From positions 1 through 48,990 of IMG/VR virus record IMGVR_UViG_3300007345_000064: a DNA stretch of 48,990 nucleotides; one strand, written 5' to 3'. A program made the translations under genes and the position numbers. The notes beneath the pieces are model-generated. The model saw nothing but the letters and a program-made list of their open reading frames with translations. It had not been told where the DNA came from and ran no database searches. This DNA comes from a virus. Positions 1 to 48,990 of the stretch are shown piece by piece (positions within the stretch are counted from its first letter, which is position 1; every line of letters starts with the position of its first letter).

Positions 1-8
1 AGACAATA

Positions 9-38
9 AAAAACCCCGCTCGCTCCAAGCGGGGTTTT
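9..38 (-). terminator. Rho-independent terminator, end of minus-strand virion operon
   Basis: Seven-base stem CCCCGCT (14-20) pairs with AGCGGGG (28-34). Read on the minus strand it is followed by a T run, and it lies just beyond the stop codon at 64. Flanking A and T runs mean it could work in both directions. Confidence 0.85.
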
Positions 39-63
39 GTCCCCATCACCACTATAGTGTAGC

Positions 64-975
64 TCAGGCGTTGTCCAGGAACAGAAGCTTAGAACGGAAA
101 GCTTCAGGACCCATGTTGGAAAGATAACGCCAAGCGTTCTCCGGGTTCTGGTTCATCACCTGGCTGAAGTTCTGCCACTGAGAATCAGCATCAGGGGAAG
201 GGGCACCGGCCACGGCGGAAGCGGGCACGGCGGGAACCTGATCGTACTGAGGGTTGTACTGCTGAGCAGGTTGTTGATCGTCTACAGGATACACTTCAGT
301 GAAGAAACGGTTGGTATAGTCAGCTAAGTGATCAGGGTCAGTCAGGATAGCTTCCATTGCAGCCCCGCGATTGGAAACGTCCTCTAACACTTGATGCTGC
401 TGAATCAGAGCATCTTCGAGCACGGTGGCGTACTGGTTGAGAATACCAGGAGCCTCGATACCGAAGTGATTAACGACGGCGGTTGTTTCGGGACTTAGGC
501 TTGGAGCCTGTTGTTCCGTAGAAGTCGGATAAGAAGTTTGGGTCGTAGACCCGTTGTTGTAGGAGGTCGGCTGAGCCGTAGGGGCTTGGTAAGCCCACGG
601 TTGGGCCTGTGAAAGCTGACTGAGTTGTTGAATATCCGCCGCCGTCAGTTGGGGTTGCGCTGACGGTGCTGTCTGGCTGGGCGACGGGGAGAGCCGGGAC
701 ACGATCCGGTCCAAGCTGCCTAGCGCTGCTTCCCACGGGTTGTTCGGGGAGGAGACGGACGGAGACTGGTTGTACTGGTTGTTGGTAGAAGGGGCCGTAG
801 CCTGTTGTGCCTGCGACGGCGCTTGGGGCATAGTCGCCGAAGGCACCGCCTGGGTACTGGCCACCCATTGCGGGTAGGCGGTTGAACCCTGGTCCGCCGC
901 CGGGGCCGCCGCCTGTGGGGCTGCTACCGCCGGGGAGACCGGGCTCGGGATCGAAGCTGGGATCTGCTGGCTCAT
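64..975 (-). CDS. Low-complexity virion or scaffold-like protein overprinted on portal gene
   Basis: 303 residues. Residues 1 to about 168 are rich in Pro, Gln, Ser, Ala and Thr and are probably disordered. The C-terminal part (VNHFGIEAPGILNQYATVLE onward) looks helical and folded. Its first 506 bases lie inside the 3' end of the portal gene, read in a different frame, so this DNA would encode two proteins. Being just downstream of the portal suggests a scaffold, head or neck role, but no family was recognised. No Shine-Dalgarno sequence precedes the ATG at 975, so a later start (for example Met49) or translation by frameshift from the portal is possible. The C-terminal half is very likely coding; the exact start is uncertain. 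Confidence 0.7.
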   Translation of the reverse strand: MSQQIPASIPSPVSPAVAAPQAAAPAADQGSTAYPQWVASTQAVPSATMPQAPSQAQQATAPSTNNQYNQSPSVSSPNNPWEAALGSLDRIVSRLSPSPSQTAPSAQPQLTAADIQQLSQLSQAQPWAYQAPTAQPTSYNNGSTTQTSYPTSTEQQAPSLSPETTAVVNHFGIEAPGILNQYATVLEDALIQQHQVLEDVSNRGAAMEAILTDPDHLADYTNRFFTEVYPVDDQQPAQQYNPQYDQVPAVPASAVAGAPSPDADSQWQNFSQVMNQNPENAWRYLSNMGPEAFRSKLLFLDNA

Positions 976-2707
976 AGCTGCCCGAGTAAGTCAGTTCTTG
1001 CGCGAGGTGGTCAAACGTCCTATAAAGTAAGGGCGTTAGGTTTAGCCGTGGATCAGCCGCTAATGGCTGATTAGGGGCTAAAGGATGCGGGGCTTGTAGC
1101 ATCTGGTTCAATAGTAGCAAGAATTGCTGCATTGCGCCCTGCGTTTGTTGAATCATTCGGAAAGGGAATCCCTTCAACATTTCCGAACGTTCTAGATCGG
1201 TTTTATCCGGGAACAAATACTTCAGAGCTTCGACACTATCTACTCCGAGCTCTTGTAAGTTCCGGACTACGATTGACTTTTGGTTGATGTCGTACGCAGT
1301 ATCTTCGTACACATCGCCTTGGAATCTGTAAGTTACGGTTCGGTCACCGTCAGGAGGTAAACCGAAAACACCACGCGGAACTTTGTTATCCGCGAGCGCA
1401 GCCTGGATCGCTAAATCAACATTTTCTTCATACTTCGTAAGTTTGTTTTGGTACTTAAGAAGAGTTTCTTCGGTTTGTTCTTCCGGTTCTTTCGGCGGGG
1501 TAAGACCCATAACCGAAATAAAGCTCTCGCGGAAAATTTGCTCCTGATGGTACAGGATCATTTCCAACAAACGGCAAAAGCCGTACGTCAGAAAACTCTT
1601 ATTTTTACGAAGGGCAGTCGCTTGAGCACGACCCATAAGCCCTTTAATCTCTGTTGCAGTGGCTCCGGCGCTAATTGATATTTCGTCAACGCCGCCCAAG
1701 GCTGTTCTGATTTCTTCCCGTAATAAGAGTGCATACCGGTTCATGTCTCCGTTAACGGGGTCTGGAGTCATATAGCCCACGCGGTCGGAGGGCTCTACGT
1801 TCGCGATGATCCGAGGAACTCGCAGACCACCTAAACCAGACTGCGAACCAAAAGGCTCGGAAACACGAGTTGACGGGGAGTCAATACCAGCAAAACCGCT
1901 TTGACTGCTGATCGTCGGACGGAAAGTACGATCAGCATCCGAAGCTTCGACCAGATCACTACGGGGACGCGAACTGATGAGCGTGGGATTACCAAAGAAC
2001 TCAATGTTCTTGGAGATGTTCTGCATCATCTGATCGTGCAGAACAATCTGTTGCATGAAGGGCTCAAACTCCCCTTCACCTTCAGTACCACTGGCGTTCG
2101 GTTTGTTTAAAACCTCGACAGCAGGGATAAACCCAAGAGTGTTCGGACGGCTATTTTTTGGAGTAATTAAGGAGCCGGGCTCAAGCTCAAAGCTCAGTTC
2201 ACTATTAGCTTCATATTCTGTGATTTTATCGTTGGTAATCGAGATTCGAACGTAACGCTTGTTTTGGCCTTGAGTTTCAGCAGGTAGACCAATAGCGCTA
2301 TTACGAATCTTATAACTGTAAATGATTACAACTTCTTCGATCTCGCCATTAATGTCGTGATAAACACGATATTGATTTTTGTTAAAGAAGTAAATCTGAT
2401 ATTTCAGTTTTGGATCAGGTCTGAAATAGAACAGACCACAGCCGTCGATCAAAAAATTACGAATGATCGAAGGAAATCGGATATCCAGACGATTCAGCTG
2501 GATAAGATCTTCTAAAAACTTGGTGCGGGCCTTGTAAGTATCCTGCTCGCAGTAGAAAAACAGACCTTTTTTCATCATCAGCAGCGTCATTTGCTGCAGA
2601 TGACTAAGGACAACCATAGTCGCAGATTGTTTGCTGCGATCCTGAGTTCTAGAAGCTTCTAGAATCTCATTAAACCGCTGCCGTACGCTTAGGTTGTCCG
2701 CAGGCAT
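470..2707 (-). CDS. Portal protein (putative)
   Basis: 745 residues, the right size for a large phage portal: the dodecameric ring at the capsid vertex through which DNA is packaged and ejected. The N-terminal 580 residues are a mixed alpha/beta body. The last ~165 residues are Gly/Pro/Gln-rich and end in a basic SKPKSRNNRRR tail; this section is also read in another frame by the downstream gene. AAAGGA lies about 9 bases before the ATG at 2707, a good ribosome binding site. The assignment rests on size, composition and position in an operon with a terminase. I see no short diagnostic motif, so another large head or neck protein remains possible. Confidence 0.65.
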   Translation of the reverse strand: MPADNLSVRQRFNEILEASRTQDRSKQSATMVVLSHLQQMTLLMMKKGLFFYCEQDTYKARTKFLEDLIQLNRLDIRFPSIIRNFLIDGCGLFYFRPDPKLKYQIYFFNKNQYRVYHDINGEIEEVVIIYSYKIRNSAIGLPAETQGQNKRYVRISITNDKITEYEANSELSFELEPGSLITPKNSRPNTLGFIPAVEVLNKPNASGTEGEGEFEPFMQQIVLHDQMMQNISKNIEFFGNPTLISSRPRSDLVEASDADRTFRPTISSQSGFAGIDSPSTRVSEPFGSQSGLGGLRVPRIIANVEPSDRVGYMTPDPVNGDMNRYALLLREEIRTALGGVDEISISAGATATEIKGLMGRAQATALRKNKSFLTYGFCRLLEMILYHQEQIFRESFISVMGLTPPKEPEEQTEETLLKYQNKLTKYEENVDLAIQAALADNKVPRGVFGLPPDGDRTVTYRFQGDVYEDTAYDINQKSIVVRNLQELGVDSVEALKYLFPDKTDLERSEMLKGFPFRMIQQTQGAMQQFLLLLNQMLQAPHPLAPNQPLAADPRLNLTPLLYRTFDHLAQELTYSGSYEPADPSFDPEPGLPGGSSPTGGGPGGGPGFNRLPAMGGQYPGGAFGDYAPSAVAGTTGYGPFYQQPVQPVSVRLLPEQPVGSSARQLGPDRVPALPVAQPDSTVSATPTDGGGYSTTQSAFTGPTVGLPSPYGSADLLQQRVYDPNFLSDFYGTTGSKPKSRNNRRR

Positions 2708-2726
2708 CGACGTTTTCCTTTATGAC

Positions 2727-2891
2727 TCAGCGAGAACCAGCTTCTCGCTCCTTTGTACGCATCATACGAGCTTTCCGTGCTTTACGGACAGCTTCACGAC
2801 GGACTTCGTTACGCTCAGAACCCTCTTTCTCACCGCCGCCTTGTTTACCAGCCATCGGCTTTTTGATCTGTTCCGTCATGAGATCAGCCAT
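2727..2891 (-). CDS. Small basic protein, 54 aa
   Basis: A short ORF between the portal and glycosyltransferase genes, starting MADLMTEQIKKPMAGKQGGG and ending in a highly charged Arg/Lys helix. Its start overlaps the upstream stop as ATGGCTGA, the same coupled junction seen at 4080 and (with TTG) at 4297. Tight packing and composition support it. A nucleic-acid or structural accessory role is only a guess. Confidence 0.65.
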   Translation of the reverse strand: MADLMTEQIKKPMAGKQGGGEKEGSERNEVRREAVRKARKARMMRTKEREAGSR

Positions 2892-3726
2892 TGGGAAGTA
2901 GATACTCGCGTACTCTTTCTATTTTAAACAGCTCAGCGGGTAAAAGCTCATGCGGATAGGGTTCCAAAATGTGGTCTTTTCGACCTAATGGATCATTCCC
3001 TCCCGCTGTAGCTTTGTACGCATCTAAATAGTCCAGCATTTCTTGACTGTATGCAGGAGCGTGGGCGTAAGGAATATCGTCATAACAGTGAGAGAACGAT
3101 GTAAGCTTACGCTTCATCCGAGCTGGGTCTCCCATCCAAGAAAAATGCCAACCTGCGTCACAGTCTCCGTAAACGAGATCGTTGGGATTTTTACGAATTT
3201 CAGAAAGAGTCTGATCTAAGTGCTCGTGGAGAACAACTGTCCCGCAAGTCCAATTAGTAGGTGGTTTGGACGTATCACGCTTGGGGTCAACCACGCGGAG
3301 ATCGGCACGTCCATAGAACATTGGCATTGATAACCGGACGCAACGAGTGGGGTCCTGTTTTGCTAGATCGACTGCAGCTAAAAGGGCGTCTGGCTTAGGA
3401 ATTTCGTCAACATCGCTGAAGAAAAACACTGAGTCCGGGGGTGTCATCCGCATACCCACGGCCAGCGCATCGCGTTGTGAATATTCACGAACCCAGGGAT
3501 TCGGGGCGATGTCCGGAGGAGGTAGTTCTACGTGAAGAACTTGAATCTTTTCCTCAGGAAGACCCAGTGCACGGATTGTTTCTACGCACGTAAAGTCTTT
3601 CTTCTCCCCCTTAAACGTCCTGTCCGCATCCGTAATAATAAACCCATCTACAATATCTTTAAGAATATTGACGCGGAGCTCTAAAAGCTCTTTTTCGTCG
3701 AAGTACAAAAAGCAGTCAAACAGCAC
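2884..3726 (-). CDS. GT17-like glycosyltransferase
   Basis: 280 residues. Early TDADRTFKG and central FFFSDVDEIPKPDAL motifs, the latter a DxD-type nucleotide-sugar and metal site, match glycosyltransferase family 17, whose characterised members add GlcNAc to mannose. WHFSWMGDP near residue 193 also fits. It starts with GTG at 3726, about 20 bases after a TATACT -10 box. It sits inside a virion gene cluster, suggesting it modifies a virion protein or a host-surface glycan during infection. The family is fairly sure; donor and acceptor are unknown. Confidence 0.8.
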   Translation of the reverse strand: MLFDCFLYFDEKELLELRVNILKDIVDGFIITDADRTFKGEKKDFTCVETIRALGLPEEKIQVLHVELPPPDIAPNPWVREYSQRDALAVGMRMTPPDSVFFFSDVDEIPKPDALLAAVDLAKQDPTRCVRLSMPMFYGRADLRVVDPKRDTSKPPTNWTCGTVVLHEHLDQTLSEIRKNPNDLVYGDCDAGWHFSWMGDPARMKRKLTSFSHCYDDIPYAHAPAYSQEMLDYLDAYKATAGGNDPLGRKDHILEPYPHELLPAELFKIERVREYLLPNG

Positions 3727-3740
3727 AGCAACACTGAAGC

Positions 3741-3755
3741 TGTCAGTATATTAAC
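3741..3755 (-). promoter_or_regulatory. Putative promoter -10 (TATACTGACA) for 2884-3726
   Basis: The minus strand reads TTAATATACTGACAGC. The core TATACTGACA also occurs upstream of the tRNA (16648-16663) and of the structured RNA (20048-20063). No clear -35. Confidence 0.45.
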
Positions 3756-4080
3756 GCATACTAGGGGTGACGTTACCGTTACCGGCACGAACAGCTTGAG
3801 AAGATTCGGCAGCCCGTCGGTTCGCTCGCGTCTTCTGCATCAACTCTTGTTTGATGTCTTCCATCGGGTCCCCTGTGGGCTGGAAGCCTTCTTCAAACAC
3901 ACCATAAGGCGCGTTCATAGGGGGTACAGGAGCGTTATACGCTTGATCCTCTATCTGACTTGTATACTCGTCGCTACGCATACTGGCTCGTTGAGCCTTC
4001 ATCTGACGACGAGCCGCAACTTCCTGCGCATTAAAAGCGCGGGTGAACAAATCGCCGGCTTCGAGGAAGGGATCAGCCAT
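3751..4080 (-). CDS. Hypothetical protein, probable virion-associated, 109 aa
   Basis: Start at MADPFLEAGDLFTRAFNAQE (4080) is preferred over the longer frame from 4116 because it gives the ATGGCTGA coupling with the upstream stop at 4073. The N-terminal helix is charged; the middle is Pro/Asn-rich (PVPPMNAPYGVFEEGFQ). No family recognised. Location among packaging and head genes suggests a minor structural or assembly role. Confidence 0.65.
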   Translation of the reverse strand: MADPFLEAGDLFTRAFNAQEVAARRQMKAQRASMRSDEYTSQIEDQAYNAPVPPMNAPYGVFEEGFQPTGDPMEDIKQELMQKTRANRRAAESSQAVRAGNGNVTPSMR

Positions 4081-4297
4081 CTTTAGAAGTCTTTCTTCTA
4101 ATGTACTCGGAAGCACGACGCCTTGCTTCGCGTGCTTTGTCCGTATTGGCGACTTGTGTATTTACAGGTTTGTTACCCGACGTAGCTCGTTTTTTCTTTT
4201 CGTCGGTCGCACGACGCTCTTCCGCACTAAGCGAAGCCCACGCTGCTCGTGGTAGGTACCGCTCGGTTCTTCCTTTCTCGCGTGCTTTATCAGCCAA
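4073..4297 (-). CDS. Small basic phage protein, 74 aa
   Basis: Contains RYLPRAAWASLSAEERRATDEKKKRA, then several Arg/Lys-rich turns. A 'YLP-AW-LS-EER-ATD-KK' pattern of this kind recurs in small basic proteins of phages and large viruses, often near DUF5872-type proteins, which fits its neighbour at 4496. Start codon TTG at 4297 overlaps the upstream stop as TTGGCTGA. Probably binds nucleic acid; function unknown. Confidence 0.7.
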   Translation of the reverse strand: MADKAREKGRTERYLPRAAWASLSAEERRATDEKKKRATSGNKPVNTQVANTDKAREARRRASEYIRRKTSKDG

Positions 4298-4493
4298 GGG
4301 TCCCCATCATCGCTTTAGCAGCTGCTGCCCGAGCAAGCATTTCGTTTTTCAGCGGGTTCACCAGACCTTGGGCGATTGCGTCGGTACTAGATTTGCTTTT
4401 GATCGCTTTGATCAAATCCTTAGCATCGCCGAGCACCCTCTCTCGGAAAGTAGTACCGCCCGACAGGTAATTAACGAGGTCTGAAGCATCCAT
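4290..4493 (-). CDS. Hypothetical protein, 67 aa
   Basis: MDASDLVNYLSGGTTFRERV and a helical C-terminus rich in Ala, Lys and Met. Overlaps its downstream neighbour by 8 bases and lies two bases from its upstream neighbour, so it is co-translated with them. No known family recognised. Confidence 0.65.
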   Translation of the reverse strand: MDASDLVNYLSGGTTFRERVLGDAKDLIKAIKSKSSTDAIAQGLVNPLKNEMLARAAAAKAMMGTLG

Positions 4494-4495
4494 GA

Positions 4496-4726
4496 TTAGT
4501 CTTTTTTAGACTTTTCGTATTCTTCGCGTGTTTGCCAGTCTTCTTTGGACCAACGGCTCAAACGATTCGAAGAAGACTTTTTACCTTCGTAGGTTCCGCC
4601 CGCTTCTTTATAGTACTTGGTTGCAAGCTGCATCGCTCGCGCAGAGTGGCCTCCTAATTTTTTACGAGCTTTAGCTTTAGCTGCTGCCCACTTCTTAGGA
4701 TCTCTTTTTTTAGCGATTTCAGCCAT
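4496..4726 (-). CDS. DUF5872-like small basic protein, 76 aa
   Basis: KRDPKKWAAAKAKARKKLGG, then HSARAMQLATKYYKEAGG and RWSKEDWQT. This layout (Lys/Ala helix, SAR-AxQLA-YK motif, then a WxKEDW segment) is what I remember of DUF5872 proteins of phages and giant viruses. Their function is not established; the charge suggests DNA binding or packing in the capsid. Overlaps the stop of the gene at 4726 as TGATG. Confidence 0.7.
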   Translation of the reverse strand: MAEIAKKRDPKKWAAAKAKARKKLGGHSARAMQLATKYYKEAGGTYEGKKSSSNRLSRWSKEDWQTREEYEKSKKD

Positions 4727-5013
4727 CAGTACAGCACAAATACGCCTTCAACATCACCACTGATTAAAGCGGTACACGAGAGAGGATATAAAACATCCCC
4801 CGCTAGGTTGCCCGCCACGGCGATTTGGCCCGGAGCATCCGAAAGCTCTACGGCAAGGTAACCTTTGCCGGATGAAGAACGTGACTGAATAAAAATCGCG
4901 CGACAAGCCGGAAAGTTGATTCGACCGTTACCGGAAACTACCGCGCCAAAACCACTGGTATAAGGGAGACTGGCTGTCTGCCCGTAGATAGACCCAAACG
5001 CCCTTACGTCCAT
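4726..5013 (-). CDS. Hypothetical virion-type beta protein, 95 aa
   Basis: Begins MDVRAFGSIYGQTASLPYTS. Small, almost Lys-free, with alternating hydrophobic stretches (YLAVELSDAPGQIAVAGN, YPLSCTALISGDVEGVFVLY) typical of a beta-sandwich. That would suit a decoration or head-fibre protein in this operon. No family recognised. Confidence 0.6.
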   Translation of the reverse strand: MDVRAFGSIYGQTASLPYTSGFGAVVSGNGRINFPACRAIFIQSRSSSGKGYLAVELSDAPGQIAVAGNLAGDVLYPLSCTALISGDVEGVFVLY

Positions 5014-5041
5014 GAGTGATCTGTTTTCCTACATTATAGGT

Positions 5042-5323
5042 TCACTGTTCGCTCTCTTCGATCAATCGGTCCAGATACCACCTAGCTTTTTTCAGGTCCT
5101 GAACTTTGTTTTTATGCTCTGTTCGCCAAAGGTACTTAATGATATTGCCGCGACAGTAACTTTTAAAACCCTCGAAACCTAAAGCGGCTTTAAGAGCCTC
5201 GATGCACTCAATACCACCTTGAGTGTAGTGTGCTGGGTGATTTACAGGATCGTTAAGCTGGGTTGAACCAGTAGATTGTGCCTCGTTCACGTTCAACGAA
5301 TCGTCGAAGTCGATACGCGTCAT
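5042..5323 (-). CDS. DUF3310 protein
   Basis: 93 residues with DPVNHPAHYTQGGIECIEAL, FKSYCRGNIIKYLWRTEHK and DLKKARWYLDRLIEE, the full signature of DUF3310. This domain is very common in phages and is related to part of the T7 gp1.7 nucleotide-kinase-like protein. In nucleotide metabolism it is a likely accessory; direct function here is unproven. Family call firm. Confidence 0.9.
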   Translation of the reverse strand: MTRIDFDDSLNVNEAQSTGSTQLNDPVNHPAHYTQGGIECIEALKAALGFEGFKSYCRGNIIKYLWRTEHKNKVQDLKKARWYLDRLIEESEQ

Positions 5324-5403
5324 CTCGAAATAAAGTCTGTTGGTAGTTTTGACCGTTCAGAACATAACACACTGAGACATAGTGTGCACCTCGTTGGGCC
5401 ATT

Positions 5404-6303
5404 TTACAGAGTAAACATATGTTCACAGTCTATCAAACTACTGGATTTATCAAGAAGTTTTTCAGTGTACTTAGTGTCATCATGTTTAATCAAGCAAGAT
5501 TCATGAGGCATATACTTACCATCTTTCTCCACCACAGGAATCCAGCGACGATGCTCGTGGCCAGCCGGAATATCCTCGAACGCCAAACCCATCGAGCTTC
5601 GGTCCGCTAAAGGCCAATTACGGATGCCGACGAGCTCATAGCTCTTCATAGGGTCCATACTCTGACTCTTAACGTACTTAACAGCATCTTGTTGATCTAA
5701 AATCATAGCTCCGTAATATGGATTGGATACCTGCGCAAAGAACTTAATCTCCGGATCGACAACAAGCATCTTTTTAACTTCAAAACCGATGTTATGCCAA
5801 ACGTTCGGCGTCTTTCGTGTCAACGAAAACGTGTGGTAGTTATCAAAGGGGATTTTGAGGTCCCCGTACTCCTCGTATCGGACAAAACCCGGCTCAAAAC
5901 CCGCTGCACTTAACCTGTTTTTCCATCTAAACCAATATTTTAAATTTTCGTAAGTCAATATCATGTCATTTTCTTGGTAAATGTAAAAATCAGCGGTGTA
6001 GTTCATACACGCCAACACCAAATCTGTTTTATGTGCCCACGTGAGCTCCCAACCGTGAAATTCGGGACCACAAACCTTGATTTCGATATCTAAATTCGAT
6101 AGATACGGATCTAGAATACTTTTTAACGTCTCTACGTCCCCTTCTGATTCATAATCTACGTAAATATTTATTTTTACCTCTAGTTCATACTCTAAATAAG
6201 CACGAATAGTGTTAACTAGCGAATTTATACGTTTTAAAGGCTGGTGAGCCGTTATTGCGACCCAGACACGTGACCCAGCGAGCGTGGAAGTGTGAGTTTT
6301 CAT
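5404..6303 (-). CDS. Glycosyltransferase-like protein
   Basis: 299 residues starting MKTHTSTLAGSRVWVAITAH at 6303, where the ATG overlaps the terminase stop (TGATG). A frame back to 6354 would run further into the terminase. A Rossmann-like N-terminus leads to FYIYQENDMILTYENLKYW near residue 125, where the acidic ENDM resembles a DxD-type metal site. Later FEVKKMLVVDPEI and PHESCLIKHDD resemble other phage and bacterial sugar transferases. No exact family assigned. Third enzyme of the glycan-modifying set; substrate unknown. Confidence 0.6.
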   Translation of the reverse strand: MKTHTSTLAGSRVWVAITAHQPLKRINSLVNTIRAYLEYELEVKINIYVDYESEGDVETLKSILDPYLSNLDIEIKVCGPEFHGWELTWAHKTDLVLACMNYTADFYIYQENDMILTYENLKYWFRWKNRLSAAGFEPGFVRYEEYGDLKIPFDNYHTFSLTRKTPNVWHNIGFEVKKMLVVDPEIKFFAQVSNPYYGAMILDQQDAVKYVKSQSMDPMKSYELVGIRNWPLADRSSMGLAFEDIPAGHEHRRWIPVVEKDGKYMPHESCLIKHDDTKYTEKLLDKSSSLIDCEHMFTL

Positions 6304-7823
6304 CAGTACTCGATTGAAAAGTTGCCGCGACGCTGTAGAAATGTAATCAACCAAGTGTACGCGTCTAACAAATCGTCATGAGCTGTAGCACCAACGTTGA
6401 TCAACTGGTCAAAGAGGCCATCAAACTTACGATATTTGTTAAAAGTCACCTTTTTATTCTCTAACAACCCGAGAGTGCCTCTAAATCTAGCAATTTTATC
6501 CCCTCGGAAACCCTTGACTTCGTGAATATGGAGGTTACTAAGGCCACGCTCGTTCAAAAGTACGCGGCGGAGGTCTGCTGCGAGGGATGCTTGGTAGGCA
6601 ACAGACTCAACTACAAGCGTAATCGTGGAATATGTCGGGAAAAATTGCCCATCTTGCTGAGCTAAAATTCCCCACTCCAGCAGCATATCGCACAGCATGT
6701 CTATTTTTTCAAGATTTCCGATAGATCGACACTGATGTGCATCAATAATGTAGTAATTGTCTTTAAGACGACCACCTAACACAAAAGCTGTGTAATCGCT
6801 TGTCTCGTTTTTACTCGCTGAGAGGTCAATACCTACCGCCAAACTGTCGAACTCGGTAACAACTTCACCCTTAATAAGTAGATCTGGCGACACAACCAAG
6901 TCGGAGGTCATCACGGGCTGTTGTTGATACTGATACGCGAACGCAACAGGGTCAAGCTCCTTCTGACCGAGCAGATAATCGGCGCTCCACTGTTCTGGCC
7001 AATAGCTGACAGGTTCGCCACGATCGTCGTACGTAATGGCTTCCTGCGTTACTTGTTTCCACCCTTTCTCCGGAATGAACATCGTTTTATGGATGTCCAA
7101 CGGATGGAACCGAGTTCCAAGACAAATTGATCGGCCACCCTCAAAAATAATCGGCGCGATCACAGAGCTCCAGTTGTTATTCATCTCATCCCTAATAGCA
7201 GGGTTTTTAATATCTGCACTCGACTTAATAGGGTCATCTACGATAACAATATGAGCACGTTTTGACGTAATAGAGCCGCGGAGTCCGGCAGCACGCAACG
7301 TAAACTCTTCGTCACCGAGCCTAGGGATACCGGCATAGTCAAAGTCGATCGACCAACCGATGTCAGACTGCATACCCGAACGCAGTTTGACACGAGGAAA
7401 TACTTTACGATACTCAGGAGAATCAATAATTTGCTTGATAATACGGCTCTTAGGGATAGCTGTAGCAATGTTGTACGAGCAGTAAATAATTTGGAGAGGT
7501 CTTTTTGCAGTCGTGTGTCGTCCGATAATCCACGCGGTGAACAAGTTGAGCACAGTCGATTTCGCTGAACCCCTTGGCGCGAGGATGTCAAGATTTTGTC
7601 CAGCGATATCTAGCAAGTATTTGTTGGACTCCCCGGTAATCAAATGACGGTGCCACTCCAACATATGACGTGCAGGAGTTTTGTCTAAAATAGTACAGAA
7701 CGTATGGAAATCGTTAGCTGCTCTAGTGTATATGGTATCTACTGTGCCGTCGTTTTTTTCCGAAGCTTTTTTGGCTTGAAGCTGAGCGCTGCGGCGGTAA
7801 GCGAAAGAGGCACGGCTAGGCAT
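6303..7823 (-). CDS. terL: Terminase large subunit (ATPase/nuclease)
   Basis: 506 residues. Motor that drives genome packaging and cuts concatemers. Walker A LAPRGSAKST at residues 81-90, Walker B IVIVDDP at 192-198, and an RNase H-like nuclease beginning VGIDLSASKNETSDYTAF with Asp333 as the probable first metal ligand. HDDLLDA near the C-terminus supplies a later acidic pair. Coupled to the downstream glycosyltransferase by TGATG and divergent from the GT4 gene. No small terminase was recognised. Confidence 0.93.
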   Translation of the reverse strand: MPSRASFAYRRSAQLQAKKASEKNDGTVDTIYTRAANDFHTFCTILDKTPARHMLEWHRHLITGESNKYLLDIAGQNLDILAPRGSAKSTVLNLFTAWIIGRHTTAKRPLQIIYCSYNIATAIPKSRIIKQIIDSPEYRKVFPRVKLRSGMQSDIGWSIDFDYAGIPRLGDEEFTLRAAGLRGSITSKRAHIVIVDDPIKSSADIKNPAIRDEMNNNWSSVIAPIIFEGGRSICLGTRFHPLDIHKTMFIPEKGWKQVTQEAITYDDRGEPVSYWPEQWSADYLLGQKELDPVAFAYQYQQQPVMTSDLVVSPDLLIKGEVVTEFDSLAVGIDLSASKNETSDYTAFVLGGRLKDNYYIIDAHQCRSIGNLEKIDMLCDMLLEWGILAQQDGQFFPTYSTITLVVESVAYQASLAADLRRVLLNERGLSNLHIHEVKGFRGDKIARFRGTLGLLENKKVTFNKYRKFDGLFDQLINVGATAHDDLLDAYTWLITFLQRRGNFSIEY

Positions 7824-7842
7824 ATCAATAAACTGACAGTAC

Positions 7843-7851
7843 TGCTATATT
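7843..7851 (+). promoter_or_regulatory. Putative extended -10 promoter, TGCTATATT
   Basis: TG-C-TATATT 27 bases before the ATG of the GT4 gene, in the gap between divergent genes. Similar TGCTANNNT sites precede plus-strand genes at 14870, 19893, 34952 and 39232. No good -35. Confidence 0.45.
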
Positions 7852-7877
7852 GATTGTACTAGAAACTCAAACCAAGC

Positions 7878-9050
7878 ATGACGAAAATTCTTTGGTACGG
7901 AGATGCTTGCAGTAACACAGGATTCGGTCGTGTAACACATAGTGTTCTGGAACATTTAAGTAAAGATTATGAAGTGTGCGTTTTAGGTATTAATTACACG
8001 GGGGATCCGCACTCGCATCCCTACAAAATCTACCCAGCCGGTGCGGGTGGCTCCCAGGATAGGTTTGGAATCAACAGAATCCCGGAGATCCTACAAAAAG
8101 AAAAACCCGATGTCGTTATCTGTCTGAACGATATCTGGATCGTCAATCAATTTTGGGAGCGGTGTCATTTCCTTAAGGACGATCTGAAGTTTAAATTCAT
8201 CGCTTACTTCCCGGTAGACAGCGAAAGTTACTACCCAGACATGCTGCAGCACATGCCCTTCTGGGATCTCGCAATCACGTTTACCGTCAACTGCGCTCAC
8301 AGAATCCTGTCGCACAAAATCAATGTGCCACGCCTGGGGGTTCTTCCTCATGGCGTGGACAAGGATCGTTTCTATCCGATCGATAAAAAAGACGCCCGCG
8401 AACAGCTTGGTTTGCCTCTAGATAAATTCATCGTATTTAACGGAAACCGTAACCAGCCCCGTAAAAGAATTGACCTGACGATTCAGGCGTTTGCCGAGTT
8501 CGCGAAGGACAAGCCTGACACGATGCTCTACTTACATATGGGGGCGAAGGACCTTGGATGGGACGTCATGCCTCTGTTCCACCGCGAGATGTCGAAACGC
8601 GGCCTCGACGACAAACATCGTCTCATCCTCACGTCACCTAACATGAATTACATGGATGCTCCTCCAGATACATTATTGAACACTATTTATAACGCGTGCG
8701 ACGTGGGTCTGAACACAGCTGACGGAGAAGGTTGGGGACTCGTCAGTTTTGAAAGCGCCAGTTGCCGTAAACCGCAGGTTGTTCCGAATCACACAGCGTG
8801 TAAAGACATTTGGGAGGGAGCTGCTCAACTCGCGGAAATCGCCACGTGGGTAATCGACAAAGATCTCGGTGTTGAGCGAGGGCTTGTAGATGTTCAACAC
8901 ACCTCTCGGTTACTTACTGAGCTATACGAAGATGACACGATTTACGCCGAAGTGGCTGATGCCTGCTACGCCGTAACTCAACGCCCCGAGTACCGATGGG
9001 AATCCGTCGCGATGGGTTTTTCTAAAGCTATTTCCGATCTTTCTGTTTGA
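7878..9050 (+). CDS. GT4-family (GT-B) glycosyltransferase
   Basis: 390 residues. N-terminal Rossmann domain begins ILWYGDACSNTGFGRVTH; the hinge has LPHGVDKDRFYP. The C-terminal domain carries FNGNRNQPRKRIDLTIQAF (the phosphate-binding Lys/Arg region) and GEGWGLVSFESASC, the E-x7-E-like motif of retaining GT4 enzymes. Likely transfers a sugar from a nucleotide sugar to a glycan, in the cytoplasm of the infected cell. It is followed three bases later by a GH130-like gene, so the two probably share a substrate. Confidence 0.88.
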   Translation: MTKILWYGDACSNTGFGRVTHSVLEHLSKDYEVCVLGINYTGDPHSHPYKIYPAGAGGSQDRFGINRIPEILQKEKPDVVICLNDIWIVNQFWERCHFLKDDLKFKFIAYFPVDSESYYPDMLQHMPFWDLAITFTVNCAHRILSHKINVPRLGVLPHGVDKDRFYPIDKKDAREQLGLPLDKFIVFNGNRNQPRKRIDLTIQAFAEFAKDKPDTMLYLHMGAKDLGWDVMPLFHREMSKRGLDDKHRLILTSPNMNYMDAPPDTLLNTIYNACDVGLNTADGEGWGLVSFESASCRKPQVVPNHTACKDIWEGAAQLAEIATWVIDKDLGVERGLVDVQHTSRLLTELYEDDTIYAEVADACYAVTQRPEYRWESVAMGFSKAISDLSV

Positions 9051-9053
9051 GCT

Positions 9054-10136
9054 ATGCAAACTTCACATCGTTTTTACCACGCGTATAGCGACGTTCTGTT
9101 TCCGGTTAAAACGCACGCCCCGGGAACACCGACTGTTTATGAACAAGCCGAAATGCTCGGCGGAAAGTTCACTCGCATTGTGAATGGACTCCCGGAAAAC
9201 ACAATTGCCAATTTCAACCCCTCTGTTATTCGTTACAACGGGACGAATTATGTAGCTTGGCGGTGTCAGCCTCAGCCGTTCGGCTTTAGGCACGACATGA
9301 AATACTTCTACCTAAACGGACAGCCGAATGAAATCTACGTCGGTATTCTTGGTTCCGATGACGCGAGCCTGATCGGAACCAAAAAACTGCGTCCAGGTAA
9401 GCACCGACTGAGCTACGAAGATCCTCGTTTATTTAAGGGTCCGGATAACCAGCTTTACGTTCAGTTTGTCACTTCAACGTACGCAAGCAGGTACGACACC
9501 AAAAATTACAAGTTGTTCCACCAACCGAAAGTTTCGGTGTGTTGGATCAACGAGAATTTTGAAGCGGTCCAGTCAGCCACCCCTCCGATTGGAGAGAATC
9601 TTGTCCCCGGTAAACCCGAAAAGAACTGGTGCTTCTTCACGCGAAACGACGAGCTGTCGTGTCTTTACTCGACGCGTCCCCTAATTGTGGAGAGCGAGAA
9701 GAGTCCCAGGATTGAGCTGGACACACAAGTATTAGATACGGTCACGAACGGTGCGCCTACTTTTAACTCCACGGCGCCTATCGATCTCGGGTACGGGTAC
9801 CTTATTTTTTACCACTGGAAACACACTGCGTTCGCTCCGAGCGGCAAACCTTATCTTCTGTACCATGTAAGCGCTTACATGGTTGATAAAAACTTCGAAC
9901 AAGTTACATACGTAGTAGATCGCCCACTATTTACAGGTTCTCTAAATGACCGCGTAATCGAATGGACCGACTTGGGAGGTAATCCTGTGTCAAATCAACC
10001 AGCGGTTATCCTCCCGTTCGGAGCCTACGTCGATGGAACCGAGTTAGTTATGTCCTTAGGAGTAAACGATGCCTTTATGGGTATTTTCCGGACTCAACTG
10101 GAGAACGTTATGAAGCTCTTAGAGAGAGTGGATTAA
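9054..10136 (+). CDS. GH130-like five-bladed beta-propeller protein
   Basis: 360 residues. FNPSVIRYNGTNYVAWRCQP, then YEDPRLFKG, EKNWCFF, and a late GYGYLIFYHW segment are the recurring blade motifs of the GH130 mannoside phosphorylase fold and its relatives. In viruses and capsule clusters this fold often sits beside glycosyltransferases, as here. It could phosphorolyse a beta-mannoside, supplying mannose-1-phosphate, or only bind glycan. I did not verify catalytic residues, so activity is open. Ends 4 bases into the convergent minus gene. Confidence 0.7.
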   Translation: MQTSHRFYHAYSDVLFPVKTHAPGTPTVYEQAEMLGGKFTRIVNGLPENTIANFNPSVIRYNGTNYVAWRCQPQPFGFRHDMKYFYLNGQPNEIYVGILGSDDASLIGTKKLRPGKHRLSYEDPRLFKGPDNQLYVQFVTSTYASRYDTKNYKLFHQPKVSVCWINENFEAVQSATPPIGENLVPGKPEKNWCFFTRNDELSCLYSTRPLIVESEKSPRIELDTQVLDTVTNGAPTFNSTAPIDLGYGYLIFYHWKHTAFAPSGKPYLLYHVSAYMVDKNFEQVTYVVDRPLFTGSLNDRVIEWTDLGGNPVSNQPAVILPFGAYVDGTELVMSLGVNDAFMGIFRTQLENVMKLLERVD

Positions 10137-10663
10137 GACTTCTCTTCGTTCTCCATCGTGGACCAAACAAGCAGCGAGGCGTCCTCTAGTAAAGCTTGGA
10201 CGCCTGGCTGACCATCAAACGTTTGAACAAGTTCCCGAAGACAACGATCAGCGCCAGCGAGTAATAAACCACGGCGATCAAGGCCGTCGGAAATAGACCG
10301 TACCGCCTGAATGTGACTGCGAAGCTCTTTTTGCAGCGCCGATATTTTAGTGGCTGCGGTAGCATGATCTAACATTTGATTTTGAGTCATATCTCGCACA
10401 TTACGAATATCCAGTTGAAGATCATCAATCTCGCGCAGCAAAACTTTTCGAAGATCCTCTTTTGGATACTTTTCCTGGATCCAGGCCGTAAGGTCCGAGA
10501 TACTTCCAGCGTAAGCAGGCTTCAGAAATCGAGCATAAAGATAAGCTTCAATGTCTGATGTAGCGTTTTTTGCATAATATACAAACGCGTCTTTTTGGGC
10601 CTTGTCGAGCGAAGATAACCACGAGGCAACCGTGGTGGAGTCTCCGACTGTTGATTTGATCAT
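10133..10663 (-). CDS. Hypothetical protein, last of structural cluster, 176 aa
   Basis: Mostly helical: a globular N-terminus (WLSSLDKAQKDAFVYYAKNA), then KVLLREIDDLQLDIRNVRDM and further heptad-like segments. ATG overlaps the upstream stop by four bases. Size and helical make-up would be compatible with a small terminase, but no DNA-binding motif is clear. An adaptor or structural role is equally possible. Confidence 0.65.
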   Translation of the reverse strand: MIKSTVGDSTTVASWLSSLDKAQKDAFVYYAKNATSDIEAYLYARFLKPAYAGSISDLTAWIQEKYPKEDLRKVLLREIDDLQLDIRNVRDMTQNQMLDHATAATKISALQKELRSHIQAVRSISDGLDRRGLLLAGADRCLRELVQTFDGQPGVQALLEDASLLVWSTMENEEKS

Positions 10664-11412
10664 GCGAATGCTCGCTGTCCTGCCATCGCCATTCCAGCAC
10701 CGAATCGCTTCATCGCCAACTGACCTTCGACTTGACCACGTTGCAGGGCTAAGGCGTTACGTGTATCTTCTTGAGCTTTGGCGATATTTAGATTCGTCTG
10801 AGTTGTGGCAAGCACTTGTTGATTACGAGTCTTCGCGGCTTCTAAACCAGTCTGAGCTGCTGCTGTAGCAGTGGGAAGAAGTAACTGAGTTTCGCCTTGA
10901 AGACCTGTTTGCTGCAACGCACCAGCCGTGGACCCAAACTGTTTAGTAAGAGCTGCAGCGGTTTCAGGACCAAGCATTTCGGTTGCAAGTTTTGCTTTAC
11001 CAGCAGCCTCGCCAAGACCGATAGCACTGCTAGCAAGTTGGGAAGCAATACCGGTTTGTAACCCAGCTGAGGTTAGATCTTTCTGCCGAGCGACATCAAA
11101 CTGACCTAAAGCACTCTCAAGCCCCACAGTTGCACGATTACCGAGAAGACCAGAGTAGAGACCAGTCATAGCCGCTAAGTCTTGGCCAGCCAGAGTCGTT
11201 TTTACTTGCCCTGGGACTAAACCAGCATAGAGAGAAGAGAAGTCGGCTTGACCTCCTCCACCCCCTCCCATAAAAGCACTACCTAAAGATCCGAGTCCAC
11301 TTAAAGCGGACCCGACTCCAAACAGAGTACTACCGAGTCCGCCGGCTGCGGCAGCTCCTCCGCCCCCCGCGAGAAGGGGCATTCCCATAGCAGCAGCAAA
11401 AGGAACAGCCAT
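10660..11412 (-). CDS. Probable internal virion / ejection protein, 250 aa
   Basis: The first 55 residues are a Gly/Ala-rich hydrophobic segment (LLAGGGGAAAAGGLGSTLFG, then SAFMGGGGGG). The rest is Ala/Gln-rich amphipathic helix. Proteins of this make-up in podovirus-like phages are internal virion proteins ejected into the cell envelope. Here the next two genes upstream are similar in style. Assignment is by composition and context only. Confidence 0.6.
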   Translation of the reverse strand: MAVPFAAAMGMPLLAGGGGAAAAGGLGSTLFGVGSALSGLGSLGSAFMGGGGGGQADFSSLYAGLVPGQVKTTLAGQDLAAMTGLYSGLLGNRATVGLESALGQFDVARQKDLTSAGLQTGIASQLASSAIGLGEAAGKAKLATEMLGPETAAALTKQFGSTAGALQQTGLQGETQLLLPTATAAAQTGLEAAKTRNQQVLATTQTNLNIAKAQEDTRNALALQRGQVEGQLAMKRFGAGMAMAGQRAFA

Positions 11413-11414
11413 GA

Positions 11415-12134
11415 TTATTTCCGTGAAGTACGGATGTTAAAAGGTTGCATAGACGCTTTATAAATTTCAGCGTAATTAGAAAGGTTCGGGGTCATTGCAG
11501 ACACCGTAGCTAAACCAAGGGCCATCTGCTGACGAGCGTTGGCTTCAATCTGGGCGGCTTTAATGTCCCGCCACGCCTGGATATTCTGACGTTCAATCTC
11601 GGCAGCTTGCTTTTGACGCTCACGTGGAGCACGCAAGGCACTAAGAACCGAAGCAGCTTCGATTAAGTTACGAGTCTTAATCCGGCTAATTTCTTGCTGA
11701 TACTCTGGGTCAGCGTATCGATCTAGGCGTTCTAATACAGCCGAAGTAATAGGCTCCTGCTCTTGCTTAGCGCCTTCTCCCTCTAACGTCGGACCTCCTT
11801 CTGGGGTAGTGACTTCGGGACCTGTTTCTGTACTAACTTCCGGAGCTGTAGGCTCTGCTTGTTCCAGAGTCGGCTGTTGAGCAGCTGAGGGCGCAAAGCC
11901 CTTCGGGTACTCACCAGTTACTTGTTTGTAAGATTCAGGGCTCTGGTAACCGTAATCTTCGCCTGCGTAATAAACCGGTTTACCGCCTAGCTTTGCTTCC
12001 TGGCCGAGGGCCGGTTTCCCAGATTGAGTAAAGAACTGCGCCGCATTGATACCCAACCGCGTAGGATACGTAAAAGGAAGCGTAGTAAACGGAAAACTAC
12101 TAAGGCGGTCTTCTAAAAACTGAAGAGGATCCAT
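11415..12134 (-). CDS. Probable structural protein, 239 aa
   Basis: N-terminal globular part, a Pro/Glu/Thr-rich linker (residues ~85-130), then a long charged helix containing EISRIKTRNLIEAASVLSAL and ERQKQAAEIERQNIQAWRD. Preceded by AAGGAGG about 11 bases before the ATG at 12134, the strongest Shine-Dalgarno in the window, which suggests high expression as expected of a virion protein. No family recognised. Confidence 0.68.
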   Translation of the reverse strand: MDPLQFLEDRLSSFPFTTLPFTYPTRLGINAAQFFTQSGKPALGQEAKLGGKPVYYAGEDYGYQSPESYKQVTGEYPKGFAPSAAQQPTLEQAEPTAPEVSTETGPEVTTPEGGPTLEGEGAKQEQEPITSAVLERLDRYADPEYQQEISRIKTRNLIEAASVLSALRAPRERQKQAAEIERQNIQAWRDIKAAQIEANARQQMALGLATVSAMTPNLSNYAEIYKASMQPFNIRTSRK

Positions 12135-12149
12135 TGTCCAACAACCTCC

Positions 12150-12704
12150 TTAGGTAGGCCCAGCAATCGATTGCAGGACGTTGCTGTTATCCAGTCTATC
12201 CTGCGCTAAGACGTTCTTAATTGCGGAATCAAGAACATTTTGAGCAAAATCGTAAGAGGATCCGACACGTTCGCGCTGGATATCCCCAAGAGATTTAACT
12301 TCAGTCTGCTCAATCGCAGCTCGGCCACGGGCTAACTCATTAAGATATTCGTACTGCCTCTTCAGCTGCTCCATCTGCATCTGACGTTGATTCAGGCTCT
12401 GAGCTTGACGCTCTAAGCGCTGCTCAACGCCGCCCATAAATTCTCCTGGACTGGCTAAATCAGGTAAATCAAACCCGAGACTATTTAAAAGATTGCGTTT
12501 GAACTGCTCGTTAGCGTAATACTGAGAATAAGCAAGCTCGGGAGCAGCGCCTTGGAAATACGGTTTATTGACTGAAGACGCAGCCACGTCGTATTGAGAC
12601 GGTGCGGCAGCGGCGGAGGCAGGCCCAGCTACTTTGTTGGCAACAATATCCGAAAGCAAACTCATTAAGAATTGCCCAGCGGTAGCAACAACGGGAGCAG
12701 CCAT
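12150..12704 (-). CDS. Probable structural / ejection protein, 184 aa
   Basis: Ala-rich N-terminal helix (MAAPVVATAGQFLMSLLSDI), then a Gln/Arg coiled-coil stretch (EQRLERQAQSLNQRQMQMEQ). Overlaps its upstream neighbour by one base. Likely part of the same internal-virion set as 10660-12134. Function inferred from composition and neighbours. Confidence 0.62.
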   Translation of the reverse strand: MAAPVVATAGQFLMSLLSDIVANKVAGPASAAAAPSQYDVAASSVNKPYFQGAAPELAYSQYYANEQFKRNLLNSLGFDLPDLASPGEFMGGVEQRLERQAQSLNQRQMQMEQLKRQYEYLNELARGRAAIEQTEVKSLGDIQRERVGSSYDFAQNVLDSAIKNVLAQDRLDNSNVLQSIAGPT

Positions 12705-12937
12705 TAGGACCCAGCGGGATTATCGTAAGAGGTTCCCTTAGGAATCTTCTTACTTGATTTTACACTCTGCCCGTCTTCTTGTGGAAGAATACCAAGCATC
12801 AACTGATTCTTTGAAGGTAAAGAAGCAGTCTGTGGAAAGTTAGAACGAATGTATAAACTTAAAAAAGATGTGGGATTAAGATCCGGGGAATCTTTCCGGA
12901 CATCAGCCTCCCGAAGCTGCTGCTCGCGAACGTTCAT
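12704..12937 (-). CDS. Hypothetical protein, 77 aa
   Basis: Short polar protein beginning MNVREQQLREADVRKDSPDL, with no recognised domain. Packed between two structural-type genes with a one-base overlap downstream and one base to the gene upstream, so very probably translated from the same message. Confidence 0.6.
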   Translation of the reverse strand: MNVREQQLREADVRKDSPDLNPTSFLSLYIRSNFPQTASLPSKNQLMLGILPQEDGQSVKSSKKIPKGTSYDNPAGS

Positions 12938-12938
12938 G

Positions 12939-13442
12939 TCAACCTAATTCCTGATACTGTACAGAAGCAGGGACGGTAGAGCTAGAAGGAGCGTTTAAAA
13001 CAGAATACTGTCCACCGTAATTTGGCAGGTCGTATTCAAGAGGACGCTGACGGCTGAGGTATTCAGCCCCCTCATCACCTTCAGCGTTTAGGTTTTGGAT
13101 GAAATCCAGGAACATCTCCATGAGATTAGGATCCTGGAACAGCATCCCAATCAGCTGCTGAAGCTCAGCTTCATCCGAGGGGGATGAAGCGGTAGCTTGT
13201 AAACGGTGCATCAGCTGGCCACGCACCTCTGGCTGGGCTGTGTTGGGGTAACCGTTCAGAGAGCGAGTCGGGGAAGTCATGATCCCGTCCCCCTCCATGC
13301 CAGGCATCGGAGGAGCAGCCCGGTGGAAGTTACGAAGAACAGCAGCGGTCATTGGCGCTGCAGCGGCCATCTCAGCCGGAGTCTTCGGGCAGGGGAGCCC
13401 TAAAACCCGAGAAGCAAACTCGTAATCTTGAGGGCTAAACAC
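12939..13442 (-). CDS. Hypothetical protein, probable structural, 167 aa
   Basis: GTG at 13442 (VFSPQDYEFASRVLGLPCPK) is chosen over a TTG at 13481. It overlaps the regulator's stop by 8 bases (GTGTTTAG) and has AGAGGCGG about 9 bases upstream. Residues 20-80 are Ala/Pro/Met-rich; a helical core contains LQQLIGMLFQDPNLMEMFLD. No family seen. It couples the HTH regulator to the structural genes behind it. Confidence 0.62.
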   Translation of the reverse strand: MFSPQDYEFASRVLGLPCPKTPAEMAAAAPMTAAVLRNFHRAAPPMPGMEGDGIMTSPTRSLNGYPNTAQPEVRGQLMHRLQATASSPSDEAELQQLIGMLFQDPNLMEMFLDFIQNLNAEGDEGAEYLSRQRPLEYDLPNYGGQYSVLNAPSSSTVPASVQYQELG

Positions 13443-13704
13443 CAGAACATACCGCCTCTGTTGCTTCCATCTTAGACGCAATCCGGAGAATATCGCCAGG
13501 CTGCACGTCTAAAACTAAACAGATGCGTTCTAGAACTTCGGGTGAAGGAATGTAAAATTTGTCTGAGTAGATCTTCCGCGTGGTTGTAGGAGATAGATCA
13601 GATATTTTGCTGAATTTAAAAGACGTAATATTTTTATCGTCCAGAACAGACCGTAACGTATTGACTAATCGACCTTCCGTTGGGTAGGAGGAGTAAAAAG
13701 GCAT
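13435..13704 (-). CDS. Cro/C1-type (XRE/HTH_26-like) regulator
   Basis: 89 residues. RSVLDDKNITSFKFSKISDL is followed by TTTRKIYSDKFYIPSPEVLERICLVLDVQPGDILR: the five-helix Cro/C1 DNA-binding fold, with the recognition helix near TTTRKIY. First gene of the minus-strand structural operon, so probably an operon or decision regulator. A -10-like AAGATACT lies about 20 bases upstream, overlapping its likely operator region. Confidence 0.8.
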   Translation of the reverse strand: MPFYSSYPTEGRLVNTLRSVLDDKNITSFKFSKISDLSPTTTRKIYSDKFYIPSPEVLERICLVLDVQPGDILRIASKMEATEAVCSGV

Positions 13705-13711
13705 CGCGCTG

Positions 13712-13731
13712 CCCTAAGTATCAGTATCTTA
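13712..13731 (-). promoter_or_regulatory. Putative promoter of HTH-structural operon
   Basis: The minus strand reads TTAAGATACTGATACTTAG, resembling the TATACTGACA sites elsewhere. It lies just upstream of the ATG at 13704 and just past the stop of the preceding gene. Confidence 0.35.
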
Positions 13732-13732
13732 A

Positions 13733-14056
13733 CTATATCTCGACTAAGAAGGATTTATCCAACTCTGCGTCCAAAATAAGAGTGTTGCAGCTCAAGGCAT
13801 TCAGTTTATACCAAGCTAACATGTCGTAACCAGACTCCTCACCAAGTTTCTTTATATTGCATAGTAAAGGTCTGTCGTCATATACACTGCACAAACCGTT
13901 TTCTAGCTGTAAACAAGCTCCGTTTTGATCGGTATCATAAGGAAAGTCCTGAATAGCCTTGTACATAGTAGGTATATCTTTATAACTCTCAACGTTGTTT
14001 TTAATCTCCTGAATTTTCTTACAGCAGAGCCCGCAGCTAGTACAAGGGAAATCCAT
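13733..14056 (-). CDS. YkgJ-type CxxCxxCC cysteine-cluster protein
   Basis: 107 residues opening CTSCGLCCKKI, with later GACLQLENGLCSVYDDRPLLC. This spacing is typical of the YkgJ zinc- or iron-binding family. These are small cytoplasmic proteins of uncertain role; some act with glycan or redox enzymes. It is 2 bases from a GT2-like gene and probably co-translated, so a maturation or partner role in glycan modification is possible. Confidence 0.8.
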   Translation of the reverse strand: MDFPCTSCGLCCKKIQEIKNNVESYKDIPTMYKAIQDFPYDTDQNGACLQLENGLCSVYDDRPLLCNIKKLGEESGYDMLAWYKLNALSCNTLILDAELDKSFLVEI

Positions 14057-14058
14057 GA

Positions 14059-14826
14059 TCAGAAACCCAGATTCTTCGCACGAACAAACTCAAGATTGTA
14101 AGTAGTGAGACTTACAGGAAGAGCTTCGTTATTGAACGGATGTGGGTAAACCTCCCCCTCAATATGAGCTTGCCACGCTGGACTCCATTTGGCGTGCAAG
14201 TAGTGTTTGTTCATCTCGTGAGCAATGTGGATTTTCTCGGCTAGTGCAGGCTCGCTCCGCCAAGTTTGAGATCCGTCAGCGTAGTCACCGCACGTTTCAC
14301 CATGGAAATAGGGGACGCCTACAGACATATGTCGTTTTAGTTCTTTATGCTTAAAACGCATCCCATAGTCCATATCTTCACAGTACGCAGGATATAGGTT
14401 TTCGTCGAACAGACCGTACTGCTGTACAACCCAGTCTTTAAGTAAGAAGATATCCCAACTACCGTTCTCCCCATGGACGATCCCGACTTCAGGATCCTCG
14501 GCATGAGACACCATGGTCTTTAAAAACCCAGGTGTATACATCAAATCGTGATTAGTTATTAACCAATACGGAGCGTTCATAAAGCACTTAATTATTAAAT
14601 TCCACGCTCCGGAGCACCCGATGTTGGCGGGCATGTGACACACGATCACATTTTTAACGTACTTGTGAGGGAGCTTAGGAAGCAGATCAAGCTCTTCTGT
14701 AATTTGGTTACGTCCGTTATTATTAAAAACTACAAAAGTATCTACAGGGTAATCTATGCTGTAAAAAAGTCTGTAAACCCAATGAGGAGCATTAACGACT
14801 GCGGTGCCTAGAACGGGTATAGTCAT
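14059..14826 (-). CDS. GT2-like glycosyltransferase
   Basis: 255 residues. Rossmann start VLGTAVVNAPHWVYRLFYSI, FVVFNNNGRN, NIGCSGAWNL and WLITNHDLMYTPGFL (HD in the DxD-like position), then YPAYCEDMDYGMRFK, the ED motif of inverting GT2 enzymes. All GT-A landmarks are present and in order. Divergent from the FkbM gene, forming another glycan pair. Confidence 0.8.
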   Translation of the reverse strand: MTIPVLGTAVVNAPHWVYRLFYSIDYPVDTFVVFNNNGRNQITEELDLLPKLPHKYVKNVIVCHMPANIGCSGAWNLIIKCFMNAPYWLITNHDLMYTPGFLKTMVSHAEDPEVGIVHGENGSWDIFLLKDWVVQQYGLFDENLYPAYCEDMDYGMRFKHKELKRHMSVGVPYFHGETCGDYADGSQTWRSEPALAEKIHIAHEMNKHYLHAKWSPAWQAHIEGEVYPHPFNNEALPVSLTTYNLEFVRAKNLGF

Positions 14827-14839
14827 GACAAATTAAAGC

Positions 14840-14848
14840 TGCTAGCAT
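14840..14848 (+). promoter_or_regulatory. Putative extended -10, TGCTAGCAT
   Basis: Lies 22 bases before the FkbM ATG. The ten bases GCTGCTAGCA recur at 17217-17226 before the second methyltransferase gene. Confidence 0.35.
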
Positions 14849-14869
14849 GTTAACACCGTCTTAGATTCA

Positions 14870-15610
14870 ATGGCTGTCTGCGTCTGGAACCCAGAGTTAG
14901 ATCAAATCACAGCAGCACAAGGGCTGACATTCCTGATGCACAGAGACGATTCCGCTCAGTGTCAGATGCACAATGTGGGCGTTCCCGAAGCAGCGATCAT
15001 CAACTGGGCAAAAGAGCAGTTCGGGGACAAAACTAAAACCTTCGTTGACGGAGGAGCTCACATGGGTGTGTACTCCGTGATGCTCTCAGACAGCTTTAAA
15101 GAAGTTCATTCTTTTGAAGCCCAACGAAGAACATACCTCCAGCTCTGCGGAAACATCTTTTTAAACGAGAAAGAAAATGTGCGGCCATATAACGTGGCCA
15201 TAACAAGTCCACCCAAAGCAAACGAGATCACAACGCTGTCAATCGTATCGCAAGATGGGGGCGGATCCACGATCTGTCCGCCACACGTGCCTGTGCTGGC
15301 TACCGAGAAAGTGAGCACAAAAACAATCGATAGTTATCGCATCGAAAATGTCGGTTTGATCAAGCTGGACATCGAAGGAAATGAGCTGAACGCATTAAAG
15401 GGGGCTCGGAGCACGATTGAACGCAGCAACAAGCCCCCGATTATTTTTGAAGCAAACAACGATGCGTGGTACGCAGAACAGAAAAAAGAACTGTTTAGCT
15501 ACTTAAACGGAACTGGATACGACGTTATAGAGATACGACCTTTCGACAACATGTTTGTTGCTATAGAACGTCCAGAGTTATTAGATCAATCTTTGCCTCA
15601 GAGAACATAG
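14870..15610 (+). CDS. FkbM-family methyltransferase
   Basis: 246 residues. SAM-binding motif FVDGGAHMGVYSVMLSD, acidic VHSFEAQ strand, then GLIKLDIEGNELNALKGA, which is the FkbM hallmark. These enzymes usually O-methylate sugars in surface polysaccharide. Next to a GT2-like gene, so likely caps or decorates a glycan. Its 3' end overlaps the convergent dCMP deaminase by 50 bases. Confidence 0.9.
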   Translation: MAVCVWNPELDQITAAQGLTFLMHRDDSAQCQMHNVGVPEAAIINWAKEQFGDKTKTFVDGGAHMGVYSVMLSDSFKEVHSFEAQRRTYLQLCGNIFLNEKENVRPYNVAITSPPKANEITTLSIVSQDGGGSTICPPHVPVLATEKVSTKTIDSYRIENVGLIKLDIEGNELNALKGARSTIERSNKPPIIFEANNDAWYAEQKKELFSYLNGTGYDVIEIRPFDNMFVAIERPELLDQSLPQRT

Positions 15611-16013
15611 ATTTAGACATGTCGAAACTTTCAAGCCAGCGATCAGGAATCGTGGTGTTCGGCACAATCACGCGTCGAACACCAGCTTGGATTAAGAGTG
15701 TGCAACAACTGCTGCAGGGGATAAACGGCCACACATAAATGTCTGCCCCTGAAAGAGAGATGGCGTTTTTGGCAGCCTGGGCAACCGCATTAGCCTCCGC
15801 GTGGACCGTACGAAGGTATTTTTCGTTCCGGTTCTCAAGGCGACCGGGAAGATCTGCGACCCCTTGCGGAAAACCGTTGTACCCCGTCGCCAAGATACGA
15901 CGATCCTTCACGGCGACTGAACCAACTTTCGTGCTGGGGTCTTTAGACCATTCAGAAATGTGTCTCGCTAGCTCAAGAAAGCGAGTGTCCCACTTGAGTG
16001 TCATGTCAAACAA
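15561..16013 (-). CDS. dCMP deaminase
   Basis: 150 residues. HAEANAVAQAA supplies the zinc His and catalytic Glu; PCSSCCTLLIQAGVRRV supplies the two zinc Cys. KDRRILATGYNGFP is typical. Converts dCMP to dUMP, the substrate of the ThyX encoded at 45330-46037. Overlaps its upstream gene by 8 bases. A slightly later start, MTLKWDTRFLELARH, is possible. Confidence 0.92.
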   Translation of the reverse strand: MFDMTLKWDTRFLELARHISEWSKDPSTKVGSVAVKDRRILATGYNGFPQGVADLPGRLENRNEKYLRTVHAEANAVAQAAKNAISLSGADIYVWPFIPCSSCCTLLIQAGVRRVIVPNTTIPDRWLESFDMSKSMFSEAKIDLITLDVL

Positions 16014-16407
16014 AAGCCACGCGGTCTGTGGACGAGTCTGAGCACAGATATACCATCCCAGGAGCCCACTCCTCCAACTTACCTGTCAGGTCACTCTTAA
16101 CGATGTAGAAGGGTTTACGGGTTCCCGTTTTAGTTCGAGACTCACCGTAGTCAACAATCACCCCGGTTCGATTTGGTCCGCCAAGATTTGCACTGGGCTT
16201 ACGCTTACCCACGCGGTCTCCAATTTGAAACTTCATCTTTGGTTTGCGAGAGGACATGTTTTTAAGACAGTTGTTTGCGTCTAAAACCGCAAAAACTGCC
16301 CGCATTCGATGGAGAGATGAAAGAGTCTCATCTTTAAACTCATCAGACCAAAACGCATCGACACAAGCAACCAGAAGATCACGCTCAGATAACTTCGTTG
16401 AGCTCAT
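16006..16407 (-). CDS. Hypothetical protein, 133 aa
   Basis: Helical N-terminus, then from residue ~58 a beta-type domain (KMKFQIGDRVGKRKPSANLG, RTGVIVDYGESRTK, FYIVKSDLTGKLEEWAPGMV) that looks like a small SH3-like barrel. Starts 23 bases inside the Cys-rich gene upstream. Function not recognised. Confidence 0.65.
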   Translation of the reverse strand: MSSTKLSERDLLVACVDAFWSDEFKDETLSSLHRMRAVFAVLDANNCLKNMSSRKPKMKFQIGDRVGKRKPSANLGGPNRTGVIVDYGESRTKTGTRKPFYIVKSDLTGKLEEWAPGMVYLCSDSSTDRVAFV

Positions 16408-16555
16408 GTGGAATGAAGTGTTCGCAATCTTGATCTGACGTAGGGTCGAAAAAGTTGGCGTAACTTTGACGACGCCCAGGTTCAGCGATAAACCTATGGC
16501 AGTTCAAACGCCTGGGACAACCCTGTGAATTGGCGCAAAGCGTAATGTCAGCCAT
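16385..16555 (-). CDS. Small Cys-containing phage protein, 56 aa
   Basis: Begins MADITLCANSQGCPRRLNCH with Cys7, 13 and 19 and a fourth Cys44 (DQDCEHF). The spacing C-x5-C-x5-C suggests a small metal-binding or disulphide knot. It resembles short proteins I associate with other phages, but I cannot name a family. Begins 15 bases downstream of the tRNA 3' end. Confidence 0.7.
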   Translation of the reverse strand: MADITLCANSQGCPRRLNCHRFIAEPGRRQSYANFFDPTSDQDCEHFIPHELNEVI

Positions 16556-16569
16556 AAGAAGATGCTGAA

Positions 16570-16642
16570 TAGCCGACCCCGGATTCGAACCGGGACTTGA
16601 GCGATTTTAAGTCGCTTGCCTCTGCCGTTGGGCTAGCCGGCC
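16570..16642 (-). tRNA. tRNA, anticodon UAA (reads as Leu), unusually short variable loop
   Basis: Cloverleaf on the minus strand: 7-bp acceptor GGCCGGC/GTCGGCT (two G-U pairs), 3-bp D stem GCC/GGC, anticodon stem AGCGA/TCGCT with loop CTTAAAA, giving UAA at 34-36, and T arm CCCGG-TTCGAAT-CCGGG. Discriminator A; no encoded CCA. The variable loop is only five bases (CAAGT), whereas bacterial tRNA-Leu is normally class II with a long variable arm. Codon UUA is implied; charging identity is not certain. Confidence 0.88.
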
Positions 16643-16839
16643 AGTGATGTCAGTATACAATCACTCTTGTGTTTCCGCCAGAAGTACAGTCTCTTCTCGT
16701 GTACTAGATGCCACGAGCTCACGAAACACACGTCACCCCAGATCGAGGAGACCCGAACACAGTCGTCTTCGAGCTGCTCGACCGAGGTGCACGCATCCAG
16801 TTCAGTTGCCTCGGGATTCAAGGCGGGCTCGGTAGGCAT
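16633..16839 (-). CDS. Possible small protein ending inside the tRNA gene, 68 aa
   Basis: MPTEPALNPEATELDACTSV, then a C-terminal half rich in aromatic and basic residues. Its stop codon is bases 8-10 of the tRNA and its last codons cover the tRNA promoter. It overlaps the membrane-protein gene upstream by 38 bases. Composition looks protein-like, but the overlap with an RNA gene leaves real doubt. Confidence 0.4.
   Translation of the reverse strand: MPTEPALNPEATELDACTSVEQLEDDCVRVSSIWGDVCFVSSWHLVHEKRLYFWRKHKSDCILTSLAG
16648..16663 (-). promoter_or_regulatory. tRNA promoter, -10 TATACT
   Basis: Minus strand TGATTGTATACTGACA. The same 16 bases occur at 20048-20063 on the plus strand, upstream of the structured RNA. 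The spacing puts transcription start a few bases before the tRNA 5' end. Confidence 0.6.
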
Positions 16840-17122
16840 CAGCTTCGACAGTGCAGGTCAGGTGAGCCCGGTTGCTATCAGACCGGACACCCTGGTTCAC
16901 GAAGTTTAGTATGCACCGTTCGTAGTGCTGACGGCTCAACTTTGCGTTTTCGTTAAAAATCGGGCTGTTCTGCTTGATGAACGCAGCCCCCAGAACAAAA
17001 ACGACTAGGAAGGTTGACCCAGCAAGTGCAGCCAGGATTGAGACACCAATAAGATCTGGGGTCCGCCACACGGCAGCAGTCTTAACCAGATCGCGGGAAT
17101 CAAGACGGACGCGGGTGTTCAT
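16802..17122 (-). CDS. Small single-pass membrane protein, 106 aa
   Basis: Start MNTRVRLDSRDLVKTAAVWR at 17122 is preferred to 17158. Residues ~25-50 (LIGVSILAALAGSTFLVVFV, then LGAAF) form one clear membrane helix; the N-terminal side is basic, so in the cytoplasm. The C-terminal soluble part has two Cys (ERCILN, LTCTV). Size and topology could fit a spanin or other lysis-accessory protein, but no lysis gene is near. Unknown. Confidence 0.6.
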   Translation of the reverse strand: MNTRVRLDSRDLVKTAAVWRTPDLIGVSILAALAGSTFLVVFVLGAAFIKQNSPIFNENAKLSRQHYERCILNFVNQGVRSDSNRAHLTCTVEADAYRARLESRGN

Positions 17123-17238
17123 GTGATTTGGGTGTGATCTGTGATTATGGTAGCACACTATGCGGCGGCCCCGGTAACGGGCTTTATTGCTGCGCCCACA
17201 GACTTTGCATTATTATGCTGCTAGCAACGAACTGACAC

Positions 17239-17856
17239 ATGTCCGTCTTACTGGATGAGAAATATGAGATTACTCATGACTGGTATACGAACCTGACTCG
17301 GAGCTATGAAGCGCTGCAATCCGAGCCACGCGCCAAAAAGCTTAATTTCAAACCTGATTCTAAGCGACTCATTCTCGAAATCGGTATCTACGAGGGCGCT
17401 TCTACAGTTTGGTGGTCCGACAACTTCCTAGAACACCCCGAAAGCCGCTTGATCACGATCGATCCTTTCACCGGCTCGGACGAACATATTGCCAGTCCTT
17501 CACAGTACCCAACCCTAAACCGTATCGAGCAAATCGCTCGGACCAACGTCGCCCGCAGCAAACAACCCGGCAAGGTCGACATTCGCAAGGGTCTCAGCTG
17601 GAACCTGTTCCCAGACCTGCTTGACGACCTCGAACAGGGTCTCGACATCCTCTACATCGACGGATCCCACGAAACCGTGGCTGTCATGCGCGACCTAACT
17701 CTGTTCTACCCCTACGTAAAACCCGGTGGCGCCGTAATCATCGACGATTACGCGTGGGACAGCGTTAAATCCGGCGTCGATGCCTGCGTTGCATCCTTTA
17801 TGGACGTAGAAAACGGCTTCTGCTGCTTCAACCAGCTCTGGACAATCAAAAAATGA
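17239..17856 (+). CDS. Class I SAM-dependent methyltransferase (Methyltransf_24-like)
   Basis: 205 residues. LILEIGIYEGASTVWWSDNF is the SAM motif I; LITIDPFTG the acidic strand; GLDILYIDGSHETVAVMRDL and YVKPGGAVIIDDYAWDSV complete the fold of small-molecule and sugar O-methyltransferases. ATG overlaps the stop of no earlier gene, but its own TGA overlaps the start of the exostosin gene by 4 bases, so they form an operon acting on the same glycan. Confidence 0.88.
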   Translation: MSVLLDEKYEITHDWYTNLTRSYEALQSEPRAKKLNFKPDSKRLILEIGIYEGASTVWWSDNFLEHPESRLITIDPFTGSDEHIASPSQYPTLNRIEQIARTNVARSKQPGKVDIRKGLSWNLFPDLLDDLEQGLDILYIDGSHETVAVMRDLTLFYPYVKPGGAVIIDDYAWDSVKSGVDACVASFMDVENGFCCFNQLWTIKK

Positions 17857-18734
17857 CCCGATTTAACGTAATCTGCACCGGATCCGGCATTCATAAATGG
17901 GGCAAATCCTGGGTCGAGCACATGCTCAGCCATCTGAACTGCAAATTCCACTATTTAACCCCCTCAGATGACATCCCACTCCTAGAAAAGTGTATTGTCG
18001 TCACCAACACGACGGAATCTTACTTTTACATTCGCCGTTTACAGCAGGCCCACCTCAAATACGGCGTCATTTTGCTGTCCGACGAGTGCCTCGACTCCTC
18101 ATTGGCGTTTTTAAATAACCCAGAGTGCGTGTTTCTGGCCCGAAACTACGTACACCCAGGCTGTTACCGAAACTTTAAAGTGTTTCACTTCGGGCTCGGC
18201 TACAAAAACGAGTTCGAGAAGTACGCAAACCCACGCCGAACCGCATCAAACCGCGAGTTTCTGTGGAGTTTCACCGGTTCGCTGAAGGCGGATCGACAAC
18301 ACGCCCTCGAAGTCTTCTCCCAATTCGAACCAAACTTCATGTACCTTGTCGAAAAGTTCGACGACCCGGAATATTTAACTACACAAAAATACGCCCAAAC
18401 CCTGAACGACAGCATTTTCGTTCTTGCACCAGCCGGTGGGGCGAGCAACGACTCGTTCAGGATTTACGAAGCTCTGGAATGCGGAGCAATTCCGGTCGTG
18501 ATGCGCAACACGCCACACCTACAGATCATGCCGAGCTACTGGCACGGGATCTTCCCAGGTTCAGATTTGCCGTTTGTCGTAGCAGACACGTGGGAAGAAG
18601 CTGCCGAACAAGTCCAATCGCTAATCAACGACAACCACGTCGAACTCGTTCGCAAAGAGTGTATGGATTTCTGGCGCAGCTGGAAAAAGTCGTGGAGGCT
18701 CGAATTCGAAAAACGAGCCGCCAGTCTCATTTAA
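17853..18734 (+). CDS. Exostosin-like glycosyltransferase (GT47 type)
   Basis: 293 residues. FTGSLKADRQHALEVF, NDSIFVLAPAGGASNDSFRI and YEALECGAIPVVM form the C-terminal nucleotide-sugar site of exostosin-family GT-B enzymes. The sequence from 17.2 to 18.7 kb is C-rich at third codon positions compared with 13.7-14.8 kb, hinting at separate acquisition of this pair. Confidence 0.85.
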   Translation: MTRFNVICTGSGIHKWGKSWVEHMLSHLNCKFHYLTPSDDIPLLEKCIVVTNTTESYFYIRRLQQAHLKYGVILLSDECLDSSLAFLNNPECVFLARNYVHPGCYRNFKVFHFGLGYKNEFEKYANPRRTASNREFLWSFTGSLKADRQHALEVFSQFEPNFMYLVEKFDDPEYLTTQKYAQTLNDSIFVLAPAGGASNDSFRIYEALECGAIPVVMRNTPHLQIMPSYWHGIFPGSDLPFVVADTWEEAAEQVQSLINDNHVELVRKECMDFWRSWKKSWRLEFEKRAASLI

Positions 18735-18889
18735 GACTCATTTTGAACACGTTCCATGCAGTACGACCGGAACAGTTCTTTACACTCGTCGTCAGAAATC
18801 CCTAAAGCCTTGGCTGCCTTAGGTACATTCCAGCGAGCCTTAAACAACATATCCAAAGGATCTACTTCATCTGATTTCAAGTTCCCCAT
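18731..18889 (-). CDS. Small HTH-like protein, 52 aa
   Basis: MGNLKSDEVDPLDMLFKARW followed by NVPKAAKALGISDDECKELF: a helix-turn-helix-like 'AAKALGIS' core. Stop TTAA is shared with the convergent exostosin gene and its start lies inside the upstream small gene. Probably a small DNA-binding regulator; evidence is one short motif. Confidence 0.6.
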   Translation of the reverse strand: MGNLKSDEVDPLDMLFKARWNVPKAAKALGISDDECKELFRSYCMERVQNES

Positions 18890-19025
18890 TTTTATCCCAA
18901 CTCATGTACGTACTCAGACGATGGCGGTCGACGTTGGCTTGGAACTTAGCCACGGTCGTCGGATTCACGCCGCTATTTAACTTTATCAGCTTCGCAAGCT
19001 GAACAACGATGGGGACGTCGCCCAT
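18867..19025 (-). CDS. Small hypothetical protein, 52 aa
   Basis: MGDVPIVVQLAKLIKLNSGV, then NPTTVAKFQANVDRHRLSTY. Overlaps the next gene by 23 bases in another frame, as do several neighbours. An in-frame stop lies eleven codons or so before the ATG. No family recognised. Confidence 0.5.
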   Translation of the reverse strand: MGDVPIVVQLAKLIKLNSGVNPTTVAKFQANVDRHRLSTYMSWDKNGELEIR

Positions 19026-19335
19026 CACGGAGGGGTCTGCTTCCACAACGGGCGCTTAAATCCCTCTTAATTTACTCCCAACCGAATCAAAAAACGGATG
19101 GTCCTTCGGCAGTTACAGCAGGACGGTAACGAACACCCCGATAGCAAAGCCAGAGCGTGGCGCGATGCACAAGCGACCACCAAGCTAGGTGGTTCTTGTG
19201 ATGCTGTTCGCGATCATATGTAACACCGCGATACGTAATTGTTGTCACTACAGTTCAGCAACTGTAGTTATTCTAAAGACTGTAACGTGAGCTACTTAGT
19301 TTAGGGTGTTACAAGATGAGTTAAGAAAACCTTAG
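19026..19335. other. Gap with no confident gene
   Basis: Contains a plus-strand frame from ATG 19090 (MVLRQLQQDGNEHPDSKARA, 41 residues) that looks somewhat protein-like but has no ribosome binding site, and imperfect inverted repeats such as ACTACAGTTCAGCAACTGTAGT (19251-19272; arms CTACAGTT and AACTGTAG). Possibly regulatory. Confidence 0.3.
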
Positions 19336-19563
19336 TTACACACCCTTAAGCATCCCACGCTGACGAAGCAACTCGATCAAGCTTCCTCCGGGAGCGTTCT
19401 CTAAAAGCTCGTTCATACGGCGATCGTCCCGCCGTTGATTGACCAGATCACGAAACTGATCTTGATCAAGAGGGAAAGAAACGTCACCGTCACCGGTAAC
19501 ACCAGCAATCATCTGCTCGGCGATGACTTTATCGAGGAACTGCTTAGCGATGTCGCCGGGCAT
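19336..19563 (-). CDS. Hypothetical protein, 75 aa
   Basis: MPGDIAKQFLDKVIAEQMIA, then a charged helix ending SLIELLRQRGMLKGV. Plausible length and composition; no close neighbours on its strand and no recognised family. Confidence is moderate for that reason. Confidence 0.55.
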   Translation of the reverse strand: MPGDIAKQFLDKVIAEQMIAGVTGDGDVSFPLDQDQFRDLVNQRRDDRRMNELLENAPGGSLIELLRQRGMLKGV

Positions 19564-19636
19564 GTCGTTAAAAATACCTGAGTTAACTTTAGCGTGTAAA
19601 AGATCCTAGGATTAAATCGACCTACATCTCCCCAAA

Positions 19637-19831
19637 GTGACTCGGGAGTGGAATACACCCACGCGTGAACCGTGGAATACAGCGATTAAGACTGCACTAG
19701 ACACTCTAGACAAACATAATCAGTTTTATTTTAAAACAAACGATACAAAACACTTGATTTTAGCTCAATTACTACGAGATTACGTAAATTATCTTAAAAA
19801 TTTGATCACGGAGACCGAAGACCAGCCCTAA
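19637..19831 (+). CDS. Hypothetical protein, 64 aa
   Basis: GTG start, then MTREWNTPTREPWNTAIKTA and a helical region ending LLRDYVNYLKNLITETED. First gene of the long plus-strand series. Downstream of its stop is a CCGC-TTC-GCGG hairpin followed by GCGCC, one of a set of similar hairpins in this region. Function unknown. Confidence 0.6.
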   Translation: MTREWNTPTREPWNTAIKTALDTLDKHNQFYFKTNDTKHLILAQLLRDYVNYLKNLITETEDQP

Positions 19832-19833
19832 CT

Positions 19834-19846
19834 CCGCTTCGCGGGC
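19834..19846 (+). repeat. UUC-loop hairpin, family member 1
   Basis: CCGC-TTC-GCGG then GCGCCTTCAT, directly after a stop codon. Related hairpins follow stops at 23033 and 24482 and precede the gene at 25367. Confidence 0.5.
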
Positions 19847-19858
19847 GCCTTCATGGTG

Positions 19859-19867
19859 TGCTATAGT
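19859..19867 (+). promoter_or_regulatory. Putative extended -10, TGCTATAGT
   Basis: TG-C-TATAGT 26 bases before the ATG at 19893; the best match in the window to the recurring TGCTANNNT pattern. Confidence 0.55.
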
Positions 19868-19892
19868 AAGCACGTAGTCACATCACAAGCAC

Positions 19893-19997
19893 ATGCGCAC
19901 CTACAAAGTCCGTCTCGGCGTCTCTGGTCGTTCAGTCGGTAGCCGCACGGGAAGAAAAACCTCTTCTAGCTGGAGCAAGCGCGTCCGCTGGACCTGA
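19893..19997 (+). CDS. Tiny basic peptide, 34 aa
   Basis: MRTYKVRLGVSGRSVGSRTG, then an Arg/Lys/Ser/Trp-rich tail. It has its own -10 site upstream and a strong terminator 14 bases downstream, so it forms a single-gene transcription unit. That arrangement argues that it is real despite its size. Highly basic: RNA, DNA or host-enzyme binding is likely, but no homologue is known to me. Confidence 0.55.
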   Translation: MRTYKVRLGVSGRSVGSRTGRKTSSSWSKRVRWT

Positions 19998-20010
19998 AAA
20001 GTTTGACGAG

Positions 20011-20036
20011 TCGCCCCACGCGGGCGATTTTTTTTT
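20011..20036 (+). terminator. Rho-independent terminator
   Basis: TCGCCC (20011-20016), loop CACGC, GGGCGA (20022-20027), then nine T. The loop and stem contain the strand-biased octamer CCACGCGG. Confidence 0.85.
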
Positions 20037-20047
20037 CGACAAGCGGC

Positions 20048-20063
20048 TGATTGTATACTGACA
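20048..20063 (+). promoter_or_regulatory. Putative promoter of the structured RNA region
   Basis: TGATTGTATACTGACA, identical over 16 bases to the tRNA promoter on the other strand at 16648-16663. The next start codon of a convincing gene is 1.2 kb away, so it most likely drives a non-coding transcript. Confidence 0.55.
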
Positions 20064-20176
20064 CTCAAAAGTTTTACCTCAATTTCCCAGCAAGATACCC
20101 ATACCCTTCTCGCCCGGGGCGTCGTCGAAAGGCTCTATTTAAAAAAAAGGCGAATTGCGGGCAGGATTGCGCATAC

Positions 20177-20193
20177 ATGTAAACCATTTACAT
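20177..20193. promoter_or_regulatory. Perfect inverted repeat, operator-like
   Basis: ATGTAAA-CCA-TTTACAT, 7-base arms, between the promoter at 20048 and the alternating tract. Possible regulator site or small RNA hairpin. Confidence 0.4.
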
Positions 20194-20207
20194 TTATATT
20201 TAGGCCC

Positions 20208-20318
20208 CCGCGTGCGTGCGCGTGTACATGTGCGCGTGTGCGCCTGCGTGTACGCGTGTGCGCGTATATACGCGCGTGGGTGTGCGCGTTACATTCGCGC
20301 GTGCGGACGCGTGCGCCC
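20208..20318. repeat. Alternating purine-pyrimidine (GC/GT) tract
   Basis: About 110 bases almost wholly of GC, GT, AC, TA and CG steps, with the 16-base palindrome GCGCGTATATACGCGC at 20261-20276. Such DNA can adopt the Z form or extrude a cruciform; the TA core could also open easily. ORFs across it are artefacts of the repeat. Nothing else in the window resembles it. Confidence 0.75.
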
Positions 20319-20344
20319 GGTTCTTGTTACCTACCAGCAAGCCC

Positions 20345-21095
20345 CGGAGAGTGTGCCAATCAACTATCCGGCACAAGACTGTTGACTCCCTGCACTGATC
20401 CGGCATACCTTGTGGTCACTGGAGGAACGGGGTGAGAGCCACGCCGCCAGGGCACCTGGACAACCGAAGAGGAACCGCCGGGCCGAACCAGCCCCGCAAC
20501 TGCCGCCGATGGTAGGGAGAACATCCCCGAAGTGTAGGCGATGGCAGACGTGGTGTGCCGGAACGTGAAGCAGCGGATCCTTAAAGGTAACTAGGTGAGA
20601 GAACCTTGACAATCTAAATAGTTAGTCGTGCTGAGATAGTTTGCACGGAAAGCCTAAGGTATGGCTAACTGTTTTACATAATGTGGCACCGTCAAGAGAC
20701 GGAACTAGGGGTGCGAGCGATCCCCCGAGCACAATAGAGTTGCAACCCGACTCGCTAAGTGTGCACGGTGCCGTATGTCAGCAGGTATCTTGTCTGTAAC
20801 TAAGGAAATGTATCGGCGTTAAACATTAGCCACGCTCGCCACGTGGCGACTGAATACAACCTACATGCTGTCCGTATGTAGTTAGTTACAGTACACAAGC
20901 TGTGTCCAGAGTATCTGTCCTTAGTGCAGGTACGCTGGACAGACTACCTAAGCTCCACTGCACCGTCTGTGCACGATGGCAGCGCAGGATTATATAGTTT
21001 GTGTGCACAATTGTGTGCTGTAACTAACTACATGCAGCAGTTTAGTTTCAGTTAGCTGGCCCGACTTTTAGTTGGGGAAGTCCAGCTAACGCCTA
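20345..21095 (+). ncRNA. Large structured non-coding RNA candidate (GOLLD-like?)
   Basis: No convincing ORF, but many nested complementarities. CCGGCATACC (20400-20409) pairs with GGTGTGCCGG (20552-20561). AATAGTTAG (20617-20625) pairs with CTAACTGTT (20665-20673) around an inner CGTGC/GCACG. GGCACCGT (20685-20692) pairs with ACGGTGCC (20765-20772) enclosing GGGG/CCCC and GAGT/ACTC arms. A 23-bp helix joins 20876-20898 to 21011-21033 with one G-U. The 3' hairpin is GTTAGCTGG (21051-21059) with CCAGCTAAC (21082-21090), stacked on CCCGAC/GTTGGG. Length near 0.75 kb, phage location and complexity recall GOLLD RNA, but I could not compare it with the family model. It may start as early as ~20066. 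Confidence 0.7.
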
Positions 21096-21239
21096 GCGTA
21101 TTGTCGCTTGGTATGTATCAGGATCAAGTTAGATCATTCTTGATCACAGACTGTAGACTCTCTCCCCAAGCTTATCAGTTTGGTGAGGGATTCACTCCCT
21201 CTTTGTTGTTAGCTGCCAGCTCTATTGCTGGTGAATGTT

Positions 21240-21548
21240 ATGAACATCCGCACGAACAATGTTCCTCGCGATCTGATGCACTTGTGCGACTTTAGCCCAT
21301 CAGATCAAGACAAGATCCGCAAGCAATACGATTGGATGGATCCTAATGATCTTGAGTGTAACTATGGTTTCTTTAAATATCGTGGTTGCATTTATCATCT
21401 GCAAGAGTTTCTAACTACAGAGAATGTAGCGTCCGGTGCTCTTACTGAATGGGATGGATGCCTCGGCGATTCATATTTCAGCGGCACACTTATCAAGCTC
21501 GCCGACAACGACTGCGACCGTGTGATCGTAGGTCGTTACTTCTGCTGA
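21240..21548 (+). CDS. Conserved small phage protein, 102 aa
   Basis: Start MNIRTNNVPRDLMHLCDFSP at 21240 rather than the TTG at 21225. The pattern NIRTNNVPRDL...FFKYRGCIYHLQEF...WDG...DSYFSGTLIKL...VIVGRYF matches a type of small early protein I recognise from marine and freshwater phages, without known function. First gene after the structured RNA and probably on the same transcript. Confidence 0.75.
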   Translation: MNIRTNNVPRDLMHLCDFSPSDQDKIRKQYDWMDPNDLECNYGFFKYRGCIYHLQEFLTTENVASGALTEWDGCLGDSYFSGTLIKLADNDCDRVIVGRYFC

Positions 21549-21552
21549 TTAA

Positions 21553-21579
21553 CTGTAACTAATCCAACGCAATCAAACC
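21553..21579 (+). repeat. Leader repeat CTGTAACTAATCCAAC, copy 1
   Basis: CTGTAACTAATCCAACGCAA, followed directly by the ATG at 21580. No Shine-Dalgarno. Other copies at 21842, 22252 and 22593; weaker ones near 24093, 25041 and 26834. Confidence 0.7.
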
Positions 21580-21837
21580 ATGACTGAACTGCAAACTACT
21601 GTGTACACTCTGCCCGCACACTGGGCCAGCATTCTGATCAACCACGATTACACCGGCACAAGTGACGAAGAAGAACAAGAGATTAGTAACTTTATCGACG
21701 GTGAATTCGGTGAGTCTCTGTTCTGTACTGTGTGCCTAACTGATAACGACAGCGAACCCGAGTTCCGTAAGTATCATGACGCACAACCTTATGGTGTGCT
21801 TGCTTGTGACTGCCTGGACTACACATTCATTCACTGA
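21580..21837 (+). CDS. Small acidic early protein, 85 aa
   Basis: VYTLPAHWASILINHDYTGTSDEEEQEIS, then EFGESLFCTV and a final LACDCLDYTFIH. The YTLPAHWAS-LIN-DYTG opening is a recurring form in phage and plasmid small proteins. Strongly acidic, so a protein-binding (host-inhibitor or DNA-mimic) role is conceivable; not shown. Confidence 0.75.
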   Translation: MTELQTTVYTLPAHWASILINHDYTGTSDEEEQEISNFIDGEFGESLFCTVCLTDNDSEPEFRKYHDAQPYGVLACDCLDYTFIH

Positions 21838-21841
21838 TCAA

Positions 21842-21868
21842 CTGTAACTAACCCAACACAATCTGATC
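21842..21868 (+). repeat. Leader repeat, copy 2
   Basis: CTGTAACTAACCCAACACAA, then TCTGATC and the ATG at 21869. Eighteen bases are shared exactly with copy 3. Confidence 0.7.
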
Positions 21869-22084
21869 ATGACCAAAGAGTCTTACTACTTTGTCGCTGA
21901 ACGTACAACAACTCGCCGTGGTTGTACTCAAGATAAGCAGGAACTTATCTGCATCAACGCCGATAGTTTCCACGCTGCTGATAAGTGGATCAACGCCAAC
22001 TACAAAGGTTGGATTCATTATCACGTCACCGAACCCGCGCCTTATCTGTTCACTGCCACCAACTTTTGCGCTTACTCTGCCTGA
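21869..22084 (+). CDS. Small early protein, 71 aa
   Basis: MTKESYYFVAERTTTRRGCT, then ELICINADSFHAADKWINAN and YHVTEPAPYLFTA. Compact alpha/beta make-up. Bounded by leader repeat upstream and followed 2 bases later by the next gene. Not recognised beyond resembling other short phage proteins. Confidence 0.7.
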   Translation: MTKESYYFVAERTTTRRGCTQDKQELICINADSFHAADKWINANYKGWIHYHVTEPAPYLFTATNFCAYSA

Positions 22085-22086
22085 TT

Positions 22087-22251
22087 ATGACCTACTACAT
22101 CAACCGCCAAGCTGGCCGTTATCACGAAACGGTCGATGAGTTTGTGTCACGTTCTGAAGCAGAACGTATGTGTAAAGAGTACCAATTCGGCGAGCACGGT
22201 AGAGCTTACTTCTACGTCTCTCGTGTTGCACGTCCTAACTGGACTGTCTGA
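22087..22251 (+). CDS. Conserved small phage protein, 54 aa
   Basis: MTYYINRQAGRYHETVDEFVSRSEAERMCKEY, then FYVSRVARPNW. The YYIN-x3-G-R-ETVDEF-SR-EA-x-M-KEY pattern recurs in small early proteins of phages. The longer frame from 21985 only reads backwards through the preceding gene, so the ATG two bases after that gene's stop is chosen. Confidence 0.75.
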   Translation: MTYYINRQAGRYHETVDEFVSRSEAERMCKEYQFGEHGRAYFYVSRVARPNWTV

Positions 22252-22284
22252 CTGTAACTAACCCAACACAATCACATTAACATC
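22252..22284 (+). repeat. Leader repeat, copy 3
   Basis: CTGTAACTAACCCAACACAA immediately after the stop of the preceding gene, then an A/C-rich spacer to the ATG at 22285. Confidence 0.7.
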
Positions 22285-22557
22285 ATGGCAACCATTCAAC
22301 ATCTCTGTGCTCGCAACGATGTCAACGGCAACCCACAACGTTTGTATGTTCTATCTGTAGACGGTGAGCAGATCGCTGCGTGGGATGAAGGCTACCTAGG
22401 TCACCACGCTATGCCTGGTATCTGGCGCGATGCTGCATACAATGCAGAGCGTATTGATTGCAGCGTGGCACTGTATCGCAAACTATTGCGTACACTTCCT
22501 TCACCCGATTGGGCTCACGATGTGCCAGGTTATGCACATCTCCGCGAGCACGTTTGA
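22285..22557 (+). CDS. Conserved small phage protein, 90 aa
   Basis: RNDVNGNPQRLYVLSVDGEQIAAWDEGYLG: NDVNGNP-RLYV followed by a short sheet and DEGY recurs in small phage proteins. C-terminal half helical. Function unknown. Preceded by leader copy 3 and followed by leader copy 4. Confidence 0.75.
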   Translation: MATIQHLCARNDVNGNPQRLYVLSVDGEQIAAWDEGYLGHHAMPGIWRDAAYNAERIDCSVALYRKLLRTLPSPDWAHDVPGYAHLREHV

Positions 22558-22592
22558 TCAATTCACTGTCATCAATTCCCCTGCATCTGCCT

Positions 22593-22620
22593 CCGTAACT
22601 AACCCAATCGCGCCCTAATT
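22593..22620 (+). repeat. Leader repeat, copy 4 (variant)
   Basis: CCGTAACTAACCCAATCG, diverging after CCCAA, then GCGCCCTAATT and ATG at 22621. Confidence 0.6.
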
Positions 22621-22815
22621 ATGTACATCGACAACACACAACTTGACCGTGAATTCATGCGTCGCATGATACGTGCGTATGAACAGGATCTGCTGCAGTT
22701 AGTCAGCGAAACCCCAGATCACCCTGGTGGTGACTGGGCACGCGAACATCTAGCCAAACTAGAAGAACTGCGCGGACTTACATTCAGCTCATTCACTCAA
22801 ACTGTTACCTTCTGA
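22621..22815 (+). CDS. Small early protein, 64 aa
   Basis: MYIDNTQLDREFMRRMIRAY, EQDLLQLVSETPDHPGGDWA, then a leucine-rich helix. Mostly alpha-helical and acidic. Two bases separate it from the next gene. No family recognised. Confidence 0.68.
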   Translation: MYIDNTQLDREFMRRMIRAYEQDLLQLVSETPDHPGGDWAREHLAKLEELRGLTFSSFTQTVTF

Positions 22816-22817
22816 TC

Positions 22818-23033
22818 ATGTCTTACAACAGCATGTCCAACTTCCACAAAGATCAGATCTTGCACGTAGTTAGTAACTACATGACATCAGAGATGCGACG
22901 CATAATGATGCGGGAGTGTCCGGCAGCATACAACGCACTGTGCGGACGTACAGTTGTAACTTCTCAGGTAGAAGACACAGGCCGTAAGGTTATCGAACGT
23001 CCGGAGGATGAAGGAGCCATAACCTTTAACTAG
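22818..23033 (+). CDS. Small early protein, 71 aa
   Basis: MSYNSMSNFHKDQILHVVSN, EMRRIMMRECPAAYNALCGR, then a charged tail. Helical first half resembles small DNA-binding or host-inhibitor proteins only in general character. A CTCGC-TCC-GCGAG hairpin follows its stop (23035-23047), then GCGCCCTCAC. Confidence 0.68.
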   Translation: MSYNSMSNFHKDQILHVVSNYMTSEMRRIMMRECPAAYNALCGRTVVTSQVEDTGRKVIERPEDEGAITFN

Positions 23034-23034
23034 A

Positions 23035-23047
23035 CTCGCTCCGCGAG
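23035..23047 (+). repeat. UUC-type hairpin, family member 2
   Basis: CTCGC-TCC-GCGAG followed by GCGCCCTCACA, just after the stop at 23033. Processing site, 3'-end stabiliser or weak terminator. Confidence 0.5.
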
Positions 23048-23074
23048 GCGCCCTCACACAATTACATCAACATC

Positions 23075-23533
23075 ATGGGACTCGATCAGTACCTTCAAGC
23101 TGACTATTACTTCTCCGACACATGGGATAACAACAATGGCAAAGCTGCTGAGATCGCCCGAATCTGTGATCTTCCCTCTGGCTTAGTTAGATCTAAACAA
23201 GTATCTGTGCGCATCACATTGATGCACTGGCGCAACACACAGTGGCTGCACGATTACATAATCGAACACGCACAAGCTGATTGTGATGCTTCTGAATGTT
23301 ATGTAGACACGAAAGTTCTAGAGGATTTCATTGTTGACGCCACGCGGGTGATCGACGGCGAGGATCCTATTGATTGTATGTTTCCTAACCCTGATTGGAG
23401 TGATCTACTTAAACACTACGACCGTAAACACACAGACTACGATCGTTTAGTCCTTGTTGAGACACGCGACAAGTTTATCGAGATAATTAACACACTCCCC
23501 TGCGTTGACTTCTACTACCGTTCAAGTTGCTAA
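23075..23533 (+). CDS. MGLD-type conserved phage protein, 152 aa
   Basis: Begins MGLDQYLQADYYFSDTWDNN, the start seen in a widespread phage family (MGLDMYL...) with no known activity. A middle VRITLMHWRNTQWLHDYIIE and a late DYDRLVLVETRDKFIEIINT also fit that family. Acidic. Largest product of the early block. Confidence 0.78.
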   Translation: MGLDQYLQADYYFSDTWDNNNGKAAEIARICDLPSGLVRSKQVSVRITLMHWRNTQWLHDYIIEHAQADCDASECYVDTKVLEDFIVDATRVIDGEDPIDCMFPNPDWSDLLKHYDRKHTDYDRLVLVETRDKFIEIINTLPCVDFYYRSSC

Positions 23534-23537
23534 CACA

Positions 23538-23738
23538 ATGATCACACTAACTACACTTGACGAATATGGTGTAACTTACGCCGTAGACACATTCCTATCT
23601 GTTGAAGACGCTAAAGATGCTCTGTGGCAGATGGAATGCACACTAGATGAAATGCCACACGGCGCTCGTTATTACGAATTGCAGGACGCAATCGCGGATC
23701 TTCGTTCCCAAATTACAGAGCATGAATCAAATGACTAA
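23538..23738 (+). CDS. Small early protein, 66 aa
   Basis: Start MITLTTLDEYGVTYAVDTFL at 23538, four bases after the previous stop, is preferred to 23505 inside that gene. The second half is a charged helix (ELQDAIADLRSQITEHESND) that overlaps the next start by 8 bases. Confidence 0.7.
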   Translation: MITLTTLDEYGVTYAVDTFLSVEDAKDALWQMECTLDEMPHGARYYELQDAIADLRSQITEHESND

Positions 23739-23913
23739 GCAACAAGCCCTAACTGAGTTTCGGTGCCTTTGGGCTGATTCAGTTAGCTACGATCCTACAT
23801 TGCGCAGAGACACTGCTGCAAAGCGTGAAGCATTTAGTGACTTCGTGAAGTTGTTAAATCAACAACGGCTAGTGTCTGATCGCCAAGTTTACACTTGGTC
23901 TAATCCTTTCTAA
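23731..23913 (+). CDS. Small early protein, 60 aa
   Basis: MTKQQALTEFRCLWADSVSY, then DTAAKREAFSDFVKLLNQQR. ATG at 23731 overlaps the preceding stop (ATGACTAA); an ATG nine bases earlier is also possible. Helical; unknown function. Confidence 0.68.
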   Translation: MTKQQALTEFRCLWADSVSYDPTLRRDTAAKREAFSDFVKLLNQQRLVSDRQVYTWSNPF

Positions 23914-23918
23914 ACATC

Positions 23919-24095
23919 ATGCCCAATCACTTCCCTTACGACGTGTACAACCTGGACTCACACTCTCTGTCCTACCACGCTCTCGCACAATTCAGACAGA
24001 TTCTCCTTAAAGAGAAGATGCCTCTCGACATTGTGGACACAATCGAGGATCGAATCATCCCAGCACTCGAACACATTGTGTCCAGCGACTACTAA
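23919..24095 (+). CDS. Small early protein, 58 aa
   Basis: MPNHFPYDVYNLDSHSLSYH, then a helical ALAQFRQILLKEKMPLDIVD and EDRIIPALEHIVSSDY. Follows the preceding gene by five bases, with CATCATG at the start as in other early genes. A degenerate leader repeat (TTTTAACTAACCAAACAC) follows. Confidence 0.65.
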   Translation: MPNHFPYDVYNLDSHSLSYHALAQFRQILLKEKMPLDIVDTIEDRIIPALEHIVSSDY

Positions 24096-24134
24096 CTTTT
24101 AACTAACCAAACACATCAACATCACATCAACGTC

Positions 24135-24482
24135 ATGCGTAAGATCGAAGCACAAATGCTGCAGGCTATTGCCAATAAGCAAGACTGGAAGTGCGACAAC
24201 ACTGAGGTTGTTGTAACGTACTTCGCCCACGCTGATCGAATGATTGATCGTGCAACTGTTTACCTGCACGGCAGCCCGATTGCACAAGTCAGCCCCAATA
24301 CAGTAACAGTGTGCGACTGTGGTTATCAGACCGCAACAACGAAGTCACGTATCAACACCATCTTGCGCGAACTGTGTGGTGGTGGTGTGTACCAGAGGAA
24401 TCACAAGTGGTACGGCTACTCTAGTACCGAAACGGAATGGTTGATCGAGCCTAATTCCTCCTACTGTTTCGTGCGAGGCTAA
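24135..24482 (+). CDS. Conserved phage early protein, 115 aa
   Basis: MRKIEAQMLQAIANKQDWKC DN..VV..YF..ADR...ATVYLHGSPIA: an MRKIE-QML-AI start, VYLHG strand, then GYQTATTKSRINTILRELCG and GGVYQRNHKWY. This arrangement recurs in small proteins of many phages. Possibly a nucleic-acid binder (TTKSRIN basic turn); function not known. Confidence 0.75.
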   Translation: MRKIEAQMLQAIANKQDWKCDNTEVVVTYFAHADRMIDRATVYLHGSPIAQVSPNTVTVCDCGYQTATTKSRINTILRELCGGGVYQRNHKWYGYSSTETEWLIEPNSSYCFVRG

Positions 24483-24501
24483 AGCACTATCATCAATCCC
24501 T

Positions 24502-24516
24502 CCCAGCTTCGCTGGG
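24502..24516 (+). repeat. UUC-loop hairpin, family member 3
   Basis: CCCAGC-TTC-GCTGGG then GCCGCCCTCATAA. TACAAT, a possible -10, follows at 24531-24536 before the ATG at 24558. Confidence 0.5.
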
Positions 24517-24557
24517 GCCGCCCTCATAATGTACAATCAAGTGCATTTACTAACACC

Positions 24558-24806
24558 ATGAAACTTGTAAGCTCTAGGCACATCGACATTGCCAATCTCA
24601 AAGGCGCCATCGTAACTAACACAAACGGCGCTGAGTTCTACGTTCTCGGATTTGAGGTTGACGTTGAGTCCCACACGATCAACATCGTGATGCAACCAAC
24701 TGACGGTAGTGGTCCAATAGGTTTACTGTGGGATCATATTAAAGACTGGACAATCGCACTGCAGCCGATCCACTGGCTCAACGACATCCTGACAATTAGC
24801 AAATGA
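24558..24806 (+). CDS. Small early protein, 82 aa
   Basis: MKLVSSRHIDIANLKGAIVT, then GAEFYVLGFEVDVESHTINI and VMQPTDGSGPIGLLWDHIKD: an all-beta barrel-like pattern. Overlaps the next gene by 4 bases (ATGA). Unknown function. Confidence 0.7.
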   Translation: MKLVSSRHIDIANLKGAIVTNTNGAEFYVLGFEVDVESHTINIVMQPTDGSGPIGLLWDHIKDWTIALQPIHWLNDILTISK

Positions 24807-25063
24807 AACGCGCAGAACTAATCGACTTGTACGCTGACATCACCGTAAGCTCAATGGATTACAGCGAGCTTGAATCCTTTGTGTACAACATGATCGCCCA
24901 ACAACTAGAAACAGAAACAGACAACAAGCTGGTCGATCGGTTTTACAAAGACATCTGCGAAAGCAAGCCCAAATACCTGTGGGATCTTGGACGCACGGTC
25001 TTAACGAAAGACGAAGTGCAAGCGTACCTTAACTCAACTTCCGTAACTAATCCAACCCACTAA
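24803..25063 (+). CDS. Small early protein, 86 aa
   Basis: MKRAELIDLYADITVSSMDY, LESFVYNMIAQQLETETDNK, then ETLxxE-like acidic helices. Helical, acidic. Its last codons contain a leader-like CCGTAACTAATCCAACCC. Unknown function. Confidence 0.7.
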   Translation: MKRAELIDLYADITVSSMDYSELESFVYNMIAQQLETETDNKLVDRFYKDICESKPKYLWDLGRTVLTKDEVQAYLNSTSVTNPTH

Positions 25064-25139
25064 CCAAGTACTCATAGATAAACCCTGCGGCGAAACACAT
25101 CATCAGCCACGTGCCAAGATCAAACGGTATATCGTACAT
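25047..25139 (-). CDS. Possible antisense micro-membrane protein, 30 aa
   Basis: MYDIPFDLGTWLMMCFAAGF followed by IYEYLVSGLD: a single hydrophobic helix with a negatively charged edge. It runs against the direction of the whole block and overlaps the end of the preceding gene by 17 bases. Only the hydrophobic pattern supports it. Confidence 0.3.
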   Translation of the reverse strand: MYDIPFDLGTWLMMCFAAGFIYEYLVSGLD

Positions 25140-25366
25140 AGGTAAGTAGAAATGCTTACCCTGTCAGTCTGGCCGTACATCATCAGCCTGTCTCGTATCG
25201 TTCACGACACATCATGAAACCCAGACACACTGGCAACATCCTTAAACATCTGCCCAACCCTTACAAACATCTCCTTTAACCCTGTGGGAGTTGACTGGGC
25301 GCCACGCTGCTCTCCCGCGAACTAAATTCACTCCGGCTTCGCCGGGCCGCCGCATTATTTACTACG
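25064..25366. other. Gene-poor gap with hairpin
   Basis: Holds two overlapping plus-strand micro-ORFs of 21 codons each (ATG 25155 region and ATGAAACCC near 25214), which I do not support as genes, and a CCGGC-TTC-GCCGG hairpin (25333-25345) followed by GCCGCCGCATTATT, fourth member of the hairpin family. CATTAT/TTATTT may be the -10 for 25367. Confidence 0.4.
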
Positions 25367-25765
25367 ATGCCTTTCTCGCCTACACAACCTCCAGAAGACA
25401 TAACTAAATGTCCCAAATGCGCGTCACACGCCTTTTATGTTCTTGAGACTCGCTCAAACAGAGAGTATACAAGACGTAGAAGATACTGCAAACAGTGTGA
25501 GTATCGTGCAACATTTTACGAAGTCTCAAAGGAGCGTTACCTGCAGTTTCAAGCTGACTCTAAAGCGTTGAGCCGGTTACTTGATCAACTCCAAAGTCTC
25601 TTGGATACAAGAGGTGAACAATCTCAAGAAGTTAAAGTTCCGAAAGTTAAGTCTATACCTTGTAAGGATTGCAGTTACGCGCCTGAAGGAAAGTGTTCAT
25701 TCGAATACCCGGAGGCGTTCACATTAGAAGCACACGATTGCTCTATGTTCATACAAAAGCACTAA
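25367..25765 (+). CDS. NrdR-like zinc-ribbon protein, 132 aa
   Basis: CPKCASHAFYVLETRSNREY then TRRRRYCKQCEYRATFYEVS: CxxC-x(n)-CxxC with the RRRRYC turn typical of the zinc ribbon of NrdR and related transcription factors. The NrdR ATP-cone is absent. A second Cys group (CKDCSYAPEGKCSF... HDCSMF) ends the protein. Probably DNA or RNA polymerase binding; a regulator of early-to-middle transcription is plausible. Confidence 0.72.
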   Translation: MPFSPTQPPEDITKCPKCASHAFYVLETRSNREYTRRRRYCKQCEYRATFYEVSKERYLQFQADSKALSRLLDQLQSLLDTRGEQSQEVKVPKVKSIPCKDCSYAPEGKCSFEYPEAFTLEAHDCSMFIQKH

Positions 25766-25905
25766 GAGGAAAATCTCGTTAAGTAGAAGCTAGTTTACAG
25801 AAAGTTTTTACTAGTCAGTGGTTCGATACGCTATAACACTAAGTTAAATAATGGAAAGAAGACTGAGCGACGCTGTGATAAATTAGCTTCGCTTTCCTCT
25901 CAACC

Positions 25906-26079
25906 ATGCGTAAGCAGGAATCTGCGGTTAAAGAGTTCGACATCTTCAGTAACCATAAGGGGCCGTGGGGTTTCTTGTGCTCAGTTGAAGCAAACAACGA
26001 AAACGATGCAAAACTGATTGCGATGAGGGAGCACCACATCTTCCATCACAATCAAGTCTCCGTCTACCCGAAGAAATAA
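25906..26079 (+). CDS. Small hypothetical protein, 57 aa
   Basis: MRKQESAVKEFDIFSNHKGP, WGFLCSVEANNENDAKLIAM, then a His-rich end (REHHIFHHNQVSVYPKK). The layout 'short strand, NDA-LIA helix, V-VYP strand' looks like a compact alpha/beta fold. GTGATAAAT 32 bases upstream may be its -10. Confidence 0.62.
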   Translation: MRKQESAVKEFDIFSNHKGPWGFLCSVEANNENDAKLIAMREHHIFHHNQVSVYPKK

Positions 26080-26179
26080 CCTGTGTTAAACCATGTACAG
26101 GGTGGTGGCTGTGTGCTACCATTCTGTATAAGGCGGCACCGGCCTTTAACGTGGCGCACCAACCTCACTTCGTATCACC

Positions 26180-26602
26180 GTGAACATCAAAACATCTGAT
26201 CTCGTCTGTCTCGGCGAGCGTGCAGCTGCCACGTGGGACGAACGCGATCGTGCGCAAACAGCCTTAGACGTAGCTTTCGGAACTCCTTTCGAAGCTGCGA
26301 AAGACAACCTGCTGCGTGACATCACGATTGCAGAATCTTCCGGGGTCGACCTTTCGATCTTTAGCGGCACTGACAGCCGTTTTAAGTTTCCTGATCTTCA
26401 CACGAACATCGTCGTTCGCATCTCTCGTAAACCCACGCCGCACGCCAAACTCGAAAAGCTTGCCGACAAAGTGGCGAAGCTTGAGCAGGATCTTAAAGTT
26501 GCCAAGATGCAACTTAAGCACACAGCCGAACAACTCATCGCACAGCAAGAGTGCGACGAGATCACCGACAAAATTACCCTCGCCTTCACCCGTCTCAAAT
26601 GA
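26180..26602 (+). CDS. Coiled-coil protein, 140 aa
   Basis: GTG start. The C-terminal 60 residues have a clear heptad pattern (KLEKLADKVAKLEQDLKVAK). N-terminal region helical with SSGVDLSIFSGTDSRFKF. TGCTACCAT and TGTATAAGG upstream are possible -10 boxes. Its TGA overlaps the next start (AAATGATG). Unknown role. Confidence 0.65.
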   Translation: MNIKTSDLVCLGERAAATWDERDRAQTALDVAFGTPFEAAKDNLLRDITIAESSGVDLSIFSGTDSRFKFPDLHTNIVVRISRKPTPHAKLEKLADKVAKLEQDLKVAKMQLKHTAEQLIAQQECDEITDKITLAFTRLK

Positions 26603-26760
26603 TGACAAAGAAGCTGCAGGATTTCGCACTGTTTACAGTAGCGAGCACGATCATGGCGATCACAGCTTTCGGTGCTCTTGGTCTTGATCCAAGCGAAGCA
26701 CACCACTCTAAAAGTTGTGAATCAACACAAAGCCTTGACGTCAAGTGCTCCAAGCACTAA
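26599..26760 (+). CDS. Small membrane or exported peptide, 53 aa
   Basis: MMTKKLQDFALFTVASTIMA ITAFGALGLDPSEAHHSK: basic N-terminus, hydrophobic helix, then an ALG/DPSEA region that could be a signal peptidase site. The tail has two Cys (KSCESTQSLDVKCSKH). Unknown; an envelope-targeted early peptide is possible. Confidence 0.62.
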   Translation: MMTKKLQDFALFTVASTIMAITAFGALGLDPSEAHHSKSCESTQSLDVKCSKH

Positions 26761-26783
26761 CCTACGCTAGAGCTTGAGCTCGG

Positions 26784-26813
26784 ATCCCTTGTGCTACACA
26801 AGGGATTCTCTTT
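26784..26813 (+). terminator. Rho-independent terminator (likely)
   Basis: Ten-base perfect stem ATCCCTTGTG (26784-26793) and CACAAGGGAT (26797-26806), loop CTA, then TCTCTTTA. Ends the early block before the MoxR-VWA module. Confidence 0.75.
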
Positions 26814-26844
26814 ATCCACCTCACAGTCACTCCCGTAACTAAAC

Positions 26845-28041
26845 GTGAACCACTACCTTCTGTCCTGCTCCATTTCTGCGGACGTCCGCCAATCCGTACA
26901 GATTAAATTCGACGACCTCAAACTGCCTCAACAAGTTATCGACACACTCGAAGCGAACAATACGGTCAGCATTCGACCGCACCTTTCAAATGCACTGAAA
27001 GCAAAGCTCGACGCACTGCGTGTTAAGCAACGTCAACTGTACGATGCCTACTGCATTCATTACGGGGACGCTCACTTCGTTACAGCTTCTTACTTTCAGG
27101 AAGCTAACGAGATGATCAAAGAGATTAAGCGCGACGCAGAGGGATACAACGAAGAACTCAAAGGTATGTGGGAACAGGAGTATGCACGCTGGCAAGAAAC
27201 AGCCAGCGGAATTCTTCGACCGCTGTTCTCTGAAGATACAGAGTACTCAATCGCATTCGATGCGTACATGCGGTTTTTCCCCACGCGGGAGGAATACCGT
27301 AAGCCTATTCGTGTGTCGGTTCTCGGTCCCCTTCCTGTATCTCTTCAGAAAGTTGAGGCGCCTGTCGATGGTGACATTGATTCCGTTCTCGCTTACGAAA
27401 ACGCGATCAACACACAACAAGTTCTCGAAGCCGCTAAAGCATCTGCCTCTGACAAAGCTTTGACACTCGGAGCTCAGCTGCTCGATGATCTAGACGTGCG
27501 TAGCGTTACTAAGATCGGGAGGCAACAGACGGGATCAGAAAAGAAACGTGGTAGCTGGCAGATTACTGCAGAGAAACTCAAGCTCATCAGTGACAGCGTA
27601 CCGGCTTTTAGTGATCTCGCTGTCCTCGCAGATCGTCTCCTGGAATCTGGCAACAACCTACAGTCTCCCGATCGTTCTATACGGACGAAGGCTACGGAGA
27701 ACTTCTACGCAGTCCAGGAAGAAATCCGGACAGAGCTTTCTAACATCTGCGGTAGCCACAGCAGCTCCAAGGGTTTAGAGAAACTGCAGCAGTCTCTTGC
27801 ACTGAGTTCACAGTACAAACTCCTCTGCGACAAGATCAAAACTGCCGAAAGTACAAACACTCTGAATCTTCTGGTCAAAGACGCAAACACTGAGATCGAC
27901 ATCTACGAACAGCGTTCTAAGCAACTCCGCAAGCTGATCTCGCAACGACGCGAGCTCATCCAAGCTGCAGGAGATAACCTCGATGAACTCATCGAAGGTG
28001 TTAACTCACAAATCGACGAACAACCTGAAGCCGACTTCTAA
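26845..28041 (+). CDS. Large helical protein next to MoxR ATPase (DUF3150-like)
   Basis: 398 residues; GTG start 26845. Almost wholly alpha-helical: VKQRQLYDAYCIHYGDAHFV, a charged coiled coil (EANEMIKEIKRDAEGYNEEL), then a C-terminal helical bundle with IDIYEQRSKQLRKLISQRRE. Length, helicity and position before a MoxR ATPase resemble DUF3150 proteins found in MoxR-type phage cassettes; I cannot verify this. Likely a substrate adaptor or the structural partner of the ATPase-VWA pair. Confidence 0.65.
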   Translation: MNHYLLSCSISADVRQSVQIKFDDLKLPQQVIDTLEANNTVSIRPHLSNALKAKLDALRVKQRQLYDAYCIHYGDAHFVTASYFQEANEMIKEIKRDAEGYNEELKGMWEQEYARWQETASGILRPLFSEDTEYSIAFDAYMRFFPTREEYRKPIRVSVLGPLPVSLQKVEAPVDGDIDSVLAYENAINTQQVLEAAKASASDKALTLGAQLLDDLDVRSVTKIGRQQTGSEKKRGSWQITAEKLKLISDSVPAFSDLAVLADRLLESGNNLQSPDRSIRTKATENFYAVQEEIRTELSNICGSHSSSKGLEKLQQSLALSSQYKLLCDKIKTAESTNTLNLLVKDANTEIDIYEQRSKQLRKLISQRRELIQAAGDNLDELIEGVNSQIDEQPEADF

Positions 28042-28244
28042 TGGATCGAACAGTCTTCGTATTTAAGACACATCAGGGGTATCTCTCTGATGTGAATCAC
28101 TACACTCACGACGTTGCACGTGCTGTTTCGTTTGTAGATTTTGACTCGGCTGTAAGCAGATTGGCAGCAGTCAGTGGGACACTCACTGAACCTGTGTCAA
28201 TCGAAGAAGTTTCAATTCCTTTTCCCCGTCCTTTCCCTCAGTAA
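28041..28244 (+). CDS. Small hypothetical protein, 67 aa
   Basis: MDRTVFVFKTHQGYLSDVNH, YTHDVARAVSFVDFDSAVSR, ending PFPRPFPQ. Its ATG shares one base with the upstream stop and the MoxR gene starts four bases after its end, so it belongs to the module. Unknown function. Confidence 0.65.
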   Translation: MDRTVFVFKTHQGYLSDVNHYTHDVARAVSFVDFDSAVSRLAAVSGTLTEPVSIEEVSIPFPRPFPQ

Positions 28245-28248
28245 AACA

Positions 28249-29436
28249 GTGAACGATCAACTTTTCAGCAAGCTTCAAAACTTCCGTGGTGCTCTTAACT
28301 CTGCCACGCTCGAACGCGAACACGTTATCGACGGTCTCCTCGCTTCTGTAATCTCTAAACAGAATGCTTTCCTTCTCGGTGCTCCGGGCACTGGCAAGAG
28401 TGATCTCGTCCGTAGCGTTTGTAAGGGTATCAAAGGTGCTGACTACTTTGGCTATCTCCTGACGCCTACAACTGATCCAAGCGAACTGTTCGGTCCTGTC
28501 GCGGTCACCAAACTCCTCAAAGACGAATACACACGCGACGTCTCCGGTTATCTTCCCTCGGCTCACATCGGTTTCCTCGATGAGCTGTTCCGCAGTTCTT
28601 CTGCGATTCTGAACTCGCTTCTGTCGCTACTGAACGAACGTACGTTTAACAACGGAAATGAAGTCGTAAAGACTCCTCTGCAATCAATCATCGCTGCCAC
28701 AAACAGCTGGCCACAAGAGGAGTCGCTGCAAGCGTTCGCCGATCGCTTTCTTTTCCGTCCGACAGTTGAGCTCCTCAAGAAGCCCGTGTCGAAGCGGACA
28801 CTAGATGAGTGGGCACTGGGCATCGAAGAACGCCCAGAGGTTGGCGAGTTTCTGACACTCGACGAGCTCAACCAAATCCAGGAGTATGCCAAGACCCTTA
28901 AAGTCTCGGACGATTTTCTCGACAAGTTCAATTCTGTCTGGCAGATGCTGTCCCAACGCAGCATCACAATCTCAGATCGTCGTCGTGTTCAGATCCTGAA
29001 GTTCCTTCGCGCGTGGGCAATCGTTCAAGGTGATGAAGAGCTTTACCCTGAGCACATGCACAACAGTATCGTACACATCGTGTACAACGATCTCGAAGAC
29101 CAAAGCACTATCATCGAGATCTTGGAGCAGGAGATTCCCACGGCGGAGCGGCTGTTCGCAGACGCGAAACGAGCTGCAAGCGGGATCATGACGGAGTTCT
29201 CCTCCCTCCGCACTCGCAGCCAAGCAAACAACATCAACTCACTCAACGATGTTGTGATCCATCTTCGTAAGTATCACAAGGATATGAATACCGTAAAAGA
29301 TAAAGTCGATGAGCTTCTGGACGGAACTCGAATTCGAATGAGCGTGTCGACTCGCGCTAAAGCCGTAAAACTTTCCCAGAATCTACAGAACTACTGCGAC
29401 ACAATCGCACAGGCCCTCAACGAAATCTCTCACTGA
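28249..29436 (+). CDS. MoxR-family AAA+ ATPase
   Basis: 395 residues from GTG 28249 (VNDQLFSKLQNFRGALNSAT); the longer frame would overlap the previous gene. Walker A GAPGTGKS at about residues 44-51, Walker B IGFLDELF with D111 and E112, sensor-1 IIAATNSWP, then SLQAFADRFLFRP. MoxR ATPases form hexamers and work with VWA proteins to remodel or insert cofactors into targets (RavA-ViaA, CbbQ-CbbO, NorQ-NorD). The VWA partner starts three bases after its stop. Confidence 0.9.
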   Translation: MNDQLFSKLQNFRGALNSATLEREHVIDGLLASVISKQNAFLLGAPGTGKSDLVRSVCKGIKGADYFGYLLTPTTDPSELFGPVAVTKLLKDEYTRDVSGYLPSAHIGFLDELFRSSSAILNSLLSLLNERTFNNGNEVVKTPLQSIIAATNSWPQEESLQAFADRFLFRPTVELLKKPVSKRTLDEWALGIEERPEVGEFLTLDELNQIQEYAKTLKVSDDFLDKFNSVWQMLSQRSITISDRRRVQILKFLRAWAIVQGDEELYPEHMHNSIVHIVYNDLEDQSTIIEILEQEIPTAERLFADAKRAASGIMTEFSSLRTRSQANNINSLNDVVIHLRKYHKDMNTVKDKVDELLDGTRIRMSVSTRAKAVKLSQNLQNYCDTIAQALNEISH

Positions 29437-29438
29437 TC

Positions 29439-30989
29439 ATGAATCTCGAAAAGAACTCTGAGTTTGTTCGTCTCGTTCACAACGAACCTCTTACGTTGTC
29501 CTGCTCCGCTCTGGCGGACTTTCTTTGGGAGGATTTCGTTCGCGACACTAAGCCCAACGTCACTTACTTGATCAACACCTACAACATCAAACAGCTTTCC
29601 CGATTCGGCAAGGAAGTATTCGAAAGACTCTACAGCGCTGATGAAGTCCAGTGGCTCATTAGTGACGAAGACTTCGAGCAATACTTCCGCCAGATCTGTG
29701 ACGGTGAAACGGCTGCGACCCCTAGAGGTTACAAGCCAGAAAATGCGATCTGGTATTCGATCATGAATGACTTGTCGCAGGCTGCTGCGTGGCCCACGCT
29801 GCTCCAACGTTGTGTGGGCGAACAGTTCAACGCAGGCAACAACGCTGTTCGTATCCTTAACGAGCTCTCGAAAGTAATCGAGGACGCGATCGAACAAGGA
29901 ATGTTCAACGTTGAGTTACTTACAGGAGCAGCTGATCAACTCCAGCAGTTGAGGGACGCTTACAACCAAGCAATCAAAGACGGCGACAAAGCAAAAGCTA
30001 ACCAAGCACGAGCACAAGGGAAAGAGCTGGGCCAAAAGATCCACGACGCTCTGCAACAGGTGCAATCGCAAGTGCAAGCGGAAGCAAACGCAATCGTCGA
30101 TAAAGCTCTCAAAGAAAGCGATCAGCAAAACGAGGAGATGAGCAGCCTCTTCGGCACTATGCCCGGTAACGGTAAGTTGCTGAACGACCTACAGGAGAAA
30201 AGGAAGCTTGCGGATCAGCTAAACAGGAACAGAACGCTTAAGGCAATCGCAAAAAAGCTGGGTGCACTCCGGAAGGTGTGGACAGAGCGGAAGCGTGCGA
30301 AGCCTGCTCGTGCGAACTACGAAGCCGTGACCGGAGCGAAGTTCAGCGACAGTGTGATTAATGCGTTTCCCACGGAGCTGGCTCTGGCTGGCTCGAAGGA
30401 GGGACAGGCTCTGTTTGCGCTTAAGTACTCCCAGAAGACAATCCTGACGAAAGACTACACAGCGACCAGAAAAGACTTAGGTCGCGGTCCTGTGATCATG
30501 TACGTTGATGTATCCGGATCGATGCACGGGGACCTGGAGCTCTGGAGCAAAGCGATTGCTTTGGTTATCTCAGAGCAAGCTCTGATGGATAAGCGCTCTG
30601 TTCACATTCACCTGTTCGACACCGTAATTGGGAACAGCGTCGAGATTAAGAGCGGAGCTTCGAACACGAAGCAGCTTATCGACTTTGTAGCAGGGTGGAC
30701 ACTCGGCGGTGGGACGAGCTTTAACTCCGTGCTTGCCCACGTGGTGAGCCAGAAAGAGCACCTGAAAAATTCCGACATTCTGGTTCTAACAGACGGGAAC
30801 TCGGAAGCTAGCCCATCGTGGATTTCCAGGGTAGAGAGCCTAAAACACGAAACGGGAGCACAAATCACGACGGTTTGCTTGGACATGTCTGTTCCCGAAG
30901 TGTGTAAAAAGTTCAGCGACGAAACTTACTCCGTGGATACAGCGAGTAACATCGACTCTATCGACGTCATTCAAAAGTGTCTTAGGTGA
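29439..30989 (+). CDS. VWA-domain protein, MoxR partner
   Basis: 516 residues. Helical N-terminal 170 residues, a long Gln/Lys/Ala coiled coil (~170-280), then a VWA domain. MIDAS is complete: DVSGSMHGD (Asp357, Ser359, Ser361), a Thr in GGGTSF near residue 427 and VLTDGNSE near 450. Like ViaA, CoxE and CbbO it should bind metal and link substrate to the ATPase hexamer. Target unknown. Confidence 0.88.
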   Translation: MNLEKNSEFVRLVHNEPLTLSCSALADFLWEDFVRDTKPNVTYLINTYNIKQLSRFGKEVFERLYSADEVQWLISDEDFEQYFRQICDGETAATPRGYKPENAIWYSIMNDLSQAAAWPTLLQRCVGEQFNAGNNAVRILNELSKVIEDAIEQGMFNVELLTGAADQLQQLRDAYNQAIKDGDKAKANQARAQGKELGQKIHDALQQVQSQVQAEANAIVDKALKESDQQNEEMSSLFGTMPGNGKLLNDLQEKRKLADQLNRNRTLKAIAKKLGALRKVWTERKRAKPARANYEAVTGAKFSDSVINAFPTELALAGSKEGQALFALKYSQKTILTKDYTATRKDLGRGPVIMYVDVSGSMHGDLELWSKAIALVISEQALMDKRSVHIHLFDTVIGNSVEIKSGASNTKQLIDFVAGWTLGGGTSFNSVLAHVVSQKEHLKNSDILVLTDGNSEASPSWISRVESLKHETGAQITTVCLDMSVPEVCKKFSDETYSVDTASNIDSIDVIQKCLR

Positions 30990-30995
30990 GTCTCA

Positions 30996-31172
30996 ATGAG
31001 CGACGGCAACACTTTTCGGGAGTTGATCGACGAATACAACGATCGGTCTAAGCCAAAGCAAAGACTTGGACCTGAAGTACCGGGAGAACTCTTCTTCGAC
31101 CATGAGTCAGGGAAGCTTTACATAGCCGGCCCGGATGCTAAAGGCGAACTAGTGTGGTTCCTGTTCCGTTAA
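30996..31172 (+). CDS. Small hypothetical protein, 58 aa
   Basis: MSDGNTFRELIDEYNDRSKP, then RLGPEVPGELFFDHESGKLY and a strand ending KGELVWFLFR. Seven bases after the VWA gene and eight before the next, so part of the same operon. Compact beta-rich tail; unknown. Confidence 0.65.
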   Translation: MSDGNTFRELIDEYNDRSKPKQRLGPEVPGELFFDHESGKLYIAGPDAKGELVWFLFR

Positions 31173-31179
31173 ACGCATC

Positions 31180-31593
31180 ATGTACCTCGATACTATCCAG
31201 GAATCTTTAGAGCGCATTAAGAAAGAGTATGAGACACCCGTAGGAGGGATGCGCGAACTCCTTGTTTGGGTGCAAAACATCTTAGAAAAGGAGCTGATCG
31301 ACAAAGAACCCGAAGGCTATCTCAGGTTCGAATTTCACGGAAACATAATCGTATACGACTGCCCTACAAAGGAATCCGGGCACGGTTATTTCTGGATTTC
31401 AAACCGTGCTGCCAGAATGGATTACACTTATGTGATTTCTGACACACTTAGTGAACACTATGGAATGTCCGTCTCGGATACAGATGTAAAACTTACAGTG
31501 CTCGATCTCAAAGAACTCTCCATAAATTTCGTAACGGAGTTTTTCCAATTCAAGCTCTATTCATCGATCGCGTGCGGGGACCTTGAGCCCTAA
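31180..31593 (+). CDS. Hypothetical protein, 137 aa
   Basis: MYLDTIQESLERIKKEYETP, a helical first third, then a beta section (YLRFEFHGNIIVYDCPTKES GHGYFWISN) and an acidic helix. Last gene of the MoxR-VWA operon before a hairpin at 31599-31615. No known domain. Confidence 0.65.
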   Translation: MYLDTIQESLERIKKEYETPVGGMRELLVWVQNILEKELIDKEPEGYLRFEFHGNIIVYDCPTKESGHGYFWISNRAARMDYTYVISDTLSEHYGMSVSDTDVKLTVLDLKELSINFVTEFFQFKLYSSIACGDLEP

Positions 31594-31598
31594 GACAA

Positions 31599-31620
31599 AG
31601 CCCGAGCAATGGGCTAATAT
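31599..31620 (+). promoter_or_regulatory. Hairpin plus putative -10 TAATAT
   Basis: AGCCC-GAGCAAT-GGGCT hairpin directly followed by TAATAT (31615-31620). The same AGCCCGAGC...GGGCT hairpin then -10 layout recurs at 37004-37032. Start codon is 34 bases on. Confidence 0.4.
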
Positions 31621-31653
31621 ACGCCTTGTCATGCCCCTCTACCTGTCTTGAAC

Positions 31654-32421
31654 ATGACTTTTCAATTTCTCCTCAACGGCACTCCTCTCGAACAGAGCGA
31701 GGCTGCCACGCTGATCAAAACGGTAAAGAACAGCCGCTCAGCGCCGACCATTGAACTGAGCGAAGTCTTCGATAGGTCGAAGCTTGACAGCAAATCCCTG
31801 TTCGAGCTCGCCGTCGATAAAGGATCTCAGGAACTGGCGTCTCTCGCCTGGAAGATCTCCGTCGGCAAATCGACAAAGCCGGTCAAGCGCAGCGGCAGGG
31901 TCGTCCCCCAGACCACGTGGGAAGGTCCTGAGGCGATGATCGAAGCGCTCCACAAGTCGGCTTCGTACTGGGCTGTCGGAGCGGCGATGATCCTGCATTA
32001 CTTCTCCGAAGATAACGAATGGAGCACACTGCGTAAGATCGCGACTTACTACGTTAACGACATCGACATGAGCGACAACAAAGTCCCTCATGATTCAGTC
32101 TTGTACAAGGGTTTCCAATTCTCCGACGAGAAGGAGGAGTTCGAACCCGTCGTCCTGCGGCAGGGAATCGACCGGAAACTTACTTTCCACGTCAGCCCGA
32201 TGTACCTCTCGCTCCGCGAGGGTCTTAACTGGTGCTCCAAAAACGGACTCGTGGAGCAGAAGTCGCAAGTCTCGTATGGTTCACTGGACGGAAGCGCCGG
32301 AACCGAAATGCAACGTGTGTACTACAGCATCCGTCTGACTCAACGTGGGCAGGATGTGATTGAACTGTGGGCTGACGCTTACAACTACATCACTAATTTC
32401 TTCGCAGCGCGTCGCCAATGA
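31654..32421 (+). CDS. Hypothetical protein, 255 aa
   Basis: ATG at 31654 (MTFQFLLNGTPLEQSEAATL) preferred over TTG six bases earlier. Helical middle with ASYWAVGAAMILHYFSED, then YLSLREGLNWCSKNGLV and YSIRLTQRGQDVIELWADAY, which reads like a winged-helix end. Precedes the polymerase, separated by a terminator. Possibly DNA-binding; not recognised. Confidence 0.65.
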   Translation: MTFQFLLNGTPLEQSEAATLIKTVKNSRSAPTIELSEVFDRSKLDSKSLFELAVDKGSQELASLAWKISVGKSTKPVKRSGRVVPQTTWEGPEAMIEALHKSASYWAVGAAMILHYFSEDNEWSTLRKIATYYVNDIDMSDNKVPHDSVLYKGFQFSDEKEEFEPVVLRQGIDRKLTFHVSPMYLSLREGLNWCSKNGLVEQKSQVSYGSLDGSAGTEMQRVYYSIRLTQRGQDVIELWADAYNYITNFFAARRQ

Positions 32422-32450
32422 TCTGAGTCAAAGAAGCCTCAGTAGACTGC

Positions 32451-32482
32451 AAGCCTCGCTTCGGCGGGGCTTTTCGTTTCTC
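32451..32482 (+). terminator. Rho-independent terminator
   Basis: AAGCCTCGC-TTC-GGCGGGGCTT: nine base pairs with a UUCG loop (32451-32474), followed by TTCGTTTCT. A possible -10 for polymerase, CTATCAT, follows. Confidence 0.75.
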
Positions 32483-32498
32483 TATCATCATTCTCCTC

Positions 32499-34394
32499 AT
32501 GCAAGTCCGTTACATCCAAACCGCCGAGCAGTTCAACAAAGCACTTCCGGAGCTGGAAAAAATCCCAAAGATGTGTTTGGACTGCGAGACGACCGGACTG
32601 CAGGCAACAATCGCGAAAATCCGCCTACTTCAGCTCTGTGACGCCACGCCGGAAATCGACGATCGGATTGTGTACGTTATCGATTTGTTCAAGATCGAAG
32701 CGAGTCAAGAGCTCAAGCAGTTAATCGAATCCCGATCGATGCTGTTGGCGCACAACATGAACTTCGACTTCCAGTTCCTTCTGTCGATTGGAATCGATTT
32801 CAAAAACAAGATCTTCGACACCTACGTAGCTGAACGCGTCCTCCGAGCAGGGTTTAAGGAGAAGCGCATCAGTCCTAAGGCTCAGAATGCGTACTTCACA
32901 GACGTAAGTTGCAGCTTGAAAGCTGTGGCGGAACGTCGTCTGGAGCTCGACATTAGTAAGGATCAGCAGAAATCAGACTGGGGAGCAGAGGAACTCGACC
33001 TAGAGCAGATCGAGTACGCAGCGAAGGACGTCGATATCCTGCCACGCATCGCTGCACTGCAACTCGCTGAACTGAAGGAAGAGAACCTGCTTTCTGTCTA
33101 TGGGCTCGAATCCAGGTGTATCCGCCCTGTAGCCCTCATGTGCTACAAAGGATTTTGTGTTGATTTAGAGAAGTTAAACAAACTCAAGGTCGACATCCAG
33201 GAGGAACTTGAGCAGAAAACCGAACAGTTCGTCACGTCATTGGACGATAGACTCCCAGAGGACATGAAACTTCCTCGCGGAATTGACGGAAAGATTTCAG
33301 TCGGCAAGCGTCCGAAGAAGGATTTTAATCCTGGATCAACGACGCAGGTTATCAATGCCTTTAGTGCTTGCGATATCGAGCTGCCTAGAGACGCCAAGAC
33401 GGAGAAGAAAACGCTCAACCAAATCGCACTGGCCGAGTTTGATAGCGACGATCCCACGCTGCGTCTCTACCGACAACGAGCCAAAGTCGAAACCAAACTA
33501 GAGCACGTCAACAAACTGCTGGAAAATGTAAATCCGGTAACGCTTCGAATCCATTCTGGCTACAACCAGATGGGAGCTAACTCCGGACGCTTCACAAGCA
33601 GCGGAGCGCCGAAGATCGGCAAACGAGAGAAAAAGACTGTCTTCGCCGTCAACATCCAACAAGTTCCCAGAGGTAAAGAGTTTCGGGAGTGCTTCATCGC
33701 AGAACCGGGATTCAAACTGGTTATCTGCGACTGGGCTCAGATAGAACTCCGCTTAGGTGCGGAGCTTATCAACATCCCTCAGATGCAGACAGCGTTCAAG
33801 GACAACATCGACTTACACACGATGACAGCAAGTCTTATCTATAAGAAGGACTTGCACGAAGTGTCTAAAGACGAGAGACAAGACGGTAAGACTCTAAACT
33901 TCGCTTTGTTATACGGAATGGGCTACAGAAAATACAAGACCTACGCTGCACAGAGTGGTAAGATCTTATCGCTGTCAGAGGCTAAGGTTGCCCACGCTGC
34001 GTTCCACGCTGCGTACCCCCGACTGCGAATGTGGCACAGGGAACGAGCTGCATTGGTAGAAGATGGCTGGGCTTATACCCGCACCGCCTGTGGGCGTCGA
34101 CGTCTGCTTAGTTATGACGATGCAACCATGATGTGCTCCGCGAATACTCTGATCCAGGGCAGCGGAGCTGACATTTTGAAAATCGCTATCGCGGATCTAG
34201 GTGAACATTTAACAGATAATGTACGTATGGTTGCCTGCGTGCACGACGAAATCGTGCTAGAGGTTAAAGCGGATCTGGCTAATAAGTACAAAGAGGTGCT
34301 AGAAACCGCCATGATCCACGCGGCTGAAAAGGTGTTAACATCTGTTCCAGCATCAGCAGATGCGAATGTTGGTGATTCTTGGGCAGCTAAATGA
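32499..34394 (+). CDS. polA: DNA polymerase I family (family A), with 3'-5' exonuclease
   Basis: 631 residues: replicative phage polymerase without a 5'-nuclease domain. Exonuclease: DCE at 28-30, HNMNFDFQFLL, YAAKDVDILPRI. Polymerase motif A CDWAQIELRLG (Asp411), motif B K464-x3-F468-x3-Y472 in GKTLNFALLYGMG, motif C ACVHDEIVLEV (Asp583). The residue equal to E. coli 762 is Phe. All catalytic residues are present. The stop overlaps the next start by 4 bases. Confidence 0.95.
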   Translation: MQVRYIQTAEQFNKALPELEKIPKMCLDCETTGLQATIAKIRLLQLCDATPEIDDRIVYVIDLFKIEASQELKQLIESRSMLLAHNMNFDFQFLLSIGIDFKNKIFDTYVAERVLRAGFKEKRISPKAQNAYFTDVSCSLKAVAERRLELDISKDQQKSDWGAEELDLEQIEYAAKDVDILPRIAALQLAELKEENLLSVYGLESRCIRPVALMCYKGFCVDLEKLNKLKVDIQEELEQKTEQFVTSLDDRLPEDMKLPRGIDGKISVGKRPKKDFNPGSTTQVINAFSACDIELPRDAKTEKKTLNQIALAEFDSDDPTLRLYRQRAKVETKLEHVNKLLENVNPVTLRIHSGYNQMGANSGRFTSSGAPKIGKREKKTVFAVNIQQVPRGKEFRECFIAEPGFKLVICDWAQIELRLGAELINIPQMQTAFKDNIDLHTMTASLIYKKDLHEVSKDERQDGKTLNFALLYGMGYRKYKTYAAQSGKILSLSEAKVAHAAFHAAYPRLRMWHRERAALVEDGWAYTRTACGRRRLLSYDDATMMCSANTLIQGSGADILKIAIADLGEHLTDNVRMVACVHDEIVLEVKADLANKYKEVLETAMIHAAEKVLTSVPASADANVGDSWAAK

Positions 34395-34891
34395 GTGAGC
34401 TAGTTAAAATCGAAAAGACTACGGAGAAAGAAGTCTTTGCTATTAAGTTAGATAAAAGTTACATCGCTGTAGTTAATGCAGATGACGGTCTTTACTTTCT
34501 CCCGGGTCTTTACAAATCTCCGTTAGTAGCCTGCAACGCGGCCAGATCAGAAAAGCGGAAAAACAGCATCAAGCTGAAGGTTAAGAAAAAAGTAAATGGT
34601 GCGCAATCTAAGAAAAGCTCTAAGATAGCGAGGGTAAATTCCCTCTACACCGAGGAGGAGATGTCCTCGCGCCCGCATTTAAAGTTCCGTGAGGTCTGGG
34701 TGATCTTAAGCCCACGGGGGGAGTTCGTCGAAAAGGCGATCGAGGATTCGACTCTGGTCCAGTACCAATCCGACCGTAAGAAAGCGGAGATATTTAAAAG
34801 CTATGAAGACGCTCTGTTCAAGTTAAAAACATTAGATATGGTCGTTAGGAAAGGGCACTACCTGCGAAGATTTTTTGAGGAAGTTAATTAA
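34391..34891 (+). CDS. Hypothetical protein coupled to polymerase, 166 aa
   Basis: MSELVKIEKTTEKEVFAIKL begins a small beta region; a Lys-rich segment (RSEKRKNSIKLKVKKKVNGA) sits at residues ~55-80. Four-base overlap with polymerase suggests a replication accessory; basic enough to bind DNA. A CCCTA-GGAGA-TAGGG hairpin follows at 34893-34907. Confidence 0.65.
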   Translation: MSELVKIEKTTEKEVFAIKLDKSYIAVVNADDGLYFLPGLYKSPLVACNAARSEKRKNSIKLKVKKKVNGAQSKKSSKIARVNSLYTEEEMSSRPHLKFREVWVILSPRGEFVEKAIEDSTLVQYQSDRKKAEIFKSYEDALFKLKTLDMVVRKGHYLRRFFEEVN

Positions 34892-34919
34892 ACCCTAGGA
34901 GATAGGGCATTCGAAACCT

Positions 34920-34928
34920 TGCTATGAT
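34920..34928 (+). promoter_or_regulatory. Putative extended -10, TGCTATGAT
   Basis: TG-C-TATGAT, 24 bases before the GTG at 34952 and just after a terminator-like hairpin (34893-34907). Confidence 0.5.
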
Positions 34929-34951
34929 CACAGAAGATAGGTTGTACTTCT

Positions 34952-36157
34952 GTGGCAGCTCGGCGGCGTCCTTCATACGGTTTTGATTTAGCCGGAACTG
35001 CTTTTGGCGTAAAGCCGGAAGTAGGTGTGTCCAGGGGTATGCTGTCGCAATTGTTCCCTGAAATAGGGATTAAAACAACCGCAACAGATACAGAACCGGA
35101 AGAGGTTGATAAGCCAGAAGAATCGTCGACAGGAGCTCGGCCGACCACAAGTGTGGGGGTCGGGGCAGATGAAGATACGCTTCCTGGGTCCACTCTCGAA
35201 AAAATCAGTCTCAAGGGGTCCTTTTCGCTCCCAATAGGATTTAATTTTGGGGCTAGTTTTGCAGGTCCTTCAGGTCCACAGGGTAGGGGCGGAAGTCGAT
35301 TAGGTTATTCCGGAAGTGTTTTAGAAGGTAAAAGTATCGAGCCAAGCAATATAAGAACTCAAGACGCTTCATATCAACCTGTAGAAGAACAAACTAAAGC
35401 GGACAGACTATTAAGTAGTTTTATAGGAGAAATGGGGACCAGCGGAGTGGTCGGAGCAACAGCACTGGGCGGAGCCTTCGAGTACGGATACACCCCAGAG
35501 CAGGTACTCAATAAGGCCAAGCAGGAAAATCTTACATTCGGTGAGCAAGCAGCAAAAACACTCGGGTTGAGCGAATTAACACAGTATCAAGGACCTTTAG
35601 CCCAAGGAAAAACCATCGGCTTGGAAGCGTTAGATAAAGCTAGGTCCTCCGGTATGAGCGACACTTTAATTAAACAACTAGCTAAGCAGCAGGGTGTTGG
35701 GTTCGGTGAAAAAGCCGCAAGTCAGTTAGGTGTGGCGAAAGTAACCGATCTAGGTCAATATATTGGAGGCGTAGGTAGTAACCAGGGAACACTAGGACTT
35801 GAAGCAGTTAAGAGGGCTCGTCAAGCCGGTCTGTCTGATAGCCAGATACGCGACCTAGCAAGTCAACAGGGACTTTCCTTTGGTTCTGGGGCGGCCACGC
35901 AGCTAGGAGTTCAGTCTGCGGGGCAAAAGGCATCAGCCCAGAGGAGTTCAACGAGTGGGGGTAGTTCGTCGAAAGATCGTAGCTCCACCAACCTCAGTAA
36001 GTTTATTGGAGGTGCCGGAAGCAATCAAGGAACATTGGGACTCGAAGCAGTTAAAAGAGCGCGTCAGTCCGGGCTTTCAGATTCTCAAATTCGACAGATG
36101 GCATCGCAACAAGGTTTAGGTTTCGGTTCAGCCGCACGTTCTGCTTTAGGGGTGTAG
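34952..36157 (+). CDS. Repeat protein with ~45-residue GLEA..RAR..GLSD modules
   Basis: 401 residues, GTG start. The first 140 are Pro/Thr/Glu/Ser/Gly-rich (probably disordered). Then four copies of a ~45-residue unit, the last two nearly identical: GSNQGTLGLEAVKRARQ, GLSDSQIR, ASQQGL-FGS. Earlier copies are diverged (KTIGLEALDKARSSGMSD; FEYGYTPEQVLNKAKQ). A Ser-rich linker lies between units 3 and 4. The next gene encodes one copy alone. Looks like a virion or assembly protein with modular helical repeats; true role unknown. Confidence 0.8.
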   Translation: MAARRRPSYGFDLAGTAFGVKPEVGVSRGMLSQLFPEIGIKTTATDTEPEEVDKPEESSTGARPTTSVGVGADEDTLPGSTLEKISLKGSFSLPIGFNFGASFAGPSGPQGRGGSRLGYSGSVLEGKSIEPSNIRTQDASYQPVEEQTKADRLLSSFIGEMGTSGVVGATALGGAFEYGYTPEQVLNKAKQENLTFGEQAAKTLGLSELTQYQGPLAQGKTIGLEALDKARSSGMSDTLIKQLAKQQGVGFGEKAASQLGVAKVTDLGQYIGGVGSNQGTLGLEAVKRARQAGLSDSQIRDLASQQGLSFGSGAATQLGVQSAGQKASAQRSSTSGGSSSKDRSSTNLSKFIGGAGSNQGTLGLEAVKRARQSGLSDSQIRQMASQQGLGFGSAARSALGV

Positions 36158-36183
36158 AGTACAGACGCCTTACTTATTACAAC

Positions 36184-36372
36184 ATGGCCTCCGTAAAAAC
36201 CCTTACAGCTTTTATTGGTAACAATGGCAACGAAGGCACTATCGGTTACGAAGCCCTTCTCCGCGCTCGAAAGGCTGGACTGACAGACGAGCAGATCAAA
36301 CAGCAGATCCAAGCAGAGGGTCTGCACGTCGGCGAAAAAGCCAGGCACGCGCTCGGCGGTTTCGCTGCTTGA
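36184..36372 (+). CDS. Single-module relative of the repeat protein, 62 aa
   Basis: IGNNGNEGTIGYEALLRARK, AGLTDEQIKQQIQAEGLHVG, EKARHALGG: one complete unit of the repeat in 34952-36157, with the same G-x-EGTIG-EALLRARKAGL-DEQI layout. A stand-alone subunit or a recent duplicate that gained independence. Followed by a terminator. Confidence 0.8.
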   Translation: MASVKTLTAFIGNNGNEGTIGYEALLRARKAGLTDEQIKQQIQAEGLHVGEKARHALGGFAA

Positions 36373-36428
36373 CACCCCTTAATGGGTTCCTGAGGGGACT
36401 TCACAACTAAATTACGAAGTTTAATCCA

Positions 36429-36456
36429 GAGTACAGTTAACACTGTGCTCTTTTTA
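36429..36456 (+). terminator. Rho-independent terminator
   Basis: GAGTACAGT (36429-36437), loop TAAC, ACTGTGCTC (36442-36450), one G-U pair, then five T. Confidence 0.75.
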
Positions 36457-36460
36457 ATGA

Positions 36461-37000
36461 GTGTCTATGAACAAATATTCGTTACAGCTAGAAAGAGAGT
36501 CTAAAAAAATAATTCTTTCACTGCAGTCAAATGATACAGCTCACGTACAAGCACAAGCTGTGGACATTTGTAGAGCAGTTGATGCGAATAATTATAGTAT
36601 AAACTATGGGGAAGTAAATGAATCGTTACTTGCAAAGCTGTTTAAAGACCTAGCATTTAATAATTTCAACTACACACAATGCAGAGAATGGATAGGCCCC
36701 ATAACAAATAATCAACCGTGCACATATGTGCTTGGAAAACGAGTGTATATTCGAAACGCAATCCTAAAATACCTAGATATCCCAAAAGACAACTATTATC
36801 CTAAGCCACGCTGCGGAAACGCGAAGTGTGTAAACCCACTACACTTCGAGTACAAAACAGCAAAAAGTAGTAAACTATCCCCCGGAGATATTGAAATTTT
36901 AAAAGTTCAGAAACGCGAAGGAGCAAGTGTCGAGCAAATCGCCCAAATTTTAAAAGTACACAGAGCGACAATATACAGGCACTTACAACAAGTGGCTTAA
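36461..37000 (+). CDS. HNH-like endonuclease with C-terminal HTH
   Basis: 179 residues, start GTG 36461 or ATG 36467. CREWIGPITNN and PRCGNAKCVNPLHFEYKT are the Cys-rich HNH frame (CG-x2-KC-NP-HF) of phage homing nucleases; then LKVQKREGASVEQIAQILKV HRATIYRHLQ is a helix-turn-helix of the resolvase type. Clearly more A+T-rich than its neighbours, a sign of insertion. Probably a free-standing homing endonuclease. Confidence 0.75.
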   Translation: MSMNKYSLQLERESKKIILSLQSNDTAHVQAQAVDICRAVDANNYSINYGEVNESLLAKLFKDLAFNNFNYTQCREWIGPITNNQPCTYVLGKRVYIRNAILKYLDIPKDNYYPKPRCGNAKCVNPLHFEYKTAKSSKLSPGDIEILKVQKREGASVEQIAQILKVHRATIYRHLQQVA

Positions 37001-37003
37001 TTT

Positions 37004-37032
37004 AAGCCCGAGCCTGCTCTGGGCTGATACCA
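37004..37032 (+). promoter_or_regulatory. Hairpin plus putative -10 before SSB-like gene
   Basis: AGCCC-...-GGGCT hairpin (AGCCCGAGCCTGCTCTGGGC) followed by TGATACCATAGT. Same design as at 31599. Confidence 0.35.
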
Positions 37033-37076
37033 TAGTGCAGCTCGGCTCGCGTCGGGCGCCCAACCAAACCGGAACC

Positions 37077-37721
37077 ATGAACGTTTTTGTCTTAGGACTT
37101 CGAGTCACAGCAACCGCTGCTGAAGACGACGGAACTGTAAATGTCTTAACTGAGTCTCTGCCGTCAAACGAAAAGCGTGTCGCGACTAAAGTTCAACTGA
37201 TTCAAAAAGCCGATCACTACGTCGGAAAACTCCTTCAAAAGCTTGAAGAGGATCAGACCGTACTCGCAGTGGGTCCCACGCGGCCAACTCCTGACGGTGT
37301 ACTTCAGATGCAGCCTATGCTGATCGTTACGCAGGAGAACTTCGACGATCTCCTGGCTATCAACCTTTTCGTCGCTGCAGGTGGCCTCGGTCCTAAAGCT
37401 GACGAAATCGAGATTGGCGATACGACCGTAACTAATCGGTCGCTGGCTTGGCAAACCGAAAACCAGGAAACGGCGTGGTTTAAATTAGCCGGTTGGGGCG
37501 AGCTGTCAACACAATTGTCCGAGCTCGCTCCCGGAACTCCTACGATCGCTGTCGGCAAAGTCTCGACCTCAGAGAAGGACGACAAGCTTTACCTCAACTA
37601 CAATCTGGACAAGGTTCTTTACCTGCCTAAGGCTTCGCGTAAAGCTCCTGTGAAAGCAGCCGACCCCGAAAAAGGGAAGGTTGCCGCTGCTGCTCTCGGT
37701 TCAATCGATTTTTCCCTCTGA
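37077..37721 (+). CDS. Probable single-stranded DNA-binding protein (tandem OB folds)
   Basis: 214 residues from ATG 37077 (MNVFVLGLRVTATAAEDDGT); an in-frame start at 37035 is less likely. Two similar beta-rich halves, the second with LFVAAGGLGPKADEIEIGDT, SLAWQTENQETAWFKLAGWG and KLYLNYNLDKVLYLP, as expected of two OB folds. Ends ...LGSIDFSL, a hydrophobic tail like the protein-contact tail of SSBs. Near polymerase, nuclease and primase. By fold pattern and context only. Confidence 0.6.
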   Translation: MNVFVLGLRVTATAAEDDGTVNVLTESLPSNEKRVATKVQLIQKADHYVGKLLQKLEEDQTVLAVGPTRPTPDGVLQMQPMLIVTQENFDDLLAINLFVAAGGLGPKADEIEIGDTTVTNRSLAWQTENQETAWFKLAGWGELSTQLSELAPGTPTIAVGKVSTSEKDDKLYLNYNLDKVLYLPKASRKAPVKAADPEKGKVAAAALGSIDFSL

Positions 37722-37733
37722 TTTCTGCTGACC

Positions 37734-38522
37734 ATGTTTATCGCTGGTGACTTTTCGGAATCCGAAATTCTCTGCAACATTCCGCCTCACACGCTGCGTA
37801 TCGATCTTCAAGCTCGCCGCTGGAAGTCTGACGTTGATCCTGATAACGCCATTGTCGACCGCAACGACAACGGTATCCCCATTGAGTTCATCCTCATTGG
37901 ATTCACACCATACTTCGGAAACCTCGGTATGCGAAACCAGGAGGAGTTCCTCCGTATCGCGTACATCGGTGTGTCTCCTAACCACAGGCTGCTTCCGCCC
38001 CGGTGCGTGACGACCTCGATGATCTCGGGTAAGTCCAGTCAGAAGAACTTCATCTCGTACTTCCAAACGCTGTACAACAACCGAATCAACTGTGCGTCGG
38101 TCATCACCTCGACCAAGTTCGTGACTCGATCCTTTAACGAGCGTGATCCGATGACCGGTGCTGACGGAGCGAAGATCAACTTCAACTGCTTGGACTTCAG
38201 CGACCGACCAGCCCAGAACGAAGATGAGGAAAAACTCCTCAAGGACGTGGCCGAATGGCTGGGTAGCGATGGAACCAAGATGGCTGCCAACGCACTGAAG
38301 AGCAGCATCCCGGGTGCCGATTTGATCGAACTCCCTCTTGGTAGTGATCATGCTGCACTCAAAGCTGAGTTTGCAGCCACGCGGGGTCAAGCTGCTGAAC
38401 GTACGTTCGCGGCACCGGCACCTGATCCCAAAGCGCTGGCAGCAGCGGAACCGCCGTCAGCAAAACCAAAGAAGGTCGAGCTTACCGAAGCGCAAGCCAA
38501 AGCACTCGGAATCGATTTTTAA
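37734..38522 (+). CDS. Hypothetical replication-region protein with IDF tail, 262 aa
   Basis: MFIAGDFSESEILCNIPPHT, a beta-rich core (IEFILIGFTPYFGNLGMRNQ, CVTTSMISGKSSQKNFISYF), an Ala/Pro linker, and a final KKVELTEAQAKALGIDF. The terminal IDF resembles the end of the protein before it, suggesting both dock on the same partner. Possibly a second ssDNA-binding or annealing protein; no family recognised. Confidence 0.6.
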   Translation: MFIAGDFSESEILCNIPPHTLRIDLQARRWKSDVDPDNAIVDRNDNGIPIEFILIGFTPYFGNLGMRNQEEFLRIAYIGVSPNHRLLPPRCVTTSMISGKSSQKNFISYFQTLYNNRINCASVITSTKFVTRSFNERDPMTGADGAKINFNCLDFSDRPAQNEDEEKLLKDVAEWLGSDGTKMAANALKSSIPGADLIELPLGSDHAALKAEFAATRGQAAERTFAAPAPDPKALAAAEPPSAKPKKVELTEAQAKALGIDF

Positions 38523-38547
38523 GCTAACCTGAAAACGAAGCCAAGGC

Positions 38548-38577
38548 AGCGGTCTTCTTCGGAAGGCCGCTTTTATT
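38548..38577 (+). terminator. Terminator hairpin abutting a start codon
   Basis: AGCGGTCTTC-TTCG-GAAGGCCGCT, ten pairs with one G-U and a UUCG loop (38548-38571), then TTTATT; the ATG of the next gene begins at 38578. The next gene therefore has no room for its own promoter or ribosome site downstream. Confidence 0.75.
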
Positions 38578-38979
38578 ATGTCCAAACGCTGTGTGACTAC
38601 GAGATTAAGACATAAAGGTGAATGGATCAGCCTCTACGTAGAGGACATCGGGTTCGCCTACAGCGTGGGTCTCACGATACACAAATCGAGACGAGCGGCT
38701 AACGATTGGTACTGGAACCGAAAGAACAAACGCTGCCGCTCCGTACTGAACCAGCAGAAGACGCGACCTTCTGGAACGTTGCTGCGAGCAATGAGGATGC
38801 TTGAAGCTCACATCCAAACCACGCGGGACAAGCCTTACTTCATCATGCCGCGCACGGATAAAACTGCAGCTTTAGCTAAATACCTGAAGCGAATTGGATT
38901 TACTGAGTATCAGTCGGATGGACAACTTCTTTACTTACTAGTAACTCATCGAGAGGAGGGAGCATCACCTGATTTCTAG
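38578..38979 (+). CDS. Hypothetical protein, 133 aa
   Basis: MSKRCVTTRLRHKGEWISLY, Arg-rich middle (NRKNKRCRSVLNQQKTRPSG), then KPYFIMPRTDKTAALAKYLK RIGFTEYQ, which resembles the C-terminal part of a GNAT acetyltransferase fold. The acetyl-CoA loop is not evident, so I do not call it an enzyme. Its 3' end overlaps an antisense gene by 80 bases. Confidence 0.6.
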   Translation: MSKRCVTTRLRHKGEWISLYVEDIGFAYSVGLTIHKSRRAANDWYWNRKNKRCRSVLNQQKTRPSGTLLRAMRMLEAHIQTTRDKPYFIMPRTDKTAALAKYLKRIGFTEYQSDGQLLYLLVTHREEGASPDF

Positions 38980-39142
38980 CGCACCACGTTGACAGCGACG
39001 AGAACAGACGCTTGTTGATCAAGGATTGCTTATGAACCATTTCCAGAATTTGAAGTAGCCCATCCTTGTCGAGCTTCTTCGCATCCATCATGACTCGGTT
39101 ATGTAAGAACTCTTGCTCTTGGCTCATCCAATCGAGTTGCAT
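38900..39142 (-). CDS. NblA-like small protein (candidate), 80 aa
   Basis: MSQEQEFLHNRVMMDAKKLD, GLLQILEMVHKQSLINKRLF, SSLSTWCARN. The spacing of S-EQ-F, a Leu-rich middle, Q, and L at the end follows NblA, the adaptor that drives breakdown of phycobilisomes; cyanophages are known to carry nblA. It lies alone on the minus strand, tail overlapping 38578-38979, with GAGGGAG about 18 bases upstream. Length is longer than typical NblA (about 60). ATG 39142 or 39127. Similarity is modest. Confidence 0.5.
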   Translation of the reverse strand: MQLDWMSQEQEFLHNRVMMDAKKLDKDGLLQILEMVHKQSLINKRLFSSLSTWCARNQVMLPPLDELLVSKEVVHPTDTQ

Positions 39143-39178
39143 ACCGAGCTAGCTGCTCCCTCAACGTTAATCACAAAA

Positions 39179-39193
39179 TTGGTCAGAGACCAA
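39179..39193. promoter_or_regulatory. Inverted repeat between divergent genes
   Basis: TTGGTC-AGA-GACCAA, six-base perfect arms, upstream of the minus NblA-like gene and seven bases before the plus -10 at 39200. On the minus strand it is followed by TTTT. Operator or attenuator. Confidence 0.45.
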
Positions 39194-39199
39194 CCCACT

Positions 39200-39208
39200 T
39201 GCTAAGAT
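39200..39208 (+). promoter_or_regulatory. Putative extended -10, TGCTAAGAT
   Basis: TG-C-TAAGAT 24 bases before the ATG at 39232. Confidence 0.5.
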
Positions 39209-39231
39209 CCACACATTCTTCCGTTTTACGC

Positions 39232-39786
39232 ATGGCTTCGTTTTATACAATCCCCGAGGGTGTAACACACCAGCTGATCAAGCACAGTTACATCCAAGGC
39301 TCAGTCTTAGTCCCATACGATCCGAACGATATCCTCAGCGACCAACTGCGAGCCCATAACTTTACAGTTACAACTAACAAGGACAGCGACAACCTAGTAA
39401 ACCCGATCTGGTGGACAACCGTACGGGACAAACAATACGACTGGGTGATCGCCAACACGACAGGACTTAATGAATATAGTGAGTACATACTCGACTATGG
39501 AATCCAAGTTGCACGAGAGGGTATCGCTGTCCTGGACCGCTTGTCCTTTATTGAGCCAGTAGCAAAGCGTAGGAACTTCCTGCTCGCGAACAAACTCTCG
39601 AACATGATCGTCTTATCACCACGCCCCCGGTTCAGCTCAGTCAGCACGTCCCGGGACTCCGTTACCAGCTGTTGGTTCGTTTTCCAGCGACCCGACAAGT
39701 GGATGGATGGCACTCACGTGGCATACGCTGTAAATTGGGATGCAGCTCAAACGCTCCCTCCTCTCGATGACATCGCAATCAAGTAA
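39232..39786 (+). CDS. Methyltransferase-fold protein, probably inactive, 184 aa
   Basis: ATG 39232 (MASFYTIPEGVTHQLIKHSY) is used; 39199 would overlap the promoter. QYDWVIANTTGLNEYSEYILDYG occupies the place of the D-x-NPPY block of N6 DNA methyltransferases, followed by the typical GIAVLDRLSFIEPVAKRR and LSPRPRFSS...CWFVFQRPD. The NPP catalytic motif reads NTT, so methyl transfer is unlikely. It could bind DNA or regulate. Fold call moderate. Confidence 0.6.
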   Translation: MASFYTIPEGVTHQLIKHSYIQGSVLVPYDPNDILSDQLRAHNFTVTTNKDSDNLVNPIWWTTVRDKQYDWVIANTTGLNEYSEYILDYGIQVAREGIAVLDRLSFIEPVAKRRNFLLANKLSNMIVLSPRPRFSSVSTSRDSVTSCWFVFQRPDKWMDGTHVAYAVNWDAAQTLPPLDDIAIK

Positions 39787-40123
39787 ACTTGAGAAGTTCC
39801 AACGCGCTGTGTGCGATAGGTTAGACAAGACCAATGCAAAACTCGATCAAGTTATTGCCTTACTGGTATCAGCACAGCTCTTGGAAGAGTGCATCTCCCC
39901 CGAAGGAGAAATCCGTGATGCCCAGCAGTGCGCGGAGATTGTTGTCGAGAGTTATTCTGCAGGTCTTTGCCTCTCCGACGAACTGACAAGCCGCACTCAA
40001 GACATTGAGTACCAAAAGTCAGAGTTTTTCGTAGACGAAGATGAGGATGAGAAAGATGAAGATGATGATAGTGATGACGATGACGGCCCCGAAGAACCTC
40101 GACTCTTTTCGATGGCGTTTTAA
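39767..40123 (+). CDS. Small protein with acidic tail, 118 aa
   Basis: MTSQSSKLEKFQRAVCDRLD, a helical coiled region with LDQVIALLVSAQLLEEC, and a C-terminal run of about 25 Asp/Glu residues before PRLFSMAF. Overlaps the preceding gene by 20 bases. The long acidic tail could mimic DNA or bind a basic partner. Not recognised. Confidence 0.65.
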   Translation: MTSQSSKLEKFQRAVCDRLDKTNAKLDQVIALLVSAQLLEECISPEGEIRDAQQCAEIVVESYSAGLCLSDELTSRTQDIEYQKSEFFVDEDEDEKDEDDDSDDDDGPEEPRLFSMAF

Positions 40124-40127
40124 TAAG

Positions 40128-40721
40128 ATGAAAACACAAAATATTTTAGTAGACCAAGAAATCCTCAACTGCTTAGAAGTAGACGAGAATTTCCCAAGTG
40201 GATTAAAATGGAGTAAAAACTACAAACGGCATAAAAAAGATAGTATGTGTGGATATAAAACTAGCGACAAAAGATACTGGAGACAGAAGATAAATGGAGT
40301 ACAGTACGCTGTACATACTTTAATATGGTTGAAATTAAATAAAGAGCTAGAACCAGGTAAAACCGTAGATCACAAAGACAACAACGGGTTAAACAATAGA
40401 ATAGATAATTTAAGGTTAGCTTCAAGACTGAACCAACTACACAATAGAAAGTCTTGGAGCAGATCTAAATACAAAGGAGTAAATAAAGTAAATAACTCTT
40501 ACAGTGCTTACATTATGTATCCTGGTAAAGGTCGTATTCACTTAGGTTATTTTAATACAGCTGAACATGCGGCAATCGCACATGACATAGCTGCAAAACA
40601 TATATTTCCAGAAAACCCTTTCTATAAATTAAACTTTAACCGTGGTTTTTGGTTACACGAGAGCACTATTATAAGTGAAAAAGTAATAGGTAAACTAGAA
40701 GGTTTTTTCTCGATCCAGTAA
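40128..40721 (+). CDS. HNH endonuclease with AP2-like domain
   Basis: 197 residues from ATG 40128. VHTLIWLKLNKELEPGKTVD HKDNNGLNNRIDNLRLASRL is the HNH core, and SKYKGVNKVNNSYSAYIMYP...HLGYFNTAEHAAIAHDIAAK is the AP2 DNA-binding domain. Typical free-standing phage homing endonuclease. Very A+T-rich compared with neighbours, so a recent insert. Confidence 0.92.
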   Translation: MKTQNILVDQEILNCLEVDENFPSGLKWSKNYKRHKKDSMCGYKTSDKRYWRQKINGVQYAVHTLIWLKLNKELEPGKTVDHKDNNGLNNRIDNLRLASRLNQLHNRKSWSRSKYKGVNKVNNSYSAYIMYPGKGRIHLGYFNTAEHAAIAHDIAAKHIFPENPFYKLNFNRGFWLHESTIISEKVIGKLEGFFSIQ

Positions 40722-40750
40722 TGTAGTATGGGTTAGAAAAATTTAAGGCT

Positions 40751-41527
40751 GTGACTAAAACACGACTAACATTAAACGGACTACGACACTACAGGTGCGA
40801 TGGTGTCGATATCCCTCTTCCATCCGTAACAAGCGTTCTGTCTGCCACGCAAACAGAAGAAACTCGTAAGAAACTGGCTCATTGGAACCTGGCTAACCCT
40901 GGTGCCGCCGACATGGCAGCAGAGAGGGGTTCCTTTATCCATAACAGCGTCGAGAATCACATCAGGGGGTTGGCTGTAAGTCCGCCCCCTCAATACGCCC
41001 CGTATTGGAAGGACGTACCTGAGAAAGTAGATGAGCTGCTGGAAGGTGGTCGTGTTCTGTGGAGCGAAAAACCATACAACAAGCCTGAGTGGCATAAGTA
41101 CGTAGGTGAAGATGGCGTCGGTCGTCTCCACTTTTACGATCCGATCAAAGCTCAGGGATACGCCGGCTGCCCGGACATCATCTACGAAGACGGGAACGGC
41201 GAACTTATCCTGGGTGACTTCAAGACGAGTAACGGTCCGTACAGCTATAAGTTCCCCAGCTCGAAAGTCCAGATGGAGGACAAACTCCGGAAGGCACTCG
41301 TGTCTGGAGTTTTTAAATTGAAGAAAACTAAGCTTCAGTTAGCTGCTTATACAATCGCAGCCGAGGCTTGCTTAGGTATCAAAATCAACAAGACACAGAT
41401 AATCGTAAGTACCGCAGTTCCTGAATTCTCTGTTCAGGTATTTACTTTCGGTCCAGACGATTTGAAAAAGGACAAACAAATGTGGTTCGAAGTCTTACGT
41501 AAGTTTTATGAGACTCGCCTTGAATAG
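40751..41527 (+). CDS. PD-(D/E)XK exonuclease, RecB/Cas4-like
   Basis: 258 residues, GTG start. PSVTSVLSAT at the start, AAERGSFIHNSVENHI, then AGCPDIIYED and LGDFKTSNG (the D-x(n)-DxK motif), and KLQLAAYTIAAEAC (the Q-xxx-Y motif). Together these define RecB/Cas4-type nucleases used in phage recombination and end-processing. Lies between ssDNA-binding and primase genes. Confidence 0.85.
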   Translation: MTKTRLTLNGLRHYRCDGVDIPLPSVTSVLSATQTEETRKKLAHWNLANPGAADMAAERGSFIHNSVENHIRGLAVSPPPQYAPYWKDVPEKVDELLEGGRVLWSEKPYNKPEWHKYVGEDGVGRLHFYDPIKAQGYAGCPDIIYEDGNGELILGDFKTSNGPYSYKFPSSKVQMEDKLRKALVSGVFKLKKTKLQLAAYTIAAEACLGIKINKTQIIVSTAVPEFSVQVFTFGPDDLKKDKQMWFEVLRKFYETRLE

Positions 41528-41599
41528 GCTCGGGTTTTTTTGTTTAGACTCCGCACCCACGCGGGGATCCGTGTCACAATGGCTCTGCGCAGGGGAACC

Positions 41600-44353
41600 A
41601 TGCTCTTCTTTTACTCCAAAAATCAAAAAGTTCGTCAATTTGTAAACCCCAAAACTGGAAAGATAAATCCAGGTGGAAACTTCAGATCATTCAATGAAAA
41701 CTGGGAAGCTTCAGAAGCAGACGCCGAGACGATCGCTGGCGCCACGGCAGCTGGCGATGGGTTATGCGCGTGGCATCTGGTCAACGGTAAGAGAGTAAAA
41801 GATTCGACCGGAACAATTAAAGCTGGTCTCGTGATTATCGACATTGATAATCAAGCAGATCACAAAGATGAGAACGGAAACAAAGTTCAAAAACAAGAGC
41901 TGACTGTAAAGGAAGCGTTAGAGCTCGACGTATGTAAAAAGTACCTGAGCTTCGCGTATTACTCACCGAGCACGACGCCAGAGTGGCCTCGCTTCCGTCT
42001 CGTTTTTGGACTCGAAAGACCCATTGTCGACCCTGACTTCTACCAGTGGTTTGTCAGGGAAATCGCCGAACAGATCCCGGGCTCAGATCGACGGGCAACT
42101 CAGGCAGTCAACCTGTTCTATGGCGGTAAGTCCCCTAACGATCTGATCTGCTGGTCACACAAGTACATACCAGTATCCAAGATCAACGAGGCGATGCAGG
42201 CGTACAGCCTCGTGCCGAAGGAGATCAAGCGGGAGGATGATCCCGTGGAGGCGTTGGAGATCGACACCACGCCGGACGGGATCGACGTCAGTGGTCTGCT
42301 CAGCTCCTCCGTACGATCGATGCTGGACGGGGCTCCGGTGGAGGATCGATCCTTCAGCATGACGGTCGCTTTGAAGGAGCTGATCGGTTGGTCTAACTGG
42401 TTGGGAGCCAACGAGATCCCGGTCAAACAGCGCCCCCTTGACATGGCGCACCAAATATTCGAGAATATCTACGAGTACGACCCGGCCCTCGATGGCAAGT
42501 TCAACCGGATCCTCGGGAGCATCTCGGATGCGTCCACGCTGCTTCCCGCTGTCGCCATGGCTTCAGAGGAAGGCCAGTCCGCGCCCTGGAAAAAGATAAA
42601 ATATGTAGACAGGGCACTGTTCGACAGCGCATGTCCTGAAGCCATTAAAGAACAAATCAAAGTAAACAAGCCTAAACCAAGTAACTCGATTCTCAGCATC
42701 GAAGATTTCGAGCTTACAGCACCTTCAGAATCAACATCAACAATCACAGAAGACCCCCCGGAAATGCCAGACACGCCGCAGACACCCGCCCAGCTGGTTC
42801 AGATTCAAAACAACAACAGACAGTTCTCCGAGAACGATATTGCAGAGATCATCGTAAGTAATTATGGTGACAGCTTCTTATTTGATTCTAGTCTAGATGA
42901 GTTCTTCACCTACGACGACGATGAAGGTATTTGGTATCTAAACGACGAACAGCACATCAAACGGCGAATTGTCAGCACACTAGATACATTTATTCAAGCG
43001 GGCGTTTTGCCACGCTACAACTCTGCAACCGTTAATTCGGTGTTCCAGCTGCTAAAAGCCAAGCTCCTTCGGTCTGTGCGTGGCGGTCGTTCATCGATCT
43101 GGCAGACCAACCGGGGTCGAGTTGCTTTCGAGAACGGTGTGCTCGATACCAAGACTCTCGAATTCAAACCTGGGAATCATAAAGACATGTATTTCCAGAC
43201 CAAGCTGGCGTTCCCGTATGGCGAGGATCCCAACTGTCCAAAGTTCATCAGCTGGCTTGAGTGGGCAGTCGGCGCCGACAAGGTTGTGATCATCCAGGCA
43301 TTCTGCCGGGCTGTGCTGACGGGATACACAACGGGTGAAAAGTTCCTGCACTTGATTGGTGCCGGCGGCTCGGGTAAGTCCACGCTGCAGCAGATTCTGA
43401 TTGCTCTGGCTGGCTTCACCGGCACCCATACATCTGACCTAGAAACGATTGAGACAAATCGCTTTGAAGCTCACAGCCTGATCGGTAAGCGTTTGCTGCT
43501 GCTGACGGACGAAGCTTCGTTCAGCAAGCGACTCGACACACTGAAGAAACTGACGTCTGCCTCCGATACGCTCCGGGCTGAGCGCAAGTACGGAACTCAG
43601 ATCATCAACTTCAAGCCCGAGCTCCTGGTCTCGATTGCCAGTAACGAGCACATCAGCTCTTCTGACATCAGCAGCGGCCTAGAGCGTCGTCGTCTCACGA
43701 TCGTAATGGACAACGTTGTGTCGCCTTCGAAGCGCCGCAACCTGATCAGTGTCTTTCCGGATCGCGTGGAAGGTGAGTTCGCCGACGAACTGCCGAACAT
43801 CGCAGCGTGGTGTCTGTCAATGACATTCGATCAGATGCGTGACACACTGGCTAACCCGGTGAAGTACTGCCCAGACCTCAACACGACCAACATCGAAGCT
43901 CTGATCTTCAACAACCCGATTGTGGCCTGGTTGTCCGAGTGCACTTTGTATGCACCCAATAGTCAGACACCGCTGGGTGGAGGTGCTTTCCGTCCGACAA
44001 TCGACGAGCAAGAACGCGGTCTGTACGTCAAAAATGCGAACTCAGAAATATATGCGTCCTACGCTAACTTCGCTAAATCGAATGGTTACAAGGCTGCGGC
44101 AAAGCCACGCTTCGTCGATCGTTTGAAAGAAACGGTAAACAATGTGCTGAAGCTTCAGGGTATCGAACCGAAGTTCATCAACGGCAAGGCTGTAATCAAA
44201 GGTCTACGGATCAAACCTTACGATCCTTCAACCGACCGAGCTGCCTCGGGTGACAACAGGCTGCCATCCCCGGTAGAATTTGTCGCGAATCCCTCTGTAT
44301 GGGATGCAGCATTTCAAGCTCACGACCCGAAACCCGAACAGGAATCCAAATGA
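41600..44353 (+). CDS. Primase-helicase (D5/P4-type, SF3 helicase)
   Basis: 917 residues from ATG 41600, with AGGGG a few bases upstream; ATG/TTG at 41540 is rejected. N-terminal AEP-primase-like part with KAGLVIIDIDNQADH; a linker with PEMPDTPQTPA; D5_N-like VRGGRSSIWQTNRGRVAFEN; helicase Walker A GAGGSGKST (587-595), LLTDEASF and SIASNEHISSSD (B' and sensor). Combines primer synthesis and unwinding at the fork, with the Pol A protein. Confidence 0.88.
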   Translation: MLFFYSKNQKVRQFVNPKTGKINPGGNFRSFNENWEASEADAETIAGATAAGDGLCAWHLVNGKRVKDSTGTIKAGLVIIDIDNQADHKDENGNKVQKQELTVKEALELDVCKKYLSFAYYSPSTTPEWPRFRLVFGLERPIVDPDFYQWFVREIAEQIPGSDRRATQAVNLFYGGKSPNDLICWSHKYIPVSKINEAMQAYSLVPKEIKREDDPVEALEIDTTPDGIDVSGLLSSSVRSMLDGAPVEDRSFSMTVALKELIGWSNWLGANEIPVKQRPLDMAHQIFENIYEYDPALDGKFNRILGSISDASTLLPAVAMASEEGQSAPWKKIKYVDRALFDSACPEAIKEQIKVNKPKPSNSILSIEDFELTAPSESTSTITEDPPEMPDTPQTPAQLVQIQNNNRQFSENDIAEIIVSNYGDSFLFDSSLDEFFTYDDDEGIWYLNDEQHIKRRIVSTLDTFIQAGVLPRYNSATVNSVFQLLKAKLLRSVRGGRSSIWQTNRGRVAFENGVLDTKTLEFKPGNHKDMYFQTKLAFPYGEDPNCPKFISWLEWAVGADKVVIIQAFCRAVLTGYTTGEKFLHLIGAGGSGKSTLQQILIALAGFTGTHTSDLETIETNRFEAHSLIGKRLLLLTDEASFSKRLDTLKKLTSASDTLRAERKYGTQIINFKPELLVSIASNEHISSSDISSGLERRRLTIVMDNVVSPSKRRNLISVFPDRVEGEFADELPNIAAWCLSMTFDQMRDTLANPVKYCPDLNTTNIEALIFNNPIVAWLSECTLYAPNSQTPLGGGAFRPTIDEQERGLYVKNANSEIYASYANFAKSNGYKAAAKPRFVDRLKETVNNVLKLQGIEPKFINGKAVIKGLRIKPYDPSTDRAASGDNRLPSPVEFVANPSVWDAAFQAHDPKPEQESK

Positions 44354-44937
44354 AAATCGGTAACCTCGTAGCCGCCTTAGTTGGTCTCGGATGTGCTGCC
44401 ACGGGGGCAGCCATCTACCCTCCCGCAACCGCTGTCGCCATGGCCGGGTTTGGGGGCGGCCTTTGTGGCGCAGCAGTCCTCACCGATCGAGGACGGCGAA
44501 AGGAAGAAGAGGAAAAGATTGAATCCGCCCGTGTGGCAAAAGTTTTCTCGTTCCTATACGAGAACAACCGAGGTTTGATCAACCCTCAGCAACTGGCGTT
44601 CAACGCGGACATCACACCAGAACGGGCTGATGTGTTCTTGGAAGCTTTGAGTAAAGATCAAAACGGGCAAGCTATCCAGACACAAAATGGTAAAGTCTAC
44701 AATTTCCCACACCCGTCAAATGCTCTGGATGAGCTGACGCGGAATGCAACCGCTTGGGCAGATGCGAAATGCGAACCGCTTTTGAATGAGATCGCGAGCC
44801 TCAATCAGAAAATGACGCTGCTCCAGGCACGTGTGGCAATCAACAGGAATACCGAAGCGGAACAAGCAGCTCAGACGTTCGCATCCAATAACAATCCACC
44901 TCAGACTTCCAACGACCCTTGGAATAATTTGCTATAG
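44350..44937 (+). CDS. Membrane-anchored protein coupled to primase, 195 aa
   Basis: MKIGNLVAALVGLGCAATGA AIYPPATAVAMAGFGGGLCG: two short hydrophobic stretches, then RRKEEEEKIESARVAKVFSF and a helical domain with Gln/Glu. Start at 44350 overlaps the primase stop (ATGA). Possible replication-complex membrane tether; unknown. Confidence 0.65.
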   Translation: MKIGNLVAALVGLGCAATGAAIYPPATAVAMAGFGGGLCGAAVLTDRGRRKEEEEKIESARVAKVFSFLYENNRGLINPQQLAFNADITPERADVFLEALSKDQNGQAIQTQNGKVYNFPHPSNALDELTRNATAWADAKCEPLLNEIASLNQKMTLLQARVAINRNTEAEQAAQTFASNNNPPQTSNDPWNNLL

Positions 44938-44938
44938 T
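44930..44938 (+). promoter_or_regulatory. TGCTATAGT, possible promoter of short RNA
   Basis: Identical to the -10 site at 19859. It lies at the end of a gene and only about 30 bases before a terminator, so any product would be a very short RNA. Confidence 0.25.
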
Positions 44939-44961
44939 TAAAAATACGCGCGTAAGGCGAA

Positions 44962-44996
44962 CAAAAAGCCGGGGCCTAATTCAAGCCCCGGTTTCG
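44962..44996. terminator. Bidirectional terminator between convergent operons
   Basis: CCGGGGC (44969-44975), loop CTAATTCAA region, GCCCCGG (44985-44991). On minus it is followed by TTTTTGTTC; on plus by TTTCG. Serves the replication operon and the thyX operon. Confidence 0.85.
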
Positions 44997-45008
44997 CTGT
45001 ATCTGGAG

Positions 45009-45308
45009 TCAGTCGTCGGAGCCGGAATCCTCCAAGAGCTTAAGCCCGTATTCAACAGCGACTTTTCGCATGATCTCGGGTTTTCGGTACTCGTCAAACG
45101 CGAGCTGACAACCCGCCCGCATGATCATCTCTTCAGAGAATCCTTCGTAGGCGAGAATGTTCGCAAATAAAGCGAGCCACGCGTGAACCGAGCTGTCGAT
45201 CATGTCCGCCTCAAACGTAAAAGTGTGGTCAGGAGGACTATCGAGCGTGTAAGCGGGGTTCTTGTGCTCAATTGTGATTTTTAAATTCACAGCAGCGGAT
45301 TCAGACAT
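45009..45308 (-). CDS. Hypothetical protein, 99 aa
   Basis: AAVNLKITIEHKNPAYTLDS, then DHTFTFEADMIDSSVHAWLA LFANILAYEGFSEEMIMRAG: two short strands followed by helices. Last gene before the terminator, with AAGGAG before the ATG. A phage accessory protein with no known function. Confidence 0.7.
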   Translation of the reverse strand: MSESAAVNLKITIEHKNPAYTLDSPPDHTFTFEADMIDSSVHAWLALFANILAYEGFSEEMIMRAGCQLAFDEYRKPEIMRKVAVEYGLKLLEDSGSDD

Positions 45309-45329
45309 TGGGTCTCCTTAAAATGTTCA

Positions 45330-46037
45330 TCATACGGACAACCAGCCTTCCAGGCCGCTGATGTTGGCCGAGGATTCCACGAGTGCTTCGTGGATGACCG
45401 GCACACAGTCTGCTAGATGCTCACCGATTTGTTTGGCGATCAGACGGTGTTCAAGCTGTGTGTCAGGACGCGCACGCAAACCAACGTAGAAAATCCAATC
45501 GCGTAAAGTTCCTTGCATGTGCAGCCGGGTCGGCGAACACATCGGAAGGATATTTCGAGCGCATTCCTTAGCCACGCCGCTTTGCAGCATCGCCTCGTAT
45601 ATCTCCTGAATATCCGCGTAGATTTCGTGGATGCGTTCCTTCAGTGAATCTTTAACTTCCCCGTCAGGGAAAGGCAGACTGTTTTGCCGATTTTTAAAAT
45701 CTTGAGCTCGGATATCGAAATCCCAGCACTTATCAGTCAGTGTAGTCAGGATATCTGTAGGATCACTGTACCTTTGGGACAGCTCTTGATAATGGAAGGA
45801 CCTGTGTCGAATTATCTGTGCACTGATAGCACGAGATGTGCAAATACTAAAAGATGCGCAAACCTGTTCGTAAACAGACCAGTGTCCGTGCGCAATGCAA
45901 TACTTTAAAAGTTTTTTATACTCCTCACGCTTCGGGTCTTTCGTGCTAACACGAGCGTGCTCAGCAACCACGGCTTCAGCGTGGGGAGTAATCCAATCGA
46001 GCGATGCGAAATGAAGCTCAGTTATCGGAGTCGACAC
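45330..46037 (-). CDS. thyX: Flavin-dependent thymidylate synthase
   Basis: 235 residues, GTG start. RHRSFHYQELSQRYS is the ThyX motif (RHR-x7-S-x-R), with YKKLLKYCIAHGHWSVYEQV typical of the family. Makes dTMP from dUMP using FAD and methylene-tetrahydrofolate; its substrate can come from the dCMP deaminase at 15561-16013. Start overlaps the preceding gene by 20 bases. Confidence 0.95.
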   Translation of the reverse strand: MSTPITELHFASLDWITPHAEAVVAEHARVSTKDPKREEYKKLLKYCIAHGHWSVYEQVCASFSICTSRAISAQIIRHRSFHYQELSQRYSDPTDILTTLTDKCWDFDIRAQDFKNRQNSLPFPDGEVKDSLKERIHEIYADIQEIYEAMLQSGVAKECARNILPMCSPTRLHMQGTLRDWIFYVGLRARPDTQLEHRLIAKQIGEHLADCVPVIHEALVESSANISGLEGWLSV

Positions 46038-46194
46038 TGGTGGGCTGCTCTGATGCGTTCGTGTGCATCATAATGCCAGCAGCGATCTGGTCCGCGAGCC
46101 CTGGATTCTCTTTAACAACCTGACCAGCAAACCGATCGGTCAGGTACTCCATCTCATTCGGATTGATTCCAATCTGAGGTCCGGCGAATCGCAC
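46018..46194 (-). CDS. Small hypothetical protein, 58 aa
   Basis: GTG start (VRFAGPQIGINPNEMEYLTD), then RFAGQVVKENPGLADQIAAG IMMHTNASE. Begins one base after the previous stop and ends inside thyX. Helical; phage virion-cluster type, but not recognised. Confidence 0.6.
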   Translation of the reverse strand: MRFAGPQIGINPNEMEYLTDRFAGQVVKENPGLADQIAAGIMMHTNASEQPTSVDSDN

Positions 46195-46195
46195 G

Positions 46196-46330
46196 TTATG
46201 TACGGGGGAAAGTCTGCTGGTATCTTAACCGGGCTGTCACTTCGCTAGGAGTTGTACGGGCAAGCCTTTGAGCGTCCAGACCAAAGCGCTGTCCCGCCAT
46301 TCGAACGGGAAAGTCGTTGTCGACCATCAT
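46196..46330 (-). CDS. Small hypothetical protein, 44 aa
   Basis: MMVDNDFPVRMAGQRFGLDA QRLARTTPSEVTARLRYQQT. Start overlaps the upstream stop (ATGATG) and its stop is followed at once by the next start. Arg-rich helix. Supported by tight coupling. Confidence 0.55.
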   Translation of the reverse strand: MMVDNDFPVRMAGQRFGLDAQRLARTTPSEVTARLRYQQTFPRT

Positions 46331-46827
46331 TTCTGCTTACCCTGCAGTTTCTGCTTAGATAAAGCTAACAGATTGTTCATCATATTGTGCGTGAGCACAG
46401 GGTAATCCTGTTGTAAAAGCTTGGTGTTAAGGAAGTTCTGGCTAGGATTCTGGACCACTTTCTGCATCATCATGCGACTCTGTGGGGTCGCCTGTTGAAG
46501 ACTCATCATGTACTCCGCCTGACTCATGTCATCAGCACTGTCAGGAAGCGGAATATTACGCTGGTTATATCCTGCGGGACCCGTTAGTGCCGTAGATTTT
46601 TTAATGTTACCTTCTGAGTACTCAACAGGACCGACAGCAGGACGCGCATACAGTCCCCGATCTCGGGCGAATTGCGTGGCGATACGAGAACCGTTGTCGA
46701 GCTGCATTACTCGACGAACACCCAGTCCGGGTTCCTGGTTAAGACCCACGCCTCCCGGCGGCATGGCGAGTCCACCCATCGCTTCAGGCTCTTTGCCTGT
46801 TTGACTGGAGCCGGGGAGGATAGCCAT
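46327..46827 (-). CDS. Probable structural protein, 166 aa
   Basis: MAILPGSSQTGKEPEAMGGL AMPPGGVGLNQEPG: flexible Gly/Pro N-terminus, then TQFARDRGLYARPAVGPVEY and a Met/Gln-rich helix (MMSLQQATPQSRMMMQKVVQ). Similar in style to the structural-type proteins at 10660-12704. ATG shares one base with the HNH gene stop. Confidence 0.6.
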   Translation of the reverse strand: MAILPGSSQTGKEPEAMGGLAMPPGGVGLNQEPGLGVRRVMQLDNGSRIATQFARDRGLYARPAVGPVEYSEGNIKKSTALTGPAGYNQRNIPLPDSADDMSQAEYMMSLQQATPQSRMMMQKVVQNPSQNFLNTKLLQQDYPVLTHNMMNNLLALSKQKLQGKQK

Positions 46828-47048
46828 TACTTGTCGCCTCGATTAGCGCTTCGGTCTCGTACTCTTATGTTACTCGAAGAATTATTTAGAGGGTTCTTAT
46901 CCTTGTGGTCGACGTCCTTCCCGTCACCTTTCTGAACCCTACCATTACGTTCCATATACCTTCTTGCTTTATTTCTAGCGGCCCTCCGTTTTTTTTGTTT
47001 TTCAGTTCCCTGATATTCGCGATACTCTTTCTTGTAATCCCTAGTCAT
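46827..47048 (-). CDS. Small HNH endonuclease, 73 aa
   Basis: Start MTRDYKKEYREYQGTEKQKK at 47048 chosen because it overlaps the upstream stop by 8 bases (ATGACTAG). DVDHKDKNPLNNSSSNIRVR DRSANR is the HNH core; the front is a strongly basic helix. Compact phage HNH nuclease of the kind sometimes needed in packaging. Confidence 0.85.
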   Translation of the reverse strand: MTRDYKKEYREYQGTEKQKKRRAARNKARRYMERNGRVQKGDGKDVDHKDKNPLNNSSSNIRVRDRSANRGDK

Positions 47049-47304
47049 CTTGGATGACAGCTTTAGACTCCAGTTTACCGCAGTTGATCTTATGAACGAT
47101 GGCCTCGACAAACGATTGATCTTCGTTCAAATTGTCGCGGACAATCTCCGCTAGATCTTGTTGAAACTGCTGCCAGAGACCGGTGTACAAACCGTTGTTA
47201 CGCTCATACAACCAGTAAAGCCAATCGATAAAATCGGCACGGCGTTGCTCATCAATTACGCTCCAGTTATCCAGAAGCGTTTTGTAATCGACCGCCGACG
47301 GCAT
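47041..47304 (-). CDS. Hypothetical protein, 87 aa
   Basis: MPSAVDYKTLLDNWSVIDEQ RRADFIDWLYWLYERNNGLY, Trp/Tyr-rich helices, then QQDLAEIVRDNLNEDQSFVE. Coupled to the HNH gene. Not recognised. Confidence 0.65.
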   Translation of the reverse strand: MPSAVDYKTLLDNWSVIDEQRRADFIDWLYWLYERNNGLYTGLWQQFQQDLAEIVRDNLNEDQSFVEAIVHKINCGKLESKAVIQDD

Positions 47305-47344
47305 GAGTAAAAAGTGGGGGTACCTAATCTACCGCCCACGCGGG

Positions 47345-47599
47345 TCAATCGTCGTAAATCAAGTCGATCTTAATCTTTCGGATCGGTCGCTCAAGATATT
47401 CATCGACTTCACAGGGGAGTTCGCGAACAATATCCATCAGGACGTTGGTGTACAGGTTTTCGCGATACTCCATCATCAGCGCCATTTCGCGAGTTTGTAA
47501 ATCGCCTAACGGGCTGCACTCTTCGTCCCAATTAAACGTGCGCTCGCTCGCCCGCTCATTAGCGCAACGGGCGATGTTTGCCCAATCGACAACTGACAT
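47345..47599 (-). CDS. Hypothetical protein, 84 aa
   Basis: MSVVDWANIARCANERASER at 47599 preferred to 47629. Acidic, helical, with MEYRENLYTNVLMDIVRELP. A promoter-like CGCTATAGT lies about 40 bases upstream. First gene of the minus thyX operon. Confidence 0.65.
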   Translation of the reverse strand: MSVVDWANIARCANERASERTFNWDEECSPLGDLQTREMALMMEYRENLYTNVLMDIVRELPCEVDEYLERPIRKIKIDLIYDD

Positions 47600-47640
47600 A
47601 AAGATAAAACTCTGTAAACTTGGTGGCAACGGCCACGCTC

Positions 47641-47649
47641 ACTATAGCG
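47641..47649 (-). promoter_or_regulatory. Putative -10, CGCTATAGT
   Basis: Minus strand CGCTATAGTGAG upstream of 47599; the one-letter variant of TGCTATAGT. Confidence 0.4.
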
Positions 47650-47677
47650 TCATTAGCCGGGGACACTACGATGGCGG

Positions 47678-48538
47678 CTAGAAGATGCTGTAGTGCGCGT
47701 TGATGTCGGCTTCGATGGTGGCGCGGTTGGCGGATTGATCAGACTGATAAAGAAGAAGTTCTGCATAGCGCCCGTTTAAGAATGAGAATTGATTTAGATC
47801 GCCTCTAGCCCCTATCCTCGCAGTCGTGCCAGCGGCACCAATTAACCCTGGATTGGCCACAGAAGAAACATTGCTCCCATTGAGCCAGTAGCTGTTAGAT
47901 GACGAGTCAAACCAATTTGAGGCCAGACTTAATGTCGTTGGCGCTGCGTTAAATCGAGTTGCAAGAGCACCACCCTGCCAGCTAGTGCTCTTCATGTGAA
48001 AGTCGCTAGTACCACTTTCACGCATAATCTGGAATGAATAAATGCCAGCTAAAACATCAAAGAACCTAGTATTGATGGACCCCCCCGAATAAGCTAGATC
48101 GCTAAAAACAGAAAAAGCGAACAGTTGAGTATTGCTAGAAAGCGTTGGAAGGTCAAGAACATCATCGCTGCCGTCAAAAGACATGCTTGCTCTTGTTCCG
48201 CTCAGTACAACTGAGCCAGCATTAACGATGCTGGGTTGACTTGTTGTGGTTGCTTGAACGGCGTGTCTCCCATTTCCGCTTTGGTCATACCACGTCCGCA
48301 CGAAGCCGTTATTCCCCGCGCCCACCCACGCGGCCAGCGTGCCGTTACTAACTTGGGTGGCGGTGAAGTCCTGTTCGGCATCGTCGTTATCGCGGCGAAC
48401 GCGGACGACATTGGTCACGCCAGTGCGCAGTTGACGCAGGCTGTATGCAGCGGCAGCGCCGGGATAATCGTCAAGCAGTAGCGCTGGAGCAGCCGCCAAG
48501 CCGCCGAGGAACGCCGGGTCAAACAGTCCAAGGGTCAT
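47678..48538 (-). CDS. Tail or adhesin protein with LamG/ConA-like lectin fold
   Basis: 286 residues. AAAAYSLRQLRTGVTNVVRV RRDNDDAEQDFTATQV, then VRTWYDQSGNGRHAVQAT: the WYDQSGN block and the beta-sandwich following it (SMSFDGSDDVLDLPTLSSNT) are typical of laminin-G-like phage tail fibre or appendage proteins. Probably binds host polysaccharide. More G+C-rich than its neighbours, as often seen for host-range genes. Confidence 0.82.
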   Translation of the reverse strand: MTLGLFDPAFLGGLAAAPALLLDDYPGAAAAYSLRQLRTGVTNVVRVRRDNDDAEQDFTATQVSNGTLAAWVGAGNNGFVRTWYDQSGNGRHAVQATTTSQPSIVNAGSVVLSGTRASMSFDGSDDVLDLPTLSSNTQLFAFSVFSDLAYSGGSINTRFFDVLAGIYSFQIMRESGTSDFHMKSTSWQGGALATRFNAAPTTLSLASNWFDSSSNSYWLNGSNVSSVANPGLIGAAGTTARIGARGDLNQFSFLNGRYAELLLYQSDQSANRATIEADINAHYSIF

Positions 48539-48990
48539 ACCAGCTCCTCCTCTGTGCCACCGAGCGCGGCAACAAACTGCTCAGGCAGGTCATGCGCCAC
48601 AGCCAGTGCCTGGATCCCGGCGATCAACTCAGGGCTGATCAAGCCAGCGCCACTGGCCACACGCCAAGCATTCAAGAAGATCCTGCTGTCACCATCGGCA
48701 GCCTTGCCCAGGCCGATACCCAGCGCCAGCGCTAAGCGGGGACTCACCTGCTCGGCAGCCACCAGGAGCTGATCTACCTCCGGCGGCAAGGCATCGTTGA
48801 ACTCAATCCAGCGGGGCGGGTGCGTCGCCCGGTAGTACGCCTGTTTCTCAGCCTCGGTCAGTTCAACGATCTCCCACTGCTGCAGCCACTGGCCGTCTTG
48901 CTCGACAGGCTGCGCTTCAATCACCTTGTGTGTGGCCGGATCGAACTCAGGGCGATCCTGCTCGATCACGCGGAACACGTCGTAGTGCGC
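48535..48990 (-). CDS. Tail-associated protein, partial (runs off window)
   Basis: FRVIEQDRPEFDPATHKVIE, EKQAYYRATHPPRWIEFNDA, then an Ala/Leu-rich helical half. A GTG at 48978 is possible, but the frame stays open (AHYDVFRV) to the window edge. Four-base overlap with the lectin-like gene suggests a tail or chaperone partner. 5' end missing. Confidence 0.7.
   Translation of the reverse strand, partial: AHYDVFRVIEQDRPEFDPATHKVIEAQPVEQDGQWLQQWEIVELTEAEKQAYYRATHPPRWIEFNDALPPEVDQLLVAAEQVSPRLALALGIGLGKAADGDSRIFLNAWRVASGAGLISPELIAGIQALAVAHDLPEQFVAALGGTEEELV

Follow-up and report, generated by a model that had tools for sequence, protein, structure and literature searches.

A large, modular structured RNA with two host-type boxA elements precedes the early genes of a putative cyanophage

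The nut sites of bacteriophage λ span well under 0.1 kb and need the N protein, and we know of no boxA in the put RNA of bacteriophage HK022 or in the EAR element. GOLLD and ROOL, large ornate phage RNAs of 0.6-0.9 kb, are thought to act in trans as free-standing RNAs. GOLLD forms a homo-oligomeric nanocage (PMC12286853). The rrn operons of E. coli carry a first boxA downstream of the promoter and a second ahead of the 23S gene, and it has been proposed that their antitermination complex helps the leader-trailer helix to form (PMC10250234). In marine picocyanobacteria the antitermination box A is GAACCTTGACAACTGCATAG, the reverse complement of a published primer (PMC9769826), and in other cyanobacteria boxA is GAACCTTGAAAA (PMC8461337). 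Cyanobacteria lack Rho, and how these Rho-less bacteria end most of their transcripts is an open question (PMC13289151). A search of the literature found no antitermination system in cyanophages.

Here we describe a predicted RNA encoded by a viral sequence of 48,990 nucleotides (IMG/VR record IMGVR_UViG_3300007345_000064, analysed over its whole length and referred to as the window). It is large and ornate like GOLLD and ROOL, but it matches neither covariance model, precedes early genes, contains host-type boxA elements and is built in part from swappable modules. We put at roughly 60% the probability that it is the leader RNA of an early operon and recruits the host rRNA (Nus-factor) antitermination/folding complex. 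Because the leader carries the two boxA signals of the host's pre-rRNA, the virus probably borrows the host machinery for rRNA transcription and folding.

Structural genes lie to the left of the RNA on the minus strand and replication genes to its right on the plus strand. The terminase of the window phage is nearest to that of Synechococcus phage S-EIV1 (52.8% identity), and from the terminase and genome context, together with the relatives, we infer a cyanobacterial host. A terminator scan places an intrinsic-terminator-like hairpin with a T run at 20008..20038 (plus strand), closing the upstream transcription unit, and the first early gene (21240..21548, plus strand) begins ~0.8 kb downstream of the inferred RNA start. 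The 102-aa product of this gene (MNIRTNN...) has no Pfam or PHROGs match. It belongs to a small protein family of the form KTNNQPR...KLRKQFDWM...FFKYRGxYYNLxDFM, other members of which are encoded by the first ORF after the RNA in many of the longer relatives (L050, L160, L180, L181, L185, L187, L188 and L190). In the replication arm, at 28174-30989, a gene for a bpMoxR-type AAA ATPase is followed by one for a VWA-domain protein, a pair familiar from MoxR-VWA ternary systems.

In a blastn search against phage records, positions 20686-20751 matched an unannotated stretch of the Synechococcus podoviruses S-CBP1 and DSL-LC07; pattern scans of IMG/VR supplied further relatives, and two classes resulted. 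The short class consists of podoviruses (32 distinct leaders) in which ~0.3 kb separates promoter from early gene, in the order TTGACA-17/18-TATGGT promoter, hairpin, boxA-like word, core module and early gene. The long class comprises 20 loci including the window, on contigs of up to 87 kb; here a small early gene follows the promoter at a distance of 0.7-1.4 kb. In every contig that allows a check, the RNA is upstream of early genes. One strict pattern for the core found it in none of 84,980 bacterial and archaeal species genomes, and the core is also absent from S-EIV1 and from the other boxA-bearing phage contigs examined. S-EIV1, the nearest isolate by terminase, has neither the RNA nor the leader boxA.

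The original prediction was of a giant, ornate structured RNA, lacking a convincing gene, at 20345-21095, and both its structure and its lack of a gene are borne out. The plus strand of 20413-21220 folds at -317.7 kcal/mol, compared with -263.1 +/- 8.1 for dinucleotide shuffles (z = -6.7), and its helices covary, as detailed below; the minus strand of the same interval scores more weakly (z = -5.2). When all frames of at least 30 codons in the block were compared with the long relatives by tblastn, not one was conserved. The block itself is real, but its borders needed to be moved: the promoter and the sequence upstream of it occupy 20345-20411, the 5' end of the RNA is probably near 20416, and beyond 21095 there is conserved structure as far as ~21201 or the start codon at 21240. 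The hexamer TAACTA occurs four times in 20413-21239, where ~0.2 copies are expected, and sits in several conserved loops and helices.

A sigma-70-like promoter element is found on the plus strand at 20382..20411 (TTGACT at 20382-20387, an 18-nt spacer and TACCTT at 20406-20411), implying an RNA start at about 20416-20419. The -10 element is weak and a strict consensus promoter scan does not call the site, and so we base the assignment on conservation: the TTGAC is invariant in 18 of 18 aligned long relatives, and podovirus relatives have TTGACA-17/18-TATGGT-like elements at the equivalent place. Upstream of the promoter, GTGTGCCAAT (20351-20360) is common to L039 and L106, and in part to L189, and may be an upstream element. 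We also note that ~100 nt of alternating purine-pyrimidine sequence (GCGTGCGTGCGCGTGTACATG...), prone to form Z-DNA, lies just upstream at 20206-20312; relatives keep only short GC stretches there.

At the 5' end of the predicted transcript, alignment of the long relatives reveals a hairpin of variable sequence, CTGG...CCAG (20419..20450, plus strand), directly 5' of the first boxA, in a boxB-like position. By eye, the boxA of host rRNA leaders likewise has a hairpin before it, as does that of the tRNA leaders of phages S-PM2 and S-CREM1. The 5' domain that follows (20453..20597, plus strand) is closed by pairing of boxA1 nucleotides 20453-20459 with CTAGGTG at 20591-20597. Over 18 long relatives, 93.9% of the cells at its 39 pairs are paired, against 30-44% in slid controls, and 11 of the 39 pairs show two-sided changes; for the closing helix (CACCTGG/CTAGGTG) the paired fraction is 93.7%, with two-sided changes at two positions.

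The first of the two boxA elements, boxA1 (GCACCTGGACAA; 20452..20463, plus strand), matches the motif of host 16S rRNA leaders, while boxA2 (GAACCTTGACAA; 20601..20612, plus strand) agrees in all 12 nt with the start of the picocyanobacterial ITS boxA. Their order is that of the host, 16S leader and then 16S-23S spacer. They are the only matches to the pattern RMACCTNGAMAA in the 49-kb window, both fall inside the RNA and they are 149 nt apart. Two matches, where 0.27 are expected, are reached in 3 of 100 shuffles with a pattern selected after the sequence had been inspected; the count by itself is modest evidence, and the strength of the case comes from position and from conservation in the relatives. 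Both sites match the pattern in 17 of the 20 long relatives, the others carrying variants. The short podovirus leaders have a single boxA and lack the second; 27 of the 32 distinct leaders match, and the other five differ by one or two letters. The conserved word after the first hairpin, [GA][CA]ACCTNGACAAY, resembles the boxA of cyanobacterial rRNA.

Among genome contigs, matches to GAACCTTGANAACTGNATAG are mainly cyanobacterial, and in Synechococcus BSA11S and WH 5701 this word stands between tRNA-Ala and 23S rRNA. Of 51 loci with a 16S gene, 45 have the motif ACCTNGA[CA]AA upstream of it, at a distance of 114-566 nt; the typical Synechococcus form of the motif is GCACCTGGACAAC. The boxA region of the host leader is complementary to the 16S trailer, and the boxA itself to TTGTCTAGGT in all 14 of the loci listed. 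In the predicted finished fold of the phage RNA, boxA1 is paired, and several long relatives, not all, have a partner that could form a helix closing at boxA2 (TTGACAAY/RTTGTCAG). A hairpin-boxA cassette is also found directly before the tRNA clusters of the cyanomyophages S-PM2 and S-CREM1 (L419:960-990 and L420:800-830). Two unrelated phage contigs (L323 and L335) have TTGACA-17-TATAAT, a hairpin and GCACCTTGACAACTTAATA without the core module.

Between boxA2 and the core, the minimum free energy fold has a long hairpin, AATAGTTAGTC...GGCTAACTGTTT (20616..20676, plus strand), in whose place other hairpins stand in L179, L180, L187 and L192. The core module (20681..20773, plus strand), defined by covariance-model alignment, contains conserved GGAACTAG, GCGAGCGATC and GCAACYC segments and, on the same strand, the helices P1 (20685-20691/20766-20772), P3 (20708-20711/20723-20726), P4 (20729-20733/20760-20764) and P5 (20737-20742/20748-20753). 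In 34 distinct sequences of the shared 88-nt core, 97.0% of cells are paired, against 29-48% when slid, and two-sided changes affect 17 of the 24 pairs, in an alignment built by the covariance model and thus fitted to it, which favours the pairing score. With the unfitted core alignment, RNAalifold finds compensation in 12 of 19 pairs.

The 3' domain is closed by a 23-bp long-range helix, with 96% complementarity and 112 nt between its arms, that lies exactly where the original prediction had placed it (20876-20898/21011-21033, plus strand). That prediction had suggested looking for covariance in homologues, and in 14 distinct homologous arm pairs 82% of cells are paired, against 20-35% in slid controls, with two-sided changes at 9 of the 23 pairs. 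Within the domain is an inner hairpin, TGTCCAGAGTATCTG/CAGGTACGCTGGACA (20903..20941, plus strand), with a conserved loop; TAGTGCAGGTACGCTGGA is conserved in L050, L061 and L106. The predicted stacked 3' hairpin (21051..21090, plus strand) is likewise present, with arms at 21051-21059 and 21082-21090, and relatives have hairpins of differing sequence at the same place. Finally, a conserved hairpin, GAGGGATTCACTCCCTC with TTTGTTGTT (21185..21209, plus strand), is terminator-like in the window according to the terminator scan.

The middle of the long class is a mosaic: the boxA sites are retained, but the core can be replaced by modules unrelated to it. The window has the core, as do L039, L050, L061, L160, L181, L184, L185 and L190, and other structures stand in its place in L106, L179, L180, L187-L189, L192 and L193. 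Exchange of entire domains in this way points to either a single task open to several structures or a different task for each of them. Extra structured modules of 150-250 nt, common to otherwise different phages and without an Rfam match, are seen in L187, L192, L039 and L190.

If the RNA is an early leader, host RNA polymerase would initiate at ~20416 from the sigma-70-type promoter, and the transcript would present the hairpin and boxA first, then the folded 5' domain and then the second boxA, the two boxA copying host rRNA operon elements of the 16S leader and the 16S-23S spacer in turn. NusB-S10, with NusA, NusG and their partners, may assemble on both boxA as on pre-rRNA; the Nus-modified polymerase would then run processively through ~0.8 kb of leader, untranslated and rich in hairpins, and reach the early genes, while the Nus complex may aid closure of the long-range helices. 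Since Rho is absent in cyanobacteria, antitermination here would target intrinsic or other termination, or pausing. Our guess is that the exchangeable ornate domains might hold or tune the modified polymerase, or be released as stable RNA. This leader reading builds on the covarying structure, the promoter-hairpin-boxA layout, the position ahead of the early genes and the identity or near-identity of the boxA elements with those of the host; transcription, Nus-factor binding, antitermination and assisted folding would be what it entails. Against it count the weak -10 element, the pairing of boxA1 in the finished fold, the lack of the RNA in the nearest isolate and the ornate domains, which are far larger than antitermination needs. 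In a bolder version that we hold only tentatively, the two boxA-fronted domains and the leader-trailer-like helix would make the RNA a miniature mimic of pre-rRNA, commandeering the rRNA transcription and RNA-chaperone machine so as to make and fold a giant modular RNA with exchangeable domains that act in trans.

The size and the elaborate, conserved structure would also suit a giant RNA that is stable and free-standing and works in trans, made with the help of rRNA-type boxA; its 3' end would be formed at the 21185-21201 hairpin, or else when the leader-trailer-like helices are processed. The hairpin with a T-rich tail at the 3' end is what such an RNA might be expected to have, and elsewhere boxA typically belongs to RNAs that are not translated and is present at cyanophage tRNA clusters. 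On the other side, L050, L160, L180 and L193 lack the T run, inspection by eye shows no terminator where the podovirus versions continue into the early gene, and the RNA keeps its position directly before an early gene; we consider this explanation possible though doubtful. It is very improbable that the RNA is GOLLD or ROOL, as originally proposed, even if size, phage context and intricacy would fit. A cmscan of 19800-21600 up to E=10, which covers the model search suggested with that proposal, returned only weak repeat-driven or chance matches, mostly from the upstream alternating GT/GC repeat, and neither family; direct searches with GOLLD (RF02032), a model of the conserved 3' region, and with ROOL (RF03087) gave no matches in the window or its relatives; and no tRNA island adjoins the RNA. 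These negatives are good but not absolute, because the records searched include no known GOLLD or ROOL carrier as a positive control, a Lactobacillus brevis phage tried as one for GOLLD giving no match, and the control genomes for ROOL none either. The other possibility raised at the outset, a new class, gains support: of 4227 Rfam families, none reaches its gathering score in the RNA, the sole match in the whole window being a tRNA elsewhere, and in the relatives Rfam finds tRNAs plus a sub-threshold Plastid-ycf2 match overlying them.

With two host boxA elements in host order and a helix resembling the boxA-trailer pairing, the RNA could be imagined as a pre-rRNA decoy, one that by titrating away Nus factors or processing enzymes would switch off the host's rRNA synthesis at an early stage of infection. 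We find this unlikely, given that the short podovirus versions have only one boxA, that tandem boxA arrays would be a simpler decoy and that the location before early genes suggests action in cis. A cis-acting leader of another kind, a riboswitch or attenuator in which the boxA-like words are accidental, would account for the leader position and for the conserved hairpin before the first gene, but seems to us similarly improbable when two exact host-type boxA words hold fixed positions in the relatives and persist where unrelated modules have replaced the core. The junction of two divergent genome arms, where the block lies, would be a place to look for a packaging site, an origin or a similar element acting at the DNA level; the compensatory changes, however, include G-U pairs that fit plus-strand RNA only, and the better folding of the plus strand over the minus strand also makes this scarcely credible.

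Should the preferred reading, an early leader that recruits the rRNA antitermination machinery, be true, a leader copying both rRNA boxA would give natural access to the Nus complex of cyanobacteria, and we know of no earlier phage RNA shown to mimic pre-rRNA. It would also be a new family of giant modular RNAs, with ~50 relatives ready for structure work.

Like the λ nut sites (boxB-boxA, with N protein), which recruit Nus factors, the RNA described here would be a phage early leader with a hairpin and a boxA, although it is ~0.8 kb long and there is no N homologue among the part of the window proteins scanned. HK022 put RNA and the EAR element, as structured early leader or operon RNAs proposed to act in cis on polymerase, provide a further parallel, but they are much smaller and the window RNA has no Rfam match. 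Compared with the leader and spacer boxA of bacterial rRNA operons (rrnTAC), the phage RNA differs in that it encodes no rRNA, leads into phage protein genes and encloses domains for which Rfam shows no relation to 16S or 23S. It nevertheless shares with those operons a promoter-proximal boxA of host type, a hairpin directly before it and a second boxA downstream. Moreover, boxA1 is part of a long-range, domain-closing helix, which may be likened to the pairing of the host leader boxA with the 16S trailer, and the phage boxA elements differ little or not at all from those of picocyanobacterial hosts.
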